From Streptomyces pristinaespiralis (lineage in GTDB: Bacteria; Actinomycetota; Actinomycetes; Streptomycetales; Streptomycetaceae), in contig NZ_CP011340.1 in assembly GCF_001278075.1 (NCBI RefSeq), positions 4,774,001 to 4,838,000 on the forward strand: a stretch of 64,000 nucleotides of DNA, read 5' to 3'. The translations under genes were made by a program, and so were the position numbers. Numbering within the stretch: position 1 is the stretch's first letter; each line of letters opens with the position of its first letter. The notes under the pieces were generated by a model. That model ran no database searches. It saw only the letters and a list, made by a program, of their open reading frames with translations, and had not been told where the DNA came from. Positions 1-64,000 of this stretch are shown here, piece after piece.

Positions 1-1125
1 AGCTTCGACCCGCGCGGCGTCGGCCGGTCCGCACCCGTCAGCTGCGACCTCCCGCACGACGACCTCGCCATGGAACGCCTGCGCCCGTGGCCCGCGCCCG
101 ACGGGTCCATCGACCACAACTTCGCCGCGGGCCGTCGCCTCGCCGATGCCTGTGCCGAGAACGGCGGCGCGGTGCTGCCCACTCTCAGCACCCGTAACGA
201 GGCCCGCGACATCGACCGCATCAGGGAAGCGCTCGGCGAGCGGAAGCTGTCCGCGTGGGGTGTCTCCTACGGCACCTACGCAGGCGCCGCCTACGCGCAG
301 ATGTTCCCCCACCGCACCGACCGCTGGGTCCTCGACAGCAACGACGACCCCGACCCGGAACGGGTCGCGCGGGGCTGGCTGGCGAACTACGCGGTCGGCG
401 TCGAGGACGTCTTCCCCGACTTCGCCGCCTGGGCCGCCGATCCCGCGAACCCGGACCGGCTGGCGGCGACACCGGAGGAGGTGCGGCCCCTGTTCCTCGC
501 CCTCGCCGCACGCCTGGACCGCGAGCCGATCCCCTGGCCGGGCGCCAACCCCGAGCAGCTGAACGGCAACGTGCTGCGCCAGGCGCTGCTCGACAGCCTC
601 TACTCGCCCAGGCGTTTCCCGGTCGTCGCCCGTCTGATCGCCGCCGCCCGCTCCGGGGCCGATCTGCCGGCCCCGAGCACGCCGCCGGACGAGGCCATGC
701 AGAACACGGTCGCGGCGTCGGCCGCGACCATCTGCAACGACGTGGACGCCTGGGGGGACGGCCCGGCCGAGTACGAGAAGGACGTGGCCGACAGCCGTGA
801 GCGCCACCCGTTGACGGCCGGCATGCCCGTCAACGTCATGCCGTGCGCCTTCTGGGACCTCGGCCCCGTCGAGCCGCCCGTCCGCATCACGCCGCGCGGC
901 CCCTCCAACGTCCTCCTCGTACAGAACGACCGTGACGTCGCGACCCCGCTCGCGGGCGCGAAGCGGATGCGGGCGGCCTTCGGGGACCGTGCGCGGATGG
1001 TCGTCGTCGACTCGGCCGGTCACGGGGCCTACGTGGACAACGGCAACGCGTGCGGCGACGCGACCGTGACCCGCTTCCTGCTCACCGGTGAACGCCCGGC
1101 CCGGGACCGCTACTGCGCCTCCTGA
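1..1125 (+). CDS. Alpha/beta hydrolase, tripeptidyl-peptidase (TAP)-like, 3' part
   Basis: The gene enters from the left edge, so the N-terminus, including any signal peptide, is missing; 374 codons are visible. The first visible residues include DPRGVGRS, a strand-turn typical of secreted actinobacterial tripeptidyl aminopeptidases (SlpD/SlpE/TAP type). The nucleophile elbow GVSYGTY places the catalytic serine at nucleotides 265-267. The C-terminal TAP-like region holds the probable acid (QNDRDVATP) and the catalytic histidine (SAGHGAYVDN), so the triad looks intact. Members of the family remove short peptides from the N-terminus of secreted proteins or mycelial peptides. The 3' end overlaps the convergent MFS gene by 16 bp. 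The family call is solid; the substrate is unknown. Confidence 0.88.
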   Translation, partial: SFDPRGVGRSAPVSCDLPHDDLAMERLRPWPAPDGSIDHNFAAGRRLADACAENGGAVLPTLSTRNEARDIDRIREALGERKLSAWGVSYGTYAGAAYAQMFPHRTDRWVLDSNDDPDPERVARGWLANYAVGVEDVFPDFAAWAADPANPDRLAATPEEVRPLFLALAARLDREPIPWPGANPEQLNGNVLRQALLDSLYSPRRFPVVARLIAAARSGADLPAPSTPPDEAMQNTVAASAATICNDVDAWGDGPAEYEKDVADSRERHPLTAGMPVNVMPCAFWDLGPVEPPVRITPRGPSNVLLVQNDRDVATPLAGAKRMRAAFGDRARMVVVDSAGHGAYVDNGNACGDATVTRFLLTGERPARDRYCAS

Positions 1126-2339
1126 CCGGCGGGGGCCGGCGCCGGACGCGGCCGGCCCATCACGGCGGCCACCAGCAGGTACGGCAGGGCGAGCAGCGCG
1201 AAGACCGTGCCGTGGGAGGCGTGCGGCGACAGCACCGCGTACGTGCCGTACGCCAGCAGCGAGGCGATGTTGGTGCCGAGGCCCGTCAGCGAGGTGATGG
1301 TCGCACGGCTCCTGCCGGTGATCGCTGCCTGAAGGCGGACGTCGGCCAGCACGTCCGCCAGTTGGAAGACGAGGAACGCGACGGCGAGCAGGGCGAATCC
1401 GGCGGGCGTGCCCGAGAGCGCGCCCGCCGCGAGCGCCACGGCCGCCGCCGCGACCAGCGCCCCGGTCGCGCGGACCGACAGCCGTTCGCCGGCCGTCACC
1501 AGCAGCGAGCCGAGTGTCACGCCCACCCACACCACCAGCACCAGCAGCGGGACCGTCTCCGTCGCGACACCCGTGGCGGCGGCGAGCAGCGGCACGTACT
1601 CGTCCAGCACGCCCCAGACCGATGTGATCACCACGGCGAGGACCATCGCGCGCCGGACGGGGCGGCTGCCGCGCACCTCGGCGAGTCCCGAGCGCAACGT
1701 CGCGAGGTGGCCCGGGCGTCCGGTGGCATCGTGGTGGGCGGCGGCGCGGTGTTCGGGGAGCGTCGCGCCGGTCGCCGCGCACAGCACGCAGGCGGCGATG
1801 CTCCCGGCCCACACCAGCGTGTCGCCGCCGAGGGCGAGCGCGGGCGCGGCCGCTGCCGTGGCCGCGGCCGTTGCGGCCATGCTGAAGGCGGCTGCCCTGC
1901 CCATGATCCGGCCGTAACGGTCGGCCGCGCCGAGCCGTTCGAGTTCGTCGTGGACGAGCGCTTCCATGGAGCCGGAGCGCAGGGAGCCGCCGACGGCCCA
2001 GAGGGTGAAGCCCGCCGCGTAGGCCGCGTAGGACGGTGTCAGCGCCCACAGCGCGAATCCGACGGCGGTCAGCAGCGGGCCGGCGACCAGCGTGACGCGG
2101 CGGGACACCGCGTCGGCCCAGACGCCCGACGGCACCTCGACCAGCAGGCCGACGACGCACCAGATGGCGAAGAGGGAGGAGATCTCGGCGGTGGTCAGGC
2201 CGTGTTCGGCGAAGAGCAGGGCGTAGAGGGGGTAGAGGAGGACGAAGTCCTCAAGACCCGCGTAGGCGTAGAGCCTTCGCTCGAGGCGACGGACACCGCG
2301 GACCCGGGGGTCCGACGGGCATGACGAAACGGTGAGCAT
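1110..2339 (-). CDS. MFS transporter
   Basis: The 409-residue product has about twelve hydrophobic helices. An MFS-type loop follows helix 2 (EVPSGVWADAVSRR, the A-motif position). The opening section LEDFVLLYPLYALLFAEHGLTTAEISSLF is typical of actinobacterial MFS proteins of unknown substrate. The ATG at 2339 has an AAGGA-like ribosome site about 8 nt upstream. The C-terminus is a Pro/Ala-rich tail. It is convergent with the TAP-like hydrolase, and there is no linked regulator, so substrate and direction of transport cannot be told; drug or metabolite efflux is the usual default. The N-terminal 15 residues look poorly conserved, so a later start is possible. Confidence 0.82.
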   Translation of the reverse strand: MLTVSSCPSDPRVRGVRRLERRLYAYAGLEDFVLLYPLYALLFAEHGLTTAEISSLFAIWCVVGLLVEVPSGVWADAVSRRVTLVAGPLLTAVGFALWALTPSYAAYAAGFTLWAVGGSLRSGSMEALVHDELERLGAADRYGRIMGRAAAFSMAATAAATAAAAPALALGGDTLVWAGSIAACVLCAATGATLPEHRAAAHHDATGRPGHLATLRSGLAEVRGSRPVRRAMVLAVVITSVWGVLDEYVPLLAAATGVATETVPLLVLVVWVGVTLGSLLVTAGERLSVRATGALVAAAAVALAAGALSGTPAGFALLAVAFLVFQLADVLADVRLQAAITGRSRATITSLTGLGTNIASLLAYGTYAVLSPHASHGTVFALLALPYLLVAAVMGRPRPAPAPAGQEAQ

Positions 2340-2765
2340 GCGTGTGGTCCTTCTGCGGAACGGACGGGGGACGCCGGGTGCTCACCCGCGCGGCGGCCCG
2401 CGACAGCCCGTTCCAGGACCCGCTGCGGTGGATCAATGTCGTCGTCGGCTCATGCGGCCCAGTTTACGCCGGGGGCCGCCGTGGAGCCGGGGTGTTTTCG
2501 GGGTCCGGTGCGAGGGCCCGCGGCCCCTCGGCGGGTGCGCCGGTGACGCTCCGCCGGCCGGCCGCCCGGTGTCCGTGCGCCGGTCGTGCTTCGAGTGCGC
2601 CGCTGCCGGACGGGTGAAGGCTTCGGCGGCTGGCGCGTGATGCGGTTCCACCGGCACGGGGAACGTCAAGATCACCTTGCTCCGGAAGGCCAGGGCCGCA
2701 CCCGGACACGCGGGGTGAGGAGATCGGGGTACCCGGCGGTTACGCGGCGCGGAGGTGTGGTGCTC
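2340..2765. other. Divergent intergenic region, no gene seen
   Basis: This 426-bp gap lies between the minus-strand MFS gene and a small plus-strand gene. Open frames exist on both strands, but their amino-acid composition is Arg/Pro/Gly-rich, as expected from GC-rich non-coding DNA. They lack a ribosome site or a recognisable family. The region must hold two divergent promoters; no clear hexamer pair was found by eye. Confidence 0.5.
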
Positions 2766-2993
2766 ATGGCAGCAGTGGTGCGGTCGGCGGACCGGTTGCG
2801 GACCGCGGAGGAGGCGGTGGCCCGGCTCGGGGACGCGCTCGCGGCGGTGTCGGTGAAACTGCCGTCGCTGGGGGTGGACGTGGTGTCGCTGGCGAGCGAG
2901 GTGCCGTACCCGCTCATCGAACTGGGCCGCTGCAACGTGGACACCGCACTACGGCTCGCGGCGGTGCTCCGCGGGCCGGAGGCGGACGAGTGA
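2766..2993 (+). CDS. Small hypothetical protein
   Basis: This is a 75-residue protein with a good ribosome site (GGAGG at 2751-2755, 10 nt before the ATG). An in-frame GTG six bases earlier (2760) is a less well-spaced alternative. The product is helical: an Arg/Glu/Ala-rich amphipathic first half (RLRTAEEAVARLGDALAAV) is followed by SLGVDVVSLASEVPYPLIELGRCNVDTALRLAAVL. There is no signal peptide or membrane segment. I do not recognise the family. Codon usage and the ribosome site support a real gene. It sits alone, 113 bp before the proline-rich membrane protein. Confidence 0.6.
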   Translation: MAAVVRSADRLRTAEEAVARLGDALAAVSVKLPSLGVDVVSLASEVPYPLIELGRCNVDTALRLAAVLRGPEADE

Positions 2994-3106
2994 CCGACGG
3001 CGCCGATAAGCGCCCGCCCGTCGTGCCGGCCCGCCATATGCCGTGCGGTGCACGGCAGTTCGCTCTCCTGGAATGATCGGCGGACCACTTCAGGGAGGGC
3101 GAAGGC

Positions 3107-4126
3107 GTGACATTCGGGGGACAGGATCCGTACCGGTGGACGGGGCAGCCGCAGCCGGGCACACCGCCGCATCCAGGTGTGCCGCCGCAGCCGGGACCGT
3201 ACCCACCCCGTCCGGGCCCGTATCCGCCTCGTCCCGGGCCGTACCCGTACCCTCCCTACGGTCCGCCCCCGTCGCTGTGGCAGCGGTTCCGCCAGGACGA
3301 ATGGCCGCCGCTGGGCGAGGTGTTGCGGCAGGTGCGCCGGATGCCCGGCTGCCTGTGGGTGATCGGCCTGCTCTGTGTGTGGCCCGCGCTCATGGTGCTG
3401 CTGGGCTACCCGCTGGCCAGGTCCGCCCGCCGTCAGGCGCGGCTGCGGTTCCCCGCCCACCACCACCGGCGGTACCAGGACCCGGAGGTGTGGCGGGTGC
3501 AGAGGACCAGGGCCTGGGTCGCGCTGGTCGCGTCCTTCCTGATCCTCGCCGCCTACGGGACAGAGGCGGACTGGGCGGAGGTGCAGGACCAGTATCTGTT
3601 CCGGCTGGTCGTCACCCCGTGGCTGCTGCTCCTCACCGCTCCCGTGGTGATCCTCGTCCTCTTCCGGCTCGCGCCGCCGCACGCACGGCCCGGTATGCGG
3701 GCCCGGCTGCGGCCCGCCGTCCGCTCGGTGCTCTGGTACTTCGGTGCCTTCACGGCCGTACCGCTGCTCTTCGCGGGTGTGATGCTCCTCGGCCGGACCT
3801 ACGAGAACAGCCGCCTCAGCCCGCTGATCACGCTCGCGCTGCTGCTGCCGGTGCTGTGGGTGCTGTTCTTCGTCGTCTTCGCGTCCACGACGGCGCTGCG
3901 GACCGCCTTCAACACCGCCGACGCCCACGCCGCTCTTCCCGCTCTGCTCACCGGCGTCCTGGTGTGGGAGCTCGCGGCGATCAACCTGGCCGTGGCCGGA
4001 GCCCCGCCGGGGCCGCCGGTGGTCCAGTTCTGCGCGGTCCTCGGTGGCCCGGCGTCGGTGACGGCGGTGGCGTGGTGGGAGATCACCCGCCTGCGCACCA
4101 GGTACGGGGTGACCCTGCGCGGCTGA
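3107..4126 (+). CDS. Proline-rich multi-spanning membrane protein
   Basis: The 339-residue protein starts at GTG 3107 behind a GGGAGG ribosome site. Residues 10-55 are a low-complexity cytoplasmic tail of repeated PPHPG, PPQPGPYPPRPG and PYPYPP units. A hydrophilic stretch and then about six or seven hydrophobic helices follow (for example VIGLLCVWPALMVLLGYPLA, WLLLLTAPVVILVLF, LITLALLLPVLWVLFFVVFA). Proline-rich tails of this sort are common on actinobacterial membrane proteins and may bind other proteins. No enzyme motif is seen and the function is unknown. It may be co-transcribed with the next gene, which begins 127 bp later. Confidence 0.75.
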   Translation: MTFGGQDPYRWTGQPQPGTPPHPGVPPQPGPYPPRPGPYPPRPGPYPYPPYGPPPSLWQRFRQDEWPPLGEVLRQVRRMPGCLWVIGLLCVWPALMVLLGYPLARSARRQARLRFPAHHHRRYQDPEVWRVQRTRAWVALVASFLILAAYGTEADWAEVQDQYLFRLVVTPWLLLLTAPVVILVLFRLAPPHARPGMRARLRPAVRSVLWYFGAFTAVPLLFAGVMLLGRTYENSRLSPLITLALLLPVLWVLFFVVFASTTALRTAFNTADAHAALPALLTGVLVWELAAINLAVAGAPPGPPVVQFCAVLGGPASVTAVAWWEITRLRTRYGVTLRG

Positions 4127-4253
4127 GTCGCTGGTCCTTCAGCGGCGACTTCCGGCCAACTGCCGGGGGATCGGCGGCATGGGCGTGACTGCCGGGGAAG
4201 GGCCCTCCTGGGCAGTAGCGCATTTTGCGCGCACGGAAACCCGGGGGAGCGGC

Positions 4254-6620
4254 ATGTCATTGACCGGAGGACGTACGGGGCCGCGGGCGCTGGCCGCGGC
4301 CGTGCTGATGCTTGGGTTGTCACTGGGCACGGGAGGCGGCCTCGCGGAGGCGTCCGCCGAGGCGCGGACGCAGTCGGCCGGCCACACCCCGAACCTCACG
4401 GCCGACGGGGGAAAGAAGGAGCGCAAGCCCGCTCCGTCCGGGAGATCGCTGACCCGGATCGAAGGCGACTGGTACAGCGACCCCCTGGGACACCGGTCCT
4501 ATGTGCACCGGCAGGCGGTGTGGGGCCATCGGTCGCAGCTCGACGGTGGCAGGAACCGGCATCGGATCGACGGGGGCCGAAACGTCGCGATCGGGTTCGT
4601 GGACATCACGGGACTCGACGACGTGGACACCCGGGGCCTGGAGGTGGTGGAGACCGCCGCGTTGCGGCACGACGACCCGGCGCTGTACGAGCGGTTGCGC
4701 ATGGACGAACGCCCCGGGATCGAGAAGTTCGCCGTAGTGCCGCACGCCAACGAGGCCTCGGCGGAAGCGGAAGGCAACCACTCCGAACTGAACATCCTCG
4801 TCTGGGACCTGGCTTTCCTGAGCCAGGATGTGCGCAAGCCGGTGCCCCAGGACCGGCTCTTCGTGATCTACAGCGACCGTTCGCCGTGCAGGCCGCGGTG
4901 CGCCGGCCGGATCCCGGCCGGTACCGATGTCATCTACGCCGTCGTGAACGGCAAGGGGGCGGCCGACGAGCTCAACGGGCTGATCGACAGCGCAAAGGCG
5001 AGTGCCCGCGCCGAGAAGACCACCGTCGCCCGGGAGGTGGCGGCACAGAAGCAGCTGGGCAAGGAACGCAAGGCGGCGGAGCAGCAGCGGAGGGCGCAGG
5101 CCAGGAAGGAGAACCAGTTCTTCCGTAACCCCCGCGCCGCAGAACCGTGCGGTGGGGCTCAGGCCCTCGGCTTCAGCCCCCGGTTGACGACCGTCGCGGC
5201 GCCGGCCGCTCCGCGCAGCGTGCGACCGGCGGCCGACCCGTGCGGAGAAGGCGGCACCGCGGGGGGTCTGACCCGGGCGCTGACGCAGCCCGTGCCCCAG
5301 GCGCCCGGCGGGATCGACTTCTCCTCCTTGGAACTGCGCCATCTCTCGGACCCCGGCGACGGCAGCGGTCTGCAGTACGCCTTCCAGGCGCCCCTCTCCG
5401 CCGACGGCGGCGGTTCTCCGGCGGCGGGCCTCGACGCCGCGCAGAGCAGCTCCGACGCGTTCTTCGTCTGGCTGTCCCTCGAACCGTCGGCGTTCTGGGT
5501 CAACCTCAACCCCAACGAGCCGGACCGCATCGTCGACGAGCGGCTCGGCCGTACGGACGCCGGACGTGTCCTCCTCGAGGCCGATCTGCTGATGAAGAAG
5601 ACGATCGGCAAGCTCATCCACCCCCACTCGGAGAGGGGCCGGAAATTCTGGGACGGCATCCGGGGCGACTGCATGTCGTACCGGACGTGGATCCTGCCCG
5701 CACCCGCGTCGATCCACCAGGACGGCGATGCGCTCTACATCCTCGACGCGCCCCTCGACGTCAGGATGGAGTCCCAGTACCTGGAGCAGCGGGGCGGATC
5801 CGCCACCGGTTCGTGCCCGAAGCAGGACAAGGCCACCGAGGACCACAACGAGCAGCACTTCCGCGGCCTGATCCTCACCGAGCTCAAGAAGGCGATCAAC
5901 ACCGCGCCCGAGTACGCCGAACTGCGCCGCGTCTACCTCTCCCGGGTCGCCGCCGAGTGGTACCGCGACCTGAGCCGCGGCAAGGACACCACCTACGGCG
6001 ACCTCATCGACACGGGCGACGTCGACGACTGGCGGCTCATCGGCGACTGGAAGCCCACCGACACCTTCGACCGGTTCGTCGAGTCCTACACCGAGGGCGA
6101 GTTCAAGGTCACCGACAGGACCACTGAAGGCGGGACCACCTATGTGCGGAGCTATGTCTACGGCGGCGTCGACTTCAGCAGAATTCCCGTCACCAAGGTC
6201 TCCGGCGAGCGGTTCGCCGCGGACTTCGCGAACCTGCCCTCGGAGGTCGACCGTTCTCTGAGCGAGCCGTCCGCCGACGGGCGCGGAGCGATCTGGCTCG
6301 GCGCACCCACTCCGCGCCAGGCTGCCGGTCCCGCCTCCGGCTCCGACCCCGGTCCCGGCTCCGACTCCGGCTCCGACTCCGAGCCGCAGGCGCCCGCACA
6401 GCGCGGGGCCGCCGACCCCGGTGCACAGGAGGAGAGCCTGACCGCGGGTGAGTCGGCTCTGCGCGTGCTGCCGGTGGTGGTTGCCGCAGCGGCCTTGCTG
6501 CTCTGGTGGAGACGACGCCTTCTGAATACCGCTGCCATGGCAAGGCCTCGGCGGAGAACCGCTGTTCCTGCCGCACGGGACGGGGCGCGACGCGACCGCG
6601 GGCAGGACGACTTCTTCTGA
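4254..6620 (+). CDS. Large secreted, C-terminally membrane-anchored protein of unknown function
   Basis: I chose the ATG at 4254 because GGGGGA lies 5 nt upstream and the resulting N-terminus (SLTGGRTGPRALAAAVLMLGLSLGTG) is a good signal peptide. An in-frame ATG 75 bases earlier gives a poor leader. The 788-residue product has a globular region (residues about 60-220), then a charged predicted coiled coil (AREVAAQKQLGKERKAAEQQ). A second large domain spans residues about 300-690. A Gly-Ser-Asp spacer (SDPGPGSDSGSDSE) precedes one C-terminal helix (LRVLPVVVAAAALLLWW) followed by a basic tail, so it is type I in layout with most of it outside the cell. Several Cys residues could form disulfides. 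No family was recognised. Confidence 0.78.
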   Translation: MSLTGGRTGPRALAAAVLMLGLSLGTGGGLAEASAEARTQSAGHTPNLTADGGKKERKPAPSGRSLTRIEGDWYSDPLGHRSYVHRQAVWGHRSQLDGGRNRHRIDGGRNVAIGFVDITGLDDVDTRGLEVVETAALRHDDPALYERLRMDERPGIEKFAVVPHANEASAEAEGNHSELNILVWDLAFLSQDVRKPVPQDRLFVIYSDRSPCRPRCAGRIPAGTDVIYAVVNGKGAADELNGLIDSAKASARAEKTTVAREVAAQKQLGKERKAAEQQRRAQARKENQFFRNPRAAEPCGGAQALGFSPRLTTVAAPAAPRSVRPAADPCGEGGTAGGLTRALTQPVPQAPGGIDFSSLELRHLSDPGDGSGLQYAFQAPLSADGGGSPAAGLDAAQSSSDAFFVWLSLEPSAFWVNLNPNEPDRIVDERLGRTDAGRVLLEADLLMKKTIGKLIHPHSERGRKFWDGIRGDCMSYRTWILPAPASIHQDGDALYILDAPLDVRMESQYLEQRGGSATGSCPKQDKATEDHNEQHFRGLILTELKKAINTAPEYAELRRVYLSRVAAEWYRDLSRGKDTTYGDLIDTGDVDDWRLIGDWKPTDTFDRFVESYTEGEFKVTDRTTEGGTTYVRSYVYGGVDFSRIPVTKVSGERFAADFANLPSEVDRSLSEPSADGRGAIWLGAPTPRQAAGPASGSDPGPGSDSGSDSEPQAPAQRGAADPGAQEESLTAGESALRVLPVVVAAAALLLWWRRRLLNTAAMARPRRRTAVPAARDGARRDRGQDDFF

Positions 6621-6802
6621 GCCGCAGGCCGCGCCCGCGTGTTCGACAGCAGCCGGCGCTTCGGCGCGGTCCGTCGTGCACGTCGTGCTGCTGGAGTTCG
6701 ACTGCGAACCGTGCGGCGGTCGCGAAGTCCCGGTCGTCATGCGGCGGAGCGCAAGAACTCGTCGGCCGAGGCCGAACGAGTCCAGGCTGCTGACGACCTC
6801 GT

Positions 6803-8137
6803 TCAAGGCCGGGGCAGCGGCTCTGTCGCGGGGAGGGGTGTGCCCGCGGCCGGGGCGGACGTGGGAGCCGGGCGGGCCGGGCGGGTCCACAGCAGCGCGC
6901 CGAGCAGGAGGGCCGCGGCGCCCACCAGCCACGGCAGGGGGCCGATGGGAAGCGAACCGACGAGGAGGCCGGCCAGTGCACCGGTCAGCTGCAGCGCGAG
7001 CGACTTCACCGACAGGGCGGTGGCGCGGACCGTGCTCTCGACGCGGCGGTGAAGCAGGTCGTTCTGGTTCGGGCCGGCTGCGCCGTGACCGAGGTAGACC
7101 AAGCCGTAGCCGGTCGCGGCGAGGGCGAGTGGCACGGGGCCGTCCCATGCGGCGGTCAAGCCGAGCAGCAGCAGCCCGGTCGTGCCTACGCCGAGGGAGG
7201 CCAGAATCGCGCGCTCGCTGCTGCCCGTCAGCCGGGCAGCCAGTGGCGCGCACTGGCTGCCGATCGCGGCACATACGAAACCGGCGCAGGCGAGCGCGGC
7301 GAAGAGCACGGCTCCGGACTCGGGTGCGCCGGTGAGCGTGGCGGCCCGGCCGGGCGTGAGGAGTTCGAGGGCGGCGAAGGACGCGCCGACCGTGGCCGCC
7401 GTCAGCAGGACCCTGCCGACCAGCGGCTCTGCGACGCCGAGCCGCAGTCCGTCCAGCATCGTCGCCGGGACCCCGCGCAGCACCCCGCGCAGTGTCGCGG
7501 CCGGCCGTGGCGGCTCCGGCAGGGCGGTCAGCACGTACGCGACGTATGCGACGCAGACGGCGGTTCCGAGCAGCCCGGGCACGGACAGCGGCAGTACGAG
7601 TCCGCCGGTGGCGTCGGCGAGGCGGGTGCCGAGGTCGGTGCCGAGGCCGAGCAGGAAAGGCAGGGCCCCACCGGTGAGCGTGCCGACGGCCAGCGCGGCG
7701 GAGGAGGCGGTGTTGCCGCGGGCGAGGCCGGAGCGCAGTTCGGCGCCGGGGCCGGAGTGGGCCTGCACGGTGTCGACGTACCAGGCTTCCGCCGGGCCGC
7801 TGGACAGGGCGCGGCCCGTGCCCATCAAGAACATGGCGACGGCGAGCACCCAGAGGGTGGTGCCGAGCGCCATCAGGGCCAGACCGGACAGGTTGAGCAG
7901 CCCGGAGGCGGCGAGGACGGCACGGCGGCCGATGACGTCGGACAGACCGCCGGTCGGCAGTTCCATCGCGGACACGGTGACCGAGTAGACGGCGAAGAGC
8001 CCGGCGACGGCGGTGAGCCCCACGCGTTCGGTGAGGAGGAGCACCTGGGACGGAACGTAGAGGCCGACGGGGAGCCAGAAGAGGAACATGGCCGCGACGA
8101 AGCGCCGGCGGGCGGCGCGGGGGTCCAGCAGCTTCAC
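6803..8137 (-). CDS. MFS transporter coupled to ArsR-type regulator
   Basis: This is a 444-residue protein with about twelve helices. The A-motif-like loop (MELPTGGLSDVIGRRAVL) follows helix 2. The opening LDPRAARRRFVAAMFLFWLPVGLYVPSQVLLLTERVGL marks the true start. I set it at GTG 8137, whose codon overlaps the TGA of the upstream regulator (GTGA at 8134-8137). Longer readings of this frame would run through the regulator gene. The coupling argues that the regulator controls its own operon and this pump, probably an efflux system for a small molecule. The C-terminus is a Pro/Thr/Ala-rich tail. The substrate is unknown. Confidence 0.85.
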   Translation of the reverse strand: MKLLDPRAARRRFVAAMFLFWLPVGLYVPSQVLLLTERVGLTAVAGLFAVYSVTVSAMELPTGGLSDVIGRRAVLAASGLLNLSGLALMALGTTLWVLAVAMFLMGTGRALSSGPAEAWYVDTVQAHSGPGAELRSGLARGNTASSAALAVGTLTGGALPFLLGLGTDLGTRLADATGGLVLPLSVPGLLGTAVCVAYVAYVLTALPEPPRPAATLRGVLRGVPATMLDGLRLGVAEPLVGRVLLTAATVGASFAALELLTPGRAATLTGAPESGAVLFAALACAGFVCAAIGSQCAPLAARLTGSSERAILASLGVGTTGLLLLGLTAAWDGPVPLALAATGYGLVYLGHGAAGPNQNDLLHRRVESTVRATALSVKSLALQLTGALAGLLVGSLPIGPLPWLVGAAALLLGALLWTRPARPAPTSAPAAGTPLPATEPLPRP

Positions 8138-8808
8138 GAGGCGTCCTCCGTGCCGGACTTCTTCGCCGGTCCGGCCGTCGTGCCGGTGCTCGCGTCCGGC
8201 TCCGTGCCGGCCGCGCCGGCTCCCGAGGCGAGTGCCAGCCCGCCCGTGAAGAGCGCGACCTGCTCGGCGCGGGGGTCGCCCTCGTCGCGGGCGGCGAGCT
8301 CGCTTACGATGCGTTCGAACGTCTCCCACAGTTCGGTGAGCGACTCCGGGGTGAGGCGGACCCCCAGGTCGGTGAAGCCGGACGGCTCCAGCCACTCGGT
8401 GCCGAGCCTTCCGGTGTCGAGGTCCTCCTGGTGCCGGGCCAGGGACCGCTCCAGATGGTCGAGTTGGGCCCGGCGGGCCACGTCGACGAACGCCCGCGCC
8501 TCTTGCGAGCCGGCCATCGCGGCGTTGCTCCAGCTGGTCACCTCATGGACGGACTTCCAGCGCCGTTCCCGGCCGTCGCGGTGCTCCGCCTCCGCGATGA
8601 ACGCGTACTTGGCCAGCACCCGCAGGTGGTAGCTGGTCGACGCGGACGACTCGCCCGTCCTGACGGCGAGTTCGCTCGAGGTGGCCGGTCCCTCCATGCG
8701 CAGCAGGCCCAGCAGCCGGATCCGCAGGGGATGCGTGAGCGCCTTGAGGGCGGCGGCGTCCTGGCGGGGGTCGAGTACGCGGCGGCGGTGTTCGTGGTCA
8801 TCGGTCAC
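8134..8808 (-). CDS. ArsR-family winged-helix transcriptional regulator
   Basis: The 224-residue protein carries an N-terminal winged helix typical of ArsR/HTH_20 regulators: ALKALTHPLRIRLLGLLRMEGPATSSELAVRTGESSASTSYHLRVL, residues about 20-65. No CXC metal-binding motif is present in the recognition region, so metal sensing is unlikely. The long C-terminal part (residues about 90-224) may bind an effector or dimerise. The GTG at 8808 gives VTDDHEHRRRVLDPRQD, a natural start just ahead of the DNA-binding fold. It is translationally coupled to the MFS gene downstream. An AT-rich inverted repeat about 30 bp upstream (8840-8853) may be its operator, shared with the divergent ABC operon. Confidence 0.85.
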   Translation of the reverse strand: MTDDHEHRRRVLDPRQDAAALKALTHPLRIRLLGLLRMEGPATSSELAVRTGESSASTSYHLRVLAKYAFIAEAEHRDGRERRWKSVHEVTSWSNAAMAGSQEARAFVDVARRAQLDHLERSLARHQEDLDTGRLGTEWLEPSGFTDLGVRLTPESLTELWETFERIVSELAARDEGDPRAEQVALFTGGLALASGAGAAGTEPDASTGTTAGPAKKSGTEDAS

Positions 8809-8839
8809 GGCGTGAGCGTAGAGCGGACCGGGCACTTCA

Positions 8840-8853
8840 CAAAATAGTTTTTG
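8840..8853. promoter_or_regulatory. Candidate operator, AT-rich inverted repeat
   Basis: CAAAA at 8840-8844 and TTTTG at 8849-8853 form a perfect five-base inverted repeat around a TAGT centre. They lie in a conspicuously AT-rich patch (8840-8870) of otherwise GC-rich DNA. It is 32 bp before the GTG of the ArsR-type regulator and about 105 bp before the divergent FtsX permease gene. That is where an autoregulator operator or a promoter would be expected. Direct evidence is limited to the symmetry and base composition. Confidence 0.35.
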
Positions 8854-8957
8854 CAGAATTTCTTTGGGAATCTCGGTGGTCCGGCACGGGAGGAACACTC
8901 ATGCGGCTCTCATGCGGGCCTTAACTCCCCATCACGCCGCGTCCATACCGTCACGCC

Positions 8958-10409
8958 ATGTTCTTCACCTACCTCCGGCGTGAGCTCCGCCGCCGCAGAA
9001 GAGCGGCGCTCGTCGTCGCCTCGGGGCTCGCCCTCGGGATCGCGCTGGTCATCGTCGTCAACTCCGTGTCGTCCGGGATGAACCGCGCCCAGGACAAGGT
9101 CCTGGAATCGCTGTACGGGCTCGGCACCGACATGACCGTCACCAAGGCCGCCGAGCCGCCCGGCGAGGGCGAGACCGTGCGTCGGCCCCGCTTCCGGTTC
9201 GACGCCAAGGACGAGGGCGACGACGCCGAGCAGAGCAGCGACATCGTGATGGTCCAGGGGTTCGAGACCCTCGCGTCCTCGACCGTCGCCCGGGTCGCGG
9301 AGCAGGACGGCGTCGCGGGCGCGGTCGGCGGACTGAGCGTCAACGTCATGAAGGTCAATGGTGAGTTCAAGCGCGGCGCGGTGCAGCAGAAGCCGGGCCA
9401 GGGCGGGCCGGGCGCCGGGGGCGGCGCCGTACGCGGCGGCGGGGCCGACTTCGACGTCGACTCGTACACGGCGTACGGAACGGACGTCGCCCACCAGGAA
9501 CTGGGGCCCCTGACCTCCTCGACGATCACCTCGGGGCGGACCTTCGAGGAGAGCGAGACCGACGCGCGGGTCGCCGTCCTCGACAGCGCCTACGCCAAGG
9601 AGAAGGACCTCGGGCCGGGCAAGAAACTCACTATCTCCGGCACGGACTTCGAGGTCATCGGCATCGCGACCGCGGACAGCGGCGACGCCGCGGCCAACGT
9701 CTATCTGCCGCTGGCCCAGGCGCAGAGGCTCGCCGACGCCAAGGACAAGGTGACCACCGTCTACGTCCAGGCGACCGACTCGCAGAAGATCGACGGCGTC
9801 AAGGAGACCATCCAGAAGAACATCTCCGGTACGACCGTGACCACCTCCGCCGACCTCGCGGAGACCGTCTCCGGGTCGCTGTCCACGGCGTCCGACCTGG
9901 CGTCGGGCGTCGGCAAGTGGCTCTCCGTCCTGGTACTGGCAGCGGCGTTCCTCGTCGCCGGGCTGCTGACGTCCTCGGCGGTCAGCCGGCGCGTACGGGA
10001 GTTCGGCACGCTCAAGGCGCTCGGCTGGCGCAGCGGCCGGGTGACGCGGCAGGTCGCCGGTGAGGCCCTCGTCAACGGGCTCGTCGGCGGCGCGCTCGGG
10101 ATCGCCCTCGGGCTCGCCGGCGCGTGGCTGATCACCACCTTCAGCCCGACGCTCACCGCTCAGCTCGGCGGCGGCGCCGGTGCGGGCGGTGGCGGCGGTC
10201 TGCGGGTCGCCGGTCCCGGCGGCGGTGGCGGACCCCTGCGGGATTCGGCCGACCGTGCCCTCGACATCGCGCTCACCGCGCCGGTCTCGCTCACCACGAT
10301 CGGCCTCGCCGTGACCCTCGCCGTCGCCGGCGGTCTCGTCGCGGGCGGCTTCGGCGGCTGGCGCGCGTCCCGGCTGCGGCCCGCCGACGCACTGCGCCGC
10401 GTCGAGTGA
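8958..10409 (+). CDS. ABC transporter permease, FtsX/MacB type
   Basis: The 483-residue protein has one N-terminal helix, preceded by the basic segment YLRRELRRRRRAALVVASGLALGIALVIVV. A large extracytoplasmic MacB-like periplasmic-core region spans residues about 45-310, with Gly-rich linkers. Three C-terminal helices form the FtsX domain (LSVLVLAAAFLVAGLLTSSAV, VNGLVGGALGIALGLAGAWL, TIGLAVTLAVAGGLVAGGFGGWRASRLRPADALR). The ending RPADALRRVE is diagnostic of FtsX-like permeases. Such proteins do not usually import small solutes; they transmit ATPase motion to export or sense peptides, lipids or antibiotics. The partner ATPase starts 50 bp downstream. The gene is divergent from the ArsR-type regulator. 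Confidence 0.9.
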   Translation: MFFTYLRRELRRRRRAALVVASGLALGIALVIVVNSVSSGMNRAQDKVLESLYGLGTDMTVTKAAEPPGEGETVRRPRFRFDAKDEGDDAEQSSDIVMVQGFETLASSTVARVAEQDGVAGAVGGLSVNVMKVNGEFKRGAVQQKPGQGGPGAGGGAVRGGGADFDVDSYTAYGTDVAHQELGPLTSSTITSGRTFEESETDARVAVLDSAYAKEKDLGPGKKLTISGTDFEVIGIATADSGDAAANVYLPLAQAQRLADAKDKVTTVYVQATDSQKIDGVKETIQKNISGTTVTTSADLAETVSGSLSTASDLASGVGKWLSVLVLAAAFLVAGLLTSSAVSRRVREFGTLKALGWRSGRVTRQVAGEALVNGLVGGALGIALGLAGAWLITTFSPTLTAQLGGGAGAGGGGGLRVAGPGGGGGPLRDSADRALDIALTAPVSLTTIGLAVTLAVAGGLVAGGFGGWRASRLRPADALRRVE

Positions 10410-10458
10410 CCCGGCCAGGACCGGGCCCCTTCTCTTCCACGTACAACAGGAGTTGATG

Positions 10459-11151
10459 ATGTACCAGCTCAGTGGCGTCACCAAGCGCTACCGGCGGGGC
10501 AAGGACAGTGTGAACGCCCTCGACGGAGTCGACCTGACCATCGAGGACGGCGGCCGGCTCGTCATCCAGGGGCCCACGGGAGGCGGCAAGTCCACGCTGC
10601 TGCAGATGCTCGGCGGCCTCGACCGGCCGAGCGAGGGCAGCGTGGTCCTCGACGGGACGGACCTGGCGGCCCTGCCGGAGGCGAGGCTGACGCGGGTGCG
10701 GGCGGAGAAGATCGGCTTCGTCTTCCAGAGCTTCAACCTGATTCCCACGCTGACCGCGCAGGAGAACGTCGAGACGGCGCTCGTACCGCTGCCGGGCCTC
10801 AAGGCACGCGAACGCAGGGAACGCGCCGGGGAGGCGCTGGCCTCCGTCGGGCTGGGCGAGCGGCTGCGGCACCTGCCCGGCGAGCTCTCCGGCGGGCAGC
10901 AGCAGCGGGTCGCGATCGCGCGGGCGCTGGTGAAACGACCGGCGGTCCTGCTCGCGGACGAGCCGACGGGCAACCTGGACGAGTCGATGCGCGACGAGAT
11001 CATGGAGGTGCTGGAGGCGCTGTGGGAGGAACACGCCTTCACGTTCGTGATGGTCACCCACGACTCGGCGCTGGCGCGCCGGACGAGACGGGTGGCGACG
11101 ATCCGCAAGGGGCGTGTGACGGTGAAGGAACGGGCGGCGGACGCGGCGTAG
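10459..11151 (+). CDS. ABC transporter ATP-binding protein, MacB/LolD type
   Basis: This is a 230-residue nucleotide-binding domain with Walker A GPTGGGKST (residues 38-46), Q-loop FVFQSFNLIPTLT, signature LSGGQ (143-147), Walker B VLLADEPTG (163-171) and a switch histidine in MVTHD. Three consecutive possible starts (TTG 10453, ATG 10456, ATG 10459) follow AGGAG at 10448-10452. The last gives the best spacing (6 nt). The QSFNLIPTLTAQENVE signature is that of the LolD/MacB/FtsE group that pairs with FtsX permeases, matching the gene just upstream. It forms a two-gene operon that runs into the repeat array after 11160. Confidence 0.92.
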   Translation: MYQLSGVTKRYRRGKDSVNALDGVDLTIEDGGRLVIQGPTGGGKSTLLQMLGGLDRPSEGSVVLDGTDLAALPEARLTRVRAEKIGFVFQSFNLIPTLTAQENVETALVPLPGLKARERRERAGEALASVGLGERLRHLPGELSGGQQQRVAIARALVKRPAVLLADEPTGNLDESMRDEIMEVLEALWEEHAFTFVMVTHDSALARRTRRVATIRKGRVTVKERAADAA

Positions 11152-11160
11152 CGCGGGGCG

Positions 11161-11755
11161 CGCGTGGGCGGTCGGGTTCGTGGCGCGGCCCGGTTGCCGG
11201 GGCTCTGCCCCGGGCCCGGCGCCTCAATCGCCGGCGGGGCTTGATCTTGCCTGGTCGGGGACTTCAGCCCCGGGTCCCGAGCTGGGCCACTTCAGCCCGT
11301 CCGGCGATCGAGGACATGCCCAGGGGCGTGCTGCGAGTGCCGGTGGGCGGTCGGGTTCGTGGCGCGGCCCGGTTGCCGGGGCTCTGCCCCGGGCCCCGCG
11401 CCTCAATCGCCGGCGGGGCTTGGGGTTGCGGGTGGGCGAGTTCAGCCCGTCCGGCGATTGAGGACACGCCCGGAGGGCGTGCTGCGAGTGCCGGCGGGTG
11501 GTCGGGTTCGTGGCGCGGCGCGGTTGCGGGGCTCCGCCCCGGGCCCCGCGCCTCAATCGCCGGCGGGGCTTGATTTCGCCGGGTCGGGGACTTCAGCCCC
11601 GGGCCCCGGGCTGGGCCACTTCAGCCCGTCCGGCGATTGAGGACACGCCCGGAGGGCGTGCTGCGAGTGCCGGCGGGTGGTCGGGCTCGTGGCGCGGCCC
11701 GGTTGCCGGGGCTCCGCCCCGGGCCCCGCGCCTCAATCGCCGGCGGGGCTTGAGG
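11161..11755. repeat. Array of intergenic direct and inverted repeats, left flank of cassette
   Basis: About 600 bp contains four copies of GCCTCAATCGCCGGCGGGGC (starting near 11221, 11400, 11550 and 11730). Three inverted counterparts of the form CCGTCCGGCGATTGAGG lie near 11297, 11446 and 11625, embedded in long units about 150-180 bp apart. Neighbouring segments such as GGTCGGGGACTTCAGCCCCG and GTGCTGCGAGTGCCGG are also repeated. Each pair can fold into GC-rich hairpins and probably ends transcription from both sides. Frames open through the array translate to repeated Gly/Pro/Arg segments and are not genes. The same units recur at 18797-19280 and, in a single form, near 39285. Confidence 0.9.
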
Positions 11756-11779
11756 ACGCGGCCGGGGTCGGGCGGGGGG

Positions 11780-12775
11780 CTACTCGTCGTCGAGTTCCCG
11801 TACGACCCTGCGTTCGATCGCCTCGACCTCGAAGCGGGCCGCAGGGTCGTTGTCCTGGGCCCGGACCGCCGCGCGGACCAGGGACAGGTAAAAGAGCGCA
11901 GGGGCGCACGGCGTCCAGTTCTCCGCCGGTTCGTCGCGGAGGAAGCGCAGAACGCTCTCCGGGTCGGCCGGGACGAACGCGTGGCGGTCGTGTTCCCACT
12001 TGTCCTCGATGCCGCGGCTCCACCTCGCCCTCAGCTCCTCCTCCGTCAGGTCGGTGAGGACCGCCCGGAAGAACGCCGCCCACTGGTTGTTGCGCACATC
12101 GAGGCCGAAGCCGAGGAGCTCGAGGTCGACCTCGTCGGACTCGTACACCGCCAGTTCCTCGCGCATCGCCCGGCGGGCGACGGCGTGCAGGCTGACTCTC
12201 CCGTCGGGGGACAGGTCGTGGTTGCGGGCCAGGCCCTCGTTCGCGGACGAGTTCCACTTCGACTTGTTGTGTCCCGCCACCCGGGAACTGCGGTGGGAGA
12301 TGACCATCTTCTTGTCCTTGCCCGTCTCCACCGCGACGTTCACGCCGAAGCTGCAGAACATGAACGGCTCCGCCTCCAGCGGGTCCTTGCCGTCGATGTA
12401 CTGCTCGCGCAGCGTCTGCCCGTCGCTCTTCATGCGGTCGAGGTTCATGGACGTGGTCATGAAGTCGTAGTAGTCCGCGTCGCGCAGGGTGAGCGTGGCG
12501 ACGGGCTCCTCCGCGGTGTGGGTGCGTGAGACGGTGAGGCGCTCCACGGCGAAGCGCGGGTTGTTCCAGCGGTGCGGTTCCCCGGCCGCCTCCTTGGCGG
12601 CCTGTTCCTCCTCGATCTCCCGCCGCCAGCGGCCGATCTCCTCCGGGAAGTGGACGCGCCCGGGGACGTACCTCACCCGCATGTTCTCCTCGGCGATCGG
12701 CCGCGTCCCGTCACCTTCGTAGACATGGCAGTCGGTCTGGCGTCCGACCACGGTGAAACGGTCCCTGGCAGTCAT
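11780..12775 (-). CDS. Degenerate Nudix-like protein divergent from the caspase-NTPase gene
   Basis: The 331-residue start MTARDRF follows GGAGAAGGTGAATTG, a clear ribosome site. The middle of the protein (residues about 138-240) has the order of elements of a Nudix fold: a strand FGVNVAVETGKDKKMVISHRSS, then KWNSSANEG. A helix RRAMREELAV (201-210) follows, and then LLGFGLDVRNNQWAAFFRAV. The helix aligns with the Nudix box REUXEEXGU. Glu206 and Glu207 are kept, the first Glu is Ala203, and the leading G-x5-E is not evident. It may therefore bind a nucleotide-type ligand rather than hydrolyse it. The N-terminal 135 residues are unrecognised. Divergence from the caspase gene by 87 bp suggests a sensor, regulator or immunity role. 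The Nudix link is an inference. Confidence 0.6.
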   Translation of the reverse strand: MTARDRFTVVGRQTDCHVYEGDGTRPIAEENMRVRYVPGRVHFPEEIGRWRREIEEEQAAKEAAGEPHRWNNPRFAVERLTVSRTHTAEEPVATLTLRDADYYDFMTTSMNLDRMKSDGQTLREQYIDGKDPLEAEPFMFCSFGVNVAVETGKDKKMVISHRSSRVAGHNKSKWNSSANEGLARNHDLSPDGRVSLHAVARRAMREELAVYESDEVDLELLGFGLDVRNNQWAAFFRAVLTDLTEEELRARWSRGIEDKWEHDRHAFVPADPESVLRFLRDEPAENWTPCAPALFYLSLVRAAVRAQDNDPAARFEVEAIERRVVRELDDE

Positions 12776-12810
12776 CAATTCACCTTCTCCGTAGAGCGGT
12801 TGACGGCTGG

Positions 12811-12826
12811 CGTGACACAGGTCACG
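12811..12826. promoter_or_regulatory. Candidate operator, GTGA-N6-TCAC palindrome
   Basis: CGTGAC-ACAG-GTCACG is a perfect inverted repeat in the middle of the 87-bp gap between the divergent Nudix-like and caspase-NTPase genes. Its GTGA-N6-TCAC form resembles sites of the CRP/FNR family. Its left arm also overlaps a GTGACA that could be a -35 element with CATGAT (12837-12842) as -10 at 19 bp spacing. This would place it to control one or both genes. Only the symmetry and position are direct evidence. Confidence 0.4.
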
Positions 12827-12862
12827 GCAGATGGACCATGATAGGGACGGGAGGGGGAGGGG

Positions 12863-15800
12863 ATGACGGTTCACCTCTTACGTGAGGAACTACGGGCGTC
12901 GGGACTGGTCGGCACCGTCGCCATGGAGGCGTACGACGATCCCGAGGGGCGGCTCGACCGCAAGCTCGTCGAGGACGCGCGCAAGCGCTTCACCAAGCTG
13001 TGCGTGCAGCGGTTCGGCTTCGGCCACGAGATGCGGCTCGACGACAGCGGGACACTGGACGACGTCAAGGCGGGGCTCAGCCGCTTCCTCGAGCACGAGG
13101 CGACCCGCAAGATCCTCTATTGGACGGGCCATGGCTACGACCTCGGGGACCACGGCTACTTCCTGGGCTGCCGGAACAGTTTCTCCACCAAGGGCATGGA
13201 TCCGAACCGGGCCATGCCCTTCACCGAGTTGCTCCAGCGGTGTGCCGCACAGCGGGACACCGAGTTCCTGATCGTCATCGATGCCTGCCAGTCGCAGAGC
13301 ACGCTGGGAGCCGCGCGTCCTCTCGTCGAGGCGTACGGACGGTTCTCCGGCGGGGCGCCGCGTGAACGCGGCCTCGTGGTCGCCGCCACCGCGGGCGCCG
13401 GCCTCAAGGTCGACGAGGGCCGCTGGGTGGACTGGCTGGAGCAGGCCGTCGCGGACGACCGGCTCGAACTCGAAGGCATGGTGCGGCCCTTCGCGTCCAC
13501 GGCGCTCTACCTCTCCTTGCCGGACCTGCTGGAGGCCGTCGACGTCAAGGCCAGGGAAACGGGACTGACCGACCCGGAGCAGCGGCCCAGGGCGGCCGTG
13601 ATCCGGCCCTTGGACACCCGCTTCCTGCACAATCCGTACTTCTCGGAGAAGAACAAGGTGTTCCGCACGGCCGCCCGGCCGCCCGAACATCTGCCGTGGC
13701 TGCGGCCGGAACACTTCGAGCAGATCTCCGACCGCACCTCCCGGCTCCGCTTCACCGGCCGGCTCCAACCGCTCAGCAGACTGGTCACCTGGCTCGAAGC
13801 GACGACGAGCGGCATGCTCGTCGTCACCGGCGCGGCCGGCACCGGCAAGTCCGCGCTGCTCGGGCGGCTGGCTCTGCTGTCCGTGCCGGAGATGCGCGAG
13901 TCGCTCAGGCCGGAACCCCCTGTCCAGACCCGGCCCCGGCCCGGCTCGATCCACGCCGCGGTGTCCTGCCGGGGCGAGTCCCTGCATTCACTGGCCAGGG
14001 CCGTGCTCGAGGTGCTGGGGCCGCTGGGCGCGGAACCGCCGCCGGAGGGCATCACCCCGGAGCAGTGCGTGGACCGGGTGGGCTCGTTGGTGGAGCGGAC
14101 GGGCGCGCTGAATCTGCTGGTCGACAGCCTCGACGAGGCCATGCCCGGCCAGGCCCACGAGATCGCGCGCCGGCTGCTCAACCCCCTGTCGCACCGCCCC
14201 GGCGTGAAGGTCGTGGTGGCCACCCGCGCCCATCCCCGGCAGATCACCGACGGAGTGGGCCGGGAATCGCTGCTGGACGCTCTGGACCGGACGGCGCCCG
14301 ACCTGCGGATCGACCAGGACGCCGACACCGAGCGGGACATCGCCGCCCTCGTCGCGGCCGACCTCGCCGCGTACGAGGGCTCTCCTTATGCGGGCCGGGA
14401 GAACGACGGCGTGCGACTGGAGACCGCTCGACGCGTGGCGGAACAGTGCCGGCGGCGATTCCTCGTGGCCAAGCTGGTCGCCCGGGCCCTCGCGCGGGAG
14501 CCGGAATGCCTGTCGGGCGGCCGGTTGGAGGAGTTCGTCCGCGACGGAGGCACCGACCTGCGGGCACGGATGGAGGACGAGCTCGAGGCCCTCGATCCGT
14601 CCGGCCGGTTCGGCGCCGCTGAGCTGCTGCTGCCGCTCGCCCTGGCGCAGGGCAGCGGGCTGTCCGACCGGGACCTGTGGTTCCGCATGGCGCGGGCGCT
14701 GCTGCGCCGTGGCTCGCCGAAGGTGTCGCGTCGGTCCCTCGACACGGTGCTGAGCAGCGTCACGGACGCCCTCCTGACCGTGGAGCACCGGCCGGGGAGT
14801 CCTCCGATCCACCGCCTCGGGCACGCCAGTTACGGAACGGCGCTGCTGGCTCGCGCCAAGCTCGACCCTGCTGCCGCTCACCGCCGCGTCTACGACGAAC
14901 TGGTGGGCGACTGGGACACGGCGGACGAGTACACCCTGGCCCACCTCGGAGCGCACGCCGCGCAGGCCCGGAGCGCGACGGTGGTGCTCGACGACGAGCC
15001 CGATCCGTTGGAGGAGCTCTTCGACGACCCGCGCTTCCTGGTGCGGACACGACCGGACGTGATGCTGCCGCTCGCCGCCTCGTTGGCCGCCACCTGCGAG
15101 GGCGCGGCGCTGTACCGGCGGGTGGGCGGCGAATTCAGGCGGCACACCGATCGCCGGGAGCGCAGGGCGATCCTCCGCGCGGTGGCCCACGCCGGCCACC
15201 CGGAGTACCTGCGCCGGCTCCAAAGCTTTCAGGAGTTCAAGGATCTGTGCTGGGACGAGGTGTGGACCGACACGCCGCCGGACCCGCTGGAGCTGTGCCT
15301 GCCCGCGCCCCTCGGCGGGGCCCGCGCGGTGAGCTGGACGGCCGCCGAGGGAGGCACGATCGCCGTCGCGGGGCGGGGAGAGATCTCCGTCCGCGACGCG
15401 CACACTGGGGACCACGTACTGACACGCCGTACCACCGGGTCCGAGCACGGCAGCCGGGCCGTGCTGACCGAGGTGTGCGAGGCGGGTACCCGGACCCGGC
15501 GGGTGACGGTCGCCCACGACGGCTCGTCCGTGCACCTGTGGTCGGGGCGCGAACGCCTGCCGCGCACGACGTTCCACTGGGGAGGCACGCCGGGCAGCGT
15601 CGCCGCCGCCCGGCTCGGCGACGACCTGCTGGTCGCCGCGGCCGACGGCCGCCGTGTCTGGGCGTGGCGCTGGCCGGTCGTCGAAGGACCGGCGGCCGGG
15701 GTCCGCAGCACCGTTCTGCCCGTGGAAGCGGGGCGCGTCGCGCTGCTCGGACTGCGTGACCGTGGCTTCCTGCTCACCGCGGGCCGCACGGCGACCGTGC

Positions 15801-17275
15801 ATGAACTGCACGGCAAGCTCTCCGGGGACGAGCACTGGGTGCGGCGGGAGTGGGAACTGGACACGCTCCACGGGACCGCGTTCGCCGCAGCGGCGCTGGC
15901 GGAGGGGGACGACAGCGGCCTGCTCGCGGTGGTCGACGGCGAACACGTCCGCGTGTGGCGGCTGTTCGCCGAGGGGTACACCGCGACCCCGCGGTTCACG
16001 CGGGAACTCGTCGCCGAGTCGGCCTCCCGGGACGTGGCACTCGGGCTGTGCGGTGAGCTGCCGCTCGTCGCGCTGTACGAGGACCACGGCAGCACCGTGC
16101 GGGTGACGGGCATCACCGACAGCACCTTCCGGTGCTCCTTCGGCCTGGGCAGCAGGCGCAACGGCCTGGCCTTCGACCCCTCTGGCTCGGGCCGGCTGGC
16201 CGTCGGTGACGGTGCGGAGGTGCGGCTGCTCGATGTGCCCGCCGCGGTGCGCGCGGGCCGCGAGGTCCGGCGGCGTGATCACGACGAGCACCCGGTCGTG
16301 CGGCTGGCGGCGGCGGAGGCAGGGGCTCCCGCCCTGCTGACCAGGGTCTGGGGCCGCGATGTGCTCGTCACGCGGCAGGACGCCCGTCAAGGACAGGTCG
16401 GCACCGAGGCCGTGTTGTCGCACGAAGCGCGGGTCACCGCCGTGTCCTCGGTCCGGCACGGCGGACAGTGGGCGGTCGCGGCCGCCATCGGGCGGCGCGT
16501 CCGGATGTGGCGGCTCTTCGACGATCCGGACGACCGGCGGCAGGACGGACACGTCGACCTCGGCGGCGATGCCGGCGACCACGCCGAGGGCCTGGGACTG
16601 GTGTCCACGGCCGGCGGCCTGCACCTGTTCGTCCCCGACGGACGCAGGGTCCTGCGCTTCACACGCCCGGACGGGACGGGTCGGTGGCACAGCTCCGGCG
16701 AGGCGGTCGTCCCGGAGGTGAGGATCCGGGCCGTGCACGCCCACTCGGCGGGCGGACGCACCTGGGTACTGGCGGACTGCGTGGACGCGCTGCGGCTGTG
16801 GGAGAGCACCGAAGAGGGCCTCGTCGCCGCCGGCGGCCGGCGGGCGGCACCGGACCGTCCCGCCGGTGCCGCGCTCGGCGCGGGACTCGTCGATGGCGAA
16901 CTCCTGCCGCTGATCGCCTGGACCCGCGCGGGCACGGTGCATCTGGCGGAGTGCGAGGAGGGCGACTGGACGACGACCAGCTTCGCGCACACGCACGGAA
17001 CCCCCGCCGCCCTCGCCTTCTCCGGGCGCGCCCGCAATCCGCTGCTGCTGGTCCTCGGTGGCGCGCGGACCGCGTCGGTGCGGGACGTCGGGCGGGGGGT
17101 GTGGCTCGACCAACTCACCGCGCCGCACCGGGGCCTGGACATCGAGGCGGCCGACGCCGCGTTCGACCCCGGTCACGGCATCACGCTCGCGTTGCAGGGA
17201 CGCGTCCGCTGCGACCAGATCACACTGCCCGAGCCGCTGATCAGGAGTGCCGTGCAGGCCGCCCGGGCCGTGTAG
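12863..17275 (+). CDS. Caspase-like protease - STAND/AAA NTPase - beta-propeller protein
   Basis: The 1470-residue protein starts at ATG 12863 behind a very strong GGAGGGGGAGG site. Residues 1-245 are a caspase-like (peptidase C14) domain: a strand KILYWTGHG with catalytic His90, and EFLIVIDACQSQS with catalytic Cys142. Residues about 295-640 are a P-loop NTPase of STAND/NACHT-like type, with Walker A GAAGTGKS (323-330), Walker B LNLLVDSLDEA (416-426) and a following helical region. From about residue 810 to the end there are degenerate WD40-like blades, marked by repeated pairs such as VHLWSG, RVWAWRW, HVRVWRL, RVRMWRL and ALRLWES. The layout (effector, NTPase switch, propeller sensor) matches NLR-like conflict proteins of multicellular bacteria. 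A likely model is that ligand binding by the propeller frees the protease. It is probably co-transcribed with the hydrolase 55 bp downstream. Confidence 0.9.
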   Translation: MTVHLLREELRASGLVGTVAMEAYDDPEGRLDRKLVEDARKRFTKLCVQRFGFGHEMRLDDSGTLDDVKAGLSRFLEHEATRKILYWTGHGYDLGDHGYFLGCRNSFSTKGMDPNRAMPFTELLQRCAAQRDTEFLIVIDACQSQSTLGAARPLVEAYGRFSGGAPRERGLVVAATAGAGLKVDEGRWVDWLEQAVADDRLELEGMVRPFASTALYLSLPDLLEAVDVKARETGLTDPEQRPRAAVIRPLDTRFLHNPYFSEKNKVFRTAARPPEHLPWLRPEHFEQISDRTSRLRFTGRLQPLSRLVTWLEATTSGMLVVTGAAGTGKSALLGRLALLSVPEMRESLRPEPPVQTRPRPGSIHAAVSCRGESLHSLARAVLEVLGPLGAEPPPEGITPEQCVDRVGSLVERTGALNLLVDSLDEAMPGQAHEIARRLLNPLSHRPGVKVVVATRAHPRQITDGVGRESLLDALDRTAPDLRIDQDADTERDIAALVAADLAAYEGSPYAGRENDGVRLETARRVAEQCRRRFLVAKLVARALAREPECLSGGRLEEFVRDGGTDLRARMEDELEALDPSGRFGAAELLLPLALAQGSGLSDRDLWFRMARALLRRGSPKVSRRSLDTVLSSVTDALLTVEHRPGSPPIHRLGHASYGTALLARAKLDPAAAHRRVYDELVGDWDTADEYTLAHLGAHAAQARSATVVLDDEPDPLEELFDDPRFLVRTRPDVMLPLAASLAATCEGAALYRRVGGEFRRHTDRRERRAILRAVAHAGHPEYLRRLQSFQEFKDLCWDEVWTDTPPDPLELCLPAPLGGARAVSWTAAEGGTIAVAGRGEISVRDAHTGDHVLTRRTTGSEHGSRAVLTEVCEAGTRTRRVTVAHDGSSVHLWSGRERLPRTTFHWGGTPGSVAAARLGDDLLVAAADGRRVWAWRWPVVEGPAAGVRSTVLPVEAGRVALLGLRDRGFLLTAGRTATVHELHGKLSGDEHWVRREWELDTLHGTAFAAAALAEGDDSGLLAVVDGEHVRVWRLFAEGYTATPRFTRELVAESASRDVALGLCGELPLVALYEDHGSTVRVTGITDSTFRCSFGLGSRRNGLAFDPSGSGRLAVGDGAEVRLLDVPAAVRAGREVRRRDHDEHPVVRLAAAEAGAPALLTRVWGRDVLVTRQDARQGQVGTEAVLSHEARVTAVSSVRHGGQWAVAAAIGRRVRMWRLFDDPDDRRQDGHVDLGGDAGDHAEGLGLVSTAGGLHLFVPDGRRVLRFTRPDGTGRWHSSGEAVVPEVRIRAVHAHSAGGRTWVLADCVDALRLWESTEEGLVAAGGRRAAPDRPAGAALGAGLVDGELLPLIAWTRAGTVHLAECEEGDWTTTSFAHTHGTPAALAFSGRARNPLLLVLGGARTASVRDVGRGVWLDQLTAPHRGLDIEAADAAFDPGHGITLALQGRVRCDQITLPEPLIRSAVQAARAV

Positions 17276-17330
17276 AGCGGCGACGGCGGCCTCAGCAGCC
17301 CCAAGGGACAAGGAAAGGGAGACATCCGCG

Positions 17331-18776
17331 ATGGAGCACGACCTGGTGGTCTTCGTACCGGGCATTCTCGGGAGCCGGCTGACCCGGGACGGACGGGACC
17401 TGTGGCACCAGTCGAAACAGGCCGCGCTGCAGATGCTGCGCCCCTCCAAGGCCGCGGAACGCCTCGCGCTGCCGCCCGGTATCGGGGACAACGAGCCGGA
17501 GGAGCCTTGGGCGGTGGACGCCGACGAGCTGCTCAAGGGACCCGACGCCCTGCCCGGTCTGATCTCCTTCCTCGGCTACCCGGACGTCAGAGCCATGCTC
17601 GACCGCAGCCCCGACCACCATCCGCAGGGCGGGCTGCGCCCCGGGCAGTACGTCCCCTTCGCCTACGACTGGCGTCTGTCCAACCGGCTCAACGCGCGCC
17701 GTCTGCGGGTGCGGGTCGAATCGGCGCTCGAGCAATGGCGGGAGCGGGCCGCGGGCTTCTACCCCCAGGCACACGACGACGTGCCGAAGGTCGTCTTCAT
17801 GTGCCACTCCATGGGCGGCCTGATCGCCCGTTACTACCTGGAGTGCCTGGGCGGCCGGGACATCGCCCGTTCCCTGGTCACCATCGGCACGCCGCACCGC
17901 GGCGCGGCCAAGGCGGTCCGCTTCCTCACGAAGAACGGCGTGGGGCCCGGTGCGGACCAGGGCAGGCTGCGCCGGAAGGCCATGCGGAAGGCGGCGCGGG
18001 TCAACTCCGCGCTGGTGGACCTGGCCCGCACGTTTCCGTCCGTGGCGCAGCTGCTGCCGGTGTACAAGGCGGCCATGGCCGACGGAGGAAACCGGTGGCG
18101 CCCGCTGACCGACGGGTTCGTGCCCGATCTGCCCTCGGAGCTGGTGGACGACGCCTTCGCCTTCCACCGTGAGTTCACCGATGCCTGGGAGGCGAGCCGG
18201 TCCGCCCTGCCCGTGGCTCCGTACCGGGTGCACTGCCTCGGCGGCAGGGCGCATCCGACCGTGCACGGGGTGGTGGTCGGCGTGGACGGGACGCTCGAGT
18301 TCCCCACGTGGCTCGACAACTCCCAGGAGTGGACCGGGGACGGCACCGTCCCGGAGGAGTCGGCCTTCGCGAAGTGGGCCCTGGACGACATGTCCCAGGC
18401 GGTCTGGGGCGGTGAGCGTCACGCCACGATGGCGGGGGCGGAGTCGGTGGGCCACCAACTCGCCGCCATCCGCCACGGCAAGCCGGCCAGGGAAACGCTG
18501 GCGGGGGAGGACTTCGGGCTGGCGGCCCCGGACTTCGCCGTGGCGGGCGAGCCGTTCGAGGTCGCCGTCACGGGGATGGCCGACCCGGGCCGGACGGTAC
18601 GGGCACGCCTGGTCCGGGACGGGGTGCCGGCCGCGGACCCGGTCGGTCTGGTACCGGACGGTACGGGCAGCCTGGTCGCGGACCTCACGGCGCCTTCCGG
18701 CACGTGGGTGCTGGAGGTCGAGGCGGACCGGCCGAGGGTGGTGTGCCGTGACGTCGTGACGGTCGTCGAGGACTGA
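17331..18776 (+). CDS. LCAT/PGAP1-like alpha/beta hydrolase (putative lipase/acyltransferase)
   Basis: This is a 481-residue protein whose ATG follows AAAGGGAGA. The opening VVFVPGILGSRLTRDGRDLW is the glycine-rich first strand and oxyanion region of lecithin:cholesterol acyltransferase-like enzymes. YDWRLS (112-117) is also typical of that group. The nucleophile elbow is CHSMGG, with Ser160. The later WTGDGTVPEESA carries the probable catalytic Asp, and a His-containing stretch (GGERHATMAG or SVGHQLAAI) probably completes the triad. No signal peptide is present, so the protein should act in the cytoplasm, possibly on membrane lipids. A C-terminal beta-rich domain of about 90 residues follows. 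Lying 55 bp behind the caspase-NTPase gene, it is a plausible second effector or a protease substrate; that role is inference. Confidence 0.85.
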   Translation: MEHDLVVFVPGILGSRLTRDGRDLWHQSKQAALQMLRPSKAAERLALPPGIGDNEPEEPWAVDADELLKGPDALPGLISFLGYPDVRAMLDRSPDHHPQGGLRPGQYVPFAYDWRLSNRLNARRLRVRVESALEQWRERAAGFYPQAHDDVPKVVFMCHSMGGLIARYYLECLGGRDIARSLVTIGTPHRGAAKAVRFLTKNGVGPGADQGRLRRKAMRKAARVNSALVDLARTFPSVAQLLPVYKAAMADGGNRWRPLTDGFVPDLPSELVDDAFAFHREFTDAWEASRSALPVAPYRVHCLGGRAHPTVHGVVVGVDGTLEFPTWLDNSQEWTGDGTVPEESAFAKWALDDMSQAVWGGERHATMAGAESVGHQLAAIRHGKPARETLAGEDFGLAAPDFAVAGEPFEVAVTGMADPGRTVRARLVRDGVPAADPVGLVPDGTGSLVADLTAPSGTWVLEVEADRPRVVCRDVVTVVED

Positions 18777-18796
18777 CGTGACGTCGTCACGGCTGC

Positions 18797-19280
18797 CCAG
18801 TCGGCCGGCGGGGCTTGGGTTTGCCGGGTCGGGGACTTCGGCCCCAGGCCCCGGGCTGGGCCACTTCAGCCCGTCCGGCGATTGAGGTCATGCCCGGAGG
18901 GCGTGCTGCGAGTACCGGCGGGCGGTCGGGCTCGTGGCGCGGCGCGGTTGCGGGGCTCCGCCCCGGGCCCCGCGCCTCAATCGCCGGCGGGGCTTGGTTT
19001 CGCCGGGTCGGGGACTTCAGCCCCGGGCCCCGAGCTGGGCCACTTCAGCCCGTCCGGCGGTTGAGGTCATGCTCGGAGGGTGTGCTGCGTGTGCCGGTGG
19101 GTGGTCGGGCTCGTGGCGCGGCCCGGTTGCCGGGGCTCCGCCCCGGGCCCCGCGCCTCAATCGCCGGCGGGGCTTGATCTTGCCTGGTCGGGGACTTCAG
19201 CCCCGGGCTCCGCGCCTCAATCGCCGGCGGGGCTTGGGTTTGTCGGGTCGGGGACTTCGGCCCCGGGCCGGGCCTGCGGG
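18797..19280. repeat. Array of intergenic direct and inverted repeats, right flank of cassette
   Basis: These are the same units as at 11161-11755 and in the same orientation. Full GCCTCAATCGCCGGCGGGGC motifs start near 18974, 19154 and 19214, with a truncated copy near 18803. Inverted CCGTCCGGCGATTGAGG forms occur near 18871 and 19051. Spacings of 180 and 60 bp show unit-length variation. The array separates the LCAT-like gene from murQ, which ends at 19285, and should contain terminator hairpins for both. Together with the left array it brackets the three-gene cassette with long direct repeats. Confidence 0.9.
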
Positions 19281-19284
19281 CCGG

Positions 19285-20217
19285 TCAGGGCTTCCGCGGG
19301 GTCGTGAGGGCCGCGCGGAGGTGGCCCGAGGTGCGGGACAGGAGCGTGGCCGCCGTCGCGGCGTCCACGTCGCCCAGGATCACCAGGATCGCGTTCTTCA
19401 CCTCGCCGTCCGTCGCCTCGAGCGCCGACTCGATCTCCTCGTCGGACGCTCCCGTCGCCAGCGCCACGATGCGGCGGGAGCGGGCGCGGAGTTTGTCGTT
19501 GGACGCGCGGACGTCGACCATCAGGTTCCCGTAGGTCTTGCCGAGGCGGATCATCGTGATCGTCGAGATCATGTTGAGCACCAGCTTCTGCGCCGTTCCC
19601 GCCTTCAACCGGGTGGACCCGGTGAGGAGTTCGGGCCCGGTGACGACCTCGATGCCGTGTTCCGCGGCCGCGGCAAGCGCGCTGTCCGCGTTGCAGGAGA
19701 GCCCGATCGTGAGCGCGCCCAGCGCGCGGGCGTGTTCCACCGCGCCGATGGCGTACGGGGTGCGGCCGGACGCCGAGATGCCGACCACCGTGTCGTCGGC
19801 CGTGAGCTGCAGGCCGTCCAGGTCCGCCGCGGCCAGTTCCTTGCTGTCCTCCGCGCCTTCGACGGCCTTGACCATCGCGGTCGGTCCTCCCGCGATCAGG
19901 CCGAGGACCTCCGACGGGTCGGTGTTGAAGGTGGGCGGGCACTCGCTGGCGTCGAGCACGCCCAGCCGGCCCGCCGTGCCGGCGCCCGCGTAGATCAGCC
20001 GGCCGCCGCGGGACATCCGCTCGGCCGTGCCGTCGATCGCGGCGGCGATGGCGGGCAGTTGCGCGGCGACGGCGGCGGGGACGGTCTCGTCCTCGGCGTT
20101 CATGGTCCGGGCGATCTCGAGCGTCGGCAGCCGGTCGATGTCGGCGAGCTCGGGTCGGAACGCCTCGGTGGTGAGAGTGGCCAGCTGGGCGCGGAGTTCA
20201 CCGTAGGTGGAGGTCAT
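19285..20217 (-). CDS. murQ: N-acetylmuramic acid 6-phosphate etherase
   Basis: The 310-residue protein matches MurQ along its length. It opens with LPTLEIARTMNAEDETVPAAV. The SIS-domain core GGRLIYAGAGTAGRLGVLDASECPPTFNT contains the GckR/MurQ signature, and later there are AAADLDGLQLTADDTVVGISASGRTPY and NMISTITMIRLGKTYGNLMVDV. MurQ cleaves the lactyl ether of MurNAc-6-phosphate to give GlcNAc-6-phosphate and D-lactate in cell-wall recycling, in the cytoplasm. The ATG at 20217 is the natural start. The gene is followed by the repeat array and preceded, 53 bp away, by an RpiR/MurR-type regulator on the same strand, so the two probably form an operon. Confidence 0.96.
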   Translation of the reverse strand: MTSTYGELRAQLATLTTEAFRPELADIDRLPTLEIARTMNAEDETVPAAVAAQLPAIAAAIDGTAERMSRGGRLIYAGAGTAGRLGVLDASECPPTFNTDPSEVLGLIAGGPTAMVKAVEGAEDSKELAAADLDGLQLTADDTVVGISASGRTPYAIGAVEHARALGALTIGLSCNADSALAAAAEHGIEVVTGPELLTGSTRLKAGTAQKLVLNMISTITMIRLGKTYGNLMVDVRASNDKLRARSRRIVALATGASDEEIESALEATDGEVKNAILVILGDVDAATAATLLSRTSGHLRAALTTPRKP

Positions 20218-20270
20218 GAAGAGCGGCTCGGCTTTCTTGGACGCGGGAACGCGGGAACGCGGGAGTTCGG

Positions 20271-21185
20271 TCAGCGGCTGCGCGGGCTGTGGCGGTGCGC
20301 GAGGGCTTCGTACGAGGCGGCGAGGGCGGGGGCCGCCGACTCGTACGTACGCTGGGCCACGCCTATGAAGAGGCAGTCGACGACGAGCAGCTGGCTCGTG
20401 CGGGACGACATCGCGGCCGGCCGCAGCTCGCTCTCACGGGCGGTCGAGGTCGTCAGCACATGGTCGGCGTACTGCGAGACCGGGCCGTCGGGCCGGCCGG
20501 TGATCGCGATCGTCGTGGCGCCGCGGTCGAAGGCGACGCGCAGCGGCTCGATCACGTCCCCCGTGGAGCCGGAGTGGGTGATCGCGATGGCCACGTCGCC
20601 CGAGCGCAGCTGCACGGCGTTGGTGACGGCGAGGTGCGGGTCGGCGTGGGCATGGGCGATCAGGCCGATGCGCAGGAGCTTCTGGGCGAGGTCCATGCCG
20701 ACGAGCGAGGACGCGCCGACGCCGTAGATGTCGATGCGGCGGGCGGTCGACGCGGCGGCCACCGCCGCGCCGAGCTGGACGGTGTCGAGACCGGCGGCGG
20801 TGTCGGCGAGGGTCTGCTGCTCGTCGTAGGCGAGCTTGGCGACGACGTCCGCGATGGGGTCGTCCACGGCGATGTCGGTGGTGATGGCGGGCGCCCGGCC
20901 GGACTCCTGGTGGGCGGCGAGACCGGCGAGCGCCAGGCGCAGGTCGCGGTAGCCGGGGTAGCCGAGCAGGCGGGCGGTGCGGACCACGGTGGCCTCACTG
21001 GTGCCGGTGAGCTCGGCGAGACCGGTGACCGTGAGGGCCGCGCAGCCTGCCGGGTCGTCGGCGACGGCTTCGGCGACCCGCTGCATGGAGCGGGTCATGG
21101 ACGGCGAGAGCGTGCGCACCTTGGCCGCGAGGGCGGCGGGGGCGGGAGCGTCACCGCTGAAAATTTCCTTCACTTGATTGGTCAC
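20271..21185 (-). CDS. MurR/RpiR-family transcriptional regulator
   Basis: This is a 304-residue regulator with an N-terminal HTH_6 domain (LSPSMTRSMQRVAEAVADDPAGCAALTVTGLAELTGTSEATVVRTARLLGYPGYRDL). A C-terminal sugar-phosphate-binding SIS domain follows (RRIDIYGVGASSLVGMDLAQKLLRIG, then AITHSGSTGDVIEPL). I chose GTG 21185 (VTNQVKEIFSGD); the frame stays open upstream but with no family signal. No clear Shine-Dalgarno precedes it. Next to murQ, its likely ligand is MurNAc-6-P or GlcNAc-6-P and it probably controls this pair. A GAAA-N5-TTTC palindrome lies 5 bp upstream of the start. Confidence 0.9.
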   Translation of the reverse strand: MTNQVKEIFSGDAPAPAALAAKVRTLSPSMTRSMQRVAEAVADDPAGCAALTVTGLAELTGTSEATVVRTARLLGYPGYRDLRLALAGLAAHQESGRAPAITTDIAVDDPIADVVAKLAYDEQQTLADTAAGLDTVQLGAAVAAASTARRIDIYGVGASSLVGMDLAQKLLRIGLIAHAHADPHLAVTNAVQLRSGDVAIAITHSGSTGDVIEPLRVAFDRGATTIAITGRPDGPVSQYADHVLTTSTARESELRPAAMSSRTSQLLVVDCLFIGVAQRTYESAAPALAASYEALAHRHSPRSR

Positions 21186-21189
21186 ACTT

Positions 21190-21202
21190 GAAAGGTATTT
21201 TC
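21190..21202. promoter_or_regulatory. Candidate RpiR-type operator, GAAA-N5-TTTC
   Basis: GAAAGGTATTTTC at 21190-21202 is an inverted repeat with four-base arms and a five-base centre, in an AT-rich island just upstream of the regulator GTG. A related GAAAATTTC lies 22 bp further inside the start of the gene (21159-21167). The two could be bound together. The position between the regulator and the divergent gene at 21242 fits autoregulation. This is an inference from symmetry and composition. Confidence 0.35.
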
Positions 21203-21241
21203 GCGTTTCGGGTGGCGTCAAGACCCGGAGACAATGGGTGC

Positions 21242-21598
21242 ATGGACGACTCGAACCCACTGGAACAGGCTCTGCACCGGGCCCGGGCCCTGGTCCTCGC
21301 CGATCTCGCCGCCAGAAACGTGGCCGACGCCGGAGTCGTCTCCATGGTCGAGGACGCCGTCACCCACCGCCGCTGGTGGGTCGAGCAGTGGCCGGAGGGT
21401 GTCGAGTACGTCGCCGGTCTGGTCGCCCAGGACGTCCAGGACGCCCTGCTGGAGCGGCACGGCCGCTGGCCGCTGTGCCCCGTGTGCGACGCCGGTGACC
21501 CGCACGCCCTGGAGATCCAGCCGGAGCTCGGGCCCGACCCGCAGTGGGTGTGCGGCAAGGCGGGCGTGGTGGTGGCCCCCATAGGCGGCCTGACGTGA
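21242..21598 (+). CDS. Hypothetical protein with Cys cluster
   Basis: The 118-residue protein starts at ATG 21242 (MDDSNPLEQALHRAR). The first 75 residues are helical. The C-terminal part carries LCPVCDAGDPHALEI and then WVCGKAG, so three cysteines (C-x2-C and a later C) with a nearby His could form a small metal or zinc-ribbon-like site. No named family is recognised. It is translationally coupled to the DUF4031 gene: the GTG of that gene overlaps the TGA of this one (GTGA at 21595-21598). It is divergent from the murQ regulator. Confidence 0.78.
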   Translation: MDDSNPLEQALHRARALVLADLAARNVADAGVVSMVEDAVTHRRWWVEQWPEGVEYVAGLVAQDVQDALLERHGRWPLCPVCDAGDPHALEIQPELGPDPQWVCGKAGVVVAPIGGLT

Positions 21599-21861
21599 CG
21601 GTCTACATCGACCCGCCGACCTGGCCGGGGCACGGCCGGATGTGGTCCCACCTGGTCAGTGACGTGTCGTTCGATGAGCTCCACGCCTTCGCCGCCTCCA
21701 TCGGCTGCCCGCCGCGCGCCTTCGAACGCGACCACTACGACGTCCCTTCGCACCGTTACGCGGACGCTGTCGCGGCAGGCGCGGTCGAGGTCGGCTCGAA
21801 GGAGCTCGTACGCCGCCTCACGGGCGCGGGGCTGCGCCGGCCCAAGGGACGCTCCGTCTGA
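21595..21861 (+). CDS. DUF4031 domain protein
   Basis: This 88-residue protein is recognisable by VTVYIDPPTWPGHGRMWSHLVSDVSFDELHAFA and the following FERDHYDVPSHRYADAVAAGA, the pattern of the small DUF4031 family common in actinobacteria. The function is unknown. GTG 21595 overlaps the upstream stop, so it is translated with the preceding Cys-cluster protein. The many conserved His, Asp and Trp residues hint at a small enzyme or metal-binding protein, but there is no direct evidence for that. Confidence 0.85.
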   Translation: MTVYIDPPTWPGHGRMWSHLVSDVSFDELHAFAASIGCPPRAFERDHYDVPSHRYADAVAAGAVEVGSKELVRRLTGAGLRRPKGRSV

Positions 21862-21879
21862 GGGCCCGCCGGAGGGGGA

Positions 21880-22014
21880 CCGGCCCGTTCCGCAGGGACC
21901 CGGCCACGTCCGCCCGGCCCGTTCCGCCCGGCCCGTTCCACCCGGTCACGTCCGCCGGGACCCGTTCCGCCCTGACGCGTACCTTCCGGACCCGTTCCCC
22001 CGGGACGGGCTGCG
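21880..22014. repeat. Imperfect short tandem repeats, CCCGTTCC core
   Basis: At least five near-identical CCCGTTCCGCC, CCCGTTCCACC or CCCGTTCCCCC units, with related CACGTCCGCC units between them, fill the 150 bp between the convergent DUF4031 and MFS genes. The spacing is irregular (about 10-25 bp). No hairpin of terminator quality was seen. This looks like slippage-prone GC-rich intergenic DNA. Confidence 0.55.
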
Positions 22015-22015
22015 C

Positions 22016-23254
22016 TCAGACCCGTTCCGCCGACACGGCCCGCTCGCCCGGGACCGACTGGGACACCACCCGTGAGCTGCCGTGGAGCCGCAGCGCCACC
22101 ACCACGAGGACGATGGCGACGACCATCATGGCCGCGCCCGCCCAGGCCGTGGACGTGAAGCCGAGGTCCGCGTCGATCACCACACCGCCGAGCCAGGGGC
22201 CGCCGGTGTTGCCGAGGTTGAACGCCGCCGTCGTCGTCGCACCGGCGAGCGTCGGGGCCGCGCCCGCGACGTTGAACATCCGGGCGTTGAGCGCCGGGGC
22301 CGTGAAGAACGAGGAGAAGCCGAGCAGGAACGACAGCGCCACCGCGGCGGCCGCGTACGAGGCGAACAGCCCGATCGCCGCCAGCAGCACCGTCGACGCG
22401 GCTATGCCGCTGAGCATCACGCCGAAGAGGTGCGCGTCGGCCACCCGGCCGCCGATCGTCGAGCCGGCCAGCGCGCCGATGCCGAACAGCGCGAGCACGG
22501 TCGGCACCCAGCCGGCGTCCAGCCCCGCCACGCCGGTGAGCAGCGGACTGAGGTAGGTGAAGAGGCAGAACACGCCGCCCGCCGCCAGCGCGGTGATCGC
22601 CACGGCCAGCCAGACCTGGCCGTCCCGGTAGATCGTCAGCTCCTTGCGCAGCTGGGGCTTCTGCTCGGGCAGCGGGATGTGCGGGATCCTCATCAGTACG
22701 CCGACGAGTGCCACGGCGGACGCCGCGCCGACCGCCCAGAACGCCGACCGCCAGCCCAGGTGCTCACCGAGGAACGCGCCCGCGGGGACACCGAGGACGT
22801 TGGCGATCGACAGTCCGCCGATCATGACGGCCATGGCCCGGGCGCGTGAGGTCACCGGCACCATCGCGATGGCGACGGCCGCGCCGACGGCCCAGAAGCC
22901 GGCGCAGGCGAGCGCGCTGATGACGCGGGAGGCGAAAAGGATCTCGTAGGTGGGCGCGAGGGCGCCGGCGACCTGGCCGACGCCGAAGACGGAGATCAGC
23001 GCGATGAGAGTGGTCCTGCGGGGCAGCCGTAGCGTCGCGACGGCGAGCAGCGGTGCGCCGACCACCATGCCGACCGCGAACGCGGAGGTCAGCAGCCCGG
23101 CCCGGGGGATCGATACGTCCATGTCCGCCGCGATCGGCGGCAGCAGCCCGGAGAGCATGAACTCGCTCGTCCCGAGCGCGAAGACGGAGAGGCCGAGGAT
23201 GTAGACGGCGAGCGGCATACGGGCGCGGGCGGGGCGTACGGAAGGGTCGGGCAT
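22016..23254 (-). CDS. MFS drug-efflux-type transporter (DHA1, Cmx/CmrA-like)
   Basis: The 412-residue, twelve-helix protein opens with MPLAVYILGLSVFALGTSEFMLSGLLPPIAADMDVSIPRAGLLTSAFAVGMVVGAPLLAV. That is the characteristic start of the DHA1 subfamily containing actinobacterial chloramphenicol exporters (Cmx/CmlR/CmrA). The motif-C-like glycine-rich helix 5 and the loop PRRTTLIAL are present. I placed the start at ATG 23254 (MPDPSVRPARAR). Many family members export other compounds, so chloramphenicol resistance is only a possibility. The HD protein gene is 51 bp upstream on the same strand, so the two may be co-transcribed. Confidence 0.88.
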   Translation of the reverse strand: MPDPSVRPARARMPLAVYILGLSVFALGTSEFMLSGLLPPIAADMDVSIPRAGLLTSAFAVGMVVGAPLLAVATLRLPRRTTLIALISVFGVGQVAGALAPTYEILFASRVISALACAGFWAVGAAVAIAMVPVTSRARAMAVMIGGLSIANVLGVPAGAFLGEHLGWRSAFWAVGAASAVALVGVLMRIPHIPLPEQKPQLRKELTIYRDGQVWLAVAITALAAGGVFCLFTYLSPLLTGVAGLDAGWVPTVLALFGIGALAGSTIGGRVADAHLFGVMLSGIAASTVLLAAIGLFASYAAAAVALSFLLGFSSFFTAPALNARMFNVAGAAPTLAGATTTAAFNLGNTGGPWLGGVVIDADLGFTSTAWAGAAMMVVAIVLVVVALRLHGSSRVVSQSVPGERAVSAERV

Positions 23255-23305
23255 GACAGTTGCCAACAGGAGGTTGAAGCCTGGAATTCCCCGGCCCACC
23301 CGGGA

Positions 23306-23956
23306 TCAGGACGCGGCGAGCAGCTCCAGCTCGACGGTGAGGTTGTGGCGGGCCTTTCGTTCCCACTCGCGCCGGCCGTGCGGTGTACGGAACAGCCGCG
23401 GCAGGGCGAGCAGCTGGCGGAGCACCGCGGCACGGCCGTCCCGGAAGGCCTCGTCGGGGACGAAGGCGTACTCCTCGCGCACCGCCGCCGCGTATGCGGC
23501 GTACGCGTCGGGGGCGGCGGCCAGGATCGCCAGGTCCGCGTCGCACAGCACCTCGCCGTTGCGGTCGCCCTCGTCGGGGGCGTGGGTCGTGGTCAGGCGG
23601 ACGAGCCGGGCCACCTCGGCGGTCGCCCGCCCGCTGAGACCGGCCTCCGGGAGGGCGCGCTCCGCGAGGCGGGCCGAGCGCTCCTCGTTCTCCGAGCGGT
23701 CGGGGAGATACACGGCGTCGTGGAACCAGGCGGCCAGCCGTACGAGGTCCGGATCGTCCGCGTGACCGGCGAGGGTGTCGACGTGGTCGAGGACCGCGAC
23801 CAGATGGCCGGTGGTGTGGTAGCGCCGCTGCGGCTCGGCCCAGCGCGCGAGCAGGTTCTCCCCGTACGGCAGGGGGTCGGGTCCGCTCGCGTCCCCGCGG
23901 GCCCCGAGGAGCGCTTCGGTCCAGCGGGCGCCGAGGTCGGCGGATCGGTCGGTCAT
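23306..23956 (-). CDS. HD-domain metal-dependent phosphohydrolase-like protein
   Basis: This is a 216-residue protein with the HD-superfamily pattern. RRYHTTGHLVAVLDHVD gives the first His, AAWFHDAVYLPDRSENEERSARLAERAL gives the HD pair and a helix with conserved Glu, and HAPDEGDRNGEVLCDADLAILAA supplies the final Asp. This arrangement is that of the small actinobacterial HD proteins often called predicted metal-dependent hydrolases. The substrate is unknown, with nucleotides or phosphorylated compounds usual. Its promoter must lie in the short gap after the copA terminator. It may be co-transcribed with the downstream MFS gene. Confidence 0.85.
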   Translation of the reverse strand: MTDRSADLGARWTEALLGARGDASGPDPLPYGENLLARWAEPQRRYHTTGHLVAVLDHVDTLAGHADDPDLVRLAAWFHDAVYLPDRSENEERSARLAERALPEAGLSGRATAEVARLVRLTTTHAPDEGDRNGEVLCDADLAILAAAPDAYAAYAAAVREEYAFVPDEAFRDGRAAVLRQLLALPRLFRTPHGRREWERKARHNLTVELELLAAS

Positions 23957-23977
23957 GGCTCATATTGTGCCCGCACG

Positions 23978-24016
23978 CGCGAAAGGCCCCGGGGCGGGTG
24001 CCCGGGGCCTTTCGCG
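23978..24016 (-). terminator. Strong hairpin terminator of the copper ATPase gene
   Basis: A 16-bp perfect stem is formed by CGCGAAAGGCCCCGGG (23978-23993) and CCCGGGGCCTTTCGCG (24001-24016), with a 7-nt loop. It begins 6 bp after the stop of the copper ATPase gene and ends 22 bp before the HD-protein start. It should end the ATPase transcript before the HD/MFS pair. There is no U-tract, as is usual in this GC-rich group. Confidence 0.85.
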
Positions 24017-24021
24017 CTCCT

Positions 24022-26280
24022 TCACGCGGCCTTGAAGCCACGCAGGCGCAGCGAGTTGGCGACGACGAAGACGGAGGAGAAGGCCATGGCGGCTCCGGCG
24101 ATCATGGGGTTGAGGAGGCCGGCGGCGGCGAGGGGGAGGGCGGCGACGTTGTAGGCGAAGGCCCAGAAGAGGTTGGACCTGATGGTGCCGAGGGTCTTGC
24201 GGGAGAGGCGGATGGCGTCGGCGGCGGCGGTGAGGTCGCCGCGGACGAGGGTGAGGTCGCCTGCTTCGATGGCGGCGTCGGTGCCGGTGCCCATGGCGAG
24301 GCCGAGGTCGGCCTGGGCGAGGGCGGCGGCGTCGTTGACGCCGTCGCCGACCATGGCGACGCTGCGGCCTTCCGCCTGGAGGCGCTTGACGACGTTCACC
24401 TTGTCCTCGGGCATGACCTCCGCGATCACGTCGTCGGGGGAGATGCCGACCTCGGCGGCCACGCTCCTGGCGACGGCCTCGTTGTCGCCGGTGAGGAGGA
24501 TCGGGGTCAGGCCGAGGGCCCGCAGGCGGCGGACCGCCTCCGCGCTGGTGTCCTTGACGGCGTCAGCGACCTCGAGGACCGCGCGCACCTCGCCGTCCCA
24601 GGCGACGGTGATCGCGGTGCGGCCGGCGGCCTCCGCGTCGTGCTTGGCGCGGGCGAGGTCTGCGGGCAGTTCCATCGCCCAGTCGTGGAGCAGCTTCTCG
24701 CGGCCCACGAGGACGGCGTGCCCGTCGACGACGCCCTGGACGCCGAGGCCGGGGACGTTCGCGAAGTCCTCGGGGGTGGGCAGGCTGCCGAGCTTCTCCG
24801 CCGCCCCGGTGGCGACGGCCTGGGCGATGGGGTGCTCGGAGGCGTTCTCCAGCGCACCGGCCAGCCGCAGCACCTCGGTCTCCTCGGTGCCGTCGGCGGT
24901 GTGCACGGCGAGCAGGGTCATCCGGCCGGTGGTGACGGTGCCGGTCTTGTCGAGGACGATCGTGTCGACCTTGCGGGTGGTCTCCAGGACCTCGGGGCCC
25001 TTGATCAGGATGCCGAGCTGCGCGCCGCGGCCGGTGCCGACCATCAGCGCGGTCGGCGTGGCGAGGCCCAGGGCGCAGGGGCAGGCGATGATCAGGACGG
25101 CGACGGCTGCGGTGAACGCGGCGGTCAGGCCGGAGCCGTTGCCGAGCCAGAAGCCCAGGGTGCCGAGGGCGAGGGCGATGACGACCGGGACGAACACGGC
25201 GGAGATCCTGTCGGCGAGGCGCTGGGCCGCGGCCTTGCCGTTCTGCGCGTCCTCGACGAGCTTCGCCATCCGTGCGAGCTGGGTGTCGGCGCCGACGCGG
25301 GTGGCTTCGACGACGAGGCGGCCGCCGGCGTTCAGGGTGGCGCCGGTGACGGTGTCGCCGACCGAGACCTCGACCGGGACGGACTCGCCGGTGAGCATCG
25401 AGGCGTCGACGGCGGAGGCGCCCTCCACCACGGTGCCGTCGGTGGCGATCTTCTCGCCCGGCCGGACGAGGAACCGGTCCCCGGTCCTCAGCTCGGAGGT
25501 CGGGATCGTCTCCTGTCGGCCGTCGCGCAGCACGGTCACGTCCTTGGCGCCCAGCTCCAGCAGCGCCTTCAGCGCCGCGCCCGCCCGGCGCTTCGAGCGG
25601 GCCTCGAAGTACCGTCCGGCCAGGATGAACGCGGTGACGCCGGCCGCCGCCTCCAGGTAGATGTTCCCCGCCCCGTCACTGCGGGCGATCGTGAACTCGA
25701 AGGGGTGCGTCATGCCGGGGGTGCCGGCGGTGCCGAAGAACAGCGCCCACAGCGACCACAGGAACGCGGCCGACGTGCCGACCGAGATCAGCGTGTCCAT
25801 CGTCGCCGCGCCGTGCTTCGCGTTCGTCCACGCCGCCCGGTGGAAGGGCCAGGCCGCGTAGGTGACGACCGGGGCGGCCAGGGTCAGACTCAGCCACTGC
25901 CAGTACTCGATCTGCAGCGCGGGGACCATCGCCATCGCGACCACCGGCACCGCGAGCACCACCGCGGTCACCAGCCGCTGCCGCAGCGGGGTCAGCCCGT
26001 CGTCCGCCGGGGCCCCGTCCTGTGCTGCGGGCCCGCCCTCGGTGGGTGGGGGCGCGGGCTCGGCGGCGGTGTAGCCCGTGGCCTCCACCGTGGCGATCAG
26101 ATCGGCGACGGCGGTGCCCTCCGCGAAGGAGACCTTCGCCTTCTCCGTGGCGTAGTTGACGGTCGCCTCGACCCCTTCCATGCGGTTGAGCTTCTTCTCG
26201 ATGCGCGCGGCGCAGGAGGCGCACGTCATGCCACCGATGGCGAGCTCTACGGAGCGGGTTTCGGTCGCGGTCTGCGGCAT
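24022..26280 (-). CDS. copA: Copper-translocating P1B-type ATPase
   Basis: The 752-residue protein has one N-terminal heavy-metal-binding domain ([21 protein letters not shown]; metal ligands Cys20 and Cys23) and then eight predicted helices. The transmembrane metal site CPCALG lies near residue 400, and the phosphorylation site [12 protein letters not shown] has Asp at about 443. The SEHPIAQA nucleotide-binding motif and hinge [26 protein letters not shown] follow. The CPC motif plus CxxC domain indicates Cu(I) export across the cytoplasmic membrane. The start ATG 26280 is 22 bp downstream of a CsoR-like palindrome, indicating copper-induced expression. A strong terminator follows the stop. 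No copZ or csoR gene is adjacent in the window. Confidence 0.95.
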
Positions 26281-26302
26281 GGTGTCTCCTCGGCCTCTTC
26301 TT

Positions 26303-26321
26303 GATACCCCCTGGGGGTATC
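26303..26321. promoter_or_regulatory. CsoR-type copper operator
   Basis: GATACCCCCTGGGGGTATC is a perfect 19-base palindrome immediately upstream of the copper ATPase start. It has the ATACCC and GGGTAT arms of known CsoR operators. A second TATACCCCC half-site lies at about 26337-26345 and may extend the bound region or be part of the promoter. CsoR represses copper-export genes until it binds Cu(I). The csoR gene itself is not in the window. Confidence 0.8.
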
Positions 26322-26427
26322 TTCGTCGTCTTCATGTATACCCCCGCCCCGTACTGGATGCAAGCCCGCTTCCCGGAAAGGATCAGGGGTGCGGCTGCCG
26401 TCCGGGCCGCCGAGCATTAGGCTGGTC

Positions 26428-26443
26428 AATGGACTAGACCTGT
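26428..26443. promoter_or_regulatory. DasR-like site (dre) before cutC
   Basis: AATGGACTAGACCTGT agrees at 12 of 16 positions, by my count, with the DasR-responsive element ACTGGTCTAGACCACT known from Streptomyces GlcNAc-regulated genes. It lies 23 bp before the cutC ATG, in a position able to block transcription or initiation. DasR senses amino-sugar phosphates. Whether it binds here is untested. Confidence 0.4.
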
Positions 26444-26466
26444 CGGAGCCTGGAGGAATGGGTCCC

Positions 26467-27165
26467 ATGAGCAACCGTGTACTCCTTGAGGTGATCGCCC
26501 TCGACGCGCAGGACGCGGTCGCTGCCCGGTCCGGAGGGGCCGACCGGCTGGAGCTGATCACCGACATCGCGGCCGACGGGCTGACGCCGCCGGTCGCCAC
26601 CTTCAAGGCGATCCGCGCGGCCGTCGACATCCCGCTGCGCGTGATGCTCCGCCTCTCCGACGGCTTCGCGGCCGGCGGGCCGGCGGACGTGGACGCCCTG
26701 GTCCGGGCCGCGGAGGAACTGCGCGAGGCGGGGGCGGACGAGTTCGTCCTCGGCTTCCTCGACGACCACGGGCTGCCGGACCTCGTCACGATCGAACGGC
26801 TGCTGGCCGTCGTCGACGGTTGCCGCTGGACCTTCCACCGCGCGATCGACCACGCGGCGGACCGGGACGCCCTGCGCAAGCAGCTCGCCGACCTGCCCGG
26901 ACTCGACACGTATCTGACGGCCGGTTCCGCCGCGGGCGTCGACGACGGCATGCGCACGCTCCTCGCCGAGGCCGCGCGGCACGGTGAACCGGGCTACGAG
27001 CCGCAGCTCCTGGTGGGCGGGGGCCTGCGTCTGGACCACGTCCCGGCTCTGCGGCAGGCGGGCCTGACGGGCTTCCACATCGGCGGCGCGGCCCGGCCCG
27101 GCGGATGGTCGGCGCCCGTGGACCCGACGGCGGTCCGCGAATGGCGCGCCGCGCTGGACGCGTAG
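26467..27165 (+). CDS. cutC: CutC-family protein
   Basis: The 232-residue protein matches CutC throughout. It has LLEVIALDAQDAVAARSGGADRLELITDIAADGLTPPVATFKAI, a central DEFVLGFLDDHGLPDLVTIERLL, CRWTFHRAIDH and LLVGGGLRLDHVPALRQAGLTGFHIGGAAR, as expected of a TIM barrel. CutC was named for copper sensitivity in E. coli, but its enzymatic role is not settled. I chose ATG 26467 because GGAGG (26452-26456) then has good spacing; the ATG at 26458 would be too close. It is divergent from copA, and the gap carries the CsoR-like operator and the DasR-like site. Confidence 0.93.
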   Translation: MSNRVLLEVIALDAQDAVAARSGGADRLELITDIAADGLTPPVATFKAIRAAVDIPLRVMLRLSDGFAAGGPADVDALVRAAEELREAGADEFVLGFLDDHGLPDLVTIERLLAVVDGCRWTFHRAIDHAADRDALRKQLADLPGLDTYLTAGSAAGVDDGMRTLLAEAARHGEPGYEPQLLVGGGLRLDHVPALRQAGLTGFHIGGAARPGGWSAPVDPTAVREWRAALDA

Positions 27166-27194
27166 CGCGCCGGAGACGCGGTGGGCCCTGCCGG

Positions 27195-27305
27195 GCCCGG
27201 TCTCCTCGCCCGGTCCGGGCCGACCCCGGCCGGGCCCGTCGCCTGTCCGGGCCCACCGCCCGGTCCGGGCCCACCGCCCGGTCCGGGCCGACCGCCCGGC
27301 CGGGG
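27195..27305. repeat. Short tandem repeats, CCGCCCGGTCCGGGCC units
   Basis: The gap after cutC contains about four to five copies of a unit near CCGCCCGGTCCGGGCC plus CA or GA, roughly 18 bp apart. Each contains a self-complementary CCCGG..CCGGG core. Such GC-rich hairpins probably end transcription of cutC and of the convergent HelD-like gene, which ends at 27356. No coding signal is seen. Confidence 0.6.
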
Positions 27306-27355
27306 GTCCGGCCCGCGCCCGTGCCGGCCGGGGTCGGCCCGGGTGGGGTCGGGTC

Positions 27356-29422
27356 TCAGGCCAGTTGGGGTGGGAGCGGCGTCGCGTGGACGACCGTGAG
27401 GCCGGAGACGGCGCGGGTCAGGGACACGTACAGGCGGCGCAGCCCCGTACGGAGGTCCGGTTCGTCGGTGATGACCGACGACGGCTCGTCGAGGACCACG
27501 TAGTCGTACTCCAGGCCCTTCGCCAGCGACGCGGGGACGAGGGTGAGACGCGCCTCGGCGGTGGTCTCCTCGCCGGGCGAGAGGTACGGGAGATCCGCCG
27601 CGGCCAGCGCGGCGGAGAGCGCCGGGACACGGCTGTCCGCCGCGATCAGCCCGATCGACCCCTCGTTGCGGAGGGATTCCGTGCACGCCGCGACGACCGC
27701 CGCGTCGAGGTCCGCGGCGTCCGCGACCTCGCGGACCTCGAGGGAGCCGGGGGACTCGCGGACCGAGGAGACCGGCGCCAGGCCGGGGGACATGTGCGGA
27801 AGCAGGCGCGACGCGTAGGCGATCACCTCGCGGGGGACGCGGAAACCCGCGGTCAGCTCCTCGACGACCGCTTCCGGCTTGCCGAGGTGGGTCAGCGCCT
27901 CCGCCCATGAGGCGGTCGCCCAGGGCGTCGTGCCCTGCGCGAGGTCGCCGAGGACCGTCGCCGACCCCGTCGAGCAGCGGCGGCCCACCGCGCGGTACTG
28001 CATCGGGGACAGGTCCTGCGCCTCGTCGAGGACGACATGGCCCAGTGACTGGGTGCGCTGCACCAGGTCCGTCGCCTCGTCGATCAGCACCGCGTCCGCC
28101 GCCGACCACTTCGCGGACCGCACGCTGCGAGCGGGCTTCGCCGGCAGGATCGTGGCCTGCTCGTCCGGCGTGAGGATGCCTTCCGCGTGCGTGGCGAGGA
28201 ACTCCCCGTCGGAGAGCAGCCGCAGCACGAGCTTCGCCGGATCGACCGGCGGCCAGATCGCCTTGACCGCCGCCTTGACGGCGGGGTTGCGGGCGACGGC
28301 ATCCTGGACCCGGTCGTCGGGCGCCTCGCCCGCCTCTTCCATGCGGACCAGCACGGTGTGCGCGATCCGCTGGGGGAGGGCGTCGCGGGCGGCTCCGTAG
28401 CGGATGTCGCGGTCGAGCAACTCGCGGACGATCTCCTCGAGTTCGTACGCCGGGATCCGCCAGCGCCGCGATCCGCGCACCACGACCAGCGGCTCCGTCG
28501 GCATCGTGACGTGGGAGCGGACCGCGCGCCGCAGGACCTGCGCCATCCGGGCGTCGCCCTTGACGACGGCCGCCGCGGCGGTGTCCCGGCCGCGGACCTC
28601 CACGTGTCCCACCAGGTCGTCGACCGTGGCCTGCTTGACCTCCAGCTCGCCGAGGGCGGGCAGGACCTGCTCGATGTAGTGGAGGAAGGAACGGTTCGGC
28701 CCGATGACCAGGGTGCCGGTGCGCGCCAGGCGTTCCCGGTGCGCGTAGAGGAGGTACGCGACACGGTGCAGACCGACGGCCGTCTTTCCGGTGCCCGGTC
28801 CGCCCTGCACGCAGACCGTGCCGGACAGCCCGCTGCGCACGATCTCGTCCTGCTCGGGCTGGATCGTCGCGACGATGTCCCGCATGGGGCCGACGCGCGG
28901 CCGCTCGATCTCCGCCTGGAGGAGCCTCGAGGTCTGCTCGGTCTCCGACGGGTCGGTGAGGTGTTCGTCCTCGTACGCCGTGAGGTCGCCGCCGGTGTAG
29001 CCGAAGCGCCGGCGGAGGCCGACGTCCTGCGGGTCCTTGCGCGAGGCCCGGTAGAAGGGCTGGGAGACCGGCGCGCGCCAGTCGATGACCATGGGGTCGC
29101 CGGCGGCGTCATGGACGTGCCGGCGGCCGATGTAGAACCGCCGGCCCTCCTGCGTGGTGGGCAGGTAGTCGAGGCGGCCGAAGAAGAGCGGGGTGTGGGA
29201 CAGGTCGGCGAGCGCCTTGATGCGGTCCTCGATCTGCGACTGGAGGACGGCGGCGTTGACCCAGTTCGCGGTGACGTCCCTGATGTCTAGGGACTGGACG
29301 TCCTCGCGCATCGCACGCAGGGCGGACCGCGACGCGGCGAGGTGCGCCCGCTCACGGGAGAGCGGGTCGTCCCCGTCGGTGGGCACGGTGGATACGTCGG
29401 GTACAGGGGCGTGCGCGGGCAC
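27356..29422 (-). CDS. HelD/UvrD-like ATPase (RNA-polymerase-associated helicase family)
   Basis: I chose GTG 29422 (688 residues) because GGAGG sits 6 nt ahead of it; a GTG at 29452 lacks a ribosome site. The N-terminal coiled-coil arm (SRERAHLAASRSALRAMREDVQSLD) is typical of HelD proteins. Walker A GGPGTGKT (residues 207-214) and the Q-like motif TIQPEQDEIVR follow. Walker B is VVLDEAQDLSPMQ, and the late motifs include GLEYDYVVLDEPS and GLRRLYVSLTRA. HelD proteins remove stalled RNA polymerase from DNA; one actinobacterial branch (HelR) gives rifampicin tolerance. No rifamycin-associated element was seen upstream, so the resistance role is not supported here. ATTGTA at 29554-29559 could be a -10 (TACAAT on the minus strand). 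Confidence 0.9.
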   Translation of the reverse strand: MPAHAPVPDVSTVPTDGDDPLSRERAHLAASRSALRAMREDVQSLDIRDVTANWVNAAVLQSQIEDRIKALADLSHTPLFFGRLDYLPTTQEGRRFYIGRRHVHDAAGDPMVIDWRAPVSQPFYRASRKDPQDVGLRRRFGYTGGDLTAYEDEHLTDPSETEQTSRLLQAEIERPRVGPMRDIVATIQPEQDEIVRSGLSGTVCVQGGPGTGKTAVGLHRVAYLLYAHRERLARTGTLVIGPNRSFLHYIEQVLPALGELEVKQATVDDLVGHVEVRGRDTAAAAVVKGDARMAQVLRRAVRSHVTMPTEPLVVVRGSRRWRIPAYELEEIVRELLDRDIRYGAARDALPQRIAHTVLVRMEEAGEAPDDRVQDAVARNPAVKAAVKAIWPPVDPAKLVLRLLSDGEFLATHAEGILTPDEQATILPAKPARSVRSAKWSAADAVLIDEATDLVQRTQSLGHVVLDEAQDLSPMQYRAVGRRCSTGSATVLGDLAQGTTPWATASWAEALTHLGKPEAVVEELTAGFRVPREVIAYASRLLPHMSPGLAPVSSVRESPGSLEVREVADAADLDAAVVAACTESLRNEGSIGLIAADSRVPALSAALAAADLPYLSPGEETTAEARLTLVPASLAKGLEYDYVVLDEPSSVITDEPDLRTGLRRLYVSLTRAVSGLTVVHATPLPPQLA

Positions 29423-29776
29423 GGGTTGCCTCCGGCTGAGCTGCGTGATCACGACATGGCGGACCGGCCGGTTTCCGTCCGGGCGGCGGCTCTCCTCGGG
29501 GGAGGCGGGGGAAGACCCCGGGCTGCGGACAGGCGACCTGGGGCGAGCCCGCGATTGTAGTGGGGCGGGCGAGGGGGACGCGAACGGTTTTCGCGGGGTC
29601 CGCCGGCGCGCTCGCCCGTGCGGAGCGGGAGCATTTCCGGCGTCTTGTCGCCGTCGCCGCCGAGAACCTTCTACGCGAGACCCCGAGCAGTCATACGATC
29701 ACTCCGCATTACTCGTCCGTCACGTACGGACCGCGCGGCCTGACCAGCCGCCGCATTTCCGGATCGGAGGGGGAAC
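29423..29776. other. Intergenic region upstream of HelD-like gene, no gene seen
   Basis: This 354-bp stretch lies between the minus-strand HelD-like gene and a possible small plus-strand ORF. The minus strand carries TACAAT (29559-29554) as a plausible -10 for the helicase gene. The plus strand between 29640 and 29740 is comparatively AT-richer and may hold a promoter for the ABC operon. No recognisable coding sequence was found. Confidence 0.45.
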
Positions 29777-30025
29777 GTGACCACGAAGTGCAGGACCGTC
29801 ATGCCATCTGCGAGGTGGCTTCCGGGGAAGCAGCCACGTCACCGGGGTGACGAGAAACGCGGCAATGTCGCGACGACTGTCTTTTCCGGCTTCTCCGCTC
29901 ATCCGGCGGAGGACGGAAGTGGAACCGACAGGTCCCGGTGCGTGGGGCTGCAGCTCAGGAATAAGCGCTCGGGTCTTCCGGAGCCGGTGACCTTCTGGAC
30001 ATGCCGTGCCACTTCGCTTCACTGA
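29777..30025 (+). CDS. Possible small ORF ahead of the ABC operon
   Basis: An 82-codon frame begins at GTG 29777 behind an excellent ribosome site (GGAGGGGGAAC) and ends at 30025, overlapping the ABC ATPase start by 20 bp. The translation (for example VTTKCRTVMPSARWLPGKQPRHRGDEKRG at its start) has no signal peptide or family signature. Third-codon-position GC is much lower than in neighbouring genes, so it could be a leader peptide coupled to the ABC gene, a decaying gene or chance. The strong ribosome site is the only positive evidence. Confidence 0.28.
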   Translation: MTTKCRTVMPSARWLPGKQPRHRGDEKRGNVATTVFSGFSAHPAEDGSGTDRSRCVGLQLRNKRSGLPEPVTFWTCRATSLH

Positions 30026-30749
30026 ATGTTCCTTCGCCTACCGTGCGGGGGTCCCTGTCCTTGATGGCCTGACACTGGAGTTCCCGGCGGGGTGCACCGT
30101 GCTGTTGGGGCCCAACGGGGCCGGGAAGTCGACTCTGTTGTCGCTGGGGGCCTCCGTCCTCGCCCCGGCCTCCGGACGTGTGCAGCTGGGGAGGATGTGC
30201 AGCACGGACAGGCGTCACCGCGGTGAATACCGGCGCAGGGTCGGGTGGTTGCCCCAGAACGTGAAACCCGTGCCGTCGCTGACGGTGCGGGAACAGGCCG
30301 CCTATGCCGGCTGGCTGAAGGGGCTGTCGAGGTCTGACGCGTGGGAACGTTCTGCGAGGGCGTTGGACCAGGTCCGGCTCGCCGAGTTGGCGGGTCGTCG
30401 CAGTCACGAGCTGTCCGGTGGCCAGATGCGACGGCTCGGAATCGCGCAGTCGCTGATTCACGACGCCCAAGTCGTGTTGCTCGATGAGCCGACGGCCGGC
30501 CTCGACCCCGTACAGCGTGGCGTCTTCCGCGAATTGGTGGCGGAACTGTCGGAATCCGTCAGTTTCGTCGTGTCCACTCACCAGACGGAGGATCTCGCCG
30601 ACGTCTATGAAAGCGTCATCGTCTTCGACCGGGGACAGGTGGCATTCCAAGGGACGGTGAGGGACTTCTTCGCGCGGGCTCCGGAAGGTGTGCCGGTCGA
30701 GCGCCGGGCCGAGAGCGCCTATCGCGGCCTTGTCCGTGGGGAGGTCTGA
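30006..30749 (+). CDS. ABC transporter ATP-binding protein
   Basis: The 247-residue protein starts at GTG 30006 (VPLRFTECSFAYRAGVPVLDGLTLEFPAG). Motifs are Walker A LLGPNGAGKST, Q-loop GWLPQNVKPVPSLTV, signature ELSGGQMRRLGIAQSL, Walker B VVLLDEPTAGLDPVQRG and switch His in VSTHQTEDLAD. This is the ABC-2/drug-export type of nucleotide-binding domain (CcmA-like). A partner membrane protein begins 3 bp after the stop. The codons in this operon are less GC-rich at the third position than elsewhere in the window. Confidence 0.9.
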   Translation: MPLRFTECSFAYRAGVPVLDGLTLEFPAGCTVLLGPNGAGKSTLLSLGASVLAPASGRVQLGRMCSTDRRHRGEYRRRVGWLPQNVKPVPSLTVREQAAYAGWLKGLSRSDAWERSARALDQVRLAELAGRRSHELSGGQMRRLGIAQSLIHDAQVVLLDEPTAGLDPVQRGVFRELVAELSESVSFVVSTHQTEDLADVYESVIVFDRGQVAFQGTVRDFFARAPEGVPVERRAESAYRGLVRGEV

Positions 30750-30752
30750 CCC

Positions 30753-32009
30753 ATGCGTCTGGGGACACTTCTCCGGTCGGGGCCGGCTGCCTGGCTTGCT
30801 CCGGTCATGGTCCCGGTCTTGTTCTGGTTCGGCGTGCAGAACACGGAATCGGTGATTCAGTACTGGGAATCCGCGACTGCCCAGTCGTTGATCGTGCTCG
30901 GTTTCGTCAGTGCGGGGTGCGGCGCGTGTGCCGCTTGGGAGTCCGCGAGGATCCACCGCGCGGAGGTCGACAATTGGGCTCCCGTCCGCGGTCGCCTTCA
31001 TATCGCCTGGCTGCATCTCGCCCCTGTCGCGGTTCTTGGTCTGCTGGGTGTGCTGGCGAGTCTCGCGGCATTTTCTTCCACCGCTCTGGGCGCGCCCGGT
31101 TTCCCGAGCCTGGGAATACTGGTCACGGCTTACGCGGTCGTGGTGTCCCACATCGCGCTCGGTTGGCTCGTGGGACCGCTGATGCCGCGCGTTCTCGGAG
31201 CAGCGGTCATGCTCGTCTTCGGCTATCTCTGGGGGTTTTGGCCCGCCGCGATCGGTGAGCTGCCCTGGCTGCGACACCTCAACGGCCAGGGGATGAGTGA
31301 GTGCTGCGGCCTCGACCAGACCGCCTCGCTCCGCAGCATGGCGGCCACCGTCCTCTTCTCCGCCGGGCTTGTCGCTGCCGCTCTGATCGCCGTCGCTCTC
31401 AACAACAGGCGCCGCCGCGACATGGGTTATGCCGTCTCGGCGGCTGCCGTCGGCACTGTCGGCGCCCTGGTCCTGGCGGTGCCGCTCGAATTCCGGGGCG
31501 TGCAGGCCCGCGACCCTGAACTTCGGAGGTGCACGGGGACACGCGTCCAGGTCTGCGTATGGCCTGAGCAGTACGACCGGGAGGACGACATGGTCCGCTG
31601 GGCGCAGGACACCGGGAAGCGCCTGGGCGAAGTAGGCGTCACCCCGGCGGCGCGCGTCGAGTTCGGGGAACCGCACCCTTCGGAGAGCGTGGTCCGGGCG
31701 ACCACGGCGACCAGCGTCCTGCCGAGCGCACCTCCGGACTGCGCTGCGATGCCCGGCGCCGAGTATCCGGGAGATGCCGCGCACAGCGCGATCTACGCCT
31801 GGCTGTCGCTCACTGCGGGGGAGCCGGAGGAGGAGTTGGTTCAGCACTGGCCGTCCGAGGCCGTGGCCCTCGCCCGGCAGGTGCGCGGGCTGTCCGCTGA
31901 TGAGCAACACGCATGGTACGAGCGCAATATGCGGTCCGTTCTGGACTGCTCGGTGAAGCCGGACCTCCGTCCGGCCTCCTTCCGGCAAGAGGGCGGGGAG
32001 AAGCCGTGA
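30753..32009 (+). CDS. ABC-associated membrane protein with extracytoplasmic Cys-containing domain
   Basis: This is a 418-residue protein behind GGGGAGG, 3 bp after the ATPase stop. About six hydrophobic helices occupy residues 10-250 (for example LAPVMVPVLFWFGVQ, LGILVTAYAVVVSHIALGWLVG, AVMLVFGYLWGFWP and VSAAAVGTVGALVLAVPL). A soluble C-terminal domain of about 165 residues follows, with conserved-looking cysteines (RRCTGTRVQVCVWPEQYDRE, PPDCAAMPG, RSVLDCSV). It is likely the membrane partner of the upstream ATPase. The cysteine-bearing tail would lie outside the cell and could be disulfide-bonded. No named family was recognised. The stop overlaps the next gene (GTGA at 32006-32009). Confidence 0.75.
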   Translation: MRLGTLLRSGPAAWLAPVMVPVLFWFGVQNTESVIQYWESATAQSLIVLGFVSAGCGACAAWESARIHRAEVDNWAPVRGRLHIAWLHLAPVAVLGLLGVLASLAAFSSTALGAPGFPSLGILVTAYAVVVSHIALGWLVGPLMPRVLGAAVMLVFGYLWGFWPAAIGELPWLRHLNGQGMSECCGLDQTASLRSMAATVLFSAGLVAAALIAVALNNRRRRDMGYAVSAAAVGTVGALVLAVPLEFRGVQARDPELRRCTGTRVQVCVWPEQYDREDDMVRWAQDTGKRLGEVGVTPAARVEFGEPHPSESVVRATTATSVLPSAPPDCAAMPGAEYPGDAAHSAIYAWLSLTAGEPEEELVQHWPSEAVALARQVRGLSADEQHAWYERNMRSVLDCSVKPDLRPASFRQEGGEKP

Positions 32010-32596
32010 CCTGGTGGCTCCGCGTGCACATGGTGCACCTGTCCTTTGCGTGCGTGCCGGCCTGTTTCGTCCTCGCGCCCCTGCTCGCCGGGTCCGCGCT
32101 TCCCGTTCCGTCCCTCATGGGCGGCTTCGGGGCCGGCATCCCGCTGCCCCTGGTACTCCCGGTGGCTCCCGTCTGCGTCCTGCTGCATGCGATGAGCAGG
32201 GCTCCTGCGGAGGCGGATGTCACCGCTGTCAGGCCGGTCGGGTCGTACCGGACCTTCCTGTTCGGATGCGTCGCCCTCGTCACGGTGTCACTGGGACTGA
32301 TCGAGGCCCAGTGGCTCGACTTCGGCCTCGGCCTGGGCACGGCACGGAACCTTGTCGGGTACCTCGGGGTGGGCCTGATCGTCCAGCACTTCCTGGGCTC
32401 GATGTACGGTCCGCCGGCCGTCGCCGCCGTCCCTGTTGTCTGCGCGCTCATCGGCCTGGGACCGGGCCGAAGGCCGTATCCGTGGGCCTGGCCTCTGCAT
32501 GAGGGCGCCTCTGTCCTCGCGGCGGCCGCGGCGCTCGGCCTCTTTGCCGTCGGAGCAGTCCTGGGTCCGAGGCGGACCGCGGAGTCACACCCGTAG
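32006..32596 (+). CDS. Small integral membrane protein of the ABC operon
   Basis: The 196-residue protein begins at GTG 32006, coupled to the preceding gene by a GTGA overlap. It consists of about six hydrophobic helices (VHLSFACVPACFVLAPLLAG, IPLPLVLPVAPVCVLLHAM, FLFGCVALVTVSLGLIEAQWL and others) with short loops. It is probably a second membrane subunit of the three-gene ABC system (ATPase, permease with external domain, small membrane protein). What the system exports or senses cannot be told from sequence. Confidence 0.72.
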   Translation: MTWWLRVHMVHLSFACVPACFVLAPLLAGSALPVPSLMGGFGAGIPLPLVLPVAPVCVLLHAMSRAPAEADVTAVRPVGSYRTFLFGCVALVTVSLGLIEAQWLDFGLGLGTARNLVGYLGVGLIVQHFLGSMYGPPAVAAVPVVCALIGLGPGRRPYPWAWPLHEGASVLAAAAALGLFAVGAVLGPRRTAESHP

Positions 32597-32713
32597 GGAC
32601 GGCGGGGTCATTCCCGTAGGGGACGCGCTCTGCCTGGAGTAGTACGTGGAGCGCGTGACGGTTCACCCCGCAGCCCGATGCTCCGAGGGGGTGACGCGCA
32701 GCACCATGGACGC

Positions 32714-32896
32714 ATGACCACAGCGATCCTCACCCCGGGAACCACCCGCCACACAGCCGCCGCGAGCGGTGCCGGTGACAGTCGGCACCACCGCGTGGGC
32801 AACGCCCTGCGCGCGGTCAGGGTCTTCGCGGGCGCCGTCTTCAGCGTCGCCGTCCTCGGCGAGTACGCGGAGGAGGCCGGCGTCCGCCGCCGCTGA
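32714..32896 (+). CDS. Small hypothetical protein (60 residues)
   Basis: This is a short frame from ATG 32714 with a Thr/Ala/His-rich start (MTTAILTPGTTRHTAAAS) and a better structured C-terminal half (NALRAVRVFAGAVFSVAVLGEYAEEAGVRRR) that could be one amphipathic or membrane-associated helix. GC3 is high and consistent with coding. The ribosome site is weak, and I do not recognise the family. It is immediately followed by a tandem repeat array. Confidence 0.45.
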   Translation: MTTAILTPGTTRHTAAASGAGDSRHHRVGNALRAVRVFAGAVFSVAVLGEYAEEAGVRRR

Positions 32897-32924
32897 GCCC
32901 GCGGCGTCGGTGACGACGGCCCCG

Positions 32925-33135
32925 CGACAGCGCCCCCGTCCCGGCGGCAACGGCCCCGCGCGACAACGCCCCCGCCACGATCGACAGCGCCCCCGTCCCG
33001 GCGACAACGCCCCCGCCACGATCGACAGCGCCCCCGTCCCGGCGGCAGCGCCCCCGTCCCGGCGGCAGCGCCCCCGTCCCCGGGGTAACGCCCCCGCCAC
33101 GGAAGCCCACCCCGGCAACGGGTACCGCGCTACGC
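32925..33135. repeat. Tandem repeat array, GCCCCCGTCCCGGCGGC units
   Basis: About ten imperfect units of 18-21 bp alternate between a form near CAGCGCCCCCGTCCCGGCGG and a form near AACGCCCCCGCCACGATCG. A block of both types (about 40 bp) is itself repeated. The array fills the gap between the 60-residue ORF and the 3' end of the XPB helicase gene. Frames through it give Arg/Pro/Gly low complexity and are not genes. It may serve as a terminator region or recombination hot spot. Confidence 0.75.
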
Positions 33136-33140
33136 CCCCG

Positions 33141-34796
33141 TTACGACGGCTCCCCGGAGCCCGTCAGCAGATCGTCCGCGTCCATGATCCGGTACGCGTA
33201 GCCCTGTTCGGCCAGGAACCGCTGGCGGTGGGCCGCGAAGTCCTGGTCGATCGTGTCCCGCGCCACCACCGAATAGAAGTGCGCCTTGTGGCCGTCCGCC
33301 TTCGGGCGCAGCACCCGGCCGAGGCGCTGGGCCTCCTCCTGCCGGGAGCCGAACGTCCCGGACACCTGGATCGCGATCGTCGCCTCCGGCAGGTCGATCG
33401 AGAAGTTCGCGACCTTGGACACCACCAGCACGCTGATCTCGCCGTTGCGGAACGCGTCGAAGAGCTTCTCGCGCTGGGTGTTCGGCGTTTCGCCCTTGAT
33501 GACCGGCGCGTCCAGGTGCTCGCCCAGCTCGTCGAGCTGGTCGATGTACTGGCCGATGACGAGCGTCTGCTGACCGGCGTGCTTGCGCACCAGCTGCTCG
33601 GTCACCCTGCGCTTGGTCGCGGTCGTCGCGCAGAAGCGGTACTTCTCCTCCTGCTCCGCCGTCGCGTACGCCAGCCGCTCGGAGTCGGTCAGGTTGACCC
33701 GTACCTCCACGCAGTCCGCCGGGGCGATGTAGCCCTGCGCCTCGATCTCCTTCCACGGCGCGTCGAAACGCTTGGGGCCGATGAGGGAGAAGACGTCCGA
33801 CTCCCGGCCGTCCTCGCGCACGAGGGTGGCCGTGAGGCCGAGCCGGCGGCGGGCCTGGAGGTCGGCGGTGAACTTGAACACCGGCGCGGGCAGCAGGTGC
33901 ACCTCGTCGTAGAGGATCAGGCCCCAGTCGCGGGAGTCGAAGAGCTCCAGGTGGGGGTAGATGCCCTTCCGCTTGGTCGTCAGGACCTGGTACGTGGCGA
34001 TGGTGACCGGCCGGATCTCCTTCCTCGTACCGCTGTACTCGCCGATCTCGTCCTCGGTCAGCGAGGTGCGCTTCACCAGCTCGTGCTTCCACTGGCGGGC
34101 CGAGACGGTGTTGGTGACCAGGATCAGGGTGGTGGCCTTCGCCCGGGCCATGGCACCGGCGCCGACGAGGGTCTTGCCCGCGCCGCAGGGGAGGACGACC
34201 ACGCCGGAGCCGCCGTGCCAGAAGCCCTCGACGGCCTGCTTCTGGTACGGGCGCAGGGCCCATCCGGTCTCGTCGAGGTCGATGGCGTGCGCCTCACCGT
34301 CGACGTATCCCGCGAGGTCCTCTGCCGGCCAGCCGAGCTTCAGCAGCGTCTGCTTGATCTGGCCGCGCTCCGAGGGGTGCACGGCGACCGTGTCCGGGTC
34401 GATGCGGGTGCCGACCAGCGGCTGGATCTTCTTCGACCGCAGGATCTCCTCGAGCACCGGCCGGTCGGTGGAGGTGAGGACGAGCCCGTGGGTGGGGTGC
34501 TTGGACAGGGTGAGCCGGCCGTAGCGGGCCATGGTCTCCGCCACGTCGACCAGGAGGGCGTGCGGCACCGGGTAGCGGGAGAACTCGACCAGCGCGTCGA
34601 CGACCTGCTCGGCGTCGTGGCCGGCGGCCCTGGCGTTCCACAGGCCGAGCGGGGTGACCCGGTAGGTGTGGATGTGCTCCGGCGCGCGCTCCAGTTCGGC
34701 GAAGGGAGCGATGGCGCGACGGCAGGCGTCCGCCTGCTCGTGGTCCACCTCGAGCAGGAGCGTCTTGTCGCTCTGGACGATCAGCGGTCCGTTCAA
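33141..34796 (-). CDS. DNA repair helicase XPB (actinobacterial type)
   Basis: The 551-residue protein starts from TTG 34796 (MNGPLIVQSDKTLLLEVDH). AAAGGG is about 7 nt ahead of that codon, while the in-frame GTG 34802 would be too close to it. Residues 1-120 form the helicase-associated N-terminal domain. The SF2 core follows, with Walker A LPCGAGKT (202-209), DEVH box at 297-300, LGLTATLVREDG (motif III) and QRLGRVLRPKADGHKAHFYS (motif VI). Actinobacterial XPB unwinds DNA 3' to 5' and is thought to act in repair. It is followed by a repeat array and divergent from a VanZ-like gene. The related helicase-associated WYL protein lies just beyond that gene. Confidence 0.93.
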   Translation of the reverse strand: MNGPLIVQSDKTLLLEVDHEQADACRRAIAPFAELERAPEHIHTYRVTPLGLWNARAAGHDAEQVVDALVEFSRYPVPHALLVDVAETMARYGRLTLSKHPTHGLVLTSTDRPVLEEILRSKKIQPLVGTRIDPDTVAVHPSERGQIKQTLLKLGWPAEDLAGYVDGEAHAIDLDETGWALRPYQKQAVEGFWHGGSGVVVLPCGAGKTLVGAGAMARAKATTLILVTNTVSARQWKHELVKRTSLTEDEIGEYSGTRKEIRPVTIATYQVLTTKRKGIYPHLELFDSRDWGLILYDEVHLLPAPVFKFTADLQARRRLGLTATLVREDGRESDVFSLIGPKRFDAPWKEIEAQGYIAPADCVEVRVNLTDSERLAYATAEQEEKYRFCATTATKRRVTEQLVRKHAGQQTLVIGQYIDQLDELGEHLDAPVIKGETPNTQREKLFDAFRNGEISVLVVSKVANFSIDLPEATIAIQVSGTFGSRQEEAQRLGRVLRPKADGHKAHFYSVVARDTIDQDFAAHRQRFLAEQGYAYRIMDADDLLTGSGEPS

Positions 34797-34902
34797 CGCC
34801 ACACCCTTTCGGTCGGGCCGGTCCGTCCATCCGGACACGGCCAAACATCCAGTGTCCCGCATCGGGGGCCTGTCCGGAGAGTGTGCGGGTAGCCGGGTTG
34901 TC

Positions 34903-35463
34903 ATGACCACTGATGACCGGCCCCGCGAGTGGGGCAGAACCCTCCTCCGCGCAGGTCTGATCGTCTGCGCCTTCGCCGCCCTGGTCGTGTTCTCCGCGGT
35001 CCTGGCCCGGCTGACGCTCACGCCGTCCCACGCCTCGGAGGGCGTGGCGACGGTGAACATGCGCCCCGGAGCGTCCCTTCGGCAGTACGCCGAGGAGTAC
35101 ACGTTCCTGGCGGCCGCCAAGCAGGCCGGCGGCAATGTGCTGCTCGGCGTGCCCTTCGGCGTGCTGCTGCCGGTGCTGGTGCCCAGGTCGATGCGGCTGC
35201 TGCGGGTGATGGTGCTCACCGTCGTGGTGATGGCCCTGGTGGAGCTGGCGCAGGGCGCGATCGTCGCCGGCCGGGCCTTCGACGTGGACGACGTGATCCT
35301 GAACACCACCGGCGCGCTGATCGGCTACGTCCTGCTGGGGCGCAGGCTGGGCCGGGCCTGGCGCAGGCGGCGCGGCGAGGCGGAGCAACCGGAGGAGCCG
35401 GCCGCCGGCTCGTCCCGGTGGCGGCTCAGCCGGCGTCGTCGGCCAGCTCCGCCACGCCCGTGA
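34903..35463 (+). CDS. VanZ-family membrane protein
   Basis: The 186-residue protein (ATG 34903) has helices at residues about 15-40, 75-95, 100-120 and 125-145. The VanZ core is seen in GGNVLLGVPFGVLLPVLVPRS and VALVELAQGAIVAGRAFDVDDVILNTTGALIGYVLL. The conserved D-V-D-D-V..N..G segment is typical of VanZ-like proteins. VanZ confers low-level teicoplanin resistance in enterococci; actinobacterial homologues have no settled role. The Arg-rich C-terminus overlaps the convergent helicase-associated gene by 38 bp. Confidence 0.85.
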   Translation: MTTDDRPREWGRTLLRAGLIVCAFAALVVFSAVLARLTLTPSHASEGVATVNMRPGASLRQYAEEYTFLAAAKQAGGNVLLGVPFGVLLPVLVPRSMRLLRVMVLTVVVMALVELAQGAIVAGRAFDVDDVILNTTGALIGYVLLGRRLGRAWRRRRGEAEQPEEPAAGSSRWRLSRRRRPAPPRP

Positions 35464-37900
35464 TGCGGTGCAGCGGATACGTCCGCACCTCGTCCGCGGT
35501 GTGGTCGAACGCCGTCACGAAGCCGCCCTCCACGCGGACCGGCGCGATGACGCGCTGGCTGGCGGTGCCCTCCGCGTTGACGTAGCCGATCCACACCGCG
35601 GAGCCGGTGAGCGCGGCGGCCTGAACGGTGGCCAGGGTCTCCGCCGACGAGGTGCGGGGCAGTTCACCGGCCCGCGGCCGGCCCTCCTCCGCGGCCGGTT
35701 TCCGTACGACGGTGGCCGCCATGTCACCCGCTCTGATCGCCTTCACAGCGGCGCCGAGCAGCGTGCCGTCCGGCACGGGCGGGCCTTCCGGTACGGGGGC
35801 GGGCGGGGTGCGCGGCGGGGTGCGGCGGGCGTGGGCGCGGGTGATCAGGACATCGCCCTCCGCGGACTCGGCGGCCGGGGCGTACCCCATCGCACGCAGG
35901 CCCTCGAGCAGGGTCCCCGGGTCGCTCTGGGCGGCGAGTACGGTCGGCGCGAGGCGGCGCAGCCCGAGGCCGTGCGACCGCTTGTCGGCGAGGATCTCGC
36001 CGAGGACGGCGTCGTCGTCGCAGCGCACGTAGGCGGAGGCCGCGCCGATGCGCAGATGGCCGTGGCGGCGGGCGACGTCGTCGACGAGGTAGCTGAGCGG
36101 CTGCGGTACGGGCGTCCGGGAGTGCGTGGCCAGGAAGGCGTGCACGTCGGAGGCGGCCATGCCGGCGTCGAGTGCCCGCCGCACGGAGCCCGGCGTGAAG
36201 CGGTAGACGGTGGCGCCGCCCTTGGACTCGATCTCGGCGAGGACGGCGAGCGTCTCCGCGAGGGGGCGGTCGAGGGGCCCCGGCGCCACCGCGGTGAGGT
36301 CGGCCTGGAGCAGGACGTGGTCGAGCGGCTCCGGCAGGAGCGGCGCGAGCGCCTTGACGGCGCAGGCGCGCCGGTCGGCGAGCGTCCCGCCGTCCGCGCC
36401 CGGCGTTTTGTCCACGCCTTCCGCGCCGAGCAGGGCGCGGCCGTGCGTGGACAGTGCGCCCCGGCCGCTCACGCCGAGCAGTTCGGCCTCCGACAGGGTC
36501 CATGCCGCGACCCGTGCCCGCAGGTCCTTCGTGGAGCCCGCGGCCTCGCGCAGCGGCCGCTCCCAGCGCAGCCGGGACAGCAGCGACTCGGGGGCGGGGG
36601 CGGTCCCGTGCGGGAGCTCCGCCGCCAGTTCGAGGACGCGCCGGCGCACCTCCACGGCGGCCGAGCGGTCCAGGTCCGGGCCGAGGACGGAGAGCGTGCG
36701 GCCCTTGGCGTCCTGGCTGCCGACGAGGCCCGGCGTACGCGTCGCCGTCAACCAGGCGACGGCCAGTTCACCCCACCGCTCCGCCGGCGGGAGCTCGATC
36801 CATTCGTCGTACGCCGGCGTCGGCGCGTACCGCTCGTCCGCCTCGCCGTCGGAGGCCACCAGCCCGGCCGCGAAGGCGAGTTCGATCCAGAACGCGGCGA
36901 GCTGCTCGCTGGTGTCCAGCGCCGCGGCCGCCCGCTTGAGGTCCCGCACGGCCAGACCTCCGGCGCGCAGTACCGCCGGACCGCCCTCGTGCCAGTCCTT
37001 CAGCAGGTCCTCGATCGTGGTCAGTGCCGTGTACGCCTGTCCGGCCGCCGCGTTGTCCACAGCCTGTGGACCGTATTCCGCGGCGGGCGCGACGGCCGGC
37101 GGAACGGGCTCCGGCACCCGGTGCGCACGGCCCGCCCGCAGATGCAGTGCCACCTCCCGCGGCAGCACCACTGTGCGCGCCGACGCCGGCAGCAGCAGGC
37201 CGCGGTCCCGCAGCCACCGCACGGGCGGCGTGGGATCGGCGGTCACCTCCCCGTACGGAGGGCCCCACACCAGCCGGTCCAGCACCGCGAGCGCGTCGGA
37301 CGGGGCCGTGTCCAGCAGGTCCGCCATCCGCGTCCGGTCGGTGAACAGCGCGGTCAGCGACGCCACCGCGGACACCGGGTCGTGCGTCGTCGGCAGGCCC
37401 GCCGCCGCCACGATCTCCTGGAGCCGGCCGGGCGACATCCCGGCCGTCGCCTCCGTCACCGTGGGACCGAGTCCGGTTGGCGAAGGGCGGGTCGGGGACG
37501 GCGCGAGCAGCTCACGGGCCGTACGCACCAGCCGCAGCCGGTCGTCGTCGCCCCACACCAGGGCCTGCCGGCGCAGCGTCCCGAGGGCGCCGGGGAGGGC
37601 GGCCGCGACGTCCGCGTCACCGTCGTCGCCGGCCATCAGCGCGAGCAGCGTCCCGTACGGTGCCGGGTCCGGCGCCACCGCCAGCGCCTCCGCGGTCTGG
37701 AGGGTGAACCGGTCCAGGCGCTCCAGGGCCCGCACGACCGAAGCGCGGGTACCGGCCCGGGTGGCGAGTTGGGTGACGTCGTTCGGCACCGGGCTCAGCA
37801 GATCGGGGCGGGCGCGCAACAGCGCGGCCAGCTCCTCGTCGTCGCGGGCGCGCAGCGCCTCCGCGAGCGTGCGCGGGCTGCCGCCGCGTTCTTCGGGCAT
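35426..37900 (-). CDS. Helicase-associated protein with C-terminal WYL-like domain
   Basis: This is an 824-residue protein from ATG 37900 (MPEERGGSPRTLAEALRARDD); ATG 37909 is equally possible. Residues 1-160 are helical. A middle region of about residues 340-640 contains DHVLLQADLTAVAPGPLDRPLAETLAVLAEIESKGGATVYRFTPGSVRRAL, the helicase-associated (Helicase_C_3/XPB N-terminal-like) domain. The last 70 residues (AVWIGYVNAEGTASQRVIAPVRVEGGFVTAFDHTADEVRTYPLHRITGV) look like a WYL ligand-binding domain. No P-loop is present, so it is not itself a helicase. Its closeness to XPB suggests a shared DNA-damage role. The WYL part suggests sensing of nucleic acid or nucleotide. Confidence 0.82.
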   Translation of the reverse strand: MPEERGGSPRTLAEALRARDDEELAALLRARPDLLSPVPNDVTQLATRAGTRASVVRALERLDRFTLQTAEALAVAPDPAPYGTLLALMAGDDGDADVAAALPGALGTLRRQALVWGDDDRLRLVRTARELLAPSPTRPSPTGLGPTVTEATAGMSPGRLQEIVAAAGLPTTHDPVSAVASLTALFTDRTRMADLLDTAPSDALAVLDRLVWGPPYGEVTADPTPPVRWLRDRGLLLPASARTVVLPREVALHLRAGRAHRVPEPVPPAVAPAAEYGPQAVDNAAAGQAYTALTTIEDLLKDWHEGGPAVLRAGGLAVRDLKRAAAALDTSEQLAAFWIELAFAAGLVASDGEADERYAPTPAYDEWIELPPAERWGELAVAWLTATRTPGLVGSQDAKGRTLSVLGPDLDRSAAVEVRRRVLELAAELPHGTAPAPESLLSRLRWERPLREAAGSTKDLRARVAAWTLSEAELLGVSGRGALSTHGRALLGAEGVDKTPGADGGTLADRRACAVKALAPLLPEPLDHVLLQADLTAVAPGPLDRPLAETLAVLAEIESKGGATVYRFTPGSVRRALDAGMAASDVHAFLATHSRTPVPQPLSYLVDDVARRHGHLRIGAASAYVRCDDDAVLGEILADKRSHGLGLRRLAPTVLAAQSDPGTLLEGLRAMGYAPAAESAEGDVLITRAHARRTPPRTPPAPVPEGPPVPDGTLLGAAVKAIRAGDMAATVVRKPAAEEGRPRAGELPRTSSAETLATVQAAALTGSAVWIGYVNAEGTASQRVIAPVRVEGGFVTAFDHTADEVRTYPLHRITGVAELADDAG

Positions 37901-38049
37901 GGTCCCCATCCGCCCCACGTTAGCCCCTGGAGCGCTACCGTCGGGGACGGGACGGCCCGGGAAGGCGGGCCGGCTCTTGTGCGTCCGCCGGCCTGCGCGC
38001 GGGAACACCGGGGACGCCGGGCACACCGGGAACGTCAGGGGAAGTGTCG

Positions 38050-39156
38050 GTGGGGATCGAGAGCGACCAGCTCGTCTACGACTATCTGAGCCGCGTCGGC
38101 GACCTGGCCCAGCAGGCACAGCTTCCGTCCGGCGAGCGCATGCGGCTCGTGACGACCCTGCGGAGCGAGATCGAGAAGCAGCGGACGAGGTTCGGCGGGG
38201 ACAGCCCGGCGGGCGTACGCCGCATCCTCGGGAAACTCGGCACGCCGGACGAGGTGGTGGCGTCGGCGACGTCGTCGGCGCCGGCCTCGGGAACCTCCGC
38301 GGCCTCCGCTGCCGCGACGGCCTCCACGGCCTCACGGGACGCCGACGGAACGCATCCGGCGCCGCGTCAGGCGCCCTGGGCCGAGGGGGACATGGAGCCG
38401 GGAACGTCCGCGCCGTCGCGTCTGCCGGGGCGACGCCGCGTGCCGCGGCCGCGGGCGGGCGACGCGCCCCCGCCGGCCCCCGCCCCCACGCCTTTGCCGC
38501 GCGAGGCCGCGTCGCCGCCGCACCTCGCCGGCATGGACGAACTGGGCCCTTCCGGCTCCGAGCCGGACTGGTGGCGTATCGATCCGGCGCCGTTCGGCGC
38601 GGGCGACGCGGTGGCGGGGTTCGTCGGCGGTGTCGAGATCCCCGAAATACTGAAACCTCCGCCGTCGCAGGACGAGGACGAGGACGGGCAAGGGGCCGGG
38701 GAGGGCGAGGAGACCGCCGCGGCCGGGGCGGGGCGGCGGCGCCGTGTGCTGCGGCGGTTGCTCAGGCGCCGAGACGCCGGCGCGGACGCGGACGCGGTCG
38801 CCGCAGCCGCGCCCAGGCCCGGGCTCGGCAGCCCGATGCTGCTGCTCGCCGCGGTGCTGCTCGTCGCCGGCGCGGTCCTCGGCTCGCTCGTCGCGCTCGG
38901 CCTCGGCTGGCTCCTCGCGTACGGCTCGCGCCGGCTGTCCCGGACGGAGGTCAAGTTCGCCGTGATCGGCCTGCCCGGCGCCGCGGTGGCGAGCGGTGCG
39001 CTGTGGCTGTGGGGCCGGATCAACGGCCACTGGGGCGAGACGATTCCCGAGGACGGGATGCGGGACGCGCTGACGGGGACGTGGCCGTGGGTGGTGAGGG
39101 GGGCGGCGGTGGCGTCGGCGGTGTTCTTGGTGTGGCGGGCGAGGCGGGTGCGGTGA
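38050..39156 (+). CDS. HAAS-like signalling membrane protein
   Basis: I chose GTG 38050 because AGGGGAA (38037-38043) is then 6 nt away; GTG 38044 directly abuts that site. Residues 1-75 (SDQLVYDYLSRVGDLAQQAQLPSGERMRLVTTLRSEIEKQRTRFGGDSPAGVRRILGKLGTPDEVV) form a helical HAAS/DUF1700-like domain, often found on proteins linked to PadR-type regulators or sensor systems. A long disordered Ala/Pro/acidic section (80-230) follows. Three C-terminal helices (LLLAAVLLVAGAVLGSLVALGLGWLLAYG and others) and a basic end complete it. The function is unknown, and it is followed by a large inverted repeat. Confidence 0.75.
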   Translation: MGIESDQLVYDYLSRVGDLAQQAQLPSGERMRLVTTLRSEIEKQRTRFGGDSPAGVRRILGKLGTPDEVVASATSSAPASGTSAASAAATASTASRDADGTHPAPRQAPWAEGDMEPGTSAPSRLPGRRRVPRPRAGDAPPPAPAPTPLPREAASPPHLAGMDELGPSGSEPDWWRIDPAPFGAGDAVAGFVGGVEIPEILKPPPSQDEDEDGQGAGEGEETAAAGAGRRRRVLRRLLRRRDAGADADAVAAAAPRPGLGSPMLLLAAVLLVAGAVLGSLVALGLGWLLAYGSRRLSRTEVKFAVIGLPGAAVASGALWLWGRINGHWGETIPEDGMRDALTGTWPWVVRGAAVASAVFLVWRARRVR

Positions 39157-39180
39157 CGCCTGCGGCGGGCGCTTTCCCCA

Positions 39181-39347
39181 CCCCGCCCCTTCCCGTAACC
39201 GGGGGCGCCGCCCCCGGACCCGTACCGCGCTTCGCGCGGTGCCCTCAAGCGCCGGGCGGGCTGGATTTCGCTTCGCGAAATCAGCCCCGCCGGCGATTGA
39301 GGCGCGGGGGTCCGGGGGCGGCACCCCCGGTTCGGGAAGGGGCGGGT
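39181..39347. repeat. Long inverted repeat around a CCGGCGATTGAGG core
   Basis: A left arm of about 45-50 bp (39181-39230, with CCCCTTCCCG, ACCGGGGGCGCCGCCCCCGG and CGCGC) is matched in reverse by 39303-39347 (GCGCGGGGGTCCGGGGGCGG to GGGAAGGGGCGGG). Only a few mismatches occur. The centre holds a smaller hairpin (39264-39282) and the motif CCCCGCCGGCGATTGAGG, also found in the 11 kb and 19 kb arrays. The whole can fold into one long imperfect cruciform or RNA hairpin. It is probably a bidirectional terminator for the HAAS-like gene and the iron operon. Confidence 0.8.
39264..39282. terminator. Hairpin with CTTCG loop
   Basis: GATTTCG (39264-39270) and CGAAATC (39276-39282) form a 7-bp perfect stem closed by a CTTCG loop, a stable tetraloop-like turn. 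It is nested inside the long inverted repeat between the HAAS-like gene and the siderophore-binding lipoprotein gene. It is symmetrical enough to work in both directions. Confidence 0.6.
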
Positions 39348-39359
39348 AGGGGAACGGCC

Positions 39360-39664
39360 CCGCGCAGCGGCTCCCGTGCGACGCGGCACTCGTGTGCAGC
39401 GGCTCCCTCGCGACGCGGACCTGTGCGCAGCGGCACCGTGCGCCGCGGCCCCGCGCAGCGGCTCCCGCGTGACGCGGCTCCCCCGCGCAGCGGCACCCGC
39501 GCGACGCGGACCTGTGCGCAGCGGCACCGTGCGCAGCGGACCTGTGCGCAGCGGCACCCGTGCGCCGCGGCCCCGCGCAGCGGCACCCTCGCGACGCGGA
39601 CCTGTGCGCAGCGGCACCGTGCGCAGCGGACCTGTGCGCAGCGGCACCCGTGCGCCGCGGCCCC
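39360..39664. repeat. Tandem repeats with a 90-bp duplicated block
   Basis: The region is built from short units around GCGCAGCGGCACC, GCGCAGCGGACCTGT and GCGCCGCGGCCCC. A 90-bp block (39501-39590) is followed directly by a second copy that is identical for 74 bp (39591-39664). It abuts the 3' end of the siderophore-binding lipoprotein gene (39673). Open frames here translate to Cys/Ala/Pro/Arg repeats and are not genes. The exact duplication indicates recent slippage or unequal recombination. Confidence 0.85.
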
Positions 39665-39672
39665 CCGTCCCG

Positions 39673-40656
39673 CTACTTCGTGAGGTCCGCCTCCAGCTCG
39701 TCCAGGATCTGGGCCGCCGCCGTGTAGCCGATGCCCTGGATCCACAGTTCGTCGTCGACCGAGAACACCTTGTTGTTCTTGACCGCGTTCATGCTCTTCC
39801 ACAGCGCGCTGTCCAGCGTCTGCTTCTGCTTCGCCTTCTCCGGGTCGCCGTACGTCGAGTGGAAGACGGCCTCCGCGTCCGCGAGGTCGATCTTCTCGGG
39901 GCTCACGTCGTAGGAGAAGCCGTCCTTCGCCTTGTCGGTGATGGCCGGGCGGCCCAGGCCGACGTCGGCGAGGATCGTCGAGATGTAGTTCTTCTTGCCG
40001 TAGATGCGGATGTCCGCGCCCTCGATGAAGCGGACGACGTTGACCTCCGTGGCGGCCGCCTTCTCCTTGCCGCCGAGCGCCTCTGTGACCTTCGCGGTGC
40101 GGGCCTCGTACGCGGCGACGGCCTTCGTCGCCTCCGCCTTCTTGCCCAGCGCGTCCGCGTGGATCCGGAAGTTCTCCTTCCAGGGCTCGCCGGTGGTCTC
40201 GGTCATCACCGTCGGCGCGATCTTCTTCAGCTCGGCGTACTTGTCGCCGTGGCGGATCTTGCTGGTGAGGATCAGGTCGGGCTCGAGCGCGGCGATGGCC
40301 TCCAGGTTGGGGGTCATCATCTCGCCGACGTCGGCGATGCCTTCGAGCTTGTCCTTGGGCAGGTAGTTCAGGAAGCCCGACGCGGTGCCGGTGTGGGTGG
40401 CGCCGACGGGCTTGACGCCCAGGGTGATCGCGGAGTCGAGCTCCGCGGTGTCGAGGACGACGACGCGCTTCGGCGCGTCGGGGACCTCGACGTCGCCCAT
40501 GGCCGTCTTCACGGTGTGCTTGCCGCCCGCGCCGCCGGACGCCGCCGAGTCGGAGGAGGGGGTGTCGTCGTTCGTGCCGCAGGCGCTCAGCGTCATCGCG
40601 GCGGTGAGGACGAGGGAACCGGCGAGGAGGCCGCGGCGGCGAAGCATGCTGCTCAT
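39673..40656 (-). CDS. Iron-siderophore ABC transporter substrate-binding lipoprotein
   Basis: The 327-residue lipoprotein has the signal peptide MLRRRGLLAGSLVLTAAMTLSAC, with lipobox LSAC and acylated Cys26. The mature domain matches the FhuD/FepB (PBP_2) fold: GDVEVPDAPKRVVVLDTAELDSAITLGVKPVGATH, then IADVGEMMTPNLEAIAALEPDLILTSKIRHGDKYAELKKIAPTV. It should capture a ferric siderophore outside the cell and deliver it to the permease pair encoded upstream. It is the last gene of the four-gene operon, 13 bp after the ATPase gene. A GAAAGG ribosome site lies 9 nt before the ATG. The siderophore type cannot be told. Confidence 0.92.
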   Translation of the reverse strand: MSSMLRRRGLLAGSLVLTAAMTLSACGTNDDTPSSDSAASGGAGGKHTVKTAMGDVEVPDAPKRVVVLDTAELDSAITLGVKPVGATHTGTASGFLNYLPKDKLEGIADVGEMMTPNLEAIAALEPDLILTSKIRHGDKYAELKKIAPTVMTETTGEPWKENFRIHADALGKKAEATKAVAAYEARTAKVTEALGGKEKAAATEVNVVRFIEGADIRIYGKKNYISTILADVGLGRPAITDKAKDGFSYDVSPEKIDLADAEAVFHSTYGDPEKAKQKQTLDSALWKSMNAVKNNKVFSVDDELWIQGIGYTAAAQILDELEADLTK

Positions 40657-40669
40657 GGACGGGAACCTT

Positions 40670-41500
40670 TCAGGCGGACTGCGGCGTGGAGGTGGGGGTC
40701 TTGGGCGGGCCCGGAGGGGAGTACGGCGCTCCGGGAACGACGAGGGGCGAGCCGGTCACCGGGTCGGGGACCACGACCGACTCCATGCCGAACACCTCGC
40801 GGACCAGTTCGGCGGTGACGACGTCGGCCGGCGCCCCTTCCGCGACGATCCGGCCCGCCTTCATGGCGACGAGATGGTCGGCGTAGCGGGCGGCCTGGTT
40901 GAGGTCGTGGAGCACGGCGACGACCGTCCGGCCGCGTTCGTGGTTCAACTGCCGTACGAGGTCGAGCACCTCGACCTGGTGCGCGATGTCGAGGAAGGTC
41001 GTCGGCTCGTCCAGGAGCAGCAGGTCCGTCTCCTGTGCGAGTGCCATGGCGATCCACACGCGCTGTCGCTGACCGCCCGACAGTTCGTCGACGGGCCGGT
41101 CGGCGAGGGCGGTGACGTCCGTGCGCTCCATGGCGTCCGTCACGGCGCGTTCGTCCTCCTGCGACCACTGCTGCCACCAGTGCTGGTGGGGTTGGCGGCC
41201 GCGGGCCACGAGGTCGGCGACGGTGATCGCCTCCGGCGCGACCGGGGACTGCGGCAGCAGACCGATGGACTTGGCGATCTTCTTCGTCGGGATCGCGGAC
41301 AGCTCCGCTCCGTCGAGGAGGACCGCGCCGCCCTTGGGCTTCAGCAGCCGGCCCAGCGCCCGCAGGGTCGTCGACTTGCCGCAGGCGTTGGGGCCGACGA
41401 TGACCGTGACCTGCCCGTCGGGGACCGCGAGGTCGAGTTCGTGCACGACCGTGCGGTCCTCGTAGGCGAGCGTCAGCTCGCGCGCCGTCAGCCTGCTCAC
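40670..41500 (-). CDS. Iron-siderophore ABC transporter ATP-binding protein
   Basis: This is a 276-residue ATPase of the FecE/FepC type. Walker A is [17 protein letters not shown]. The Q-loop region [27 protein letters not shown] is diagnostic of siderophore importers. The signature is [18 protein letters not shown] and Walker B is [16 protein letters not shown]. It starts at GTG 41500 behind GGAGGTAAGTC, and that codon overlaps the stop of the second permease (GTGA at 41497-41500). It powers ferric-siderophore uptake with the two flanking permeases and the lipoprotein. The C-terminal 25 residues are a Pro/Ser/Thr-rich tail. Confidence 0.95.
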
Positions 41501-42567
41501 GACTTACCTCCAACGGTGCGGCTGCGAACGATCAGCCAGATCAGGTACGGGGCGCCGATCGCGGCCGTCAGCACACCCACCGGGAGCTCCGTGGGCGAGA
41601 ACAGCCGGCGGGCCGCGAGATCGGCGAGGACGACGATCACCGCGCCGAGCAGTGCGGAACACAGCAGCGGGATCTGCGCGGTCCGGGTCATGCGGCGGGC
41701 GATCTGCGGTGCGAGCAGCGCCACGAAGTCGACGGGTCCGGCGGCGCCGGTCGCGATCGACGCCAGTACGACGCCGAGGAGCACGAGCCCGAGCCGTACC
41801 CGGCCGAGCCGTACGCCGAGGGCGGTCGCGGTGTCGTCGTCGAGGGAGACCGTGCGCTGGGCCCGGGCGGCCCACAGCACGGCGGGCAGCAGGACGAGCA
41901 GCGTCCAGCCGAGGGGCGCCGCCTCCTCCCAGCCGCGGCCGTTCAGCGATCCGGTCATCCAGATCTGCGCCTGCTGGGCGACGAGGTAGTCGCCCTTGGT
42001 CATGAACAGCGTCGTGACCGAACGGAGGGCGATGGCGAAGCCGATGCCGATGAGGACGAACCGGGTGGCGTGCAGCCCGCCGCGCCAGGCGAACACGTAC
42101 ACCAGCGCGGCGGCGACGATGCCGCCGGTGACGGACAGGTACGGCAGGACCGAGTACGAGGTGACGCCGAAGGTCATCGCGCCCACGGTGAGCGCGCTCG
42201 CGCCCTGGCTGATGCCGATGATGTCGGGGCTGGCGAGCGGATTGCGCGCGACGGTCTGGATCAGCGCGCCGGCGACGCCGAAGGCGGCTCCGACGAGGAG
42301 TCCGAGGACCATCCTGGGCAGCCGCAGTGTCCCGACGACGAGTTCGTCCGGCGAGGGCTGCCCGAGGACGACCTTGAGCACCTCGGCGGGCGCGACGAAG
42401 CTCTCGCCGACGCTCAGGTAGGCGACGCAGGCCGCGGCGAGCACGAGGCCGAGGCCGAGGGCGACGGCGGCTGCGCGGCGGTGCAGCAGGAAGCTGCCGC
42501 GGCCGGTGCGCAGGAGCGTGTACCCGGCGGGCCGGACCCGGCGGCCGGTGAGGGTCTCTGCGCTCAT
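41497..42567 (-). CDS. FecCD-family siderophore permease (second)
   Basis: The 356-residue permease starts at ATG 42567 ([16 protein letters not shown]). The codon overlaps the TGA of the first permease (ATGA), and a longer reading upstream would run through that gene. It has the FecCD pattern: [43 protein letters not shown] near residue 100, and late [73 protein letters not shown]. About ten helices are expected. It forms the membrane channel for ferric-siderophore import with the other permease. Confidence 0.94.
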
Positions 42568-43574
42568 GCCGGCACCGCCCTGCGGCGGACGAGGGCGACC
42601 AGGAACGGGACGCCGATCAGCGCGGTCATCACGCCCGCGGGGACCTCGCCCGGCGGGAACACGATCCGGCCGATCACGTCGGAGACGAGCAGCATCACGG
42701 GGCCGATCAGCGCCGCCATCGGCAGGACCCAGCGGTGGTCGCTGCCGACGATCGCGCGGGCGATGTGGGGGACGGCCAGGCCGATGAAGGCGATGGGGCC
42801 GGCCGCCGCCACTCCGGCGCCGGTGAGCACCGTCGCGCCGACGCCGCCGGTGATCCGTACGGCGGCGACGTTCTGGCCGAGGCCCTTGGCCATGTCCTCC
42901 CCGAGCGCCAGCGCGTCCAGGCCGCGGGCCACGGAGATCACCAGGACGGCGCCCACGAGCAGGAAGGGCCAGATCTGGCCGACCACTTCGGCGTCGCGGC
43001 CGGCGACGGAGCCGACCTGCCAGAAGCGGAACTCGTCGAGCGCGGCCGCTTTCGTCGTCAGCACGCCCATCGTCACGGAGACCAGCAGCGCGTTGATCGC
43101 CGCGCCGCCGAGGGCCAGTTTGACGGGCGTCGCGCCGCCCCGGCCGCGTGCGGCGATCGCGTACACGGCGACGGATGCGACGGCCGCGCCGGCGAAGGCG
43201 AACCACACGTATCCGCTCAGCGTGTGCACCCCGGCGAAGGCGATGGCCAGCACCACGCCGACCGAGGCGCCCTGGCTGATGCCGAGGATGCCGGGGTCGG
43301 CGATCGGGTTGCGGGTGATGCCCTGGAGGACCGTGCCGGCGAGGGCCAGCGCCGCACCGACCATCAGTCCGATGAGGGTCCGCGGCACCCGGAGCTCGCG
43401 TACGACTTCGGCGTCGGGGCTGTGTCCGCCGTTCAGTACGGCGTCGAGGACGGCGGTCGGGGCGACCGGGCGCGCCCCGACCGCGAGGCTGAGCAGCACC
43501 GCGAGCAGCAGGGCCGCGACGGCTGCGGCCGTCCACCCGATGCGGCGGGCCGCGAGCGCGCGTCTGGCTGACAT
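42564..43574 (-). CDS. FecCD-family siderophore permease (first)
   Basis: This is a 336-residue permease, first gene of the iron operon, starting at ATG 43574 (MSARRALAARRIGWTAAAV). FecCD hallmarks are RVPRTLIGLMVGAALALAGTVLQGITRNPIADPGILGISQGAS and GPIAFIGLAVPHIARAIVGSDHRWVLPMAALIGPVMLLVSDVIGRIVFPPGEVPAGVMTALIGVPFLVALV. No convincing Shine-Dalgarno precedes the ATG. An iron-box-like sequence lies 83 bp upstream (43657-43675). Coupled by overlap to the second permease. Confidence 0.94.
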   Translation of the reverse strand: MSARRALAARRIGWTAAAVAALLLAVLLSLAVGARPVAPTAVLDAVLNGGHSPDAEVVRELRVPRTLIGLMVGAALALAGTVLQGITRNPIADPGILGISQGASVGVVLAIAFAGVHTLSGYVWFAFAGAAVASVAVYAIAARGRGGATPVKLALGGAAINALLVSVTMGVLTTKAAALDEFRFWQVGSVAGRDAEVVGQIWPFLLVGAVLVISVARGLDALALGEDMAKGLGQNVAAVRITGGVGATVLTGAGVAAAGPIAFIGLAVPHIARAIVGSDHRWVLPMAALIGPVMLLVSDVIGRIVFPPGEVPAGVMTALIGVPFLVALVRRRAVPA

Positions 43575-43656
43575 GGGAACCAATCGAGGTGCGGTCGTGG
43601 CGGGCGTGAGGACGGGCCGGGGCCGGAGGCCGCGGCACGGCCAGGACTGGGCCAAG

Positions 43657-43675
43657 GTTGGTAAGGCTTGGCTAA
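43657..43675. promoter_or_regulatory. Iron box (DmdR/IdeR-type operator)
   Basis: GTTGGTAAGGCTTGGCTAA matches the actinobacterial iron-box consensus TTAGGTTAGGCTCACCTAA at 13 of 19 positions by my count, including the central AGGCT and the CTAA end. It is positioned upstream of the siderophore-uptake operon. In Streptomyces, DmdR1 with Fe(II) represses such operons. The site is also 40 bp from the divergent HAD gene, so that gene could be affected too. Confidence 0.65.
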
Positions 43676-43714
43676 GTCTATGCGTCCGAAAATGCGTGCC
43701 TACGGGTGGGCACA

Positions 43715-44359
43715 ATGACCCCTATGGCCCCTCACTCCGCCCCACGCCCGCTGACCGTCGGATTCGACCTCGACATGACGCTCATCGACTCGAGACCGGG
43801 TATCCACGCCGCCTACCGGGCGTTGTCGCGGGAGACGGGCGTGCGGATCGACGCCGATCTGGCCGTCACACGCCTCGGGCCGCCGCTGGAGCAGGAGTTG
43901 GCGCACTGGTTCCCGGACGAGCGGATCCAGGAGACGGCCGACAGGTACCGCGAGATCTACCCGGAGTACGCCATCGCCCCGACGCCCGCGATGCCCGGTG
44001 CCCGCGAGGCCGTGGCCGCGGTCCAGGCGTCCGGCGGCCGGGCGATCGTCGTCACGGCGAAGCACGAGCCGAACGCGAAGCTGCACCTCGCGCACCTCGG
44101 CATCGTCCCTGACGAGACGATCGGCTGGCTGTGGGCGGAGGCCAAGGCGGAGGCGCTGCACGAGCACGGGGCGAGCGTGTACGTGGGGGACCACATCGGC
44201 GACGTGCGGGGAGCGCGCGTCGCCGGCGCGCTGTCCGTGGCGGTGCCGACGGGCCCCTGCGACGCGGACGAACTGCGCGCGGCCGGCGCGGACGTGGTCC
44301 TCGACGACCTGACCGCGTTCCCGGCGTGGCTGCGTTCCTACCGCGCGGATCCGGCCTGA
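43715..44359 (+). CDS. HAD-family hydrolase (phosphoglycolate-phosphatase-like)
   Basis: The 214-residue protein starts from ATG 43715, 4 nt after GGTGGG; ATG 43724 is an alternative. HAD motif I is VGFDLDMTLIDSRPG, with nucleophile Asp18 and acid Asp20. Motif II is IVVTAKHEPNAKLHL, with Thr and Lys, and motif IV is YVGDHIGDVRGARVAGA. The helical cap between motifs I and II is the type found in Gph/PGMB-like phosphatases. The substrate is unknown. The 3' end overlaps a small convergent membrane-protein gene by 22 bp. The gene starts 40 bp from the iron box. Confidence 0.88.
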   Translation: MTPMAPHSAPRPLTVGFDLDMTLIDSRPGIHAAYRALSRETGVRIDADLAVTRLGPPLEQELAHWFPDERIQETADRYREIYPEYAIAPTPAMPGAREAVAAVQASGGRAIVVTAKHEPNAKLHLAHLGIVPDETIGWLWAEAKAEALHEHGASVYVGDHIGDVRGARVAGALSVAVPTGPCDADELRAAGADVVLDDLTAFPAWLRSYRADPA

Positions 44360-44586
44360 CGCCGCTGTGCGGCGATGGAACGCAGCACGCCCGCGGCGGC
44401 GACCATGAAACCGACGCCCATCAGCATGCTCACCAGGTAGGCGGCGGTCGGGAAGGGGTCGGTGCCCAGGAACAGCGGGGCGACCGTCACCACAGTGGCC
44501 ACCGCGCCGATGATGAACACGACGGCGCCGGCACGCACCAGCCCGTCGCCCGGGGCGGGAGCGGTGGCGGGAGGAGTAGCAGTCAT
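44338..44586 (-). CDS. Small membrane protein (82 residues)
   Basis: After a Pro/Ala-rich start (MTATPPATAPAPGDG), two hydrophobic helices follow: VRAGAVVFIIGAVATVVTVAPLFL and AAYLVSMLMGVGFMVAAAGVLRSIAA, with the loop GTDPFPTA between them. A basic C-terminus ends the protein. The layout is that of small conserved-looking actinobacterial membrane proteins without known function. It converges with the HAD gene and is divergent from the cold-shock-domain gene. Confidence 0.7.
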   Translation of the reverse strand: MTATPPATAPAPGDGLVRAGAVVFIIGAVATVVTVAPLFLGTDPFPTAAYLVSMLMGVGFMVAAAGVLRSIAAQRRQAGSAR

Positions 44587-44767
44587 TCGGCCAGGGTAGT
44601 TCCCTTGCGCGTATGAACCGACCGGAGACGTCTTGTCACCAGCCTCTGGACCATTAGCCTTGGGGGTGGCGGGTCAGGCGACCCGCTGTAGTGCTATCAA
44701 GAGCCGTTTTTCGGCGGACCGACTTGCGGTGCACCAGCGCCCAACGAGTACGAGGACGAGGACAGAC

Positions 44768-45151
44768 GTGCCTACCGGCAAGGTCAAGTGGTTCAACAGT
44801 GAGAAGGGCTTCGGCTTTCTCTCCCGCGACGACGGCGGCGACGTCTTCGTGCACTCCTCCGTACTTCCGTCCGGGGTAGAGGCCCTGAAGCCGGGTCAGC
44901 GCGTCGAGTTCGGTGTGGTGGCCGGCCAGCGCGGCGACCAGGCGCTGTCGGTGACGCTGCTGGACCCGACCCCGTCGGTGGCTGCCGCGCAGCGGCGCAA
45001 ACCGGACGAGCTGGCGTCCATCGTGCAGGACCTCACCACGCTCCTGGAGAACATCACCCCGATGCTGGAACGCGGCCGTTACCCCGACAAGGCGCAGGGC
45101 GCGAAGATCGCCGGCCTGCTGCGCGCGGTGGCCGACCAGCTGGACGTGTAG
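44768..45151 (+). CDS. Cold-shock-domain protein with C-terminal extension
   Basis: The 127-residue protein starts at GTG 44768. Residues 1-68 are a classic cold-shock domain, PTGKVKWFNSEKGFGFLSRDDGGDVFVHSSVLPSGVEALKPGQRVEFGV, with RNP1 KGFGFLS and RNP2 DVFVHSS for single-stranded nucleic acid. Ordinary CspA proteins stop at about 67-70 residues. Here a helical tail of about 55 residues (KPDELASIVQDLTTLLENITPMLERGRYPDKAQGAKIAGLLRAVADQLDV) follows, possibly for dimerisation. About 180 bp separate it from the divergent gene, leaving room for a structured leader. It converges with mqnD, with 18 bp between stops. Confidence 0.93.
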   Translation: MPTGKVKWFNSEKGFGFLSRDDGGDVFVHSSVLPSGVEALKPGQRVEFGVVAGQRGDQALSVTLLDPTPSVAAAQRRKPDELASIVQDLTTLLENITPMLERGRYPDKAQGAKIAGLLRAVADQLDV

Positions 45152-45169
45152 CCGTCCGACGCGCTCGCG

Positions 45170-46018
45170 TCACGCGAAGTTCAGCGCGTCCGGGCCGAGG
45201 GGCGGTACGAGCCCCTCGGCCGCGGCACGGGTGAGCAGCCCGCGCACGGCCGCGTAGCCGTCGTCCCCGAGGTCCGCGGTGAACTCGTTGACGTACAGCC
45301 CGATGTGGCGGTCGGCGACGGCCGGGTCCATCTCCTGGGCGTGCTCGAGCACGTACGGCCGTGAGGCCTCCGGGTCGTCCCAGGCCATGCGTACGGAAGC
45401 GCGGGCCGACTCGGCGAGCAGGCGCAGCGTCTCCTCGCCCAGCGACCGCTTGGCGATGATCGCGCCCAGCGGGATCGGCAGCCCCGTCGTGGACTCCCAG
45501 TGCTCGCCCATGTCGGCGAGGGAGTGCAGCCCGTAGTCCTGGTACGTGAAGCGGGCCTCGTGGATGACGAGTCCGGCGTCGACCTTGCCGTCGCGCACAG
45601 CGGGCATGATCTCGTGGAACGGCATCACGACCACCTCGCCGACGCCTTCCGGCACGACCTCCGCGGCCCACAGCCGGAACAGCAGGTACGCCGTCGACCG
45701 CTCGCTCGGCACGGCGACCGTCTTCCCTGTGAGGTCCGTGCCCGCCTCCCGGGTGAGGACCAGCGGGCCGCAGCCCCGGCCCAGCGCGCCGCCGCACGGC
45801 AGCAGGGCGTAGTCGTCGAGCACCCATGGAAGCACCGCGTACGACACCTTCAGCACGTCGTACTCGTCGGCACCGCCGTGCTCGGCCCATCCGTTGGTGA
45901 TGTCGATGTCGGCGAACGTCACATCGAGCGCGGGCGCGCCGGGGACCCGGCCGTGGGCCCAGGCGTCGAAGACGAAGGTGTCGTTCGGGCAGGGCGAGTA
46001 CGCGATACGCAGGGTCAC
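45170..46018 (-). CDS. mqnD: 1,4-dihydroxy-6-naphthoate synthase
   Basis: This is a 282-residue MqnD of the futalosine menaquinone pathway. It opens with LRIAYSPCPNDTFVFDAWAHGRV, then DITNGWAEHGGADEYDVLKVSYAVLPWVLDDYALLPCGGALGRGCGPLVL, the substrate-binding lobe. VIHEARFTYQDYGL holds the conserved His region. The enzyme converts cyclic dehypoxanthinyl futalosine to 1,4-dihydroxy-6-naphthoate, in the cytoplasm. Its ATG overlaps the stop of mqnB upstream (ATGA, 46015-46018), so the two are translated together. The presence of this route fits Streptomyces, which lacks the classical men pathway. Confidence 0.96.
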   Translation of the reverse strand: MTLRIAYSPCPNDTFVFDAWAHGRVPGAPALDVTFADIDITNGWAEHGGADEYDVLKVSYAVLPWVLDDYALLPCGGALGRGCGPLVLTREAGTDLTGKTVAVPSERSTAYLLFRLWAAEVVPEGVGEVVVMPFHEIMPAVRDGKVDAGLVIHEARFTYQDYGLHSLADMGEHWESTTGLPIPLGAIIAKRSLGEETLRLLAESARASVRMAWDDPEASRPYVLEHAQEMDPAVADRHIGLYVNEFTADLGDDGYAAVRGLLTRAAAEGLVPPLGPDALNFA

Positions 46019-46701
46019 GGTTGCTCCTGGAGGACGGGGGCGAGCTGCTGGAACGCCTCGCGCAGCGCGGCCAGCGCCTCGCCGATGCGCCAGGCCGCGC
46101 GGTCGCGGGGGCCGACGGCGTTGGACACCGCGCGGATCTCGACGACGGGCACGCCGTGGGCGGCGGCGGCCTCGGCGACGCCGAAGCCCTCCATAGCCTC
46201 CGCGGCGGCCCGCGGGTGCCGGCGGGCGAGCTCGGCCGCCCGGGCGGCGCTGCCGGTGACCGTGGACACGGTCAGCACGGGCGCGTGGGCGGCGCCCAGG
46301 GTCCTCGCGACGAGCGCCGACAGGCCGGCGGGCGAGGGGTGCGAGGTACGGCCGAAGCCGAGCTCGTCGACGGGCAGGAAGCCGTCGGGGGTGTCGGCGC
46401 CGAGATCGGCGGCGACGACGGTGTCGGAGACGACGAGTGATCCGACGGGCGCGTGCGACGGGAAACCGCCGCCGATCCCGGCGGAGACGACGAGACCGTA
46501 CGGCGTGTCCGCGACGGCGAGGGCGGTCGCGGTCGCCGCGGCGGCAGCGGCGGGGCCGACCCCGCCGACGAGCACGTCGTAGTCGGGGGTGCGGGTCAGC
46601 GCGTATCCGCCCGGGAGCGGCACGAGGTCGTCCGCCGGACCGGCGTCGGCGACGACGGCGGCGGCCTCAGCCGCCACCGCGGTCACGACGAGTACGCGCA
46701 C
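46015..46701 (-). CDS. mqnB: Futalosine hydrolase
   Basis: The 228-residue protein is of the nucleoside phosphorylase/hydrolase fold. It opens with MRVLVVTAVAAEAAAVVADAG; the core is PYGLVVSAGIGGGFP. EAMEGFGVAEAAAAHGVPVVEIRAVSNAVGPRDRAAWRI holds the conserved MEG and the Ser-Asn-x-Val-Gly motif of MTA/futalosine nucleosidases. It removes hypoxanthine (or adenine, depending on branch) from futalosine. The next gene, mqnD, overlaps by 4 bp, which makes MqnB more likely than an MTA nucleosidase. The DUF2771 lipoprotein gene lies 21 bp upstream on the same strand and may be in the same transcript. Confidence 0.94.
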   Translation of the reverse strand: MRVLVVTAVAAEAAAVVADAGPADDLVPLPGGYALTRTPDYDVLVGGVGPAAAAAATATALAVADTPYGLVVSAGIGGGFPSHAPVGSLVVSDTVVAADLGADTPDGFLPVDELGFGRTSHPSPAGLSALVARTLGAAHAPVLTVSTVTGSAARAAELARRHPRAAAEAMEGFGVAEAAAAHGVPVVEIRAVSNAVGPRDRAAWRIGEALAALREAFQQLAPVLQEQP

Positions 46702-46722
46702 GGTGTCACCCTCCGGTCCCGG

Positions 46723-47202
46723 TCAGGACTCCTTCTCGAACTGGAAGTTCCAGATGCCGACGACCTTCTTGCCCTTGGTCTCCATGACGCTGACGGCCGT
46801 CTTGGTCGTCGGCTCGCCGGTCGCGGAGGAGAAGAAGGCGTTGCCGGGGATCGTCCGGTACGTCTTCTTGAAGGGCTCCTGCTCCACCGGCTGCGCGCCG
46901 AACAGCAGGGTCCAGCCGTTGTCCGCGATCTCCGGGTCGACGCCCATGCGGACCTGGTCGTCCATGGCGACCTTGATGATCTCCGACGGCTTCTTGGTCA
47001 GGCAGCCCTGGATCTCGGACTCCTTGATCGCCTCGCCGTCGTTGTAGCAGGCGGCCTCCGCGTGGACGGAGTCCGAACCGATGGTCACCGTGACGAGCGG
47101 CGTCGGCTTGTCGCAGGCGGAAAGGACGAGGAGCCCGGCGGAGACGGCACCGAGAGCGGCAGCGGCCCGGCGGCGCTTGCCCGAGAAGAACGCAACGGTC
47201 AT
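46723..47202 (-). CDS. DUF2771 lipoprotein
   Basis: This is a 159-residue protein with a lipoprotein signal (RRRAAAALGAVSAGLLVLSAC, acylation at Cys30). The mature region TPLVTVTIGSDSVHAEAACYNDGEAI, LTKKPSEIIKVAMDDQVRMGVDPEIADNGWTLLF and GIWNFQFE follow the pattern of the actinobacterial DUF2771 family. It should be anchored to the outer face of the membrane. Its function is unknown. It is 21 bp upstream of mqnB on the same strand; this linkage is frequent and may mean co-transcription rather than a pathway role. Confidence 0.85.
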   Translation of the reverse strand: MTVAFFSGKRRRAAAALGAVSAGLLVLSACDKPTPLVTVTIGSDSVHAEAACYNDGEAIKESEIQGCLTKKPSEIIKVAMDDQVRMGVDPEIADNGWTLLFGAQPVEQEPFKKTYRTIPGNAFFSSATGEPTTKTAVSVMETKGKKVVGIWNFQFEKES

Positions 47203-47329
47203 GAGCCGAAGGCTATCGGGCGCGCTCGGCCCTGCCGCGCGGGGGTGCGCGGCGCGGCGGCCCGGAGCCCGCCGCGGTTACGCCGCGGGAGGTACGTCCG
47301 CCGCCGCCGGGCCGCTCCCACGGCCGCCG

Positions 47330-48682
47330 CTACGCCACCCGGGCCTTCGGCGTGGCCCCGCGGTGACGCGCCGCGCCGAGCAGCCCGCGCCCGGAGGTGA
47401 CCGCGCCCGCCGCGACGATGCCCGCGGCCACCGACATGCCCACCACGCCGTTCAGCGGCAGCACGATGCCGATGGCGCCGCCCACCACCCACGCCATCTG
47501 CAGAAGCGTCTCCGACCTGGCGAACGTGGATGTGCGGACCTGTTCGGGCACGTCCCGCTGGATCACCGCGTCGAGGGACAGCTTCGACAGCGCCTGCGAC
47601 AGCCCGGCCGTCGCGCCGAGGACCGCCACCATGCCCGTGCCGAAGAAGACCGCGGCCGCGACGGCCGCCGCCAGTACCAGCGACAGCATCGTGACGATGA
47701 TCGCCTCGGGGGCGCGGGCCTTGAGCCAGGCGCCGATGGCGGTGCCCAGCGCGTTGCCCACGCCGGCCGCGACGCCCACCATCCCGAGCGAGACGGCGGC
47801 CGACTGCCCGGAGAGCGGATGCTCACGCAGCAGGAACGCGAGGAAGAAGATGAGGAAGCCGGACAGCGCGCGATGCGCCGCGTTCGCCTGGAGGCCGTGC
47901 AGCACCGACGGGCCGACCGTACGCAGCGTCGGCTTCTTCTCGCCGTGCGCGATCATGCGCACGGGTGTCTCGCCCTTGGCCGAGTCGACCTTGGGCGGCA
48001 TCGTGAAGGCCCAGTACGTGCCGAGGACGAACAGCGCGCACGCCCCGTACAGCGGCCACTGCGGCCCGATCTGCTGGAGCGCCACGCCGATCGGCGCCGC
48101 GACACCCGTGGCCAGCAGACCTGCCAGCGTCACCCGGGAGTTCGCCTTCACCAGCGCGAACTTCGGTGGCAGCAGCCGTGGCACGACGGCGCTGCGGACC
48201 ACGCCGTACGCCTTGGACGACACCAGCACGCCGAGCGCCGCCGGATACAGCTCCAGATCGCCCGTCGCGACGGCTCCCGACATCATGATCGCCAGCAGCG
48301 CGCGGGCGAGCATCGCACCCGCCATGGCCGCGCGCCGGCCGTGCGGGAGGCGGTCGAGGAGGGGGCCGATCACGGGGGCGAGCAGGATGAAGGGGGCCAT
48401 CGTGATGGCCAGGTAGAGCGCGACCCGGCCGCGTGCCGCCTCGGTCGGCACGGAGAAGAACACCGTGGACGCCAGCGCGACGGTGATCATGACGTCGCCC
48501 GCGCCGTTCACGGCGTGCAGCTCGATCAGCTTCCCGAGGCCCGATTCGCCGGCGCCGTGCGCGTGCGTCACCTTGCGGATGCCGCGGGCCGTGCCGGTGA
48601 TGGGAAGGTGCAAGGCGCGGCCGACCGCCCGGCCCGCCCTGCGGGCCGGGCCGTCTCCTTCGGACGACCTTGCGGCTGCCAC
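47330..48682 (-). CDS. MFS transporter
   Basis: The 450-residue start at GTG 48682 (VAAARSSEGDGPARRAGRAVGRALHLPITG) precedes the first helix by about 50 residues; the open frame further upstream is GC-rich non-coding sequence. About ten to twelve helices are present. Landmarks are AGESGLGKLIELHAVNGAGDVMITVALASTVFFSV, then ITMAPFILLAPVIGPLLDRLPHGRRAAMAGAMLARALLA, which is the MFS A-motif region. A charged cytoplasmic loop MPPKVDSAKGETPVRMIAHGEKKP sits mid-protein. The subfamily is the actinobacterial type with a preceding short soluble section. The substrate is unknown. Confidence 0.85.
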   Translation of the reverse strand: MAAARSSEGDGPARRAGRAVGRALHLPITGTARGIRKVTHAHGAGESGLGKLIELHAVNGAGDVMITVALASTVFFSVPTEAARGRVALYLAITMAPFILLAPVIGPLLDRLPHGRRAAMAGAMLARALLAIMMSGAVATGDLELYPAALGVLVSSKAYGVVRSAVVPRLLPPKFALVKANSRVTLAGLLATGVAAPIGVALQQIGPQWPLYGACALFVLGTYWAFTMPPKVDSAKGETPVRMIAHGEKKPTLRTVGPSVLHGLQANAAHRALSGFLIFFLAFLLREHPLSGQSAAVSLGMVGVAAGVGNALGTAIGAWLKARAPEAIIVTMLSLVLAAAVAAAVFFGTGMVAVLGATAGLSQALSKLSLDAVIQRDVPEQVRTSTFARSETLLQMAWVVGGAIGIVLPLNGVVGMSVAAGIVAAGAVTSGRGLLGAARHRGATPKARVA

Positions 48683-49174
48683 CCCGTCATAGTGCCCCAA
48701 GCCCGCCTGCCCCGAACCGGATGCCGGCTTGCGGTGCGGCGTGTTTTCCCCTTGCGGAGTTCCGCGGGTGTTCCTGCGGTGTTCCCGTGCGGGTGCGTGA
48801 CCGGTCCGTGCCGGGCCGCCGCCCGGGTTCCCGCGGGCCCCGGCCCTGTCCCCGCCCTGTCCCCGCCCTGTTCCCGCACCGTTCGTGCCGGTCCTGGCAG
48901 CCCTTTCGCCGGGCCCGGTTCGGTCCGTCTTGGGACGGGCAGGTGGGCGGCGGGCGTAGGAAGGGGTAGCGTGCGTAGCGCGCCACCGGCGGTTGTTCTC
49001 GGCCGCGCGCCTCTTCGGCATCCCGCAGAATGGATGACGTTAGGTGTGCCCGGGATCAGGACGGTCCGGGCGTGTGGACGTCGATGCGGCCCTCTGGTCC
49101 GCTCCGTGCGCCGCCCCGTACCTCGTAATCGGCCGAGCGCATCCGTGAGACGGCGTAGGAGAGAAGCGAGACTA
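48683..49174. other. Divergent intergenic region with short GC-rich repeats
   Basis: About 490 bp lies between the divergent MFS and DUF3027 genes. It contains short tandem CCCTGTCCCCGC-type repeats (about 48842-48880), a run of GCGTGTTTTCCCC and no recognisable gene. The stretch 49100-49174 leads into the DUF3027 start and has AGGAGAG as its ribosome site. No promoter hexamers could be assigned with confidence. Confidence 0.5.
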
Positions 49175-50119
49175 GTGAGTGCTGCGACGACGCGAAGCCG
49201 TACCCCCGACCGCCTGTGCGCCGAGGCGGTAGACCTCGCCAGGAAGGCGGCCGAGGAGGCCGCGGCGCCTGGGGTGGTCGGAGAGCATGTGTCGCTCGTC
49301 TCCGAGGGGGACCGGGTCGTCACGCACTTCTTCGAGTGCCAGGAGGCCGGCTACCGCGGCTGGCGCTGGGCCGTGACCGTCACACGCGCCTCACGGGCGA
49401 AGAACGTCACCCTTGACGAAACCGTCCTGCTGCCCGGCCCCGACGCGCTGCTGGCGCCCGAGTGGGTCCCCTGGAGCGAGCGGCTGCGGCCGGGCGACAT
49501 GGGGCCCGGCGACCTGCTGCCGACCGAGGCGGAGGACCTGCGGCTCGAGCCCGGCTACAGCGGCGAGGACGAGCCGCCGCCGAACTCGGTCCTCGCCGAG
49601 CACCCGCCGACCCACGACCTCGTCGAGCTGGTCGAGGCGGAGGACGCGGAGCTCACGGACCGCAGGCCGGCGATCGAGGCCACGACTGACAACGGCCGGG
49701 GCCGGATCGCGGCACTCGCCGAGGAACTGGGCATGCGCCGCGCGCGCGTGCTGTCCCGGTACGGGCTCCACGCGGCGGCCGACCGCTGGGAGGAGTCCTA
49801 CGGCGCGAAGACGCCCATGGCACAGGCCGCCCCGGCGTCCTGCGAATCCTGCGGCTTCCTGGTCCCGATCGCCGGCTCGCTGCGGCAGGCGTTCGGCATC
49901 TGCGCGAACGAGTTCTCACCGGCCGACGGCCGGGTGGTCTCGCTGGCGTACGGCTGCGGCGGCCACTCGGAGGCCGCGGTGATGCCGAAGCCGCCGACGC
50001 CTCCGCCGCCGGTCTTCGACTCCATGGCGGCGGACGAGTTCCCCCTCCGCCCGGCCCGCGACGGCGGCTCCGTCCCGACGGAATCCGACGGCACGTCGGA
50101 CGACCTCGGCCACTCGTAA
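49175..50119 (+). CDS. DUF3027 domain protein
   Basis: The 314-residue protein starts at GTG 49175 with AGGAGAG about 10 nt ahead; longer readings of the frame have no family signal. The DUF3027 pattern is clear. It has RTPDRLCAEAVDLARKAAEEAAAPGVVGEHVSLVSEGDRVVTHFFECQEAGYRGWRWAVTVTRASR, then DETVLLPGPDALLAPEWVPWSERLRPGDMGPGDLLPT. GMRRARVLSRYGLHAAADRWEESYG follows. A zinc-ribbon-like SCESCGFLVPIAGSLRQAFGICANEFSP carries Cys ligands. The C-terminus is a disordered Pro-rich and acidic tail. The function is unknown but the family is widespread in actinobacteria. A terminator hairpin overlaps its stop. Confidence 0.93.
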   Translation: MSAATTRSRTPDRLCAEAVDLARKAAEEAAAPGVVGEHVSLVSEGDRVVTHFFECQEAGYRGWRWAVTVTRASRAKNVTLDETVLLPGPDALLAPEWVPWSERLRPGDMGPGDLLPTEAEDLRLEPGYSGEDEPPPNSVLAEHPPTHDLVELVEAEDAELTDRRPAIEATTDNGRGRIAALAEELGMRRARVLSRYGLHAAADRWEESYGAKTPMAQAAPASCESCGFLVPIAGSLRQAFGICANEFSPADGRVVSLAYGCGGHSEAAVMPKPPTPPPPVFDSMAADEFPLRPARDGGSVPTESDGTSDDLGHS

Positions 50120-50151
50120 CGGGGACCGGGCCAACGCCCCGCCCCCGTTAC
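50116..50151 (+). terminator. Hairpin overlapping the DUF3027 stop codon
   Basis: GTAACGGGG (50116-50124, including the TAA stop) pairs perfectly with CCCCGTTAC (50143-50151) across an 18-nt loop, which itself contains GGGCC and GGCC-like complementary bases. It is well placed to end DUF3027 transcription before the long repeat region. Confidence 0.6.
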
Positions 50152-50370
50152 CCGGGGAACGGGGCGAGCCTGCCGCCACCGACCGGCGCTCCACGCTCCG
50201 CGGCGGGTGGTCGCTGCCCCGTCCGGTGAGGCCCGAGGGCCTGCCGGACGACCTGGTCCAAATGCGGCGTGCCGGGCCGTAGGCCCGTCGGCTTGTGGCG
50301 AGGGCTTCGTCGGCGGGGGCATGACCTCGGCCACCTGTGGCGCGTGGACCGCAGGCCCGTCGACGAGGTG

Positions 50371-50860
50371 CCACGACCCCGGCGGGCGCGGGCGACCGGC
50401 GGTCGGGCGGGGCTGTCGGCTGCGCCTCGGTGGGTGGCGGCCGGGCTGTCCCGGTGTGGCCTGGCGGTGTCGGACGACTTGGTGGCTGCGGTGTTCCCCG
50501 GCCGTGACGGCCGTTCCGTTCCGGCGGTGCCGAACGTCGGACGACCTCGCCCACTCGCGGCGACCGGGCCGCCTCTGCGGGGCGCCCTCGGGAACCGGGC
50601 CACGGCCCCGGCGGGCGCGGGTGACCGGCGGTCGGGCCGGGCTGTCGGTTGTGCCTCGGTGGGTGGCGGCCGGGCTGTCCCGGTGTGGCCTGGCGGTGTC
50701 GGACGACTTGGTGGCTGCGGTGTTCCCCGGCCGTGACGGCCGTTCCGTTCCGGCGGTGCCGAACGTCGGACGACCTCGCCCACTCGCGGCGACCGGGCCG
50801 CCTCTGTGGCGCGCCCCCGGGAACCGGGCCACGGCCCCGGCGTGTGGCGAGGGCTTCGTC
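50371..50860. repeat. Tandem 229-bp duplication plus partial third copy
   Basis: A 229-bp unit is repeated head to tail (50371-50599, 50600-50828) with only scattered substitutions, and a third copy begins at 50829 and breaks off within about 30 bp. Each unit carries CGTCGGACGACCTCGCCCAC, closely resembling the 3' end of the DUF3027 gene (GGACGACCTCGGCCACTCG near 50098-50116). A GGCGAGGGCTTCGTC segment also recurs at about 50297 and 50847. The whole 50152-51183 gap shows no convincing gene: open frames on both strands are Arg/Pro/Gly-rich with no ribosome site or family match. Confidence 0.85.
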
Positions 50861-51183
50861 CCGGCCGTGACGGCCGTTCCCCTTCGGTCTCCGCGGCGCG
50901 CCCCCGGGTCCGCGCGGGGTTCGTGGGGTGGTGACGGAGGGGGCTGACGGCGTGTCGGCCGGCGATTCCGGCCGAAGGCATCCGCGGCCGATGGTGGTTC
51001 CGGCGGCACCGCCGGAGGCCGTGGCGTGGTCGGCGCGGGTGGACACGCCCGGAGTGTCGCCGTGGGCGGTGGGCGTGGACCGCACCCCGCGCCGGTACGC
51101 GGTACCTTCGGGCGCATCAGGAGTCGGAGCAGGCCGGCGAGGCCGGCCCCGCGCCCGGGAGCCGTAAGAGAGTGGAGCACAGC

Positions 51184-54100
51184 GTGAGCGTCAGGACGAC
51201 CGAGTGGGCCGACCCGTTCGGGACGGCGCGGCTGCGGCGCGGGGTGCTCGACGCGTGGGGCGCGAGCCCCGCCCGCTTCAGGGAGGACGCCAACGCCGAG
51301 GAGGACCTCGCCCTCGGCGGATACCGGGACCGTCTCGTCGTGGAGCTCGCGCAGAACGCCGCCGACGCCGCGGCCCGTGCCGGTGTCCCCGGCCGGCTGC
51401 GGCTCGATCTGCGGCCCGGCGCGGCCGGCGAGCCCGCCGTGTTCGCCGCCGCGAACACCGGCGCCCCGCTGGACGCCACCGGCGTCGAGTCGCTGAGCAC
51501 CCTGCGGGCCTCCGCGAAGCGCGAGGGCCACGAGGCGGCCGTCGGCCGGTTCGGTGTCGGTTTCGCCGCTGTCCTCGCGGTCAGTGACGAGCCGGCCGTC
51601 ATCGGCCGGCACGGCGGCGTGCGCTGGTCCCTGGCGGAGGCCAGGGAGCTGGCGGACCGGGCCGCCCAGGCCAGCCCCGGTCTCGGGGACGAGCTGCGCC
51701 GCAGGGACGGCCACGTGCCGCTGCTGCGGCTCCCGCTGCCCGCGGAGGGCACCGCGCCCGAGGGCTACGACACGGTCGTCGTGCTGCCGCTGCGCGACGG
51801 CGCCGCCGTCGACCTCGTCGAGCGTCTGCTCGCCGGCATCGACGACGCGCTGCTGCTCACGCTGCCCGGCCTGGCCGAGATCGTCATCGAGACCCCCGAT
51901 GCGACACGGGTGTTGAAGCGTTACGAGCAGGAGCCGTATGTCCGCGTCGAGGACAGCGTGCACGGCGAGCGCCGCTGGCGGGTCGTCAGCCACGGCGGGG
52001 CGATCGAGCCTGCGCTGCTGGTGGACCGGCCGGTCGAGGAGCGGCTGCGGCCGCACTGGTCCGTCACCTGGGCCGTCCCGGTCGACGACGAGGGCGCGCC
52101 CGTCCGGCCGCTCACCGCGCCCGTGGTGCACGCGCCGACCCCCACGGACGAGCCGCTGGGCGTGCCCGCGCTGCTGATCGCGTCGCTGCCGCTGGACACG
52201 ACCCGCCGCCACCCGGCCCCCGGGCCGCTCACCGACTTCCTGGTGGAGCGCGCGGCGGACGCGTACGCCGAACTGCTCGGCGGCTGGCAGCCGGTGACCA
52301 CCGGCGTCATCGATCTGGTGCCGGGCCCGCTCGGCAAGGGCCAGCTGGACGGCGCGCTGCGGGCGGCGGTCCTGCACCGTCTGCCGCGCACCGCGTTCCT
52401 CGAGGCGGCGGTGCCGCGCGACGTGTCCGACGAGGACACCGGGCTGCCCGACCGGGTGACCACCAACGGTCTGCGGCCCATCGAGGCGGAGGTTCTGGAG
52501 GGCGCGGGCACGGACACCGTGCGGGTCCTGGCGGAGGTCATGCCGACGTTGCTGCCCGCCGGACTCGAGCGCCGGGTGGAGCTGCGCACCCTGGGCGTGG
52601 CCCGGGTGCCGCTCACGGAGGCGATCGACCGGCTGGCCGGCCTGGAGCGCGAACCGGCCTGGTGGCACCGCCTGTACGACAGCCTCGCCGGCGTCGACCC
52701 GGACCGTCTGTCAGGTCTGCCCGTCCCCCTCGCTGACTCGCGCACCACCATCGGCCCCCGCCAGACGCTGCTCCCGCTCGCGGACACCCCGGCCGACCTG
52801 GCACGCCTCGGCCTGAAGGTCGTCCACCCGGACGCCGCCCACCCGTTGCTGGAGAAGCTGGGGGCGCTGCCCGCGACGCCGCGGGCCGTGCTGCGCACCC
52901 CGCAGGTGCGCGCGGCGGTGGCGGCCTCCCTCGACGAGGGCGAGGTGTGGGACGAGGACGCCGACACGCTCGACGCGGAGGAGCTCGCCGAGACGGTGCT
53001 CGCGCTGGTCCGCGACGCGGAGCTGGAGCCGGGCGACGAGCCGTGGCTCGGCGCGCTCGCCCTGCCCGACGAGGACGGTGAACCGGCTCCGGCCGGTGAA
53101 CTGGTCCTGCCGGGCAGCCCGTTCGCCTCGGTGATGCGCGAGGGCGAACTCGCCCTGTGCGATGCCGAGCTGGCCGAGCGGTGGGGCGAACAGCCCCTCG
53201 CCGCCTGCGGTGTCCTAGCGAACTTCGCCCTGGTGCGCGCCACCGACGTCGTCCTCGACCCGGACGAACTCGAGCCGCGCGAAGGCGACTTCGCCGAGCC
53301 CGACGACGCGGGCCTGCTCGACGCGGTGGACGTGTGGTGCGAGGACGTCCTCGACCGGCTGCCGGACACGCCCGTGCCGCCGGTCGCCACGGAGATCGTG
53401 GCCGTGCGCGACCTGGACCTGGTGGACGACGACCGCTGGCCGCAGGCGCTCGCGCTGCTGGCGCAGCCGCCGCTGCGGGACGCGCTCACCCAGTCCGTAC
53501 GGATCCTGCTGCCGGACGGCACGACGGAGACGGTGCGCCCGTACACGGCGTGGTGGCTGCGCGACCATCCGGTGCTGGACGGCCGGCGCCCCGCCGGTCT
53601 GCGCGCGTCCGGCGCGGACCCGCTGCTGGAGGGTCTGTACGAGTCGGCCGACACGACGGGCTTCGCCGACGCGCAGGTGCTGCACGCCCTCGGCGTCCGC
53701 ACCTCGGTCGCGGCGCTGCTGGACGAGCCGGGCGGCGCGGCGGAGCTGCTGTCCCGGCTGGCCGATCCCGACCGTGAGGTGACCGGCCGGCAGCTGCACG
53801 GCCTCTACACGGCGCTCGCCGACCTCGACCCCGACCAGGTCACGCTCCCCGACGAGCTGCGCGCGGTGGTGGACGGCGAGGTGCGTGTGGTGGACGCCGC
53901 CGACGCGGTCGTCGCGGACACCCCCGACCTGCTGCCGCTGACCGCCGGTCTGCCCCTCCTCCCGGTGGCGCCGACCCGCGCGGCGGACCTGGCGGACCTG
54001 TTCCAGGTCAGGCGCCTGAGCGAGACGGTGGACGCGGACGTCACGACCGAGGGCGAGGAGCACGAGGTGCCGGAGTCCGTCCGGATCCTGCTCGGCCCGG

Positions 54101-54327
54101 CGACGCCCGACTCGTACGTCGAGCACGACGAGCTGGTCGCGGGCGGCACCGAACTCGACTGGCGCCGCACCCCCGACGGCGTGCTGCACGCCGCGACGCT
54201 GGAGGGCGTGGCGGCCGGTCTCGCCTGGGCGGCGGGCCAGTGGCCCCGCCGCTTCGAGGTCGCGGCGCTGCTGGAGGACCCGTCCCGTACGGAGGAGTTG
54301 GCGAGGGACCGCTGGTTCGACGCGTAG
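51184..54327 (+). CDS. Sacsin-like HATPase-domain protein
   Basis: I chose GTG 51184, with GGAG 6 nt upstream, giving 1047 residues; GTG 51172 is an alternative. The N-terminal GHKL/Hsp90-type ATPase has an N-box DRLVVELAQNAADAA (Glu54, Asn58, Asp61), a G1-like AAANTGAPL and a G2-like VGRFGVGFAAVLAVSDEP. The sequence matches the actinobacterial sacsin N-terminal ATP-binding-like proteins. The remaining 800 residues are Leu/Asp/Glu-rich and predicted alpha/beta, without membrane segments, and may be a substrate-binding platform as in Hsp90-like chaperones. It is isolated behind the 229-bp repeats. The role is unknown; a chaperone or large-scale sensor function is inference. Confidence 0.85.
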   Translation: MSVRTTEWADPFGTARLRRGVLDAWGASPARFREDANAEEDLALGGYRDRLVVELAQNAADAAARAGVPGRLRLDLRPGAAGEPAVFAAANTGAPLDATGVESLSTLRASAKREGHEAAVGRFGVGFAAVLAVSDEPAVIGRHGGVRWSLAEARELADRAAQASPGLGDELRRRDGHVPLLRLPLPAEGTAPEGYDTVVVLPLRDGAAVDLVERLLAGIDDALLLTLPGLAEIVIETPDATRVLKRYEQEPYVRVEDSVHGERRWRVVSHGGAIEPALLVDRPVEERLRPHWSVTWAVPVDDEGAPVRPLTAPVVHAPTPTDEPLGVPALLIASLPLDTTRRHPAPGPLTDFLVERAADAYAELLGGWQPVTTGVIDLVPGPLGKGQLDGALRAAVLHRLPRTAFLEAAVPRDVSDEDTGLPDRVTTNGLRPIEAEVLEGAGTDTVRVLAEVMPTLLPAGLERRVELRTLGVARVPLTEAIDRLAGLEREPAWWHRLYDSLAGVDPDRLSGLPVPLADSRTTIGPRQTLLPLADTPADLARLGLKVVHPDAAHPLLEKLGALPATPRAVLRTPQVRAAVAASLDEGEVWDEDADTLDAEELAETVLALVRDAELEPGDEPWLGALALPDEDGEPAPAGELVLPGSPFASVMREGELALCDAELAERWGEQPLAACGVLANFALVRATDVVLDPDELEPREGDFAEPDDAGLLDAVDVWCEDVLDRLPDTPVPPVATEIVAVRDLDLVDDDRWPQALALLAQPPLRDALTQSVRILLPDGTTETVRPYTAWWLRDHPVLDGRRPAGLRASGADPLLEGLYESADTTGFADAQVLHALGVRTSVAALLDEPGGAAELLSRLADPDREVTGRQLHGLYTALADLDPDQVTLPDELRAVVDGEVRVVDAADAVVADTPDLLPLTAGLPLLPVAPTRAADLADLFQVRRLSETVDADVTTEGEEHEVPESVRILLGPATPDSYVEHDELVAGGTELDWRRTPDGVLHAATLEGVAAGLAWAAGQWPRRFEVAALLEDPSRTEELARDRWFDA

Positions 54328-54468
54328 CCGTCCGCTTTCGGACTTCGCGGGGCCCGTCGCTTCCGTACGGTAGCGAAACGCTGACACATGGTCATCTGGC
54401 GTGCCACAGTGGACGGTCCCGCTCCGGGGCACCCGGGGCGGGACGGACGACGAACCGCTGGGGGACGA

Positions 54469-55170
54469 ATGGGTTCCGGGACCGAGGTGTCCGGCGACGG
54501 CCGGCCGAACGAACTGGTACGCGATCTGGTGCGCTCGGTCGTCGCCGGTCTCGCGCCGGAGGAACTGCCGCTGGTGGACGGGCTCCGGCGGTTCGACGAC
54601 GCGACGGTGGTGCGGCGGCTGAGCGGCCGGGCCGAGCGCCGTGAGCCGCTCGGCTTCGGCGCCGGTGAGATCGTGATGCTGGTGACGCCCGTGGTGTGGC
54701 TGGTCCTCGACGAGGTGGGCCGGCGGGTGCTGACGGGAACGGTGGACGCCGGCGAGCAGCGGGTGAGGGCGGCGCTGCGGCGGGTCTTCCGCCGGTCGGC
54801 CGCTCCCGTCGAGGTCCCGCCGCTGACACGCGAGCAGATGGCGGAGGTCAGGGCGCTCGTCCTGGCGGCGGCGGAGAAGCGGCGGCTGTCCCGCAGACGG
54901 GCGGAGGAGATCGCGGACGCGGTGGTGGCCGAGTTGGCGCTGTCCGACGCGTCGGGGGCGTCGGACGCTCCGGAGTCTTCCACGTCGTCATCCGAAGCGG
55001 CGTCCGGCTCGGTGTCAGGCGCGCCGGACGCGCCTGCCCTGGACGCCCCCCGCACCCCGGCCCCTCGCACCCCGGACGCCGCCGATGCCCCGACCGGTCC
55101 GGCCGCCCCCGCCGCTCCGGGAAACACCGGCACCGGTCCTGGCACCGGCACCGGCACCGGCCAGGGCTAG
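54469..55170 (+). CDS. Helical protein of unknown function preceding an M48 protease
   Basis: I chose ATG 54469 (MGSGTEVSGDG), with GGGGGA about 3 nt upstream; the ATG at 54388 has no ribosome site. The 233-residue protein has one moderately hydrophobic segment (GEIVMLVTPVVWLVLDEVGRRVLTG, about residues 68-92). A charged helical region LTREQMAEVRALVLAAAEKRRLSRRRAEEIADAVVAELAL follows. It ends in a disordered Ala/Ser/Asp/Pro tail finishing in GTGTG repeats. No family was recognised. It ends 10 bp before the M48 protease gene and probably forms an operon with it, perhaps as an accessory or substrate protein. Confidence 0.68.
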   Translation: MGSGTEVSGDGRPNELVRDLVRSVVAGLAPEELPLVDGLRRFDDATVVRRLSGRAERREPLGFGAGEIVMLVTPVVWLVLDEVGRRVLTGTVDAGEQRVRAALRRVFRRSAAPVEVPPLTREQMAEVRALVLAAAEKRRLSRRRAEEIADAVVAELALSDASGASDAPESSTSSSEAASGSVSGAPDAPALDAPRTPAPRTPDAADAPTGPAAPAAPGNTGTGPGTGTGTGQG

Positions 55171-55180
55171 GCGGGCACCG

Positions 55181-58153
55181 GTGTCTCTTCCCGAGGCCCG
55201 GGCCCCACAGCAACCGTCACCTCGACAGCAACCGTGGCCGCGGGTGGACGAGCGGGTGCTGGGCGCCGGGACGAGCGTGCGTTTCGCGATGCTCCTGTTC
55301 CTGTTGCTGGCCGCCAGCGGCTCCATGATGCTGACCGTCATCATCGGGCTGTCCGACGGCGACCGGGCCGGCTGCGAACTGGCCGCCGGAGTGGACCCCG
55401 ACGACTCCGGCTTCTGGGGGCCGGCGGTCAGCACCACCGGCCAGATCCACGCCTTCCAGTACTGCGAGTCGCTCTGGGCGCCCGCGCCGTCGTGGTGGCA
55501 GATCGCCGCCTGGCCGGCCCTCCTGGCCGTCTCGGCCGCGCTGCTGTTCAGGTTCCTGCCGCTGTGGAAGGCCCGGCGCGGCCGGGTCGTCCCGCTGGAA
55601 GCGGCGGACCCGGACGGCGAACTGCGCCCCCTGCTCGCGGAACTCGCCGCCACGGCGGGGCTGTCGGCGATGCCACGGGTGGTCGTCGACCCGGCCGCCG
55701 GGTCGACCGGCGCGGTGGTGTTCGGCCGCACCCGGCGTCCGGTCGTGTGCCTGGACGGCGGGCTGCTGGTCACCCGCCACCGCGACCCCGTGCGCTTCCG
55801 CACGGTGCTGCTGCACGAACTCGCGCACATCGCCAACCGCGACATCACCCTCACCTACGCCACTGTCTCCGTGTGGCGGGTCTTCCTGGTCCTGGTGCTC
55901 CTGCCGTATCTGCTGCTGCAGGGCTACTGGGTCCACGAGGCCCTGGAGGCCGGCAATGTGCCGTCGCTGGACCGGAAGGTGCTGCTCGCGGCGTTCATGG
56001 TCGCGCTGGTCCACCTCGCCCGGTCGGACACCCTGCGCAGCCGTGAGGTCTACGCCGACCTGACCGCGCTCCGCTGGGGGGCTGATCCGCACGGCTGGGC
56101 CGGCGGCGGCCCGCCGGATGCCGCGGGGCCTCTCCGGCGCGCCCTCGCGCCGATCCTGGAGCAGTGGCGGACCCATCCCCGACTGGGCCTGCGGCAGGGC
56201 GCCCTGTCCGATCCCGCGCCGCTGTTCCGGGCCGCGTCCCTGCCCTTCTTCCTCACCGGCGCGGCGGCCGTCGTGGCCGCGGTGCACCTGCTGTTCCACT
56301 TCGCGCCCTACTACATCGCCAGCTCAGGCGTGTATCTGGCCGCCTCGCTGGTCCCCGCGGCCCTGGTCGCCGGGGTGGCCGGTATCGCGCTGTGGCGGGC
56401 GGTGGCGTACGCCGTACTGACCGGCGCCCGGGTGCCCTCGGGCATCGCGGCAGGGGCGTGGATGGGGGCCGGCATGACGGCCGGCACCCTCCTCACCGGC
56501 ATGGGCGCGGGCTCGGCGTGGCTGCCGGAGCGGCCGTACGTCCTGCTGCTGCCCGTGGCGGTGGGGGCGGCCTTCGCGTGGTGGATCACGCAGTGCGCCC
56601 ACCTGTGGGCGCGTACCTGGCGGGGGCGGACCCTGCGGCCGGCGCTGCTGCTCGGTCTCGGGGCGGTCTTCCTCGCACTGGCGTCGTGGTTCGTCTGGTG
56701 GCAGTTGGGCGGAGCGGCGTACGCGGGCGGGTACTCGATGCGGGCCGAGGGGGTGGCCCAGTGGCTCGTGGGGCGGTTCCCCACGACGGCCCCGGTGCGG
56801 GAACTCGTCGGGGCGCCGGGCCTCACGACCCTGCTGCCGGTGCTGGACACCTTCGGCGGCACGCCCCTGGTCGCCCTCGCGGCCACCGTTCTGTGGGTCG
56901 TGCCGCTGGCCGCCTGGGCGGTCGGACCGGGTGCGGGCGCCCTGCGCTGGACGCCCGCGTCCGCACCCGTGCCCGCGTCCGCACCCGTCGACCCGGTTCC
57001 GGCGCTGCGCCGGGTCCTGCTGCCCGGCCTGCTGTGCGGGGCGCTGGCCTGCGTCGCGCTGGTGGCCGTCCAGGTGTACATGCACGGCGGACAGCCGGGG
57101 CCGGACGCGCGGGGCGGCCTCTACGCCGTGCGGTACGCGGGCTGGACCCTGCTGGCCCTGGCCGTGCCTTCGGCGCTCGCTGCCACCGCGGCGGGGGTGG
57201 CGGCGGGCCGGTTCGGTCTGATCGGCTGCCTGGTCGCGGCCCAGACGGCGACGCTGCTGGGGTTCGCCGGGACGACCGCCCTGGTGTCCCTGGACGGCTG
57301 CGTCGAAGCCCTCAGCGTCTTCCAGGACGGCTGCGCCTGGCGTCCGGCGTGGCAGGTGGGGCTGTTCCCCTACGTGCAACTGCTCAACATCGCCTCCGTC
57401 GTGGCGACGCTCGTCGCGGGGGCCGTGGCGGTGGGCGTGGCCGTCGTGCGCCGGGTCCGGCCGCCGCGCTCCCGCGTCCCGCGCCGAGCCGCCCGGCCCG
57501 GAGGCGTACCGGCCCGGGCCGCCGTCGTCCGGTGGCGCCTGGTGGCGGGCCTGCTCTGCACGCTCGCGGCAGGGACCTCGGCGATCGTCGGCGCGGTCCA
57601 TCTGCGCGTGCTCAGCGCCGTTCCCGACCTCACCGTCACCCAGCGCGTGACCACGCAGCTGGCCGGTGTCCCCGACAGGCCCGTCCCGGCCGGGACCCGG
57701 GTACGGCAGGTCCACGCCTGGTACCACCTGTCCGGCGACGGCCTGGTGGAGCTGGCCACGACCTACAACATCCGGTTGAACGCCGCCCTTCGCGGGGTCA
57801 GGAAAGGCGACAGCTGGGACTCCCTGGACCGGCGTTTACGGCCGGTCTGCGCCGACTGGGGCCGGGCCGAGGTGTTCGAGGTGATCTGGTTCCGGGTGCC
57901 CGACCGAAGTGCCCAGGCCGACTGGCACGCGCTCGGCGCCTGGGCCGGACAGGGCAGCCGGCGGTGCTTGCAGGGGCTGGACGCCCGCGACGTGCCCGCC
58001 GTGATGGAAGCGCTGCGCGAGCTCGACGCGGCCGGTCGCTGCGCGGCGACGGCCAACGCCCGCATCGACGCGGTGCTGCGCGCGGGCGGACGCGCGGGAA
58101 CCTTCCGCCCGCCCGCGAAGGGGATCACCTGCAACCGCCTGGTGCAGCCGTGA
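55181..58153 (+). CDS. M48-family membrane metalloprotease with long multi-helix C-terminus
   Basis: This is a 990-residue protein from GTG 55181, 10 bp after the upstream stop; an ATG 96 bases earlier would overlap that gene. A helix at 35-57 is followed by an extracytoplasmic segment and a second helix near 110-125. The M48 domain has the zinc site VLLHELAHIANRD (HELAH, residues 212-216) and the third ligand in SREVYADLTAL (Glu289). The family includes HtpX-like quality-control proteases. About ten or more helices follow (330-720), and then a soluble C-terminal domain of about 140 residues with cysteines (RCAATANARID, GITCNRLVQP). Usual M48 proteases have about 300 residues, so the size is unusual. 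The substrate is unknown. Confidence 0.85.
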   Translation: MSLPEARAPQQPSPRQQPWPRVDERVLGAGTSVRFAMLLFLLLAASGSMMLTVIIGLSDGDRAGCELAAGVDPDDSGFWGPAVSTTGQIHAFQYCESLWAPAPSWWQIAAWPALLAVSAALLFRFLPLWKARRGRVVPLEAADPDGELRPLLAELAATAGLSAMPRVVVDPAAGSTGAVVFGRTRRPVVCLDGGLLVTRHRDPVRFRTVLLHELAHIANRDITLTYATVSVWRVFLVLVLLPYLLLQGYWVHEALEAGNVPSLDRKVLLAAFMVALVHLARSDTLRSREVYADLTALRWGADPHGWAGGGPPDAAGPLRRALAPILEQWRTHPRLGLRQGALSDPAPLFRAASLPFFLTGAAAVVAAVHLLFHFAPYYIASSGVYLAASLVPAALVAGVAGIALWRAVAYAVLTGARVPSGIAAGAWMGAGMTAGTLLTGMGAGSAWLPERPYVLLLPVAVGAAFAWWITQCAHLWARTWRGRTLRPALLLGLGAVFLALASWFVWWQLGGAAYAGGYSMRAEGVAQWLVGRFPTTAPVRELVGAPGLTTLLPVLDTFGGTPLVALAATVLWVVPLAAWAVGPGAGALRWTPASAPVPASAPVDPVPALRRVLLPGLLCGALACVALVAVQVYMHGGQPGPDARGGLYAVRYAGWTLLALAVPSALAATAAGVAAGRFGLIGCLVAAQTATLLGFAGTTALVSLDGCVEALSVFQDGCAWRPAWQVGLFPYVQLLNIASVVATLVAGAVAVGVAVVRRVRPPRSRVPRRAARPGGVPARAAVVRWRLVAGLLCTLAAGTSAIVGAVHLRVLSAVPDLTVTQRVTTQLAGVPDRPVPAGTRVRQVHAWYHLSGDGLVELATTYNIRLNAALRGVRKGDSWDSLDRRLRPVCADWGRAEVFEVIWFRVPDRSAQADWHALGAWAGQGSRRCLQGLDARDVPAVMEALRELDAAGRCAATANARIDAVLRAGGRAGTFRPPAKGITCNRLVQP

Positions 58154-58193
58154 AGGGCCGGTGCGGCAGGTGCCCCCCGCGCGTACTTGCGAG

Positions 58194-58246
58194 GGAATCG
58201 CACCTGGTCACAGGACGTACGACGGCTGTAGCCGCAATGTGATTCC
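58194..58246. promoter_or_regulatory. Candidate operator, GGAATCGCA / TGTGATTCC inverted repeat
   Basis: GGAATCGCA (58194-58202) and TGTGATTCC (58238-58246) are inverted copies differing at one base, 35 bp apart. They lie in the 111-bp gap between the M48 protease and CDF transporter genes, with the second arm ending 18 bp before the CDF ATG. They could be two half-sites of a metal-responsive regulator or the arms of an RNA hairpin. No known metal-box consensus was recognised. Confidence 0.3.
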
Positions 58247-58264
58247 TGTGCCACGGTGGGTGCC

Positions 58265-59437
58265 ATGGCGGGGATCCGGCACACGCATCCGAACGGACAC
58301 GAACACCACCACGGCGCCCACGGTCACCACCACGGCGCCCACGATCACCCTCCCGGCGATCACGATCGCGATCACGGCCCGGGCCACGATCACGATCACG
58401 GCCCCGATCACGATCACGGCCCCGATCACGATCACGGCCCCGGTCCCGGCGGGGCGCGGCATCGCCTCGCCCATCTTCTGCGGCCGCACAGCCACGAGTC
58501 CGGTGACAAGGTCGACGCGGCGATGGAGACGTCCCGCGACGGGATGCGCACGCTGTGGATCTCGCTCGTGGTGCTGGCGGCGACCACCGCCGTCCAGGCC
58601 GTGATCGTCGCCCTGTCCGGGTCGGTGGCGCTGTTCGGCGACACGGTCCACAACGCCGCCGACGCGCTGACCGCCGTCCCGCTCGGCATCGCCTTCGTGC
58701 TCGGCAGACGCGCGGCGAACCGCCGTTTCACGTACGGCTACGGGCGGGCAGAGGATCTGGCGGGCATCGTCATCGTGGCCGTCATCGCCGCATCGGCGGT
58801 CGTCGCCGCCTTCATGGCTGTCGACCGGCTGCTGCACCCCCGCGACATCACCCACCTGTGGGCGGTCTCGGTGGCCGCGCTGGTCGGTTTCGCGGGCAAC
58901 GAGTGGGTCGCCCGCTACCGCATCCGCACCGGCAGACGGATCGGTTCCGCCGCGCTCGTCGCGGACGGCCTGCACGCCCGTACGGACGGGTTCACCTCGC
59001 TGGCCGTCCTGTTGGGCGCGGGCGGCGCGGCGCTGGGTGTGCGGTGGGCCGATCCGGTCGTCGGTCTGCTGATCACCGTCGCGATCCTGCTGGTCCTGAG
59101 GGACGCCGCACGGGAGGTCTGCCGGCGTCTGATGGACGCGGTCGACCCGGCCCTCGTCGGGACGGCGGAGACGGCGCTTCGCGGCGTGGACGGCGTGCTG
59201 GACACCGGGCAGGTGCGGATGCGGTGGATCGGCCACGCGCTGCGCGCGGAGGCCGACATCGTCGTCGATCCGCAACTGACCGTCGTCCAGGCGCATTCGC
59301 TGGCCGTCGCGGCCGAGCACGCGCTGATCCACGCCGTACCGCGGCTGACGGCGGCCACGGTCCACATCGACCACCGTCCCGTCGAGGGCGACCCGCACGC
59401 GGCACTCGCCCACCACGGCGCTGTCAGTGCCCGCTGA
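58265..59437 (+). CDS. Cation diffusion facilitator (CDF) metal exporter with His-rich N-terminus
   Basis: The 390-residue protein starts at ATG 58265, 4 nt after GGTGGG. Residues 4-65 are extremely His/Asp/Gly-rich (HTHPNGHEHHHGAHGHHHG and repeated GPDHDHGPDHDHG), a likely metal-buffering tail. Six helices follow, with the two CDF metal-site motifs GDTVHNAADALTAV in helix 2 and DGLHARTDGFTSLAV in helix 5 (HxxxD pairs). The C-terminal cytoplasmic dimer domain ends near VHIDHRP. HD/HD sites suggest zinc (possibly cobalt or nickel) export in exchange for protons. The tail is encoded by 18-bp tandem repeats, so its length may vary. The methyltransferase gene follows 12 bp later. Confidence 0.93.
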   Translation: MAGIRHTHPNGHEHHHGAHGHHHGAHDHPPGDHDRDHGPGHDHDHGPDHDHGPDHDHGPGPGGARHRLAHLLRPHSHESGDKVDAAMETSRDGMRTLWISLVVLAATTAVQAVIVALSGSVALFGDTVHNAADALTAVPLGIAFVLGRRAANRRFTYGYGRAEDLAGIVIVAVIAASAVVAAFMAVDRLLHPRDITHLWAVSVAALVGFAGNEWVARYRIRTGRRIGSAALVADGLHARTDGFTSLAVLLGAGGAALGVRWADPVVGLLITVAILLVLRDAAREVCRRLMDAVDPALVGTAETALRGVDGVLDTGQVRMRWIGHALRAEADIVVDPQLTVVQAHSLAVAAEHALIHAVPRLTAATVHIDHRPVEGDPHAALAHHGAVSAR

Positions 59438-59449
59438 AAGGATCGGCGG

Positions 59450-60103
59450 ATGACCGACTCCTCAGCGATCACCGCCTATTGGGACGCAGCCGCCGACGAC
59501 TTCGACGCCGAGCCGGACCACGGCCTGCGGGCCGCCGGGACCCGCGACGCGTGGTCCCGGCTGCTCACCGCCTGGCTCCCGCCGGACCCGTCGTCCGTGC
59601 TGGACGTCGGCTGCGGCACGGGCTCGCTCTCCGCGCTGGTGGCGGAGGCCGGGCACCGGGTCACCGGCATCGACCTGTCGCCACGGATGGTCGACCGGGC
59701 CCGTGCCAAGCTCTCCGCCGCCGGTCTCCCGGCCCGCTTCCTGGTGGGGGACGCGGCGGCGCCGCCGACCGGCGACGAGCGGTTCGACGTCCTGCTCTCC
59801 CGCCACCTCGTGTGGACGCTGCCCGATCCGGGGGCCGCCCTCGCCGACTGGACGGCCCGCCTCCGTCCCGGCGGCACGCTGATCCTCGTCGAGGGCAGGT
59901 GGCGGGAGTCGGACGGGGCCGGCGGCGGGTACGTGGCGGGTGCGGAGGCCTTGCCCTGGCACGGCGGCGTCACGGCCGCCGACCTGTCGGCCGCCGTCCG
60001 CCCCCTGGTCACCGAGCTGCGCGTCGAGCCCTTGTCACACGCCCCCGTCCTCTGGGGCGGCCCGGTGACGGACGAGCGGTACGCGGTGATCGCCCGCGTC
60101 TGA
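59450..60103 (+). CDS. Class I SAM-dependent methyltransferase
   Basis: This is a 217-residue Methyltransf_11/25-type enzyme. Motif I is SSVLDVGCGTGSLSALVAEAGHRVTGIDLSP (GxGxG at about 53-58, acidic end Asp of motif II). Motif IV is VLLSRHLVWTLPDPGAALADWTARLRPGGTLILVEGRW, with the usual post-motif region. Such small proteins act on unknown small molecules. It lies 12 bp after the CDF gene and is probably co-transcribed, though a functional link is unclear. A strong hairpin follows the stop. Confidence 0.9.
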   Translation: MTDSSAITAYWDAAADDFDAEPDHGLRAAGTRDAWSRLLTAWLPPDPSSVLDVGCGTGSLSALVAEAGHRVTGIDLSPRMVDRARAKLSAAGLPARFLVGDAAAPPTGDERFDVLLSRHLVWTLPDPGAALADWTARLRPGGTLILVEGRWRESDGAGGGYVAGAEALPWHGGVTAADLSAAVRPLVTELRVEPLSHAPVLWGGPVTDERYAVIARV

Positions 60104-60109
60104 GGCCGA

Positions 60110-60141
60110 CGGTCCGGGACCGCACACGCGGTCCCGGACCG
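60110..60141. terminator. Bidirectional hairpin terminator
   Basis: A perfect 14-bp stem is formed by CGGTCCGGGACCGC (60110-60123) and GCGGTCCCGGACCG (60128-60141), with an ACAC loop. It lies between the stop of the methyltransferase gene and the convergent end of the FtsX permease gene (60176), so it should stop transcription from both sides. Confidence 0.85.
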
Positions 60142-60175
60142 ACGACCGGGCTCGGTCGCGTCCGGCCGCGAGCCG

Positions 60176-62524
60176 CTATTCGGTGCGCAGGGCCGTGGCG
60201 GTCCGGGCCCTCGCGGCCCATCCGGCGGGCAGGAGCGCGCCCAGGGTGGCGATGAGCAGACCGCCGAGAGCGAGCGGGAGCAGTTCGGCCCCGGAGTAGA
60301 CGGCGAGGACGGAATCGGGGAGGCGGAGCCCCACGCTCTCGCCCATCGCGGGGAGGACCCGGCCGTGCAGGGCCACGCCGAGCGGCACGCCGAGAGCGCC
60401 CGCGACGAGTCCGGTCACGACGACCGAGGTGAGGACCATGGCGACGGTCTGCCGGGGGGTCATCCCGAGCGCCTTGTGGACGCCGATCTCCCGGACGCGC
60501 TCGCGGGTGTCGAGCAGAACCCCGCCCAGCACACCGAGCGCGGCGACGGCGACGAGCATCAGCGTGAGGACCGCGGACAGCGCGTTGAGCGTGACGACCA
60601 TGTCGCCGCCGGCGTCGAGCCCGCCGGCCTGAGCGGTGACACCCAGCGGGGCCAGGTCCCTGTTCAGCGCGGCGACGTAGCCGGACACGTCGGTTCCCGA
60701 CGAGACCGCGATGTGATGGCTCGTCTCCGTCAGGTCGGGCCGCGCGGCCGCGAGGGTCGAGGCGTCGGTGAAGACCTGCATGCCGTCGTTGCGGGGGTCG
60801 AGGACCTCGCCGACGATCCGGACCGGGACCGGCTCGGCCAGGCCGTTCAGGGTGACGGTGTCGCCGATGCGGGTGCCGGTGGCGGCCAGGAAGGGGGTCG
60901 GGACCACGGCCTCGCCCGGCTCGTCGAACCAGCGGCCCGAGACCATCGTGTAGCCGCCCCAGGAGGCGTCGCCCGTGAAGGCGACCACGTCGATGGTGGC
61001 GGTCGGTCCGGACACGGTCGCCCGTACCGTCGCGGCCCTGTAGTACTTGCCGGTCCCGGCGGCGGCCTCGACGGCCGCGGCGACCGCGACGGGATCGGCC
61101 CTCGGCCGCGTCCCGGGTCCAGGACCTCGGGGTCCGAAGTCCGGCAGCGGCGCGGGCACGACGGCATCGGCGGTGTCATGGGCCTTCGCCTTCATCACCT
61201 GCCCGAGCGAGGCGACCATCCCCACGGTGAACGTGACGGCGACAGCGCCGAAGAGGACCGCAGTACCCATCGCCAGCGCGCGGCCGGGCCGCGCGAAGGG
61301 CCGGGCCAGGCCGAGGGTGACCGGCTGCGGCAACGGCAGCCGTCCGGCCAGGCGGACGGCCCGCCGGCCGCGACCCGTCGAAGCGTTGCGCCCGACGGCG
61401 AGCGCGTCGACCGTACGCAGCCGGCCGGCCCGCCAGGCACTCGCCCACGCGGTCGCCGCCACCAGGCCGAGCAGCCCGGCGATCACCGCCAGGTCGACCC
61501 AGGGGGCGACGGCCAGGGACGAGGTGCCGTAGACCTCCCCGGTCTCGGCCAGCACGGGGACGGCGAGCAGGTGGCCCGCGAGGACACCGAGGGCCGTGCC
61601 GACGGCGGCCGGGATCAGCGCCTGGCCCACGTAGGCCCGCACGACCTGGGCCGGGGTGAAGCCGACGGCCTTGAGGATGCCGATGCGGCGCGTTCCGGTG
61701 CCGACGGCCGAGGCCACGACGTTGCCGACGATGAGCACCGACATGACCAGGCCCAGGGCGCCGAAGGCGACGAGGAAGGGGACGTAGACGGCGGTGTCGC
61801 GTTCGGCGCTCTTCCTGACGGTGAGCCAGGACTGTTCGCCGACGGCGGCCCCTCGCGGCAGGGATGCCGTCACGGCCTTGCCGCCTGCGCCGATCTGCGC
61901 GGCGGTGCCCGCGTCGGTGAAGCGGTAGAGCATCTGGTAGCCGCCGCTGCCGGGCGCGGTGAGCGCCGGCATCTGGGCCGGAACCACCCAGGCGTCGGCG
62001 GTCCGCGTGACCGAGCGGGCCACACCGACGACCGTGAGGGCCGGGCCGCCGGACAGGTCGGGGAAGGCGACCTTCATGCCCATGGTCGCAAGGAGCGAGG
62101 AGTCGGCGGACAGCACGATCTCGCCGGGGCGCGTGGGCCACCGCCCTTCGAGCAGTGCCACCTTGTCCACGTCGTGCCCACGATCGCCCCGGCCGACCAC
62201 CGTCATCGGCCACCCGGGGCCCGCCCCGTCCGACCGGGGGGTGACCGTCGCCGTACGGAAGGGCCCGGCCGTACTGCTCACTCCTGCGGCGCCCTTGGAC
62301 CTCGACAGCTGACCGGGACTCACCCGGTCCGCGTCGAACTGCACGGACAGGTGGGCGCCGTGCTGTTTGCCGAAGGCGTCGTCGAAGGGCGCGCCGGACA
62401 CCACGAGGAGCGATCCGCCGAGGACGGAGGCGGCCACCGCCATCATCGTGGTGAGCCCGATCACCAGCGTCTGCACCCGGCGTCGTTCCACCCCCGAGCG
62501 CACCACCTTGCCGAGCGCGCTCAC
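60176..62524 (-). CDS. ABC transporter permease with two FtsX domains
   Basis: The 782-residue permease starts at GTG 62524 (VSALGKVVRSGVERRRVQTLVIGLTTMMAVAASVLGGSLLVVSG), an N-terminal helix after a basic segment. A large outer domain (residues 45-230) is followed by a first FtsX domain of three helices (VPFLVAFGALGLVMSVLIVGNVVASA, TRRIGILKAVGFTPAQVVRAYVGQALIPAAVGTALGVLAG). A second outer domain precedes the second FtsX domain (TRERVREIGVHKALGMTPRQTVAMVLTSVVVTGLVAGALGVPLGV). The end is RARTATALRTE. Its start overlaps the stop of the ATPase gene (62521-62524). Such pairs next to two-component genes often serve antimicrobial-peptide sensing or resistance. Confidence 0.92.
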   Translation of the reverse strand: MSALGKVVRSGVERRRVQTLVIGLTTMMAVAASVLGGSLLVVSGAPFDDAFGKQHGAHLSVQFDADRVSPGQLSRSKGAAGVSSTAGPFRTATVTPRSDGAGPGWPMTVVGRGDRGHDVDKVALLEGRWPTRPGEIVLSADSSLLATMGMKVAFPDLSGGPALTVVGVARSVTRTADAWVVPAQMPALTAPGSGGYQMLYRFTDAGTAAQIGAGGKAVTASLPRGAAVGEQSWLTVRKSAERDTAVYVPFLVAFGALGLVMSVLIVGNVVASAVGTGTRRIGILKAVGFTPAQVVRAYVGQALIPAAVGTALGVLAGHLLAVPVLAETGEVYGTSSLAVAPWVDLAVIAGLLGLVAATAWASAWRAGRLRTVDALAVGRNASTGRGRRAVRLAGRLPLPQPVTLGLARPFARPGRALAMGTAVLFGAVAVTFTVGMVASLGQVMKAKAHDTADAVVPAPLPDFGPRGPGPGTRPRADPVAVAAAVEAAAGTGKYYRAATVRATVSGPTATIDVVAFTGDASWGGYTMVSGRWFDEPGEAVVPTPFLAATGTRIGDTVTLNGLAEPVPVRIVGEVLDPRNDGMQVFTDASTLAAARPDLTETSHHIAVSSGTDVSGYVAALNRDLAPLGVTAQAGGLDAGGDMVVTLNALSAVLTLMLVAVAALGVLGGVLLDTRERVREIGVHKALGMTPRQTVAMVLTSVVVTGLVAGALGVPLGVALHGRVLPAMGESVGLRLPDSVLAVYSGAELLPLALGGLLIATLGALLPAGWAARARTATALRTE

Positions 62525-63228
62525 CGGACGGCCTGGGAGGCGACGGCCTGCGACCGGACGTCCTCGATGATCCGGCCGTCGGCGATCTGGACCGTACGGT
62601 TCGTGCAGGACCGGGCCAGAGCCAGGTCGTGGGTGACCACGACGATGGTCTGGCCGTCGGCGTTGAGGCCGCTGAGCAGCCTGCTGACGTCCTGTCCGGC
62701 GGCTGTGTCCAGGGCCCCGGTCGGTTCGTCGGCCAGGAGCAGCGCGGGCCGGTTCATCAACGCCCGGGCCACCGCGACGCGCTGCCGCTCGCCGCCGGAC
62801 AGCCGCCCCGGCCGGGCGCGGGCGTGCCGGTCGATGCCCAGCAGTTCCAGGAGTTCCGCCGCCCTGCGCTCCGCCTCGCGACGCGCCGTGCCCGCGAGGC
62901 GCGCCGGCAGGACGACGTTGTCGGTGACGGTCAGATCGTCGAGCAGGTTGAAGAACTGGAAGACCATGCCGATCTTCGACCGCCGGTAGAGCGCCGATCC
63001 GGCTTCACCCAGCTTGTCCACCCGCACCCCGTCGACGGTGACGGTCCCCGTATCGGGCCGGTCCAGGCCCGCGATCAGATTGAGCAGCGTGGACTTGCCG
63101 CTGCCGGAAGGGCCGAGGATCGCGACGGCCTCGCCGGGCCGCACGGTCAGCGACGCCTCGTGCAGAGCGGGCGGGCCGTCGTCGTATCGGCGGCTCACCT
63201 CGCGCAGTTCGAGCACCGGCATGGTCAT
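62521..63228 (-). CDS. ABC transporter ATP-binding protein, MacB/BceA type
   Basis: This is a 235-residue ATPase with Walker A ILGPSGSGKSTLLNLIAGLD, Q-loop MVFQFFNLLDDLTV, signature RLSGGERQRVAVARALM, Walker B LLLADEPTGALD and switch His in VVVTHD. It opens LELREVSRRYDDGPPALHEASLTVRPGE. ATG 63228 follows AGGAG with good spacing; the stop overlaps the permease start by 4 bp. It works with the two-FtsX permease as one complex. The sensor kinase gene begins divergently 211 bp away and may control the pair. Confidence 0.94.
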   Translation of the reverse strand: MTMPVLELREVSRRYDDGPPALHEASLTVRPGEAVAILGPSGSGKSTLLNLIAGLDRPDTGTVTVDGVRVDKLGEAGSALYRRSKIGMVFQFFNLLDDLTVTDNVVLPARLAGTARREAERRAAELLELLGIDRHARARPGRLSGGERQRVAVARALMNRPALLLADEPTGALDTAAGQDVSRLLSGLNADGQTIVVVTHDLALARSCTNRTVQIADGRIIEDVRSQAVASQAVR

Positions 63229-63439
63229 GAAAGGCTCCTCGGGTACGGGCTGTCGGCTGCGTGAACGCTAGGAGCGGGCCCGGCCCGCACGCGTCGCCCG
63301 CCCGGACCCATTGCGGTACCGCGCCGGTAGGAGCCCCGGAAACGTCATCCCTGCGATGTAGGCGGCTGACGTATCCGTTGCGGTGGGAATGCCCGTCGAG
63401 GCGGATCCCGCGGGGCCGCGCGGCGGCCACAATGAACCG

Positions 63440-64000
63440 GTGACGGACGCACGTTTGACGTCGGCGCGGCTGCGGGGAGCCGTCCGCCGGACGGTCCACG
63501 ACGCCAGGCTTCCGAGTGGTCCTCCCCTGCGGCCCACCCGGCGCGCCCGGCAGTTCGACGCGCTGGTGGCACTGGGACTCGGAATCGCCACCGTCTACTA
63601 CGGCGTCGACAACGTCGACAACGTCGTGGTGCGTGAGATCGCCCCCGGCGTGGAGCACGCCTTTCCGCGCCCGTCCGGCCTCGGCGGCCTGGTTCTCATG
63701 GTGACCCTCGCGGTCGTCGCCTCGGGCGCCCTGGCGCTGCGCCGCCGCTACCCGCTCGCCGTGCTGTGCGTCGCGACGGCCGCGACTCTGGCGACACCGC
63801 AGAGCGTCCTGCGGCTGACCTTCTACGCGTTCGTCATCGCCGTCTACAGCGCCGCCGTGTACAGCCCGTACCGGGTGGCGACCCTGGCGGCGCTGCCGGT
63901 GTCGGTCGTTCTGGTCGGCACCTCGGGGAACTCGCTGACACCGATCGTCCCCAACGAATACATCGCCCTGCTGATCCTGGCCCCGATGGCCGTGGCGGCC
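63440..64000 (+). CDS. Sensor histidine kinase-like protein, 5' part
   Basis: A frame opens at GTG 63440 and runs without a stop to the window edge (187 codons). After a basic, soluble start (VTDARLTSARLRGAVRRTV) come hydrophobic helices: DALVALGLGIATVYYGVDNV, then LGGLVLMVTLAVVASGALALRRRYPLAVLCVATAATLA. LTFYAFVIAVYSAAVYSPYRVATLAALPVSVVLVG and IALLILAPMAVAA complete the visible part. This pattern (four or more helices with the RRYPLAVL turn) is typical of the membrane part of NarL-partner sensor kinases in Streptomyces. No kinase motif is visible because the gene is cut. Divergence from the FtsX/ABC pair fits a sensor controlling that transporter. Confidence 0.72.
   Translation, partial: MTDARLTSARLRGAVRRTVHDARLPSGPPLRPTRRARQFDALVALGLGIATVYYGVDNVDNVVVREIAPGVEHAFPRPSGLGGLVLMVTLAVVASGALALRRRYPLAVLCVATAATLATPQSVLRLTFYAFVIAVYSAAVYSPYRVATLAALPVSVVLVGTSGNSLTPIVPNEYIALLILAPMAVAA

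Follow-up and report, generated by a model that had tools for sequence, protein, structure and literature searches.

What does a bacterium gain from a single protein that joins a caspase-like domain to a switch NTPase and a propeller sensor, and why does the gene lie between those for a lipase-like hydrolase and a divergently oriented Nudix-like protein? The question is raised by a locus in Streptomyces pristinaespiralis, analyzed here within a 64,000-nucleotide stretch of DNA (the window) that covers 4.774–4.838 Mb of the 8.53 Mb single-contig genome. A preliminary description of the window had placed three open reading frames at 11780..18776, and all three were recovered there. On balance, we favor the view that they form a horizontally mobile, NLR- or apoptosome-like conflict (cell-death or growth-arrest) cassette, a reading to which we give somewhat better than even chances. 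It is based on the architecture, the predicted folds, the catalytic residues, the linkage, the variable genomic context, and the gain of an accessory gene together with the decay of the hydrolase. The features to which we refer are the following (window coordinates):

11145..11766, no strand: left flanking direct-repeat array with 179-nt spacing (repeat search).
11780..12775, minus strand: divergent gene for the NUDT22-like Nudix protein, 331 aa (homologue starts, fold model, profile).
12776..12862, no strand: divergent intergenic region of 87 bp, putative shared promoter (both gene starts conserved in homologues).
12812..12825, no strand: GTGACACAGGTCAC, inverted repeat and putative operator (match to GTGAC-N4-GTCAC).
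12863..17275, plus strand: gene for the caspase-STAND-double WD propeller protein, 1470 aa (open reading frame, domain matches, homologues).
12863..13648, plus strand: metacaspase-like domain, residues 1–262, with the His90 codon at 13130–13132 and the Cys142 codon at 13286–13288 (profile, dyad conservation).
13718..15232, plus strand: STAND NTPase and helical region, residues 286–790 (Pfam, model, Apaf-1 match).
15278..16252, plus strand: predicted first WD-type propeller, residues 806–1130 (fold model).
16265..17242, plus strand: predicted second propeller, residues 1135–1460 (fold model; within the Apaf-1 alignment over model residues 1–1177).
17331..18776, plus strand: gene for the LCAT-like alpha/beta hydrolase with C-terminal extension, 481 aa, with Ser160, Asp337, and His364 present (Pfam LCAT, alignment).
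18777..19319, no strand: right flanking array of direct repeats, which shares 94% identity with the left one over 300 nt (repeat search).

The gene boundaries follow from the homologues. The start methionine of the caspase-STAND protein is aligned in all 26 rows of protein alignment A2. The listed hydrolase frame opens at 17247, and its homologues begin at the methionine of MEHDL/MQHDL, which sets the start at 17331 and leaves the 55 bp between the two plus-strand genes that had been noted earlier. The minus-strand Nudix-like frame extends to 12874; because its homologues begin at about MTARDRF, the gene most likely spans 11780–12775, with a divergent gap of 87 bp. GTGAC-N4-GTCAC matches once within the window, against 0.11 matches expected by chance, and the GTGACACAGGTCAC inverted repeat is identical in locus L107 and imperfect in four more close homologues. 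A scan for sigma-70-type promoters and terminators gave nothing above chance, with no sigma-70-type match in the 87-bp region. The GC content of the cassette is ordinary (caspase-STAND gene 0.734, hydrolase gene 0.724, window 0.733) except in the Nudix gene, where it is slightly low (0.675).

The 1470-residue chain is predicted to comprise a metacaspase-like domain with a His90/Cys142 dyad, a STAND NTPase, and about 14 WD-type blades. Searches with the single sequence gave a match to NF047832 in NCBIfam below the cut-off (E 2.8e-5), a weak caspase match in PADLOC (E 0.0029), and none to C14 in Pfam, and a search of the PDB with the caspase domain returned unrelated chains and no caspase. A profile of 25 sequences matched metacaspase-4 (6w8s, E 3.6e-5) and GSU0716 (3bij, E 7.5e-4) in the PDB, with the GHG and DxC motifs aligned to the His90/Cys142 dyad. 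On this profile relationship and the dyad, we assign residues 1–262 to the caspase/metacaspase (C14-like) family. His90 is kept in 49/49 readable loci and Cys142 in 50/50, and in alignment A2 the counts are 26/26 and 25/26, the homologue P0150 having Arg in place of Cys142. In Pfam, the following region matches AAA_22 above the cut-off and AAA_16, nSTAND1, and NACHT below it; Lys329 is present in 49 of 50 rows (the exception being the frame-broken L151) and Asp424/Glu425 in 49/49 readable ones, features typical of a STAND P-loop NTPase with Walker A and B motifs. The propeller region has no match in Pfam. The NTPase-propeller model (pLDDT 88.2, pTM 0.86) contains about 55 strands, which correspond to two propellers, and its best structural match is full-length Apaf-1, in an alignment that runs over model residues 1–1177. 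The predicted arrangement is thus that of STAND/NLR-like conflict proteins, with an N-terminal effector and a C-terminal repeat sensor. The effector-switch-sensor order proposed in the preliminary description therefore stands, through the caspase profile, the Pfam match of the NTPase, and the propeller model. Its domain calls stand likewise, those of the propellers and the Nudix protein by model and that of the caspase by profile only. Searched against PADLOC, the cassette proteins gave only weak matches, to caspase, Avs2 (E 0.034), and PDC-M16A.

The Nudix-like protein has no significant match in Pfam, NCBIfam, or PADLOC. Its model (pLDDT 93.3) shows a predicted Nudix fold closest to NUDT22, including the N-terminal part of that protein, at 18–20% identity to human NUDT22 (5lor, 5lf9). 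Glu180, Arg202, Glu206, and Glu207 are present in 50/50 rows. The canonical Nudix box is REUxEE; here, the Arg and the two later Glu residues are invariant, and the first Glu is Ala in 50/50. Many relatives carry the public name "translation initiation factor 2", which we reject because the fold is NUDT22-like.

The preliminary description had staked its reading on conserved linkage of the three genes. The Nudix profile alone, run on genome contigs, found 111 relatives, of which 80 were kept, all from Streptomyces and related actinomycetes according to their record titles. They divide into a cassette type of 54 loci (L107–L159 and the truncated L179) and a solo type of 26 (L160–L178 and L180–L186). 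According to an HMM scan, a divergent caspase-STAND gene lies beside the Nudix gene in 49/54 cassette-type loci, the five exceptions being L122, L141, and L144 (fusions), L145, and L179. The hydrolase gene comes next in 45/45 loci whose contig extends that far; the contigs of L113, L131, L147, and L149 end before its position. Neither gene occurs in the stretch covered at any of the 26 solo loci, five of which span <6 kb on one side. The linkage is thus borne out. Within the genus, a cassette-type Nudix gene was found in 8/150 genomes, six of which have all three genes in the same arrangement; in G028 and G033, the hydrolase is on a different contig.

The surroundings of the cassette vary. At 41 cassette loci, four or more flanking genes were called (in-house GC3 heuristic); these loci fall into 36 genomic contexts, two loci being counted as one context if they share two or more families. 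This diversity suggests that the cassette moves as a unit. Solo Nudix genes, by comparison, lie in one common context near thiC in 19/26 loci. Among ten relatives compared around murQ, one (L097) has a PTS EIIBC gene in the cassette's place, between the FtsX/ABC pair and murQ; since only this relative has a matching ABC pair, the empty-site comparison is one of a single genome. Long direct repeats flank the cassette on both sides in the window. When the 300-nt repeat unit was compared with its own genome, matches of 234–300 nt occurred only beside the cassette, and shorter cores were dispersed. Five plasmid records carry the Nudix gene. Of the three inspected, S. clavuligerus pCLA1 has a complete cassette, so that the cassette also occurs on a megaplasmid, and the other two have an orphan or solo-type Nudix gene, the orphan copy lying beside an IS5. 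No match to the Nudix protein was found in phage records.

These data bear on what the cassette is for. Streptomyces and related actinomycetes have a mycelial habit, and the restriction of the 80 kept loci to them would suit a role in programmed death or lysis during development (mycelium, sporulation) rather than in defense. Such a role would also agree with the absence of a clear enrichment of defense genes: at E 1e-8, PADLOC gave few matches, mostly with generic names, at both kinds of locus, with 23 member-family matches in 148 cassette neighbors (of 318 called) vs 9 in 148 solo-locus neighbors (of 366 called), where one protein may count twice. However, a gene set that is present in only 8/150 genomes, sits in 36 contexts among 41 loci, and has a copy on a megaplasmid is unlike a core developmental gene, and we regard the developmental explanation as quite improbable.

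The hydrolase matches LCAT above the cut-off in Pfam, and its catalytic residues are the most variable of the cassette. Ser160 is retained in 33/46 hydrolases (Ala in 10, Gly in 3) and His364 in 32/45 readable ones (Asn in 13), so that the catalytic Ser and/or His is lost in 15/46, while the key residues of the caspase, NTPase, and Nudix protein are near-invariant. The losses coincide with a fourth gene, found in 18 loci about 100–200 bp downstream of the hydrolase gene, whose product carries pentapeptide repeats together with a hydrophobic segment that probably spans the membrane. These 18 loci include all 15 with a degraded triad and three with an intact one (L115, L117, and L159). Of the 27 loci that have no fourth gene, L107 and L150 end too close to judge; in the other 25 and the window, the triad is intact (26/26). 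In a caspase protein tree (49 rows with L151 dropped, quick LG+G4, no bootstrap), the fourth gene has a single origin, and degradation of the triad occurred at least two times, always within the fourth-gene clade. As the gene was gained once, its link with hydrolase decay concerns one clade, and a pairing test of the fourth gene against the triad had one independent pair and hence no power. The copy in S. clavuligerus, with a fourth gene and Ala/Asn in the hydrolase, fits the same pattern. More widely, the triad is degraded in 25 among the best 120 of 1192 hydrolase homologues and in 0/31 of the most distant listed, and it is kept in 20/21 further hydrolases, a set that includes L040 from a cassette genome. 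Hydrolase matches occur in 134/150 genomes and, among the matches listed, are mostly short nucleophile-elbow matches to other hydrolases. A "housekeeping lipase" was considered for this protein and rejected, since most of the listed matches are of this short kind and the long ones lie largely beside caspase, STAND, or CHAT proteins.

The catalytically dead hydrolases have a median dN/dS of 0.30 over 28 pairs (simple Nei-Gojobori count), the same as their caspase, and are thus under purifying selection, which suggests that the fold is still needed where the chemistry is gone. One may ask whether the hydrolase serves the caspase mainly as a structural partner or inhibitor, its lipase activity being incidental, and whether the caspase kills by broad proteolysis. 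The degraded triad in 15/46 hydrolases, set beside a Cys142 that is kept in 50/50 loci, would be expected from such an arrangement, as would the selection on dead copies. Every degraded triad of the 46, however, falls within the clade with the extra membrane gene, and the intact triads elsewhere (26/26 judged loci and 20/21 further hydrolases) point to a catalytic role outside it; we consider this alternative unlikely. The preliminary description had suggested the lipase as a possible cleavage target of the caspase. The two are likely to be functional partners, because the pair persists even at loci with a catalytically dead hydrolase, but for the same reason lipase activity does not hold as the universal killing step. 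No conserved cleavage site was obvious in the hydrolase alignment, judged by eye.

The wider family adds further components. A SLATT-like gene adjoins the Nudix gene in nine loci of one clade; at L132, it matches SLATT_1 at E 4.6e-7, below the cut-off, and DUF4231 just above it, and at L136 DUF4231 below it. Because at L042, where the Nudix gene is absent, a relative adjoins the caspase-STAND gene, the SLATT-like gene goes with the caspase rather than with the Nudix gene alone. In 15/18 distant loci, a caspase-STAND protein with a WD40 or TPR sensor has a hydrolase relative as its neighbor, a biased rate as several of these loci were chosen since the hydrolase search flagged them; the other three (L044, L050, and L071) have no hydrolase in the stretch. 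At L065 and L066, hydrolase relatives are found beside CHAT proteins, and in Rhizobium and cyanobacterial relatives a STAND protein without a detectable caspase adjoins the hydrolase.

Whether the NUDT22-like protein is an effector can be judged from similar comparisons. As a housekeeping or antidote enzyme, acting in self-protection or signal clearance, it would fit with its divergent orientation, with the lowest median dN/dS of the three genes in each of the five groups compared (0.15–0.23), with a solo relative that resides mostly at one chromosomal locus near thiC, and with the persistence of the orphan copy beside IS5. Fusions speak against it by placing the domain in an effector position. 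At L122, it is C-terminal in a protein with N-terminal SAV_2336, caspase, and TIR domains, whose neighbors are Trypco1, a trypsin-VMAP-C protein, and an AAA+ protein. We read the SAV_2336 domain as the vWA component; the AAA+ protein we take for MoxR because of where it lies and because of its PPPWRDF motif (cf. PMC7159879). At L141 and L144, the NUDT22-like domain is C-terminal behind a kinase-like region, which at L144 is a weak kinase match, and L144 adjoins VMAP-M2. We put the chances of a housekeeping or antidote role at a little under even.

For the conflict cassette that we favor, the following mechanism can be proposed. As in Apaf-1, the WD propellers would keep the STAND NTPase inactive until a stress or invasion ligand frees it to oligomerize with ATP. 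The oligomer would bring the fused caspase domains together and activate them, so that no CARD adaptor would be needed. The caspase would then cleave or dock the neighboring hydrolase, which in the three-gene form of the window might attack membrane lipid and thereby stop or kill the cell. The divergently expressed NUDT22-like enzyme may act on a nucleotide-sugar or an ADP-ribose-type nucleotide by hydrolysis; it would then be either a second effector, depleting a pool, or a brake, removing the trigger. A single clade would have acquired the pentapeptide-repeat membrane protein, and most of its hydrolases would thereafter have lost catalysis while staying conserved, as though execution had passed to the new protein and the hydrolase fold had been retained as a caspase substrate or scaffold. 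A more far-reaching reading, which we hold to be less likely than not, is a self-contained bacterial apoptosome cassette whose executioner is being swapped in evolution: an Apaf-1-like caspase-NTPase may activate a lipase-fold partner, which after the gain of the membrane executor in that clade became a conserved pseudoenzyme linking caspase to executor, with the NUDT22-like enzyme and, in another clade, the SLATT-like protein adding a nucleotide-signal arm.

The cassette looks like a compact bacterial analog of the apoptosome, in which a single chain holds the caspase, the switch, and the double propeller. Because the gene for the likely downstream partner is adjacent, the targets of bacterial caspases become open to direct tests, and the decay of the hydrolase active site after the gain of the membrane protein offers a natural experiment to tell which component is the executor. 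Streptomyces clavuligerus ATCC 27064 has a complete four-gene copy, which makes the cassette accessible, and through the cassette a NUDT22-like nucleotide enzyme is linked with bacterial conflict systems.

Among known systems, Apaf-1 of the animal apoptosome (3sfz, 3shf, 5juy) resembles our model: in both, the NTPase is followed by the helical region and then by a pair of WD propellers, and the overall arrangement is alike. At about 12% identity, common descent is putative. Unlike the cassette protein, Apaf-1 has a CARD that recruits a separate caspase, in the place where residues 1–262 match caspases, and the cassette protein is in addition accompanied by a hydrolase and a Nudix protein. Human NUDT22 is a UDP-glucose hydrolase (PMC10101856); the cassette relative is bacterial and tied to conflict genes, and its nucleotide hydrolysis is putative. 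In Avs/bNACHT anti-phage STAND proteins, as described in PMC10907252, an N-terminal effector, a STAND switch, and a C-terminal sensor follow in the order common to the cassette protein, whereas the caspase effector and the accessory genes differ, and the cassette matches Avs2 only at E 0.034 (PADLOC).

Literature searches, with most subscription journals outside their scope, returned no report of a caspase-STAND/LCAT/Nudix cassette, of the NUDT22 assignment, or of the hydrolase decay, and among the matches listed for NUDT22, titles and abstract starts named no bacterial conflict systems. There are two precedents. Bacterial metacaspase-NACHT-WD40 proteins, described in 2012 as widely distributed (PMC3501461), have the same three-part architecture; the cassette differs in WD repeats too diverged for Pfam, and in the passages on them there, neither an LCAT-like hydrolase nor a NUDT22-like gene is named as linked. 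For the MoxR-vWA-VMAP ternary systems (2020), PMC7159879 states that the caspase is always accompanied by an alpha/beta-hydrolase gene, and names Nudix, TIR, pentapeptide, and SLATT domains in ternary or sister conflict systems. The caspase/hydrolase pairing is common to both, membership of the hydrolases in one family being putative. In contrast to those systems, the cassette has a STAND-propeller protein in the place of MoxR/vWA/VMAP, families that none of its three proteins matched in Pfam or NCBIfam; its Nudix gene is separate, divergent, and near-constant; and it displays hydrolase decay, which the passages on those systems in that source do not mention. As far as these sources extend, the metacaspase-NACHT-WD40 proteins and the caspase/hydrolase pairing are already known, and this cassette combination is new.

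In one relative that shares the surroundings of the cassette, locus L097, the ABC pair and murQ are separated by a murP-like PTS EIIBC gene (9645-11750). In the window, the cassette occupies this position (11151-19285), and PTS EIIC has three other matches elsewhere in the genome. Repeats are found on both sides of the cassette and in its divergent promoter gap:

11145-11766 and 18777-19319, long direct repeats, GC-rich and spaced at 179 nt, flanking the cassette on both sides
12812-12825, perfect inverted repeat GTGAC-N4-GTCAC, in the divergent promoter gap

The flanking direct repeats, shorter cores of which are scattered through the genome, could promote gain or loss of the cassette by recombination. 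For the inverted repeat, 0.11 occurrences are expected in the window.

The cassette-type Nudix gene also occurs as an orphan on a Streptomyces plasmid (L187:12001-13032), beside an IS5 transposase that sits at the expected place of the caspase gene. The solo NUDT22-like relatives (L160-L186 except L179) show 42-46% identity, and most of them share a single chromosomal locus, conserved and close to thiC. In locus L042, a SLATT-like gene (5213-5641) immediately follows a caspase-STAND-WD40 gene, for which a hydrolase is present and the Nudix gene absent within the stretch. LCAT-like hydrolases of the same family as that of the cassette adjoin CHAT-domain proteins in two further loci (L065:10008-12167 and L066:6830-8137). 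Finally, a single chain in locus L122 (7166-11026), whose gene adjoins Trypco1 and VMAP genes, combines SAV_2336, caspase, TIR, and NUDT22-like domains, the last being a putative nucleotide hydrolase next to the TIR domain.
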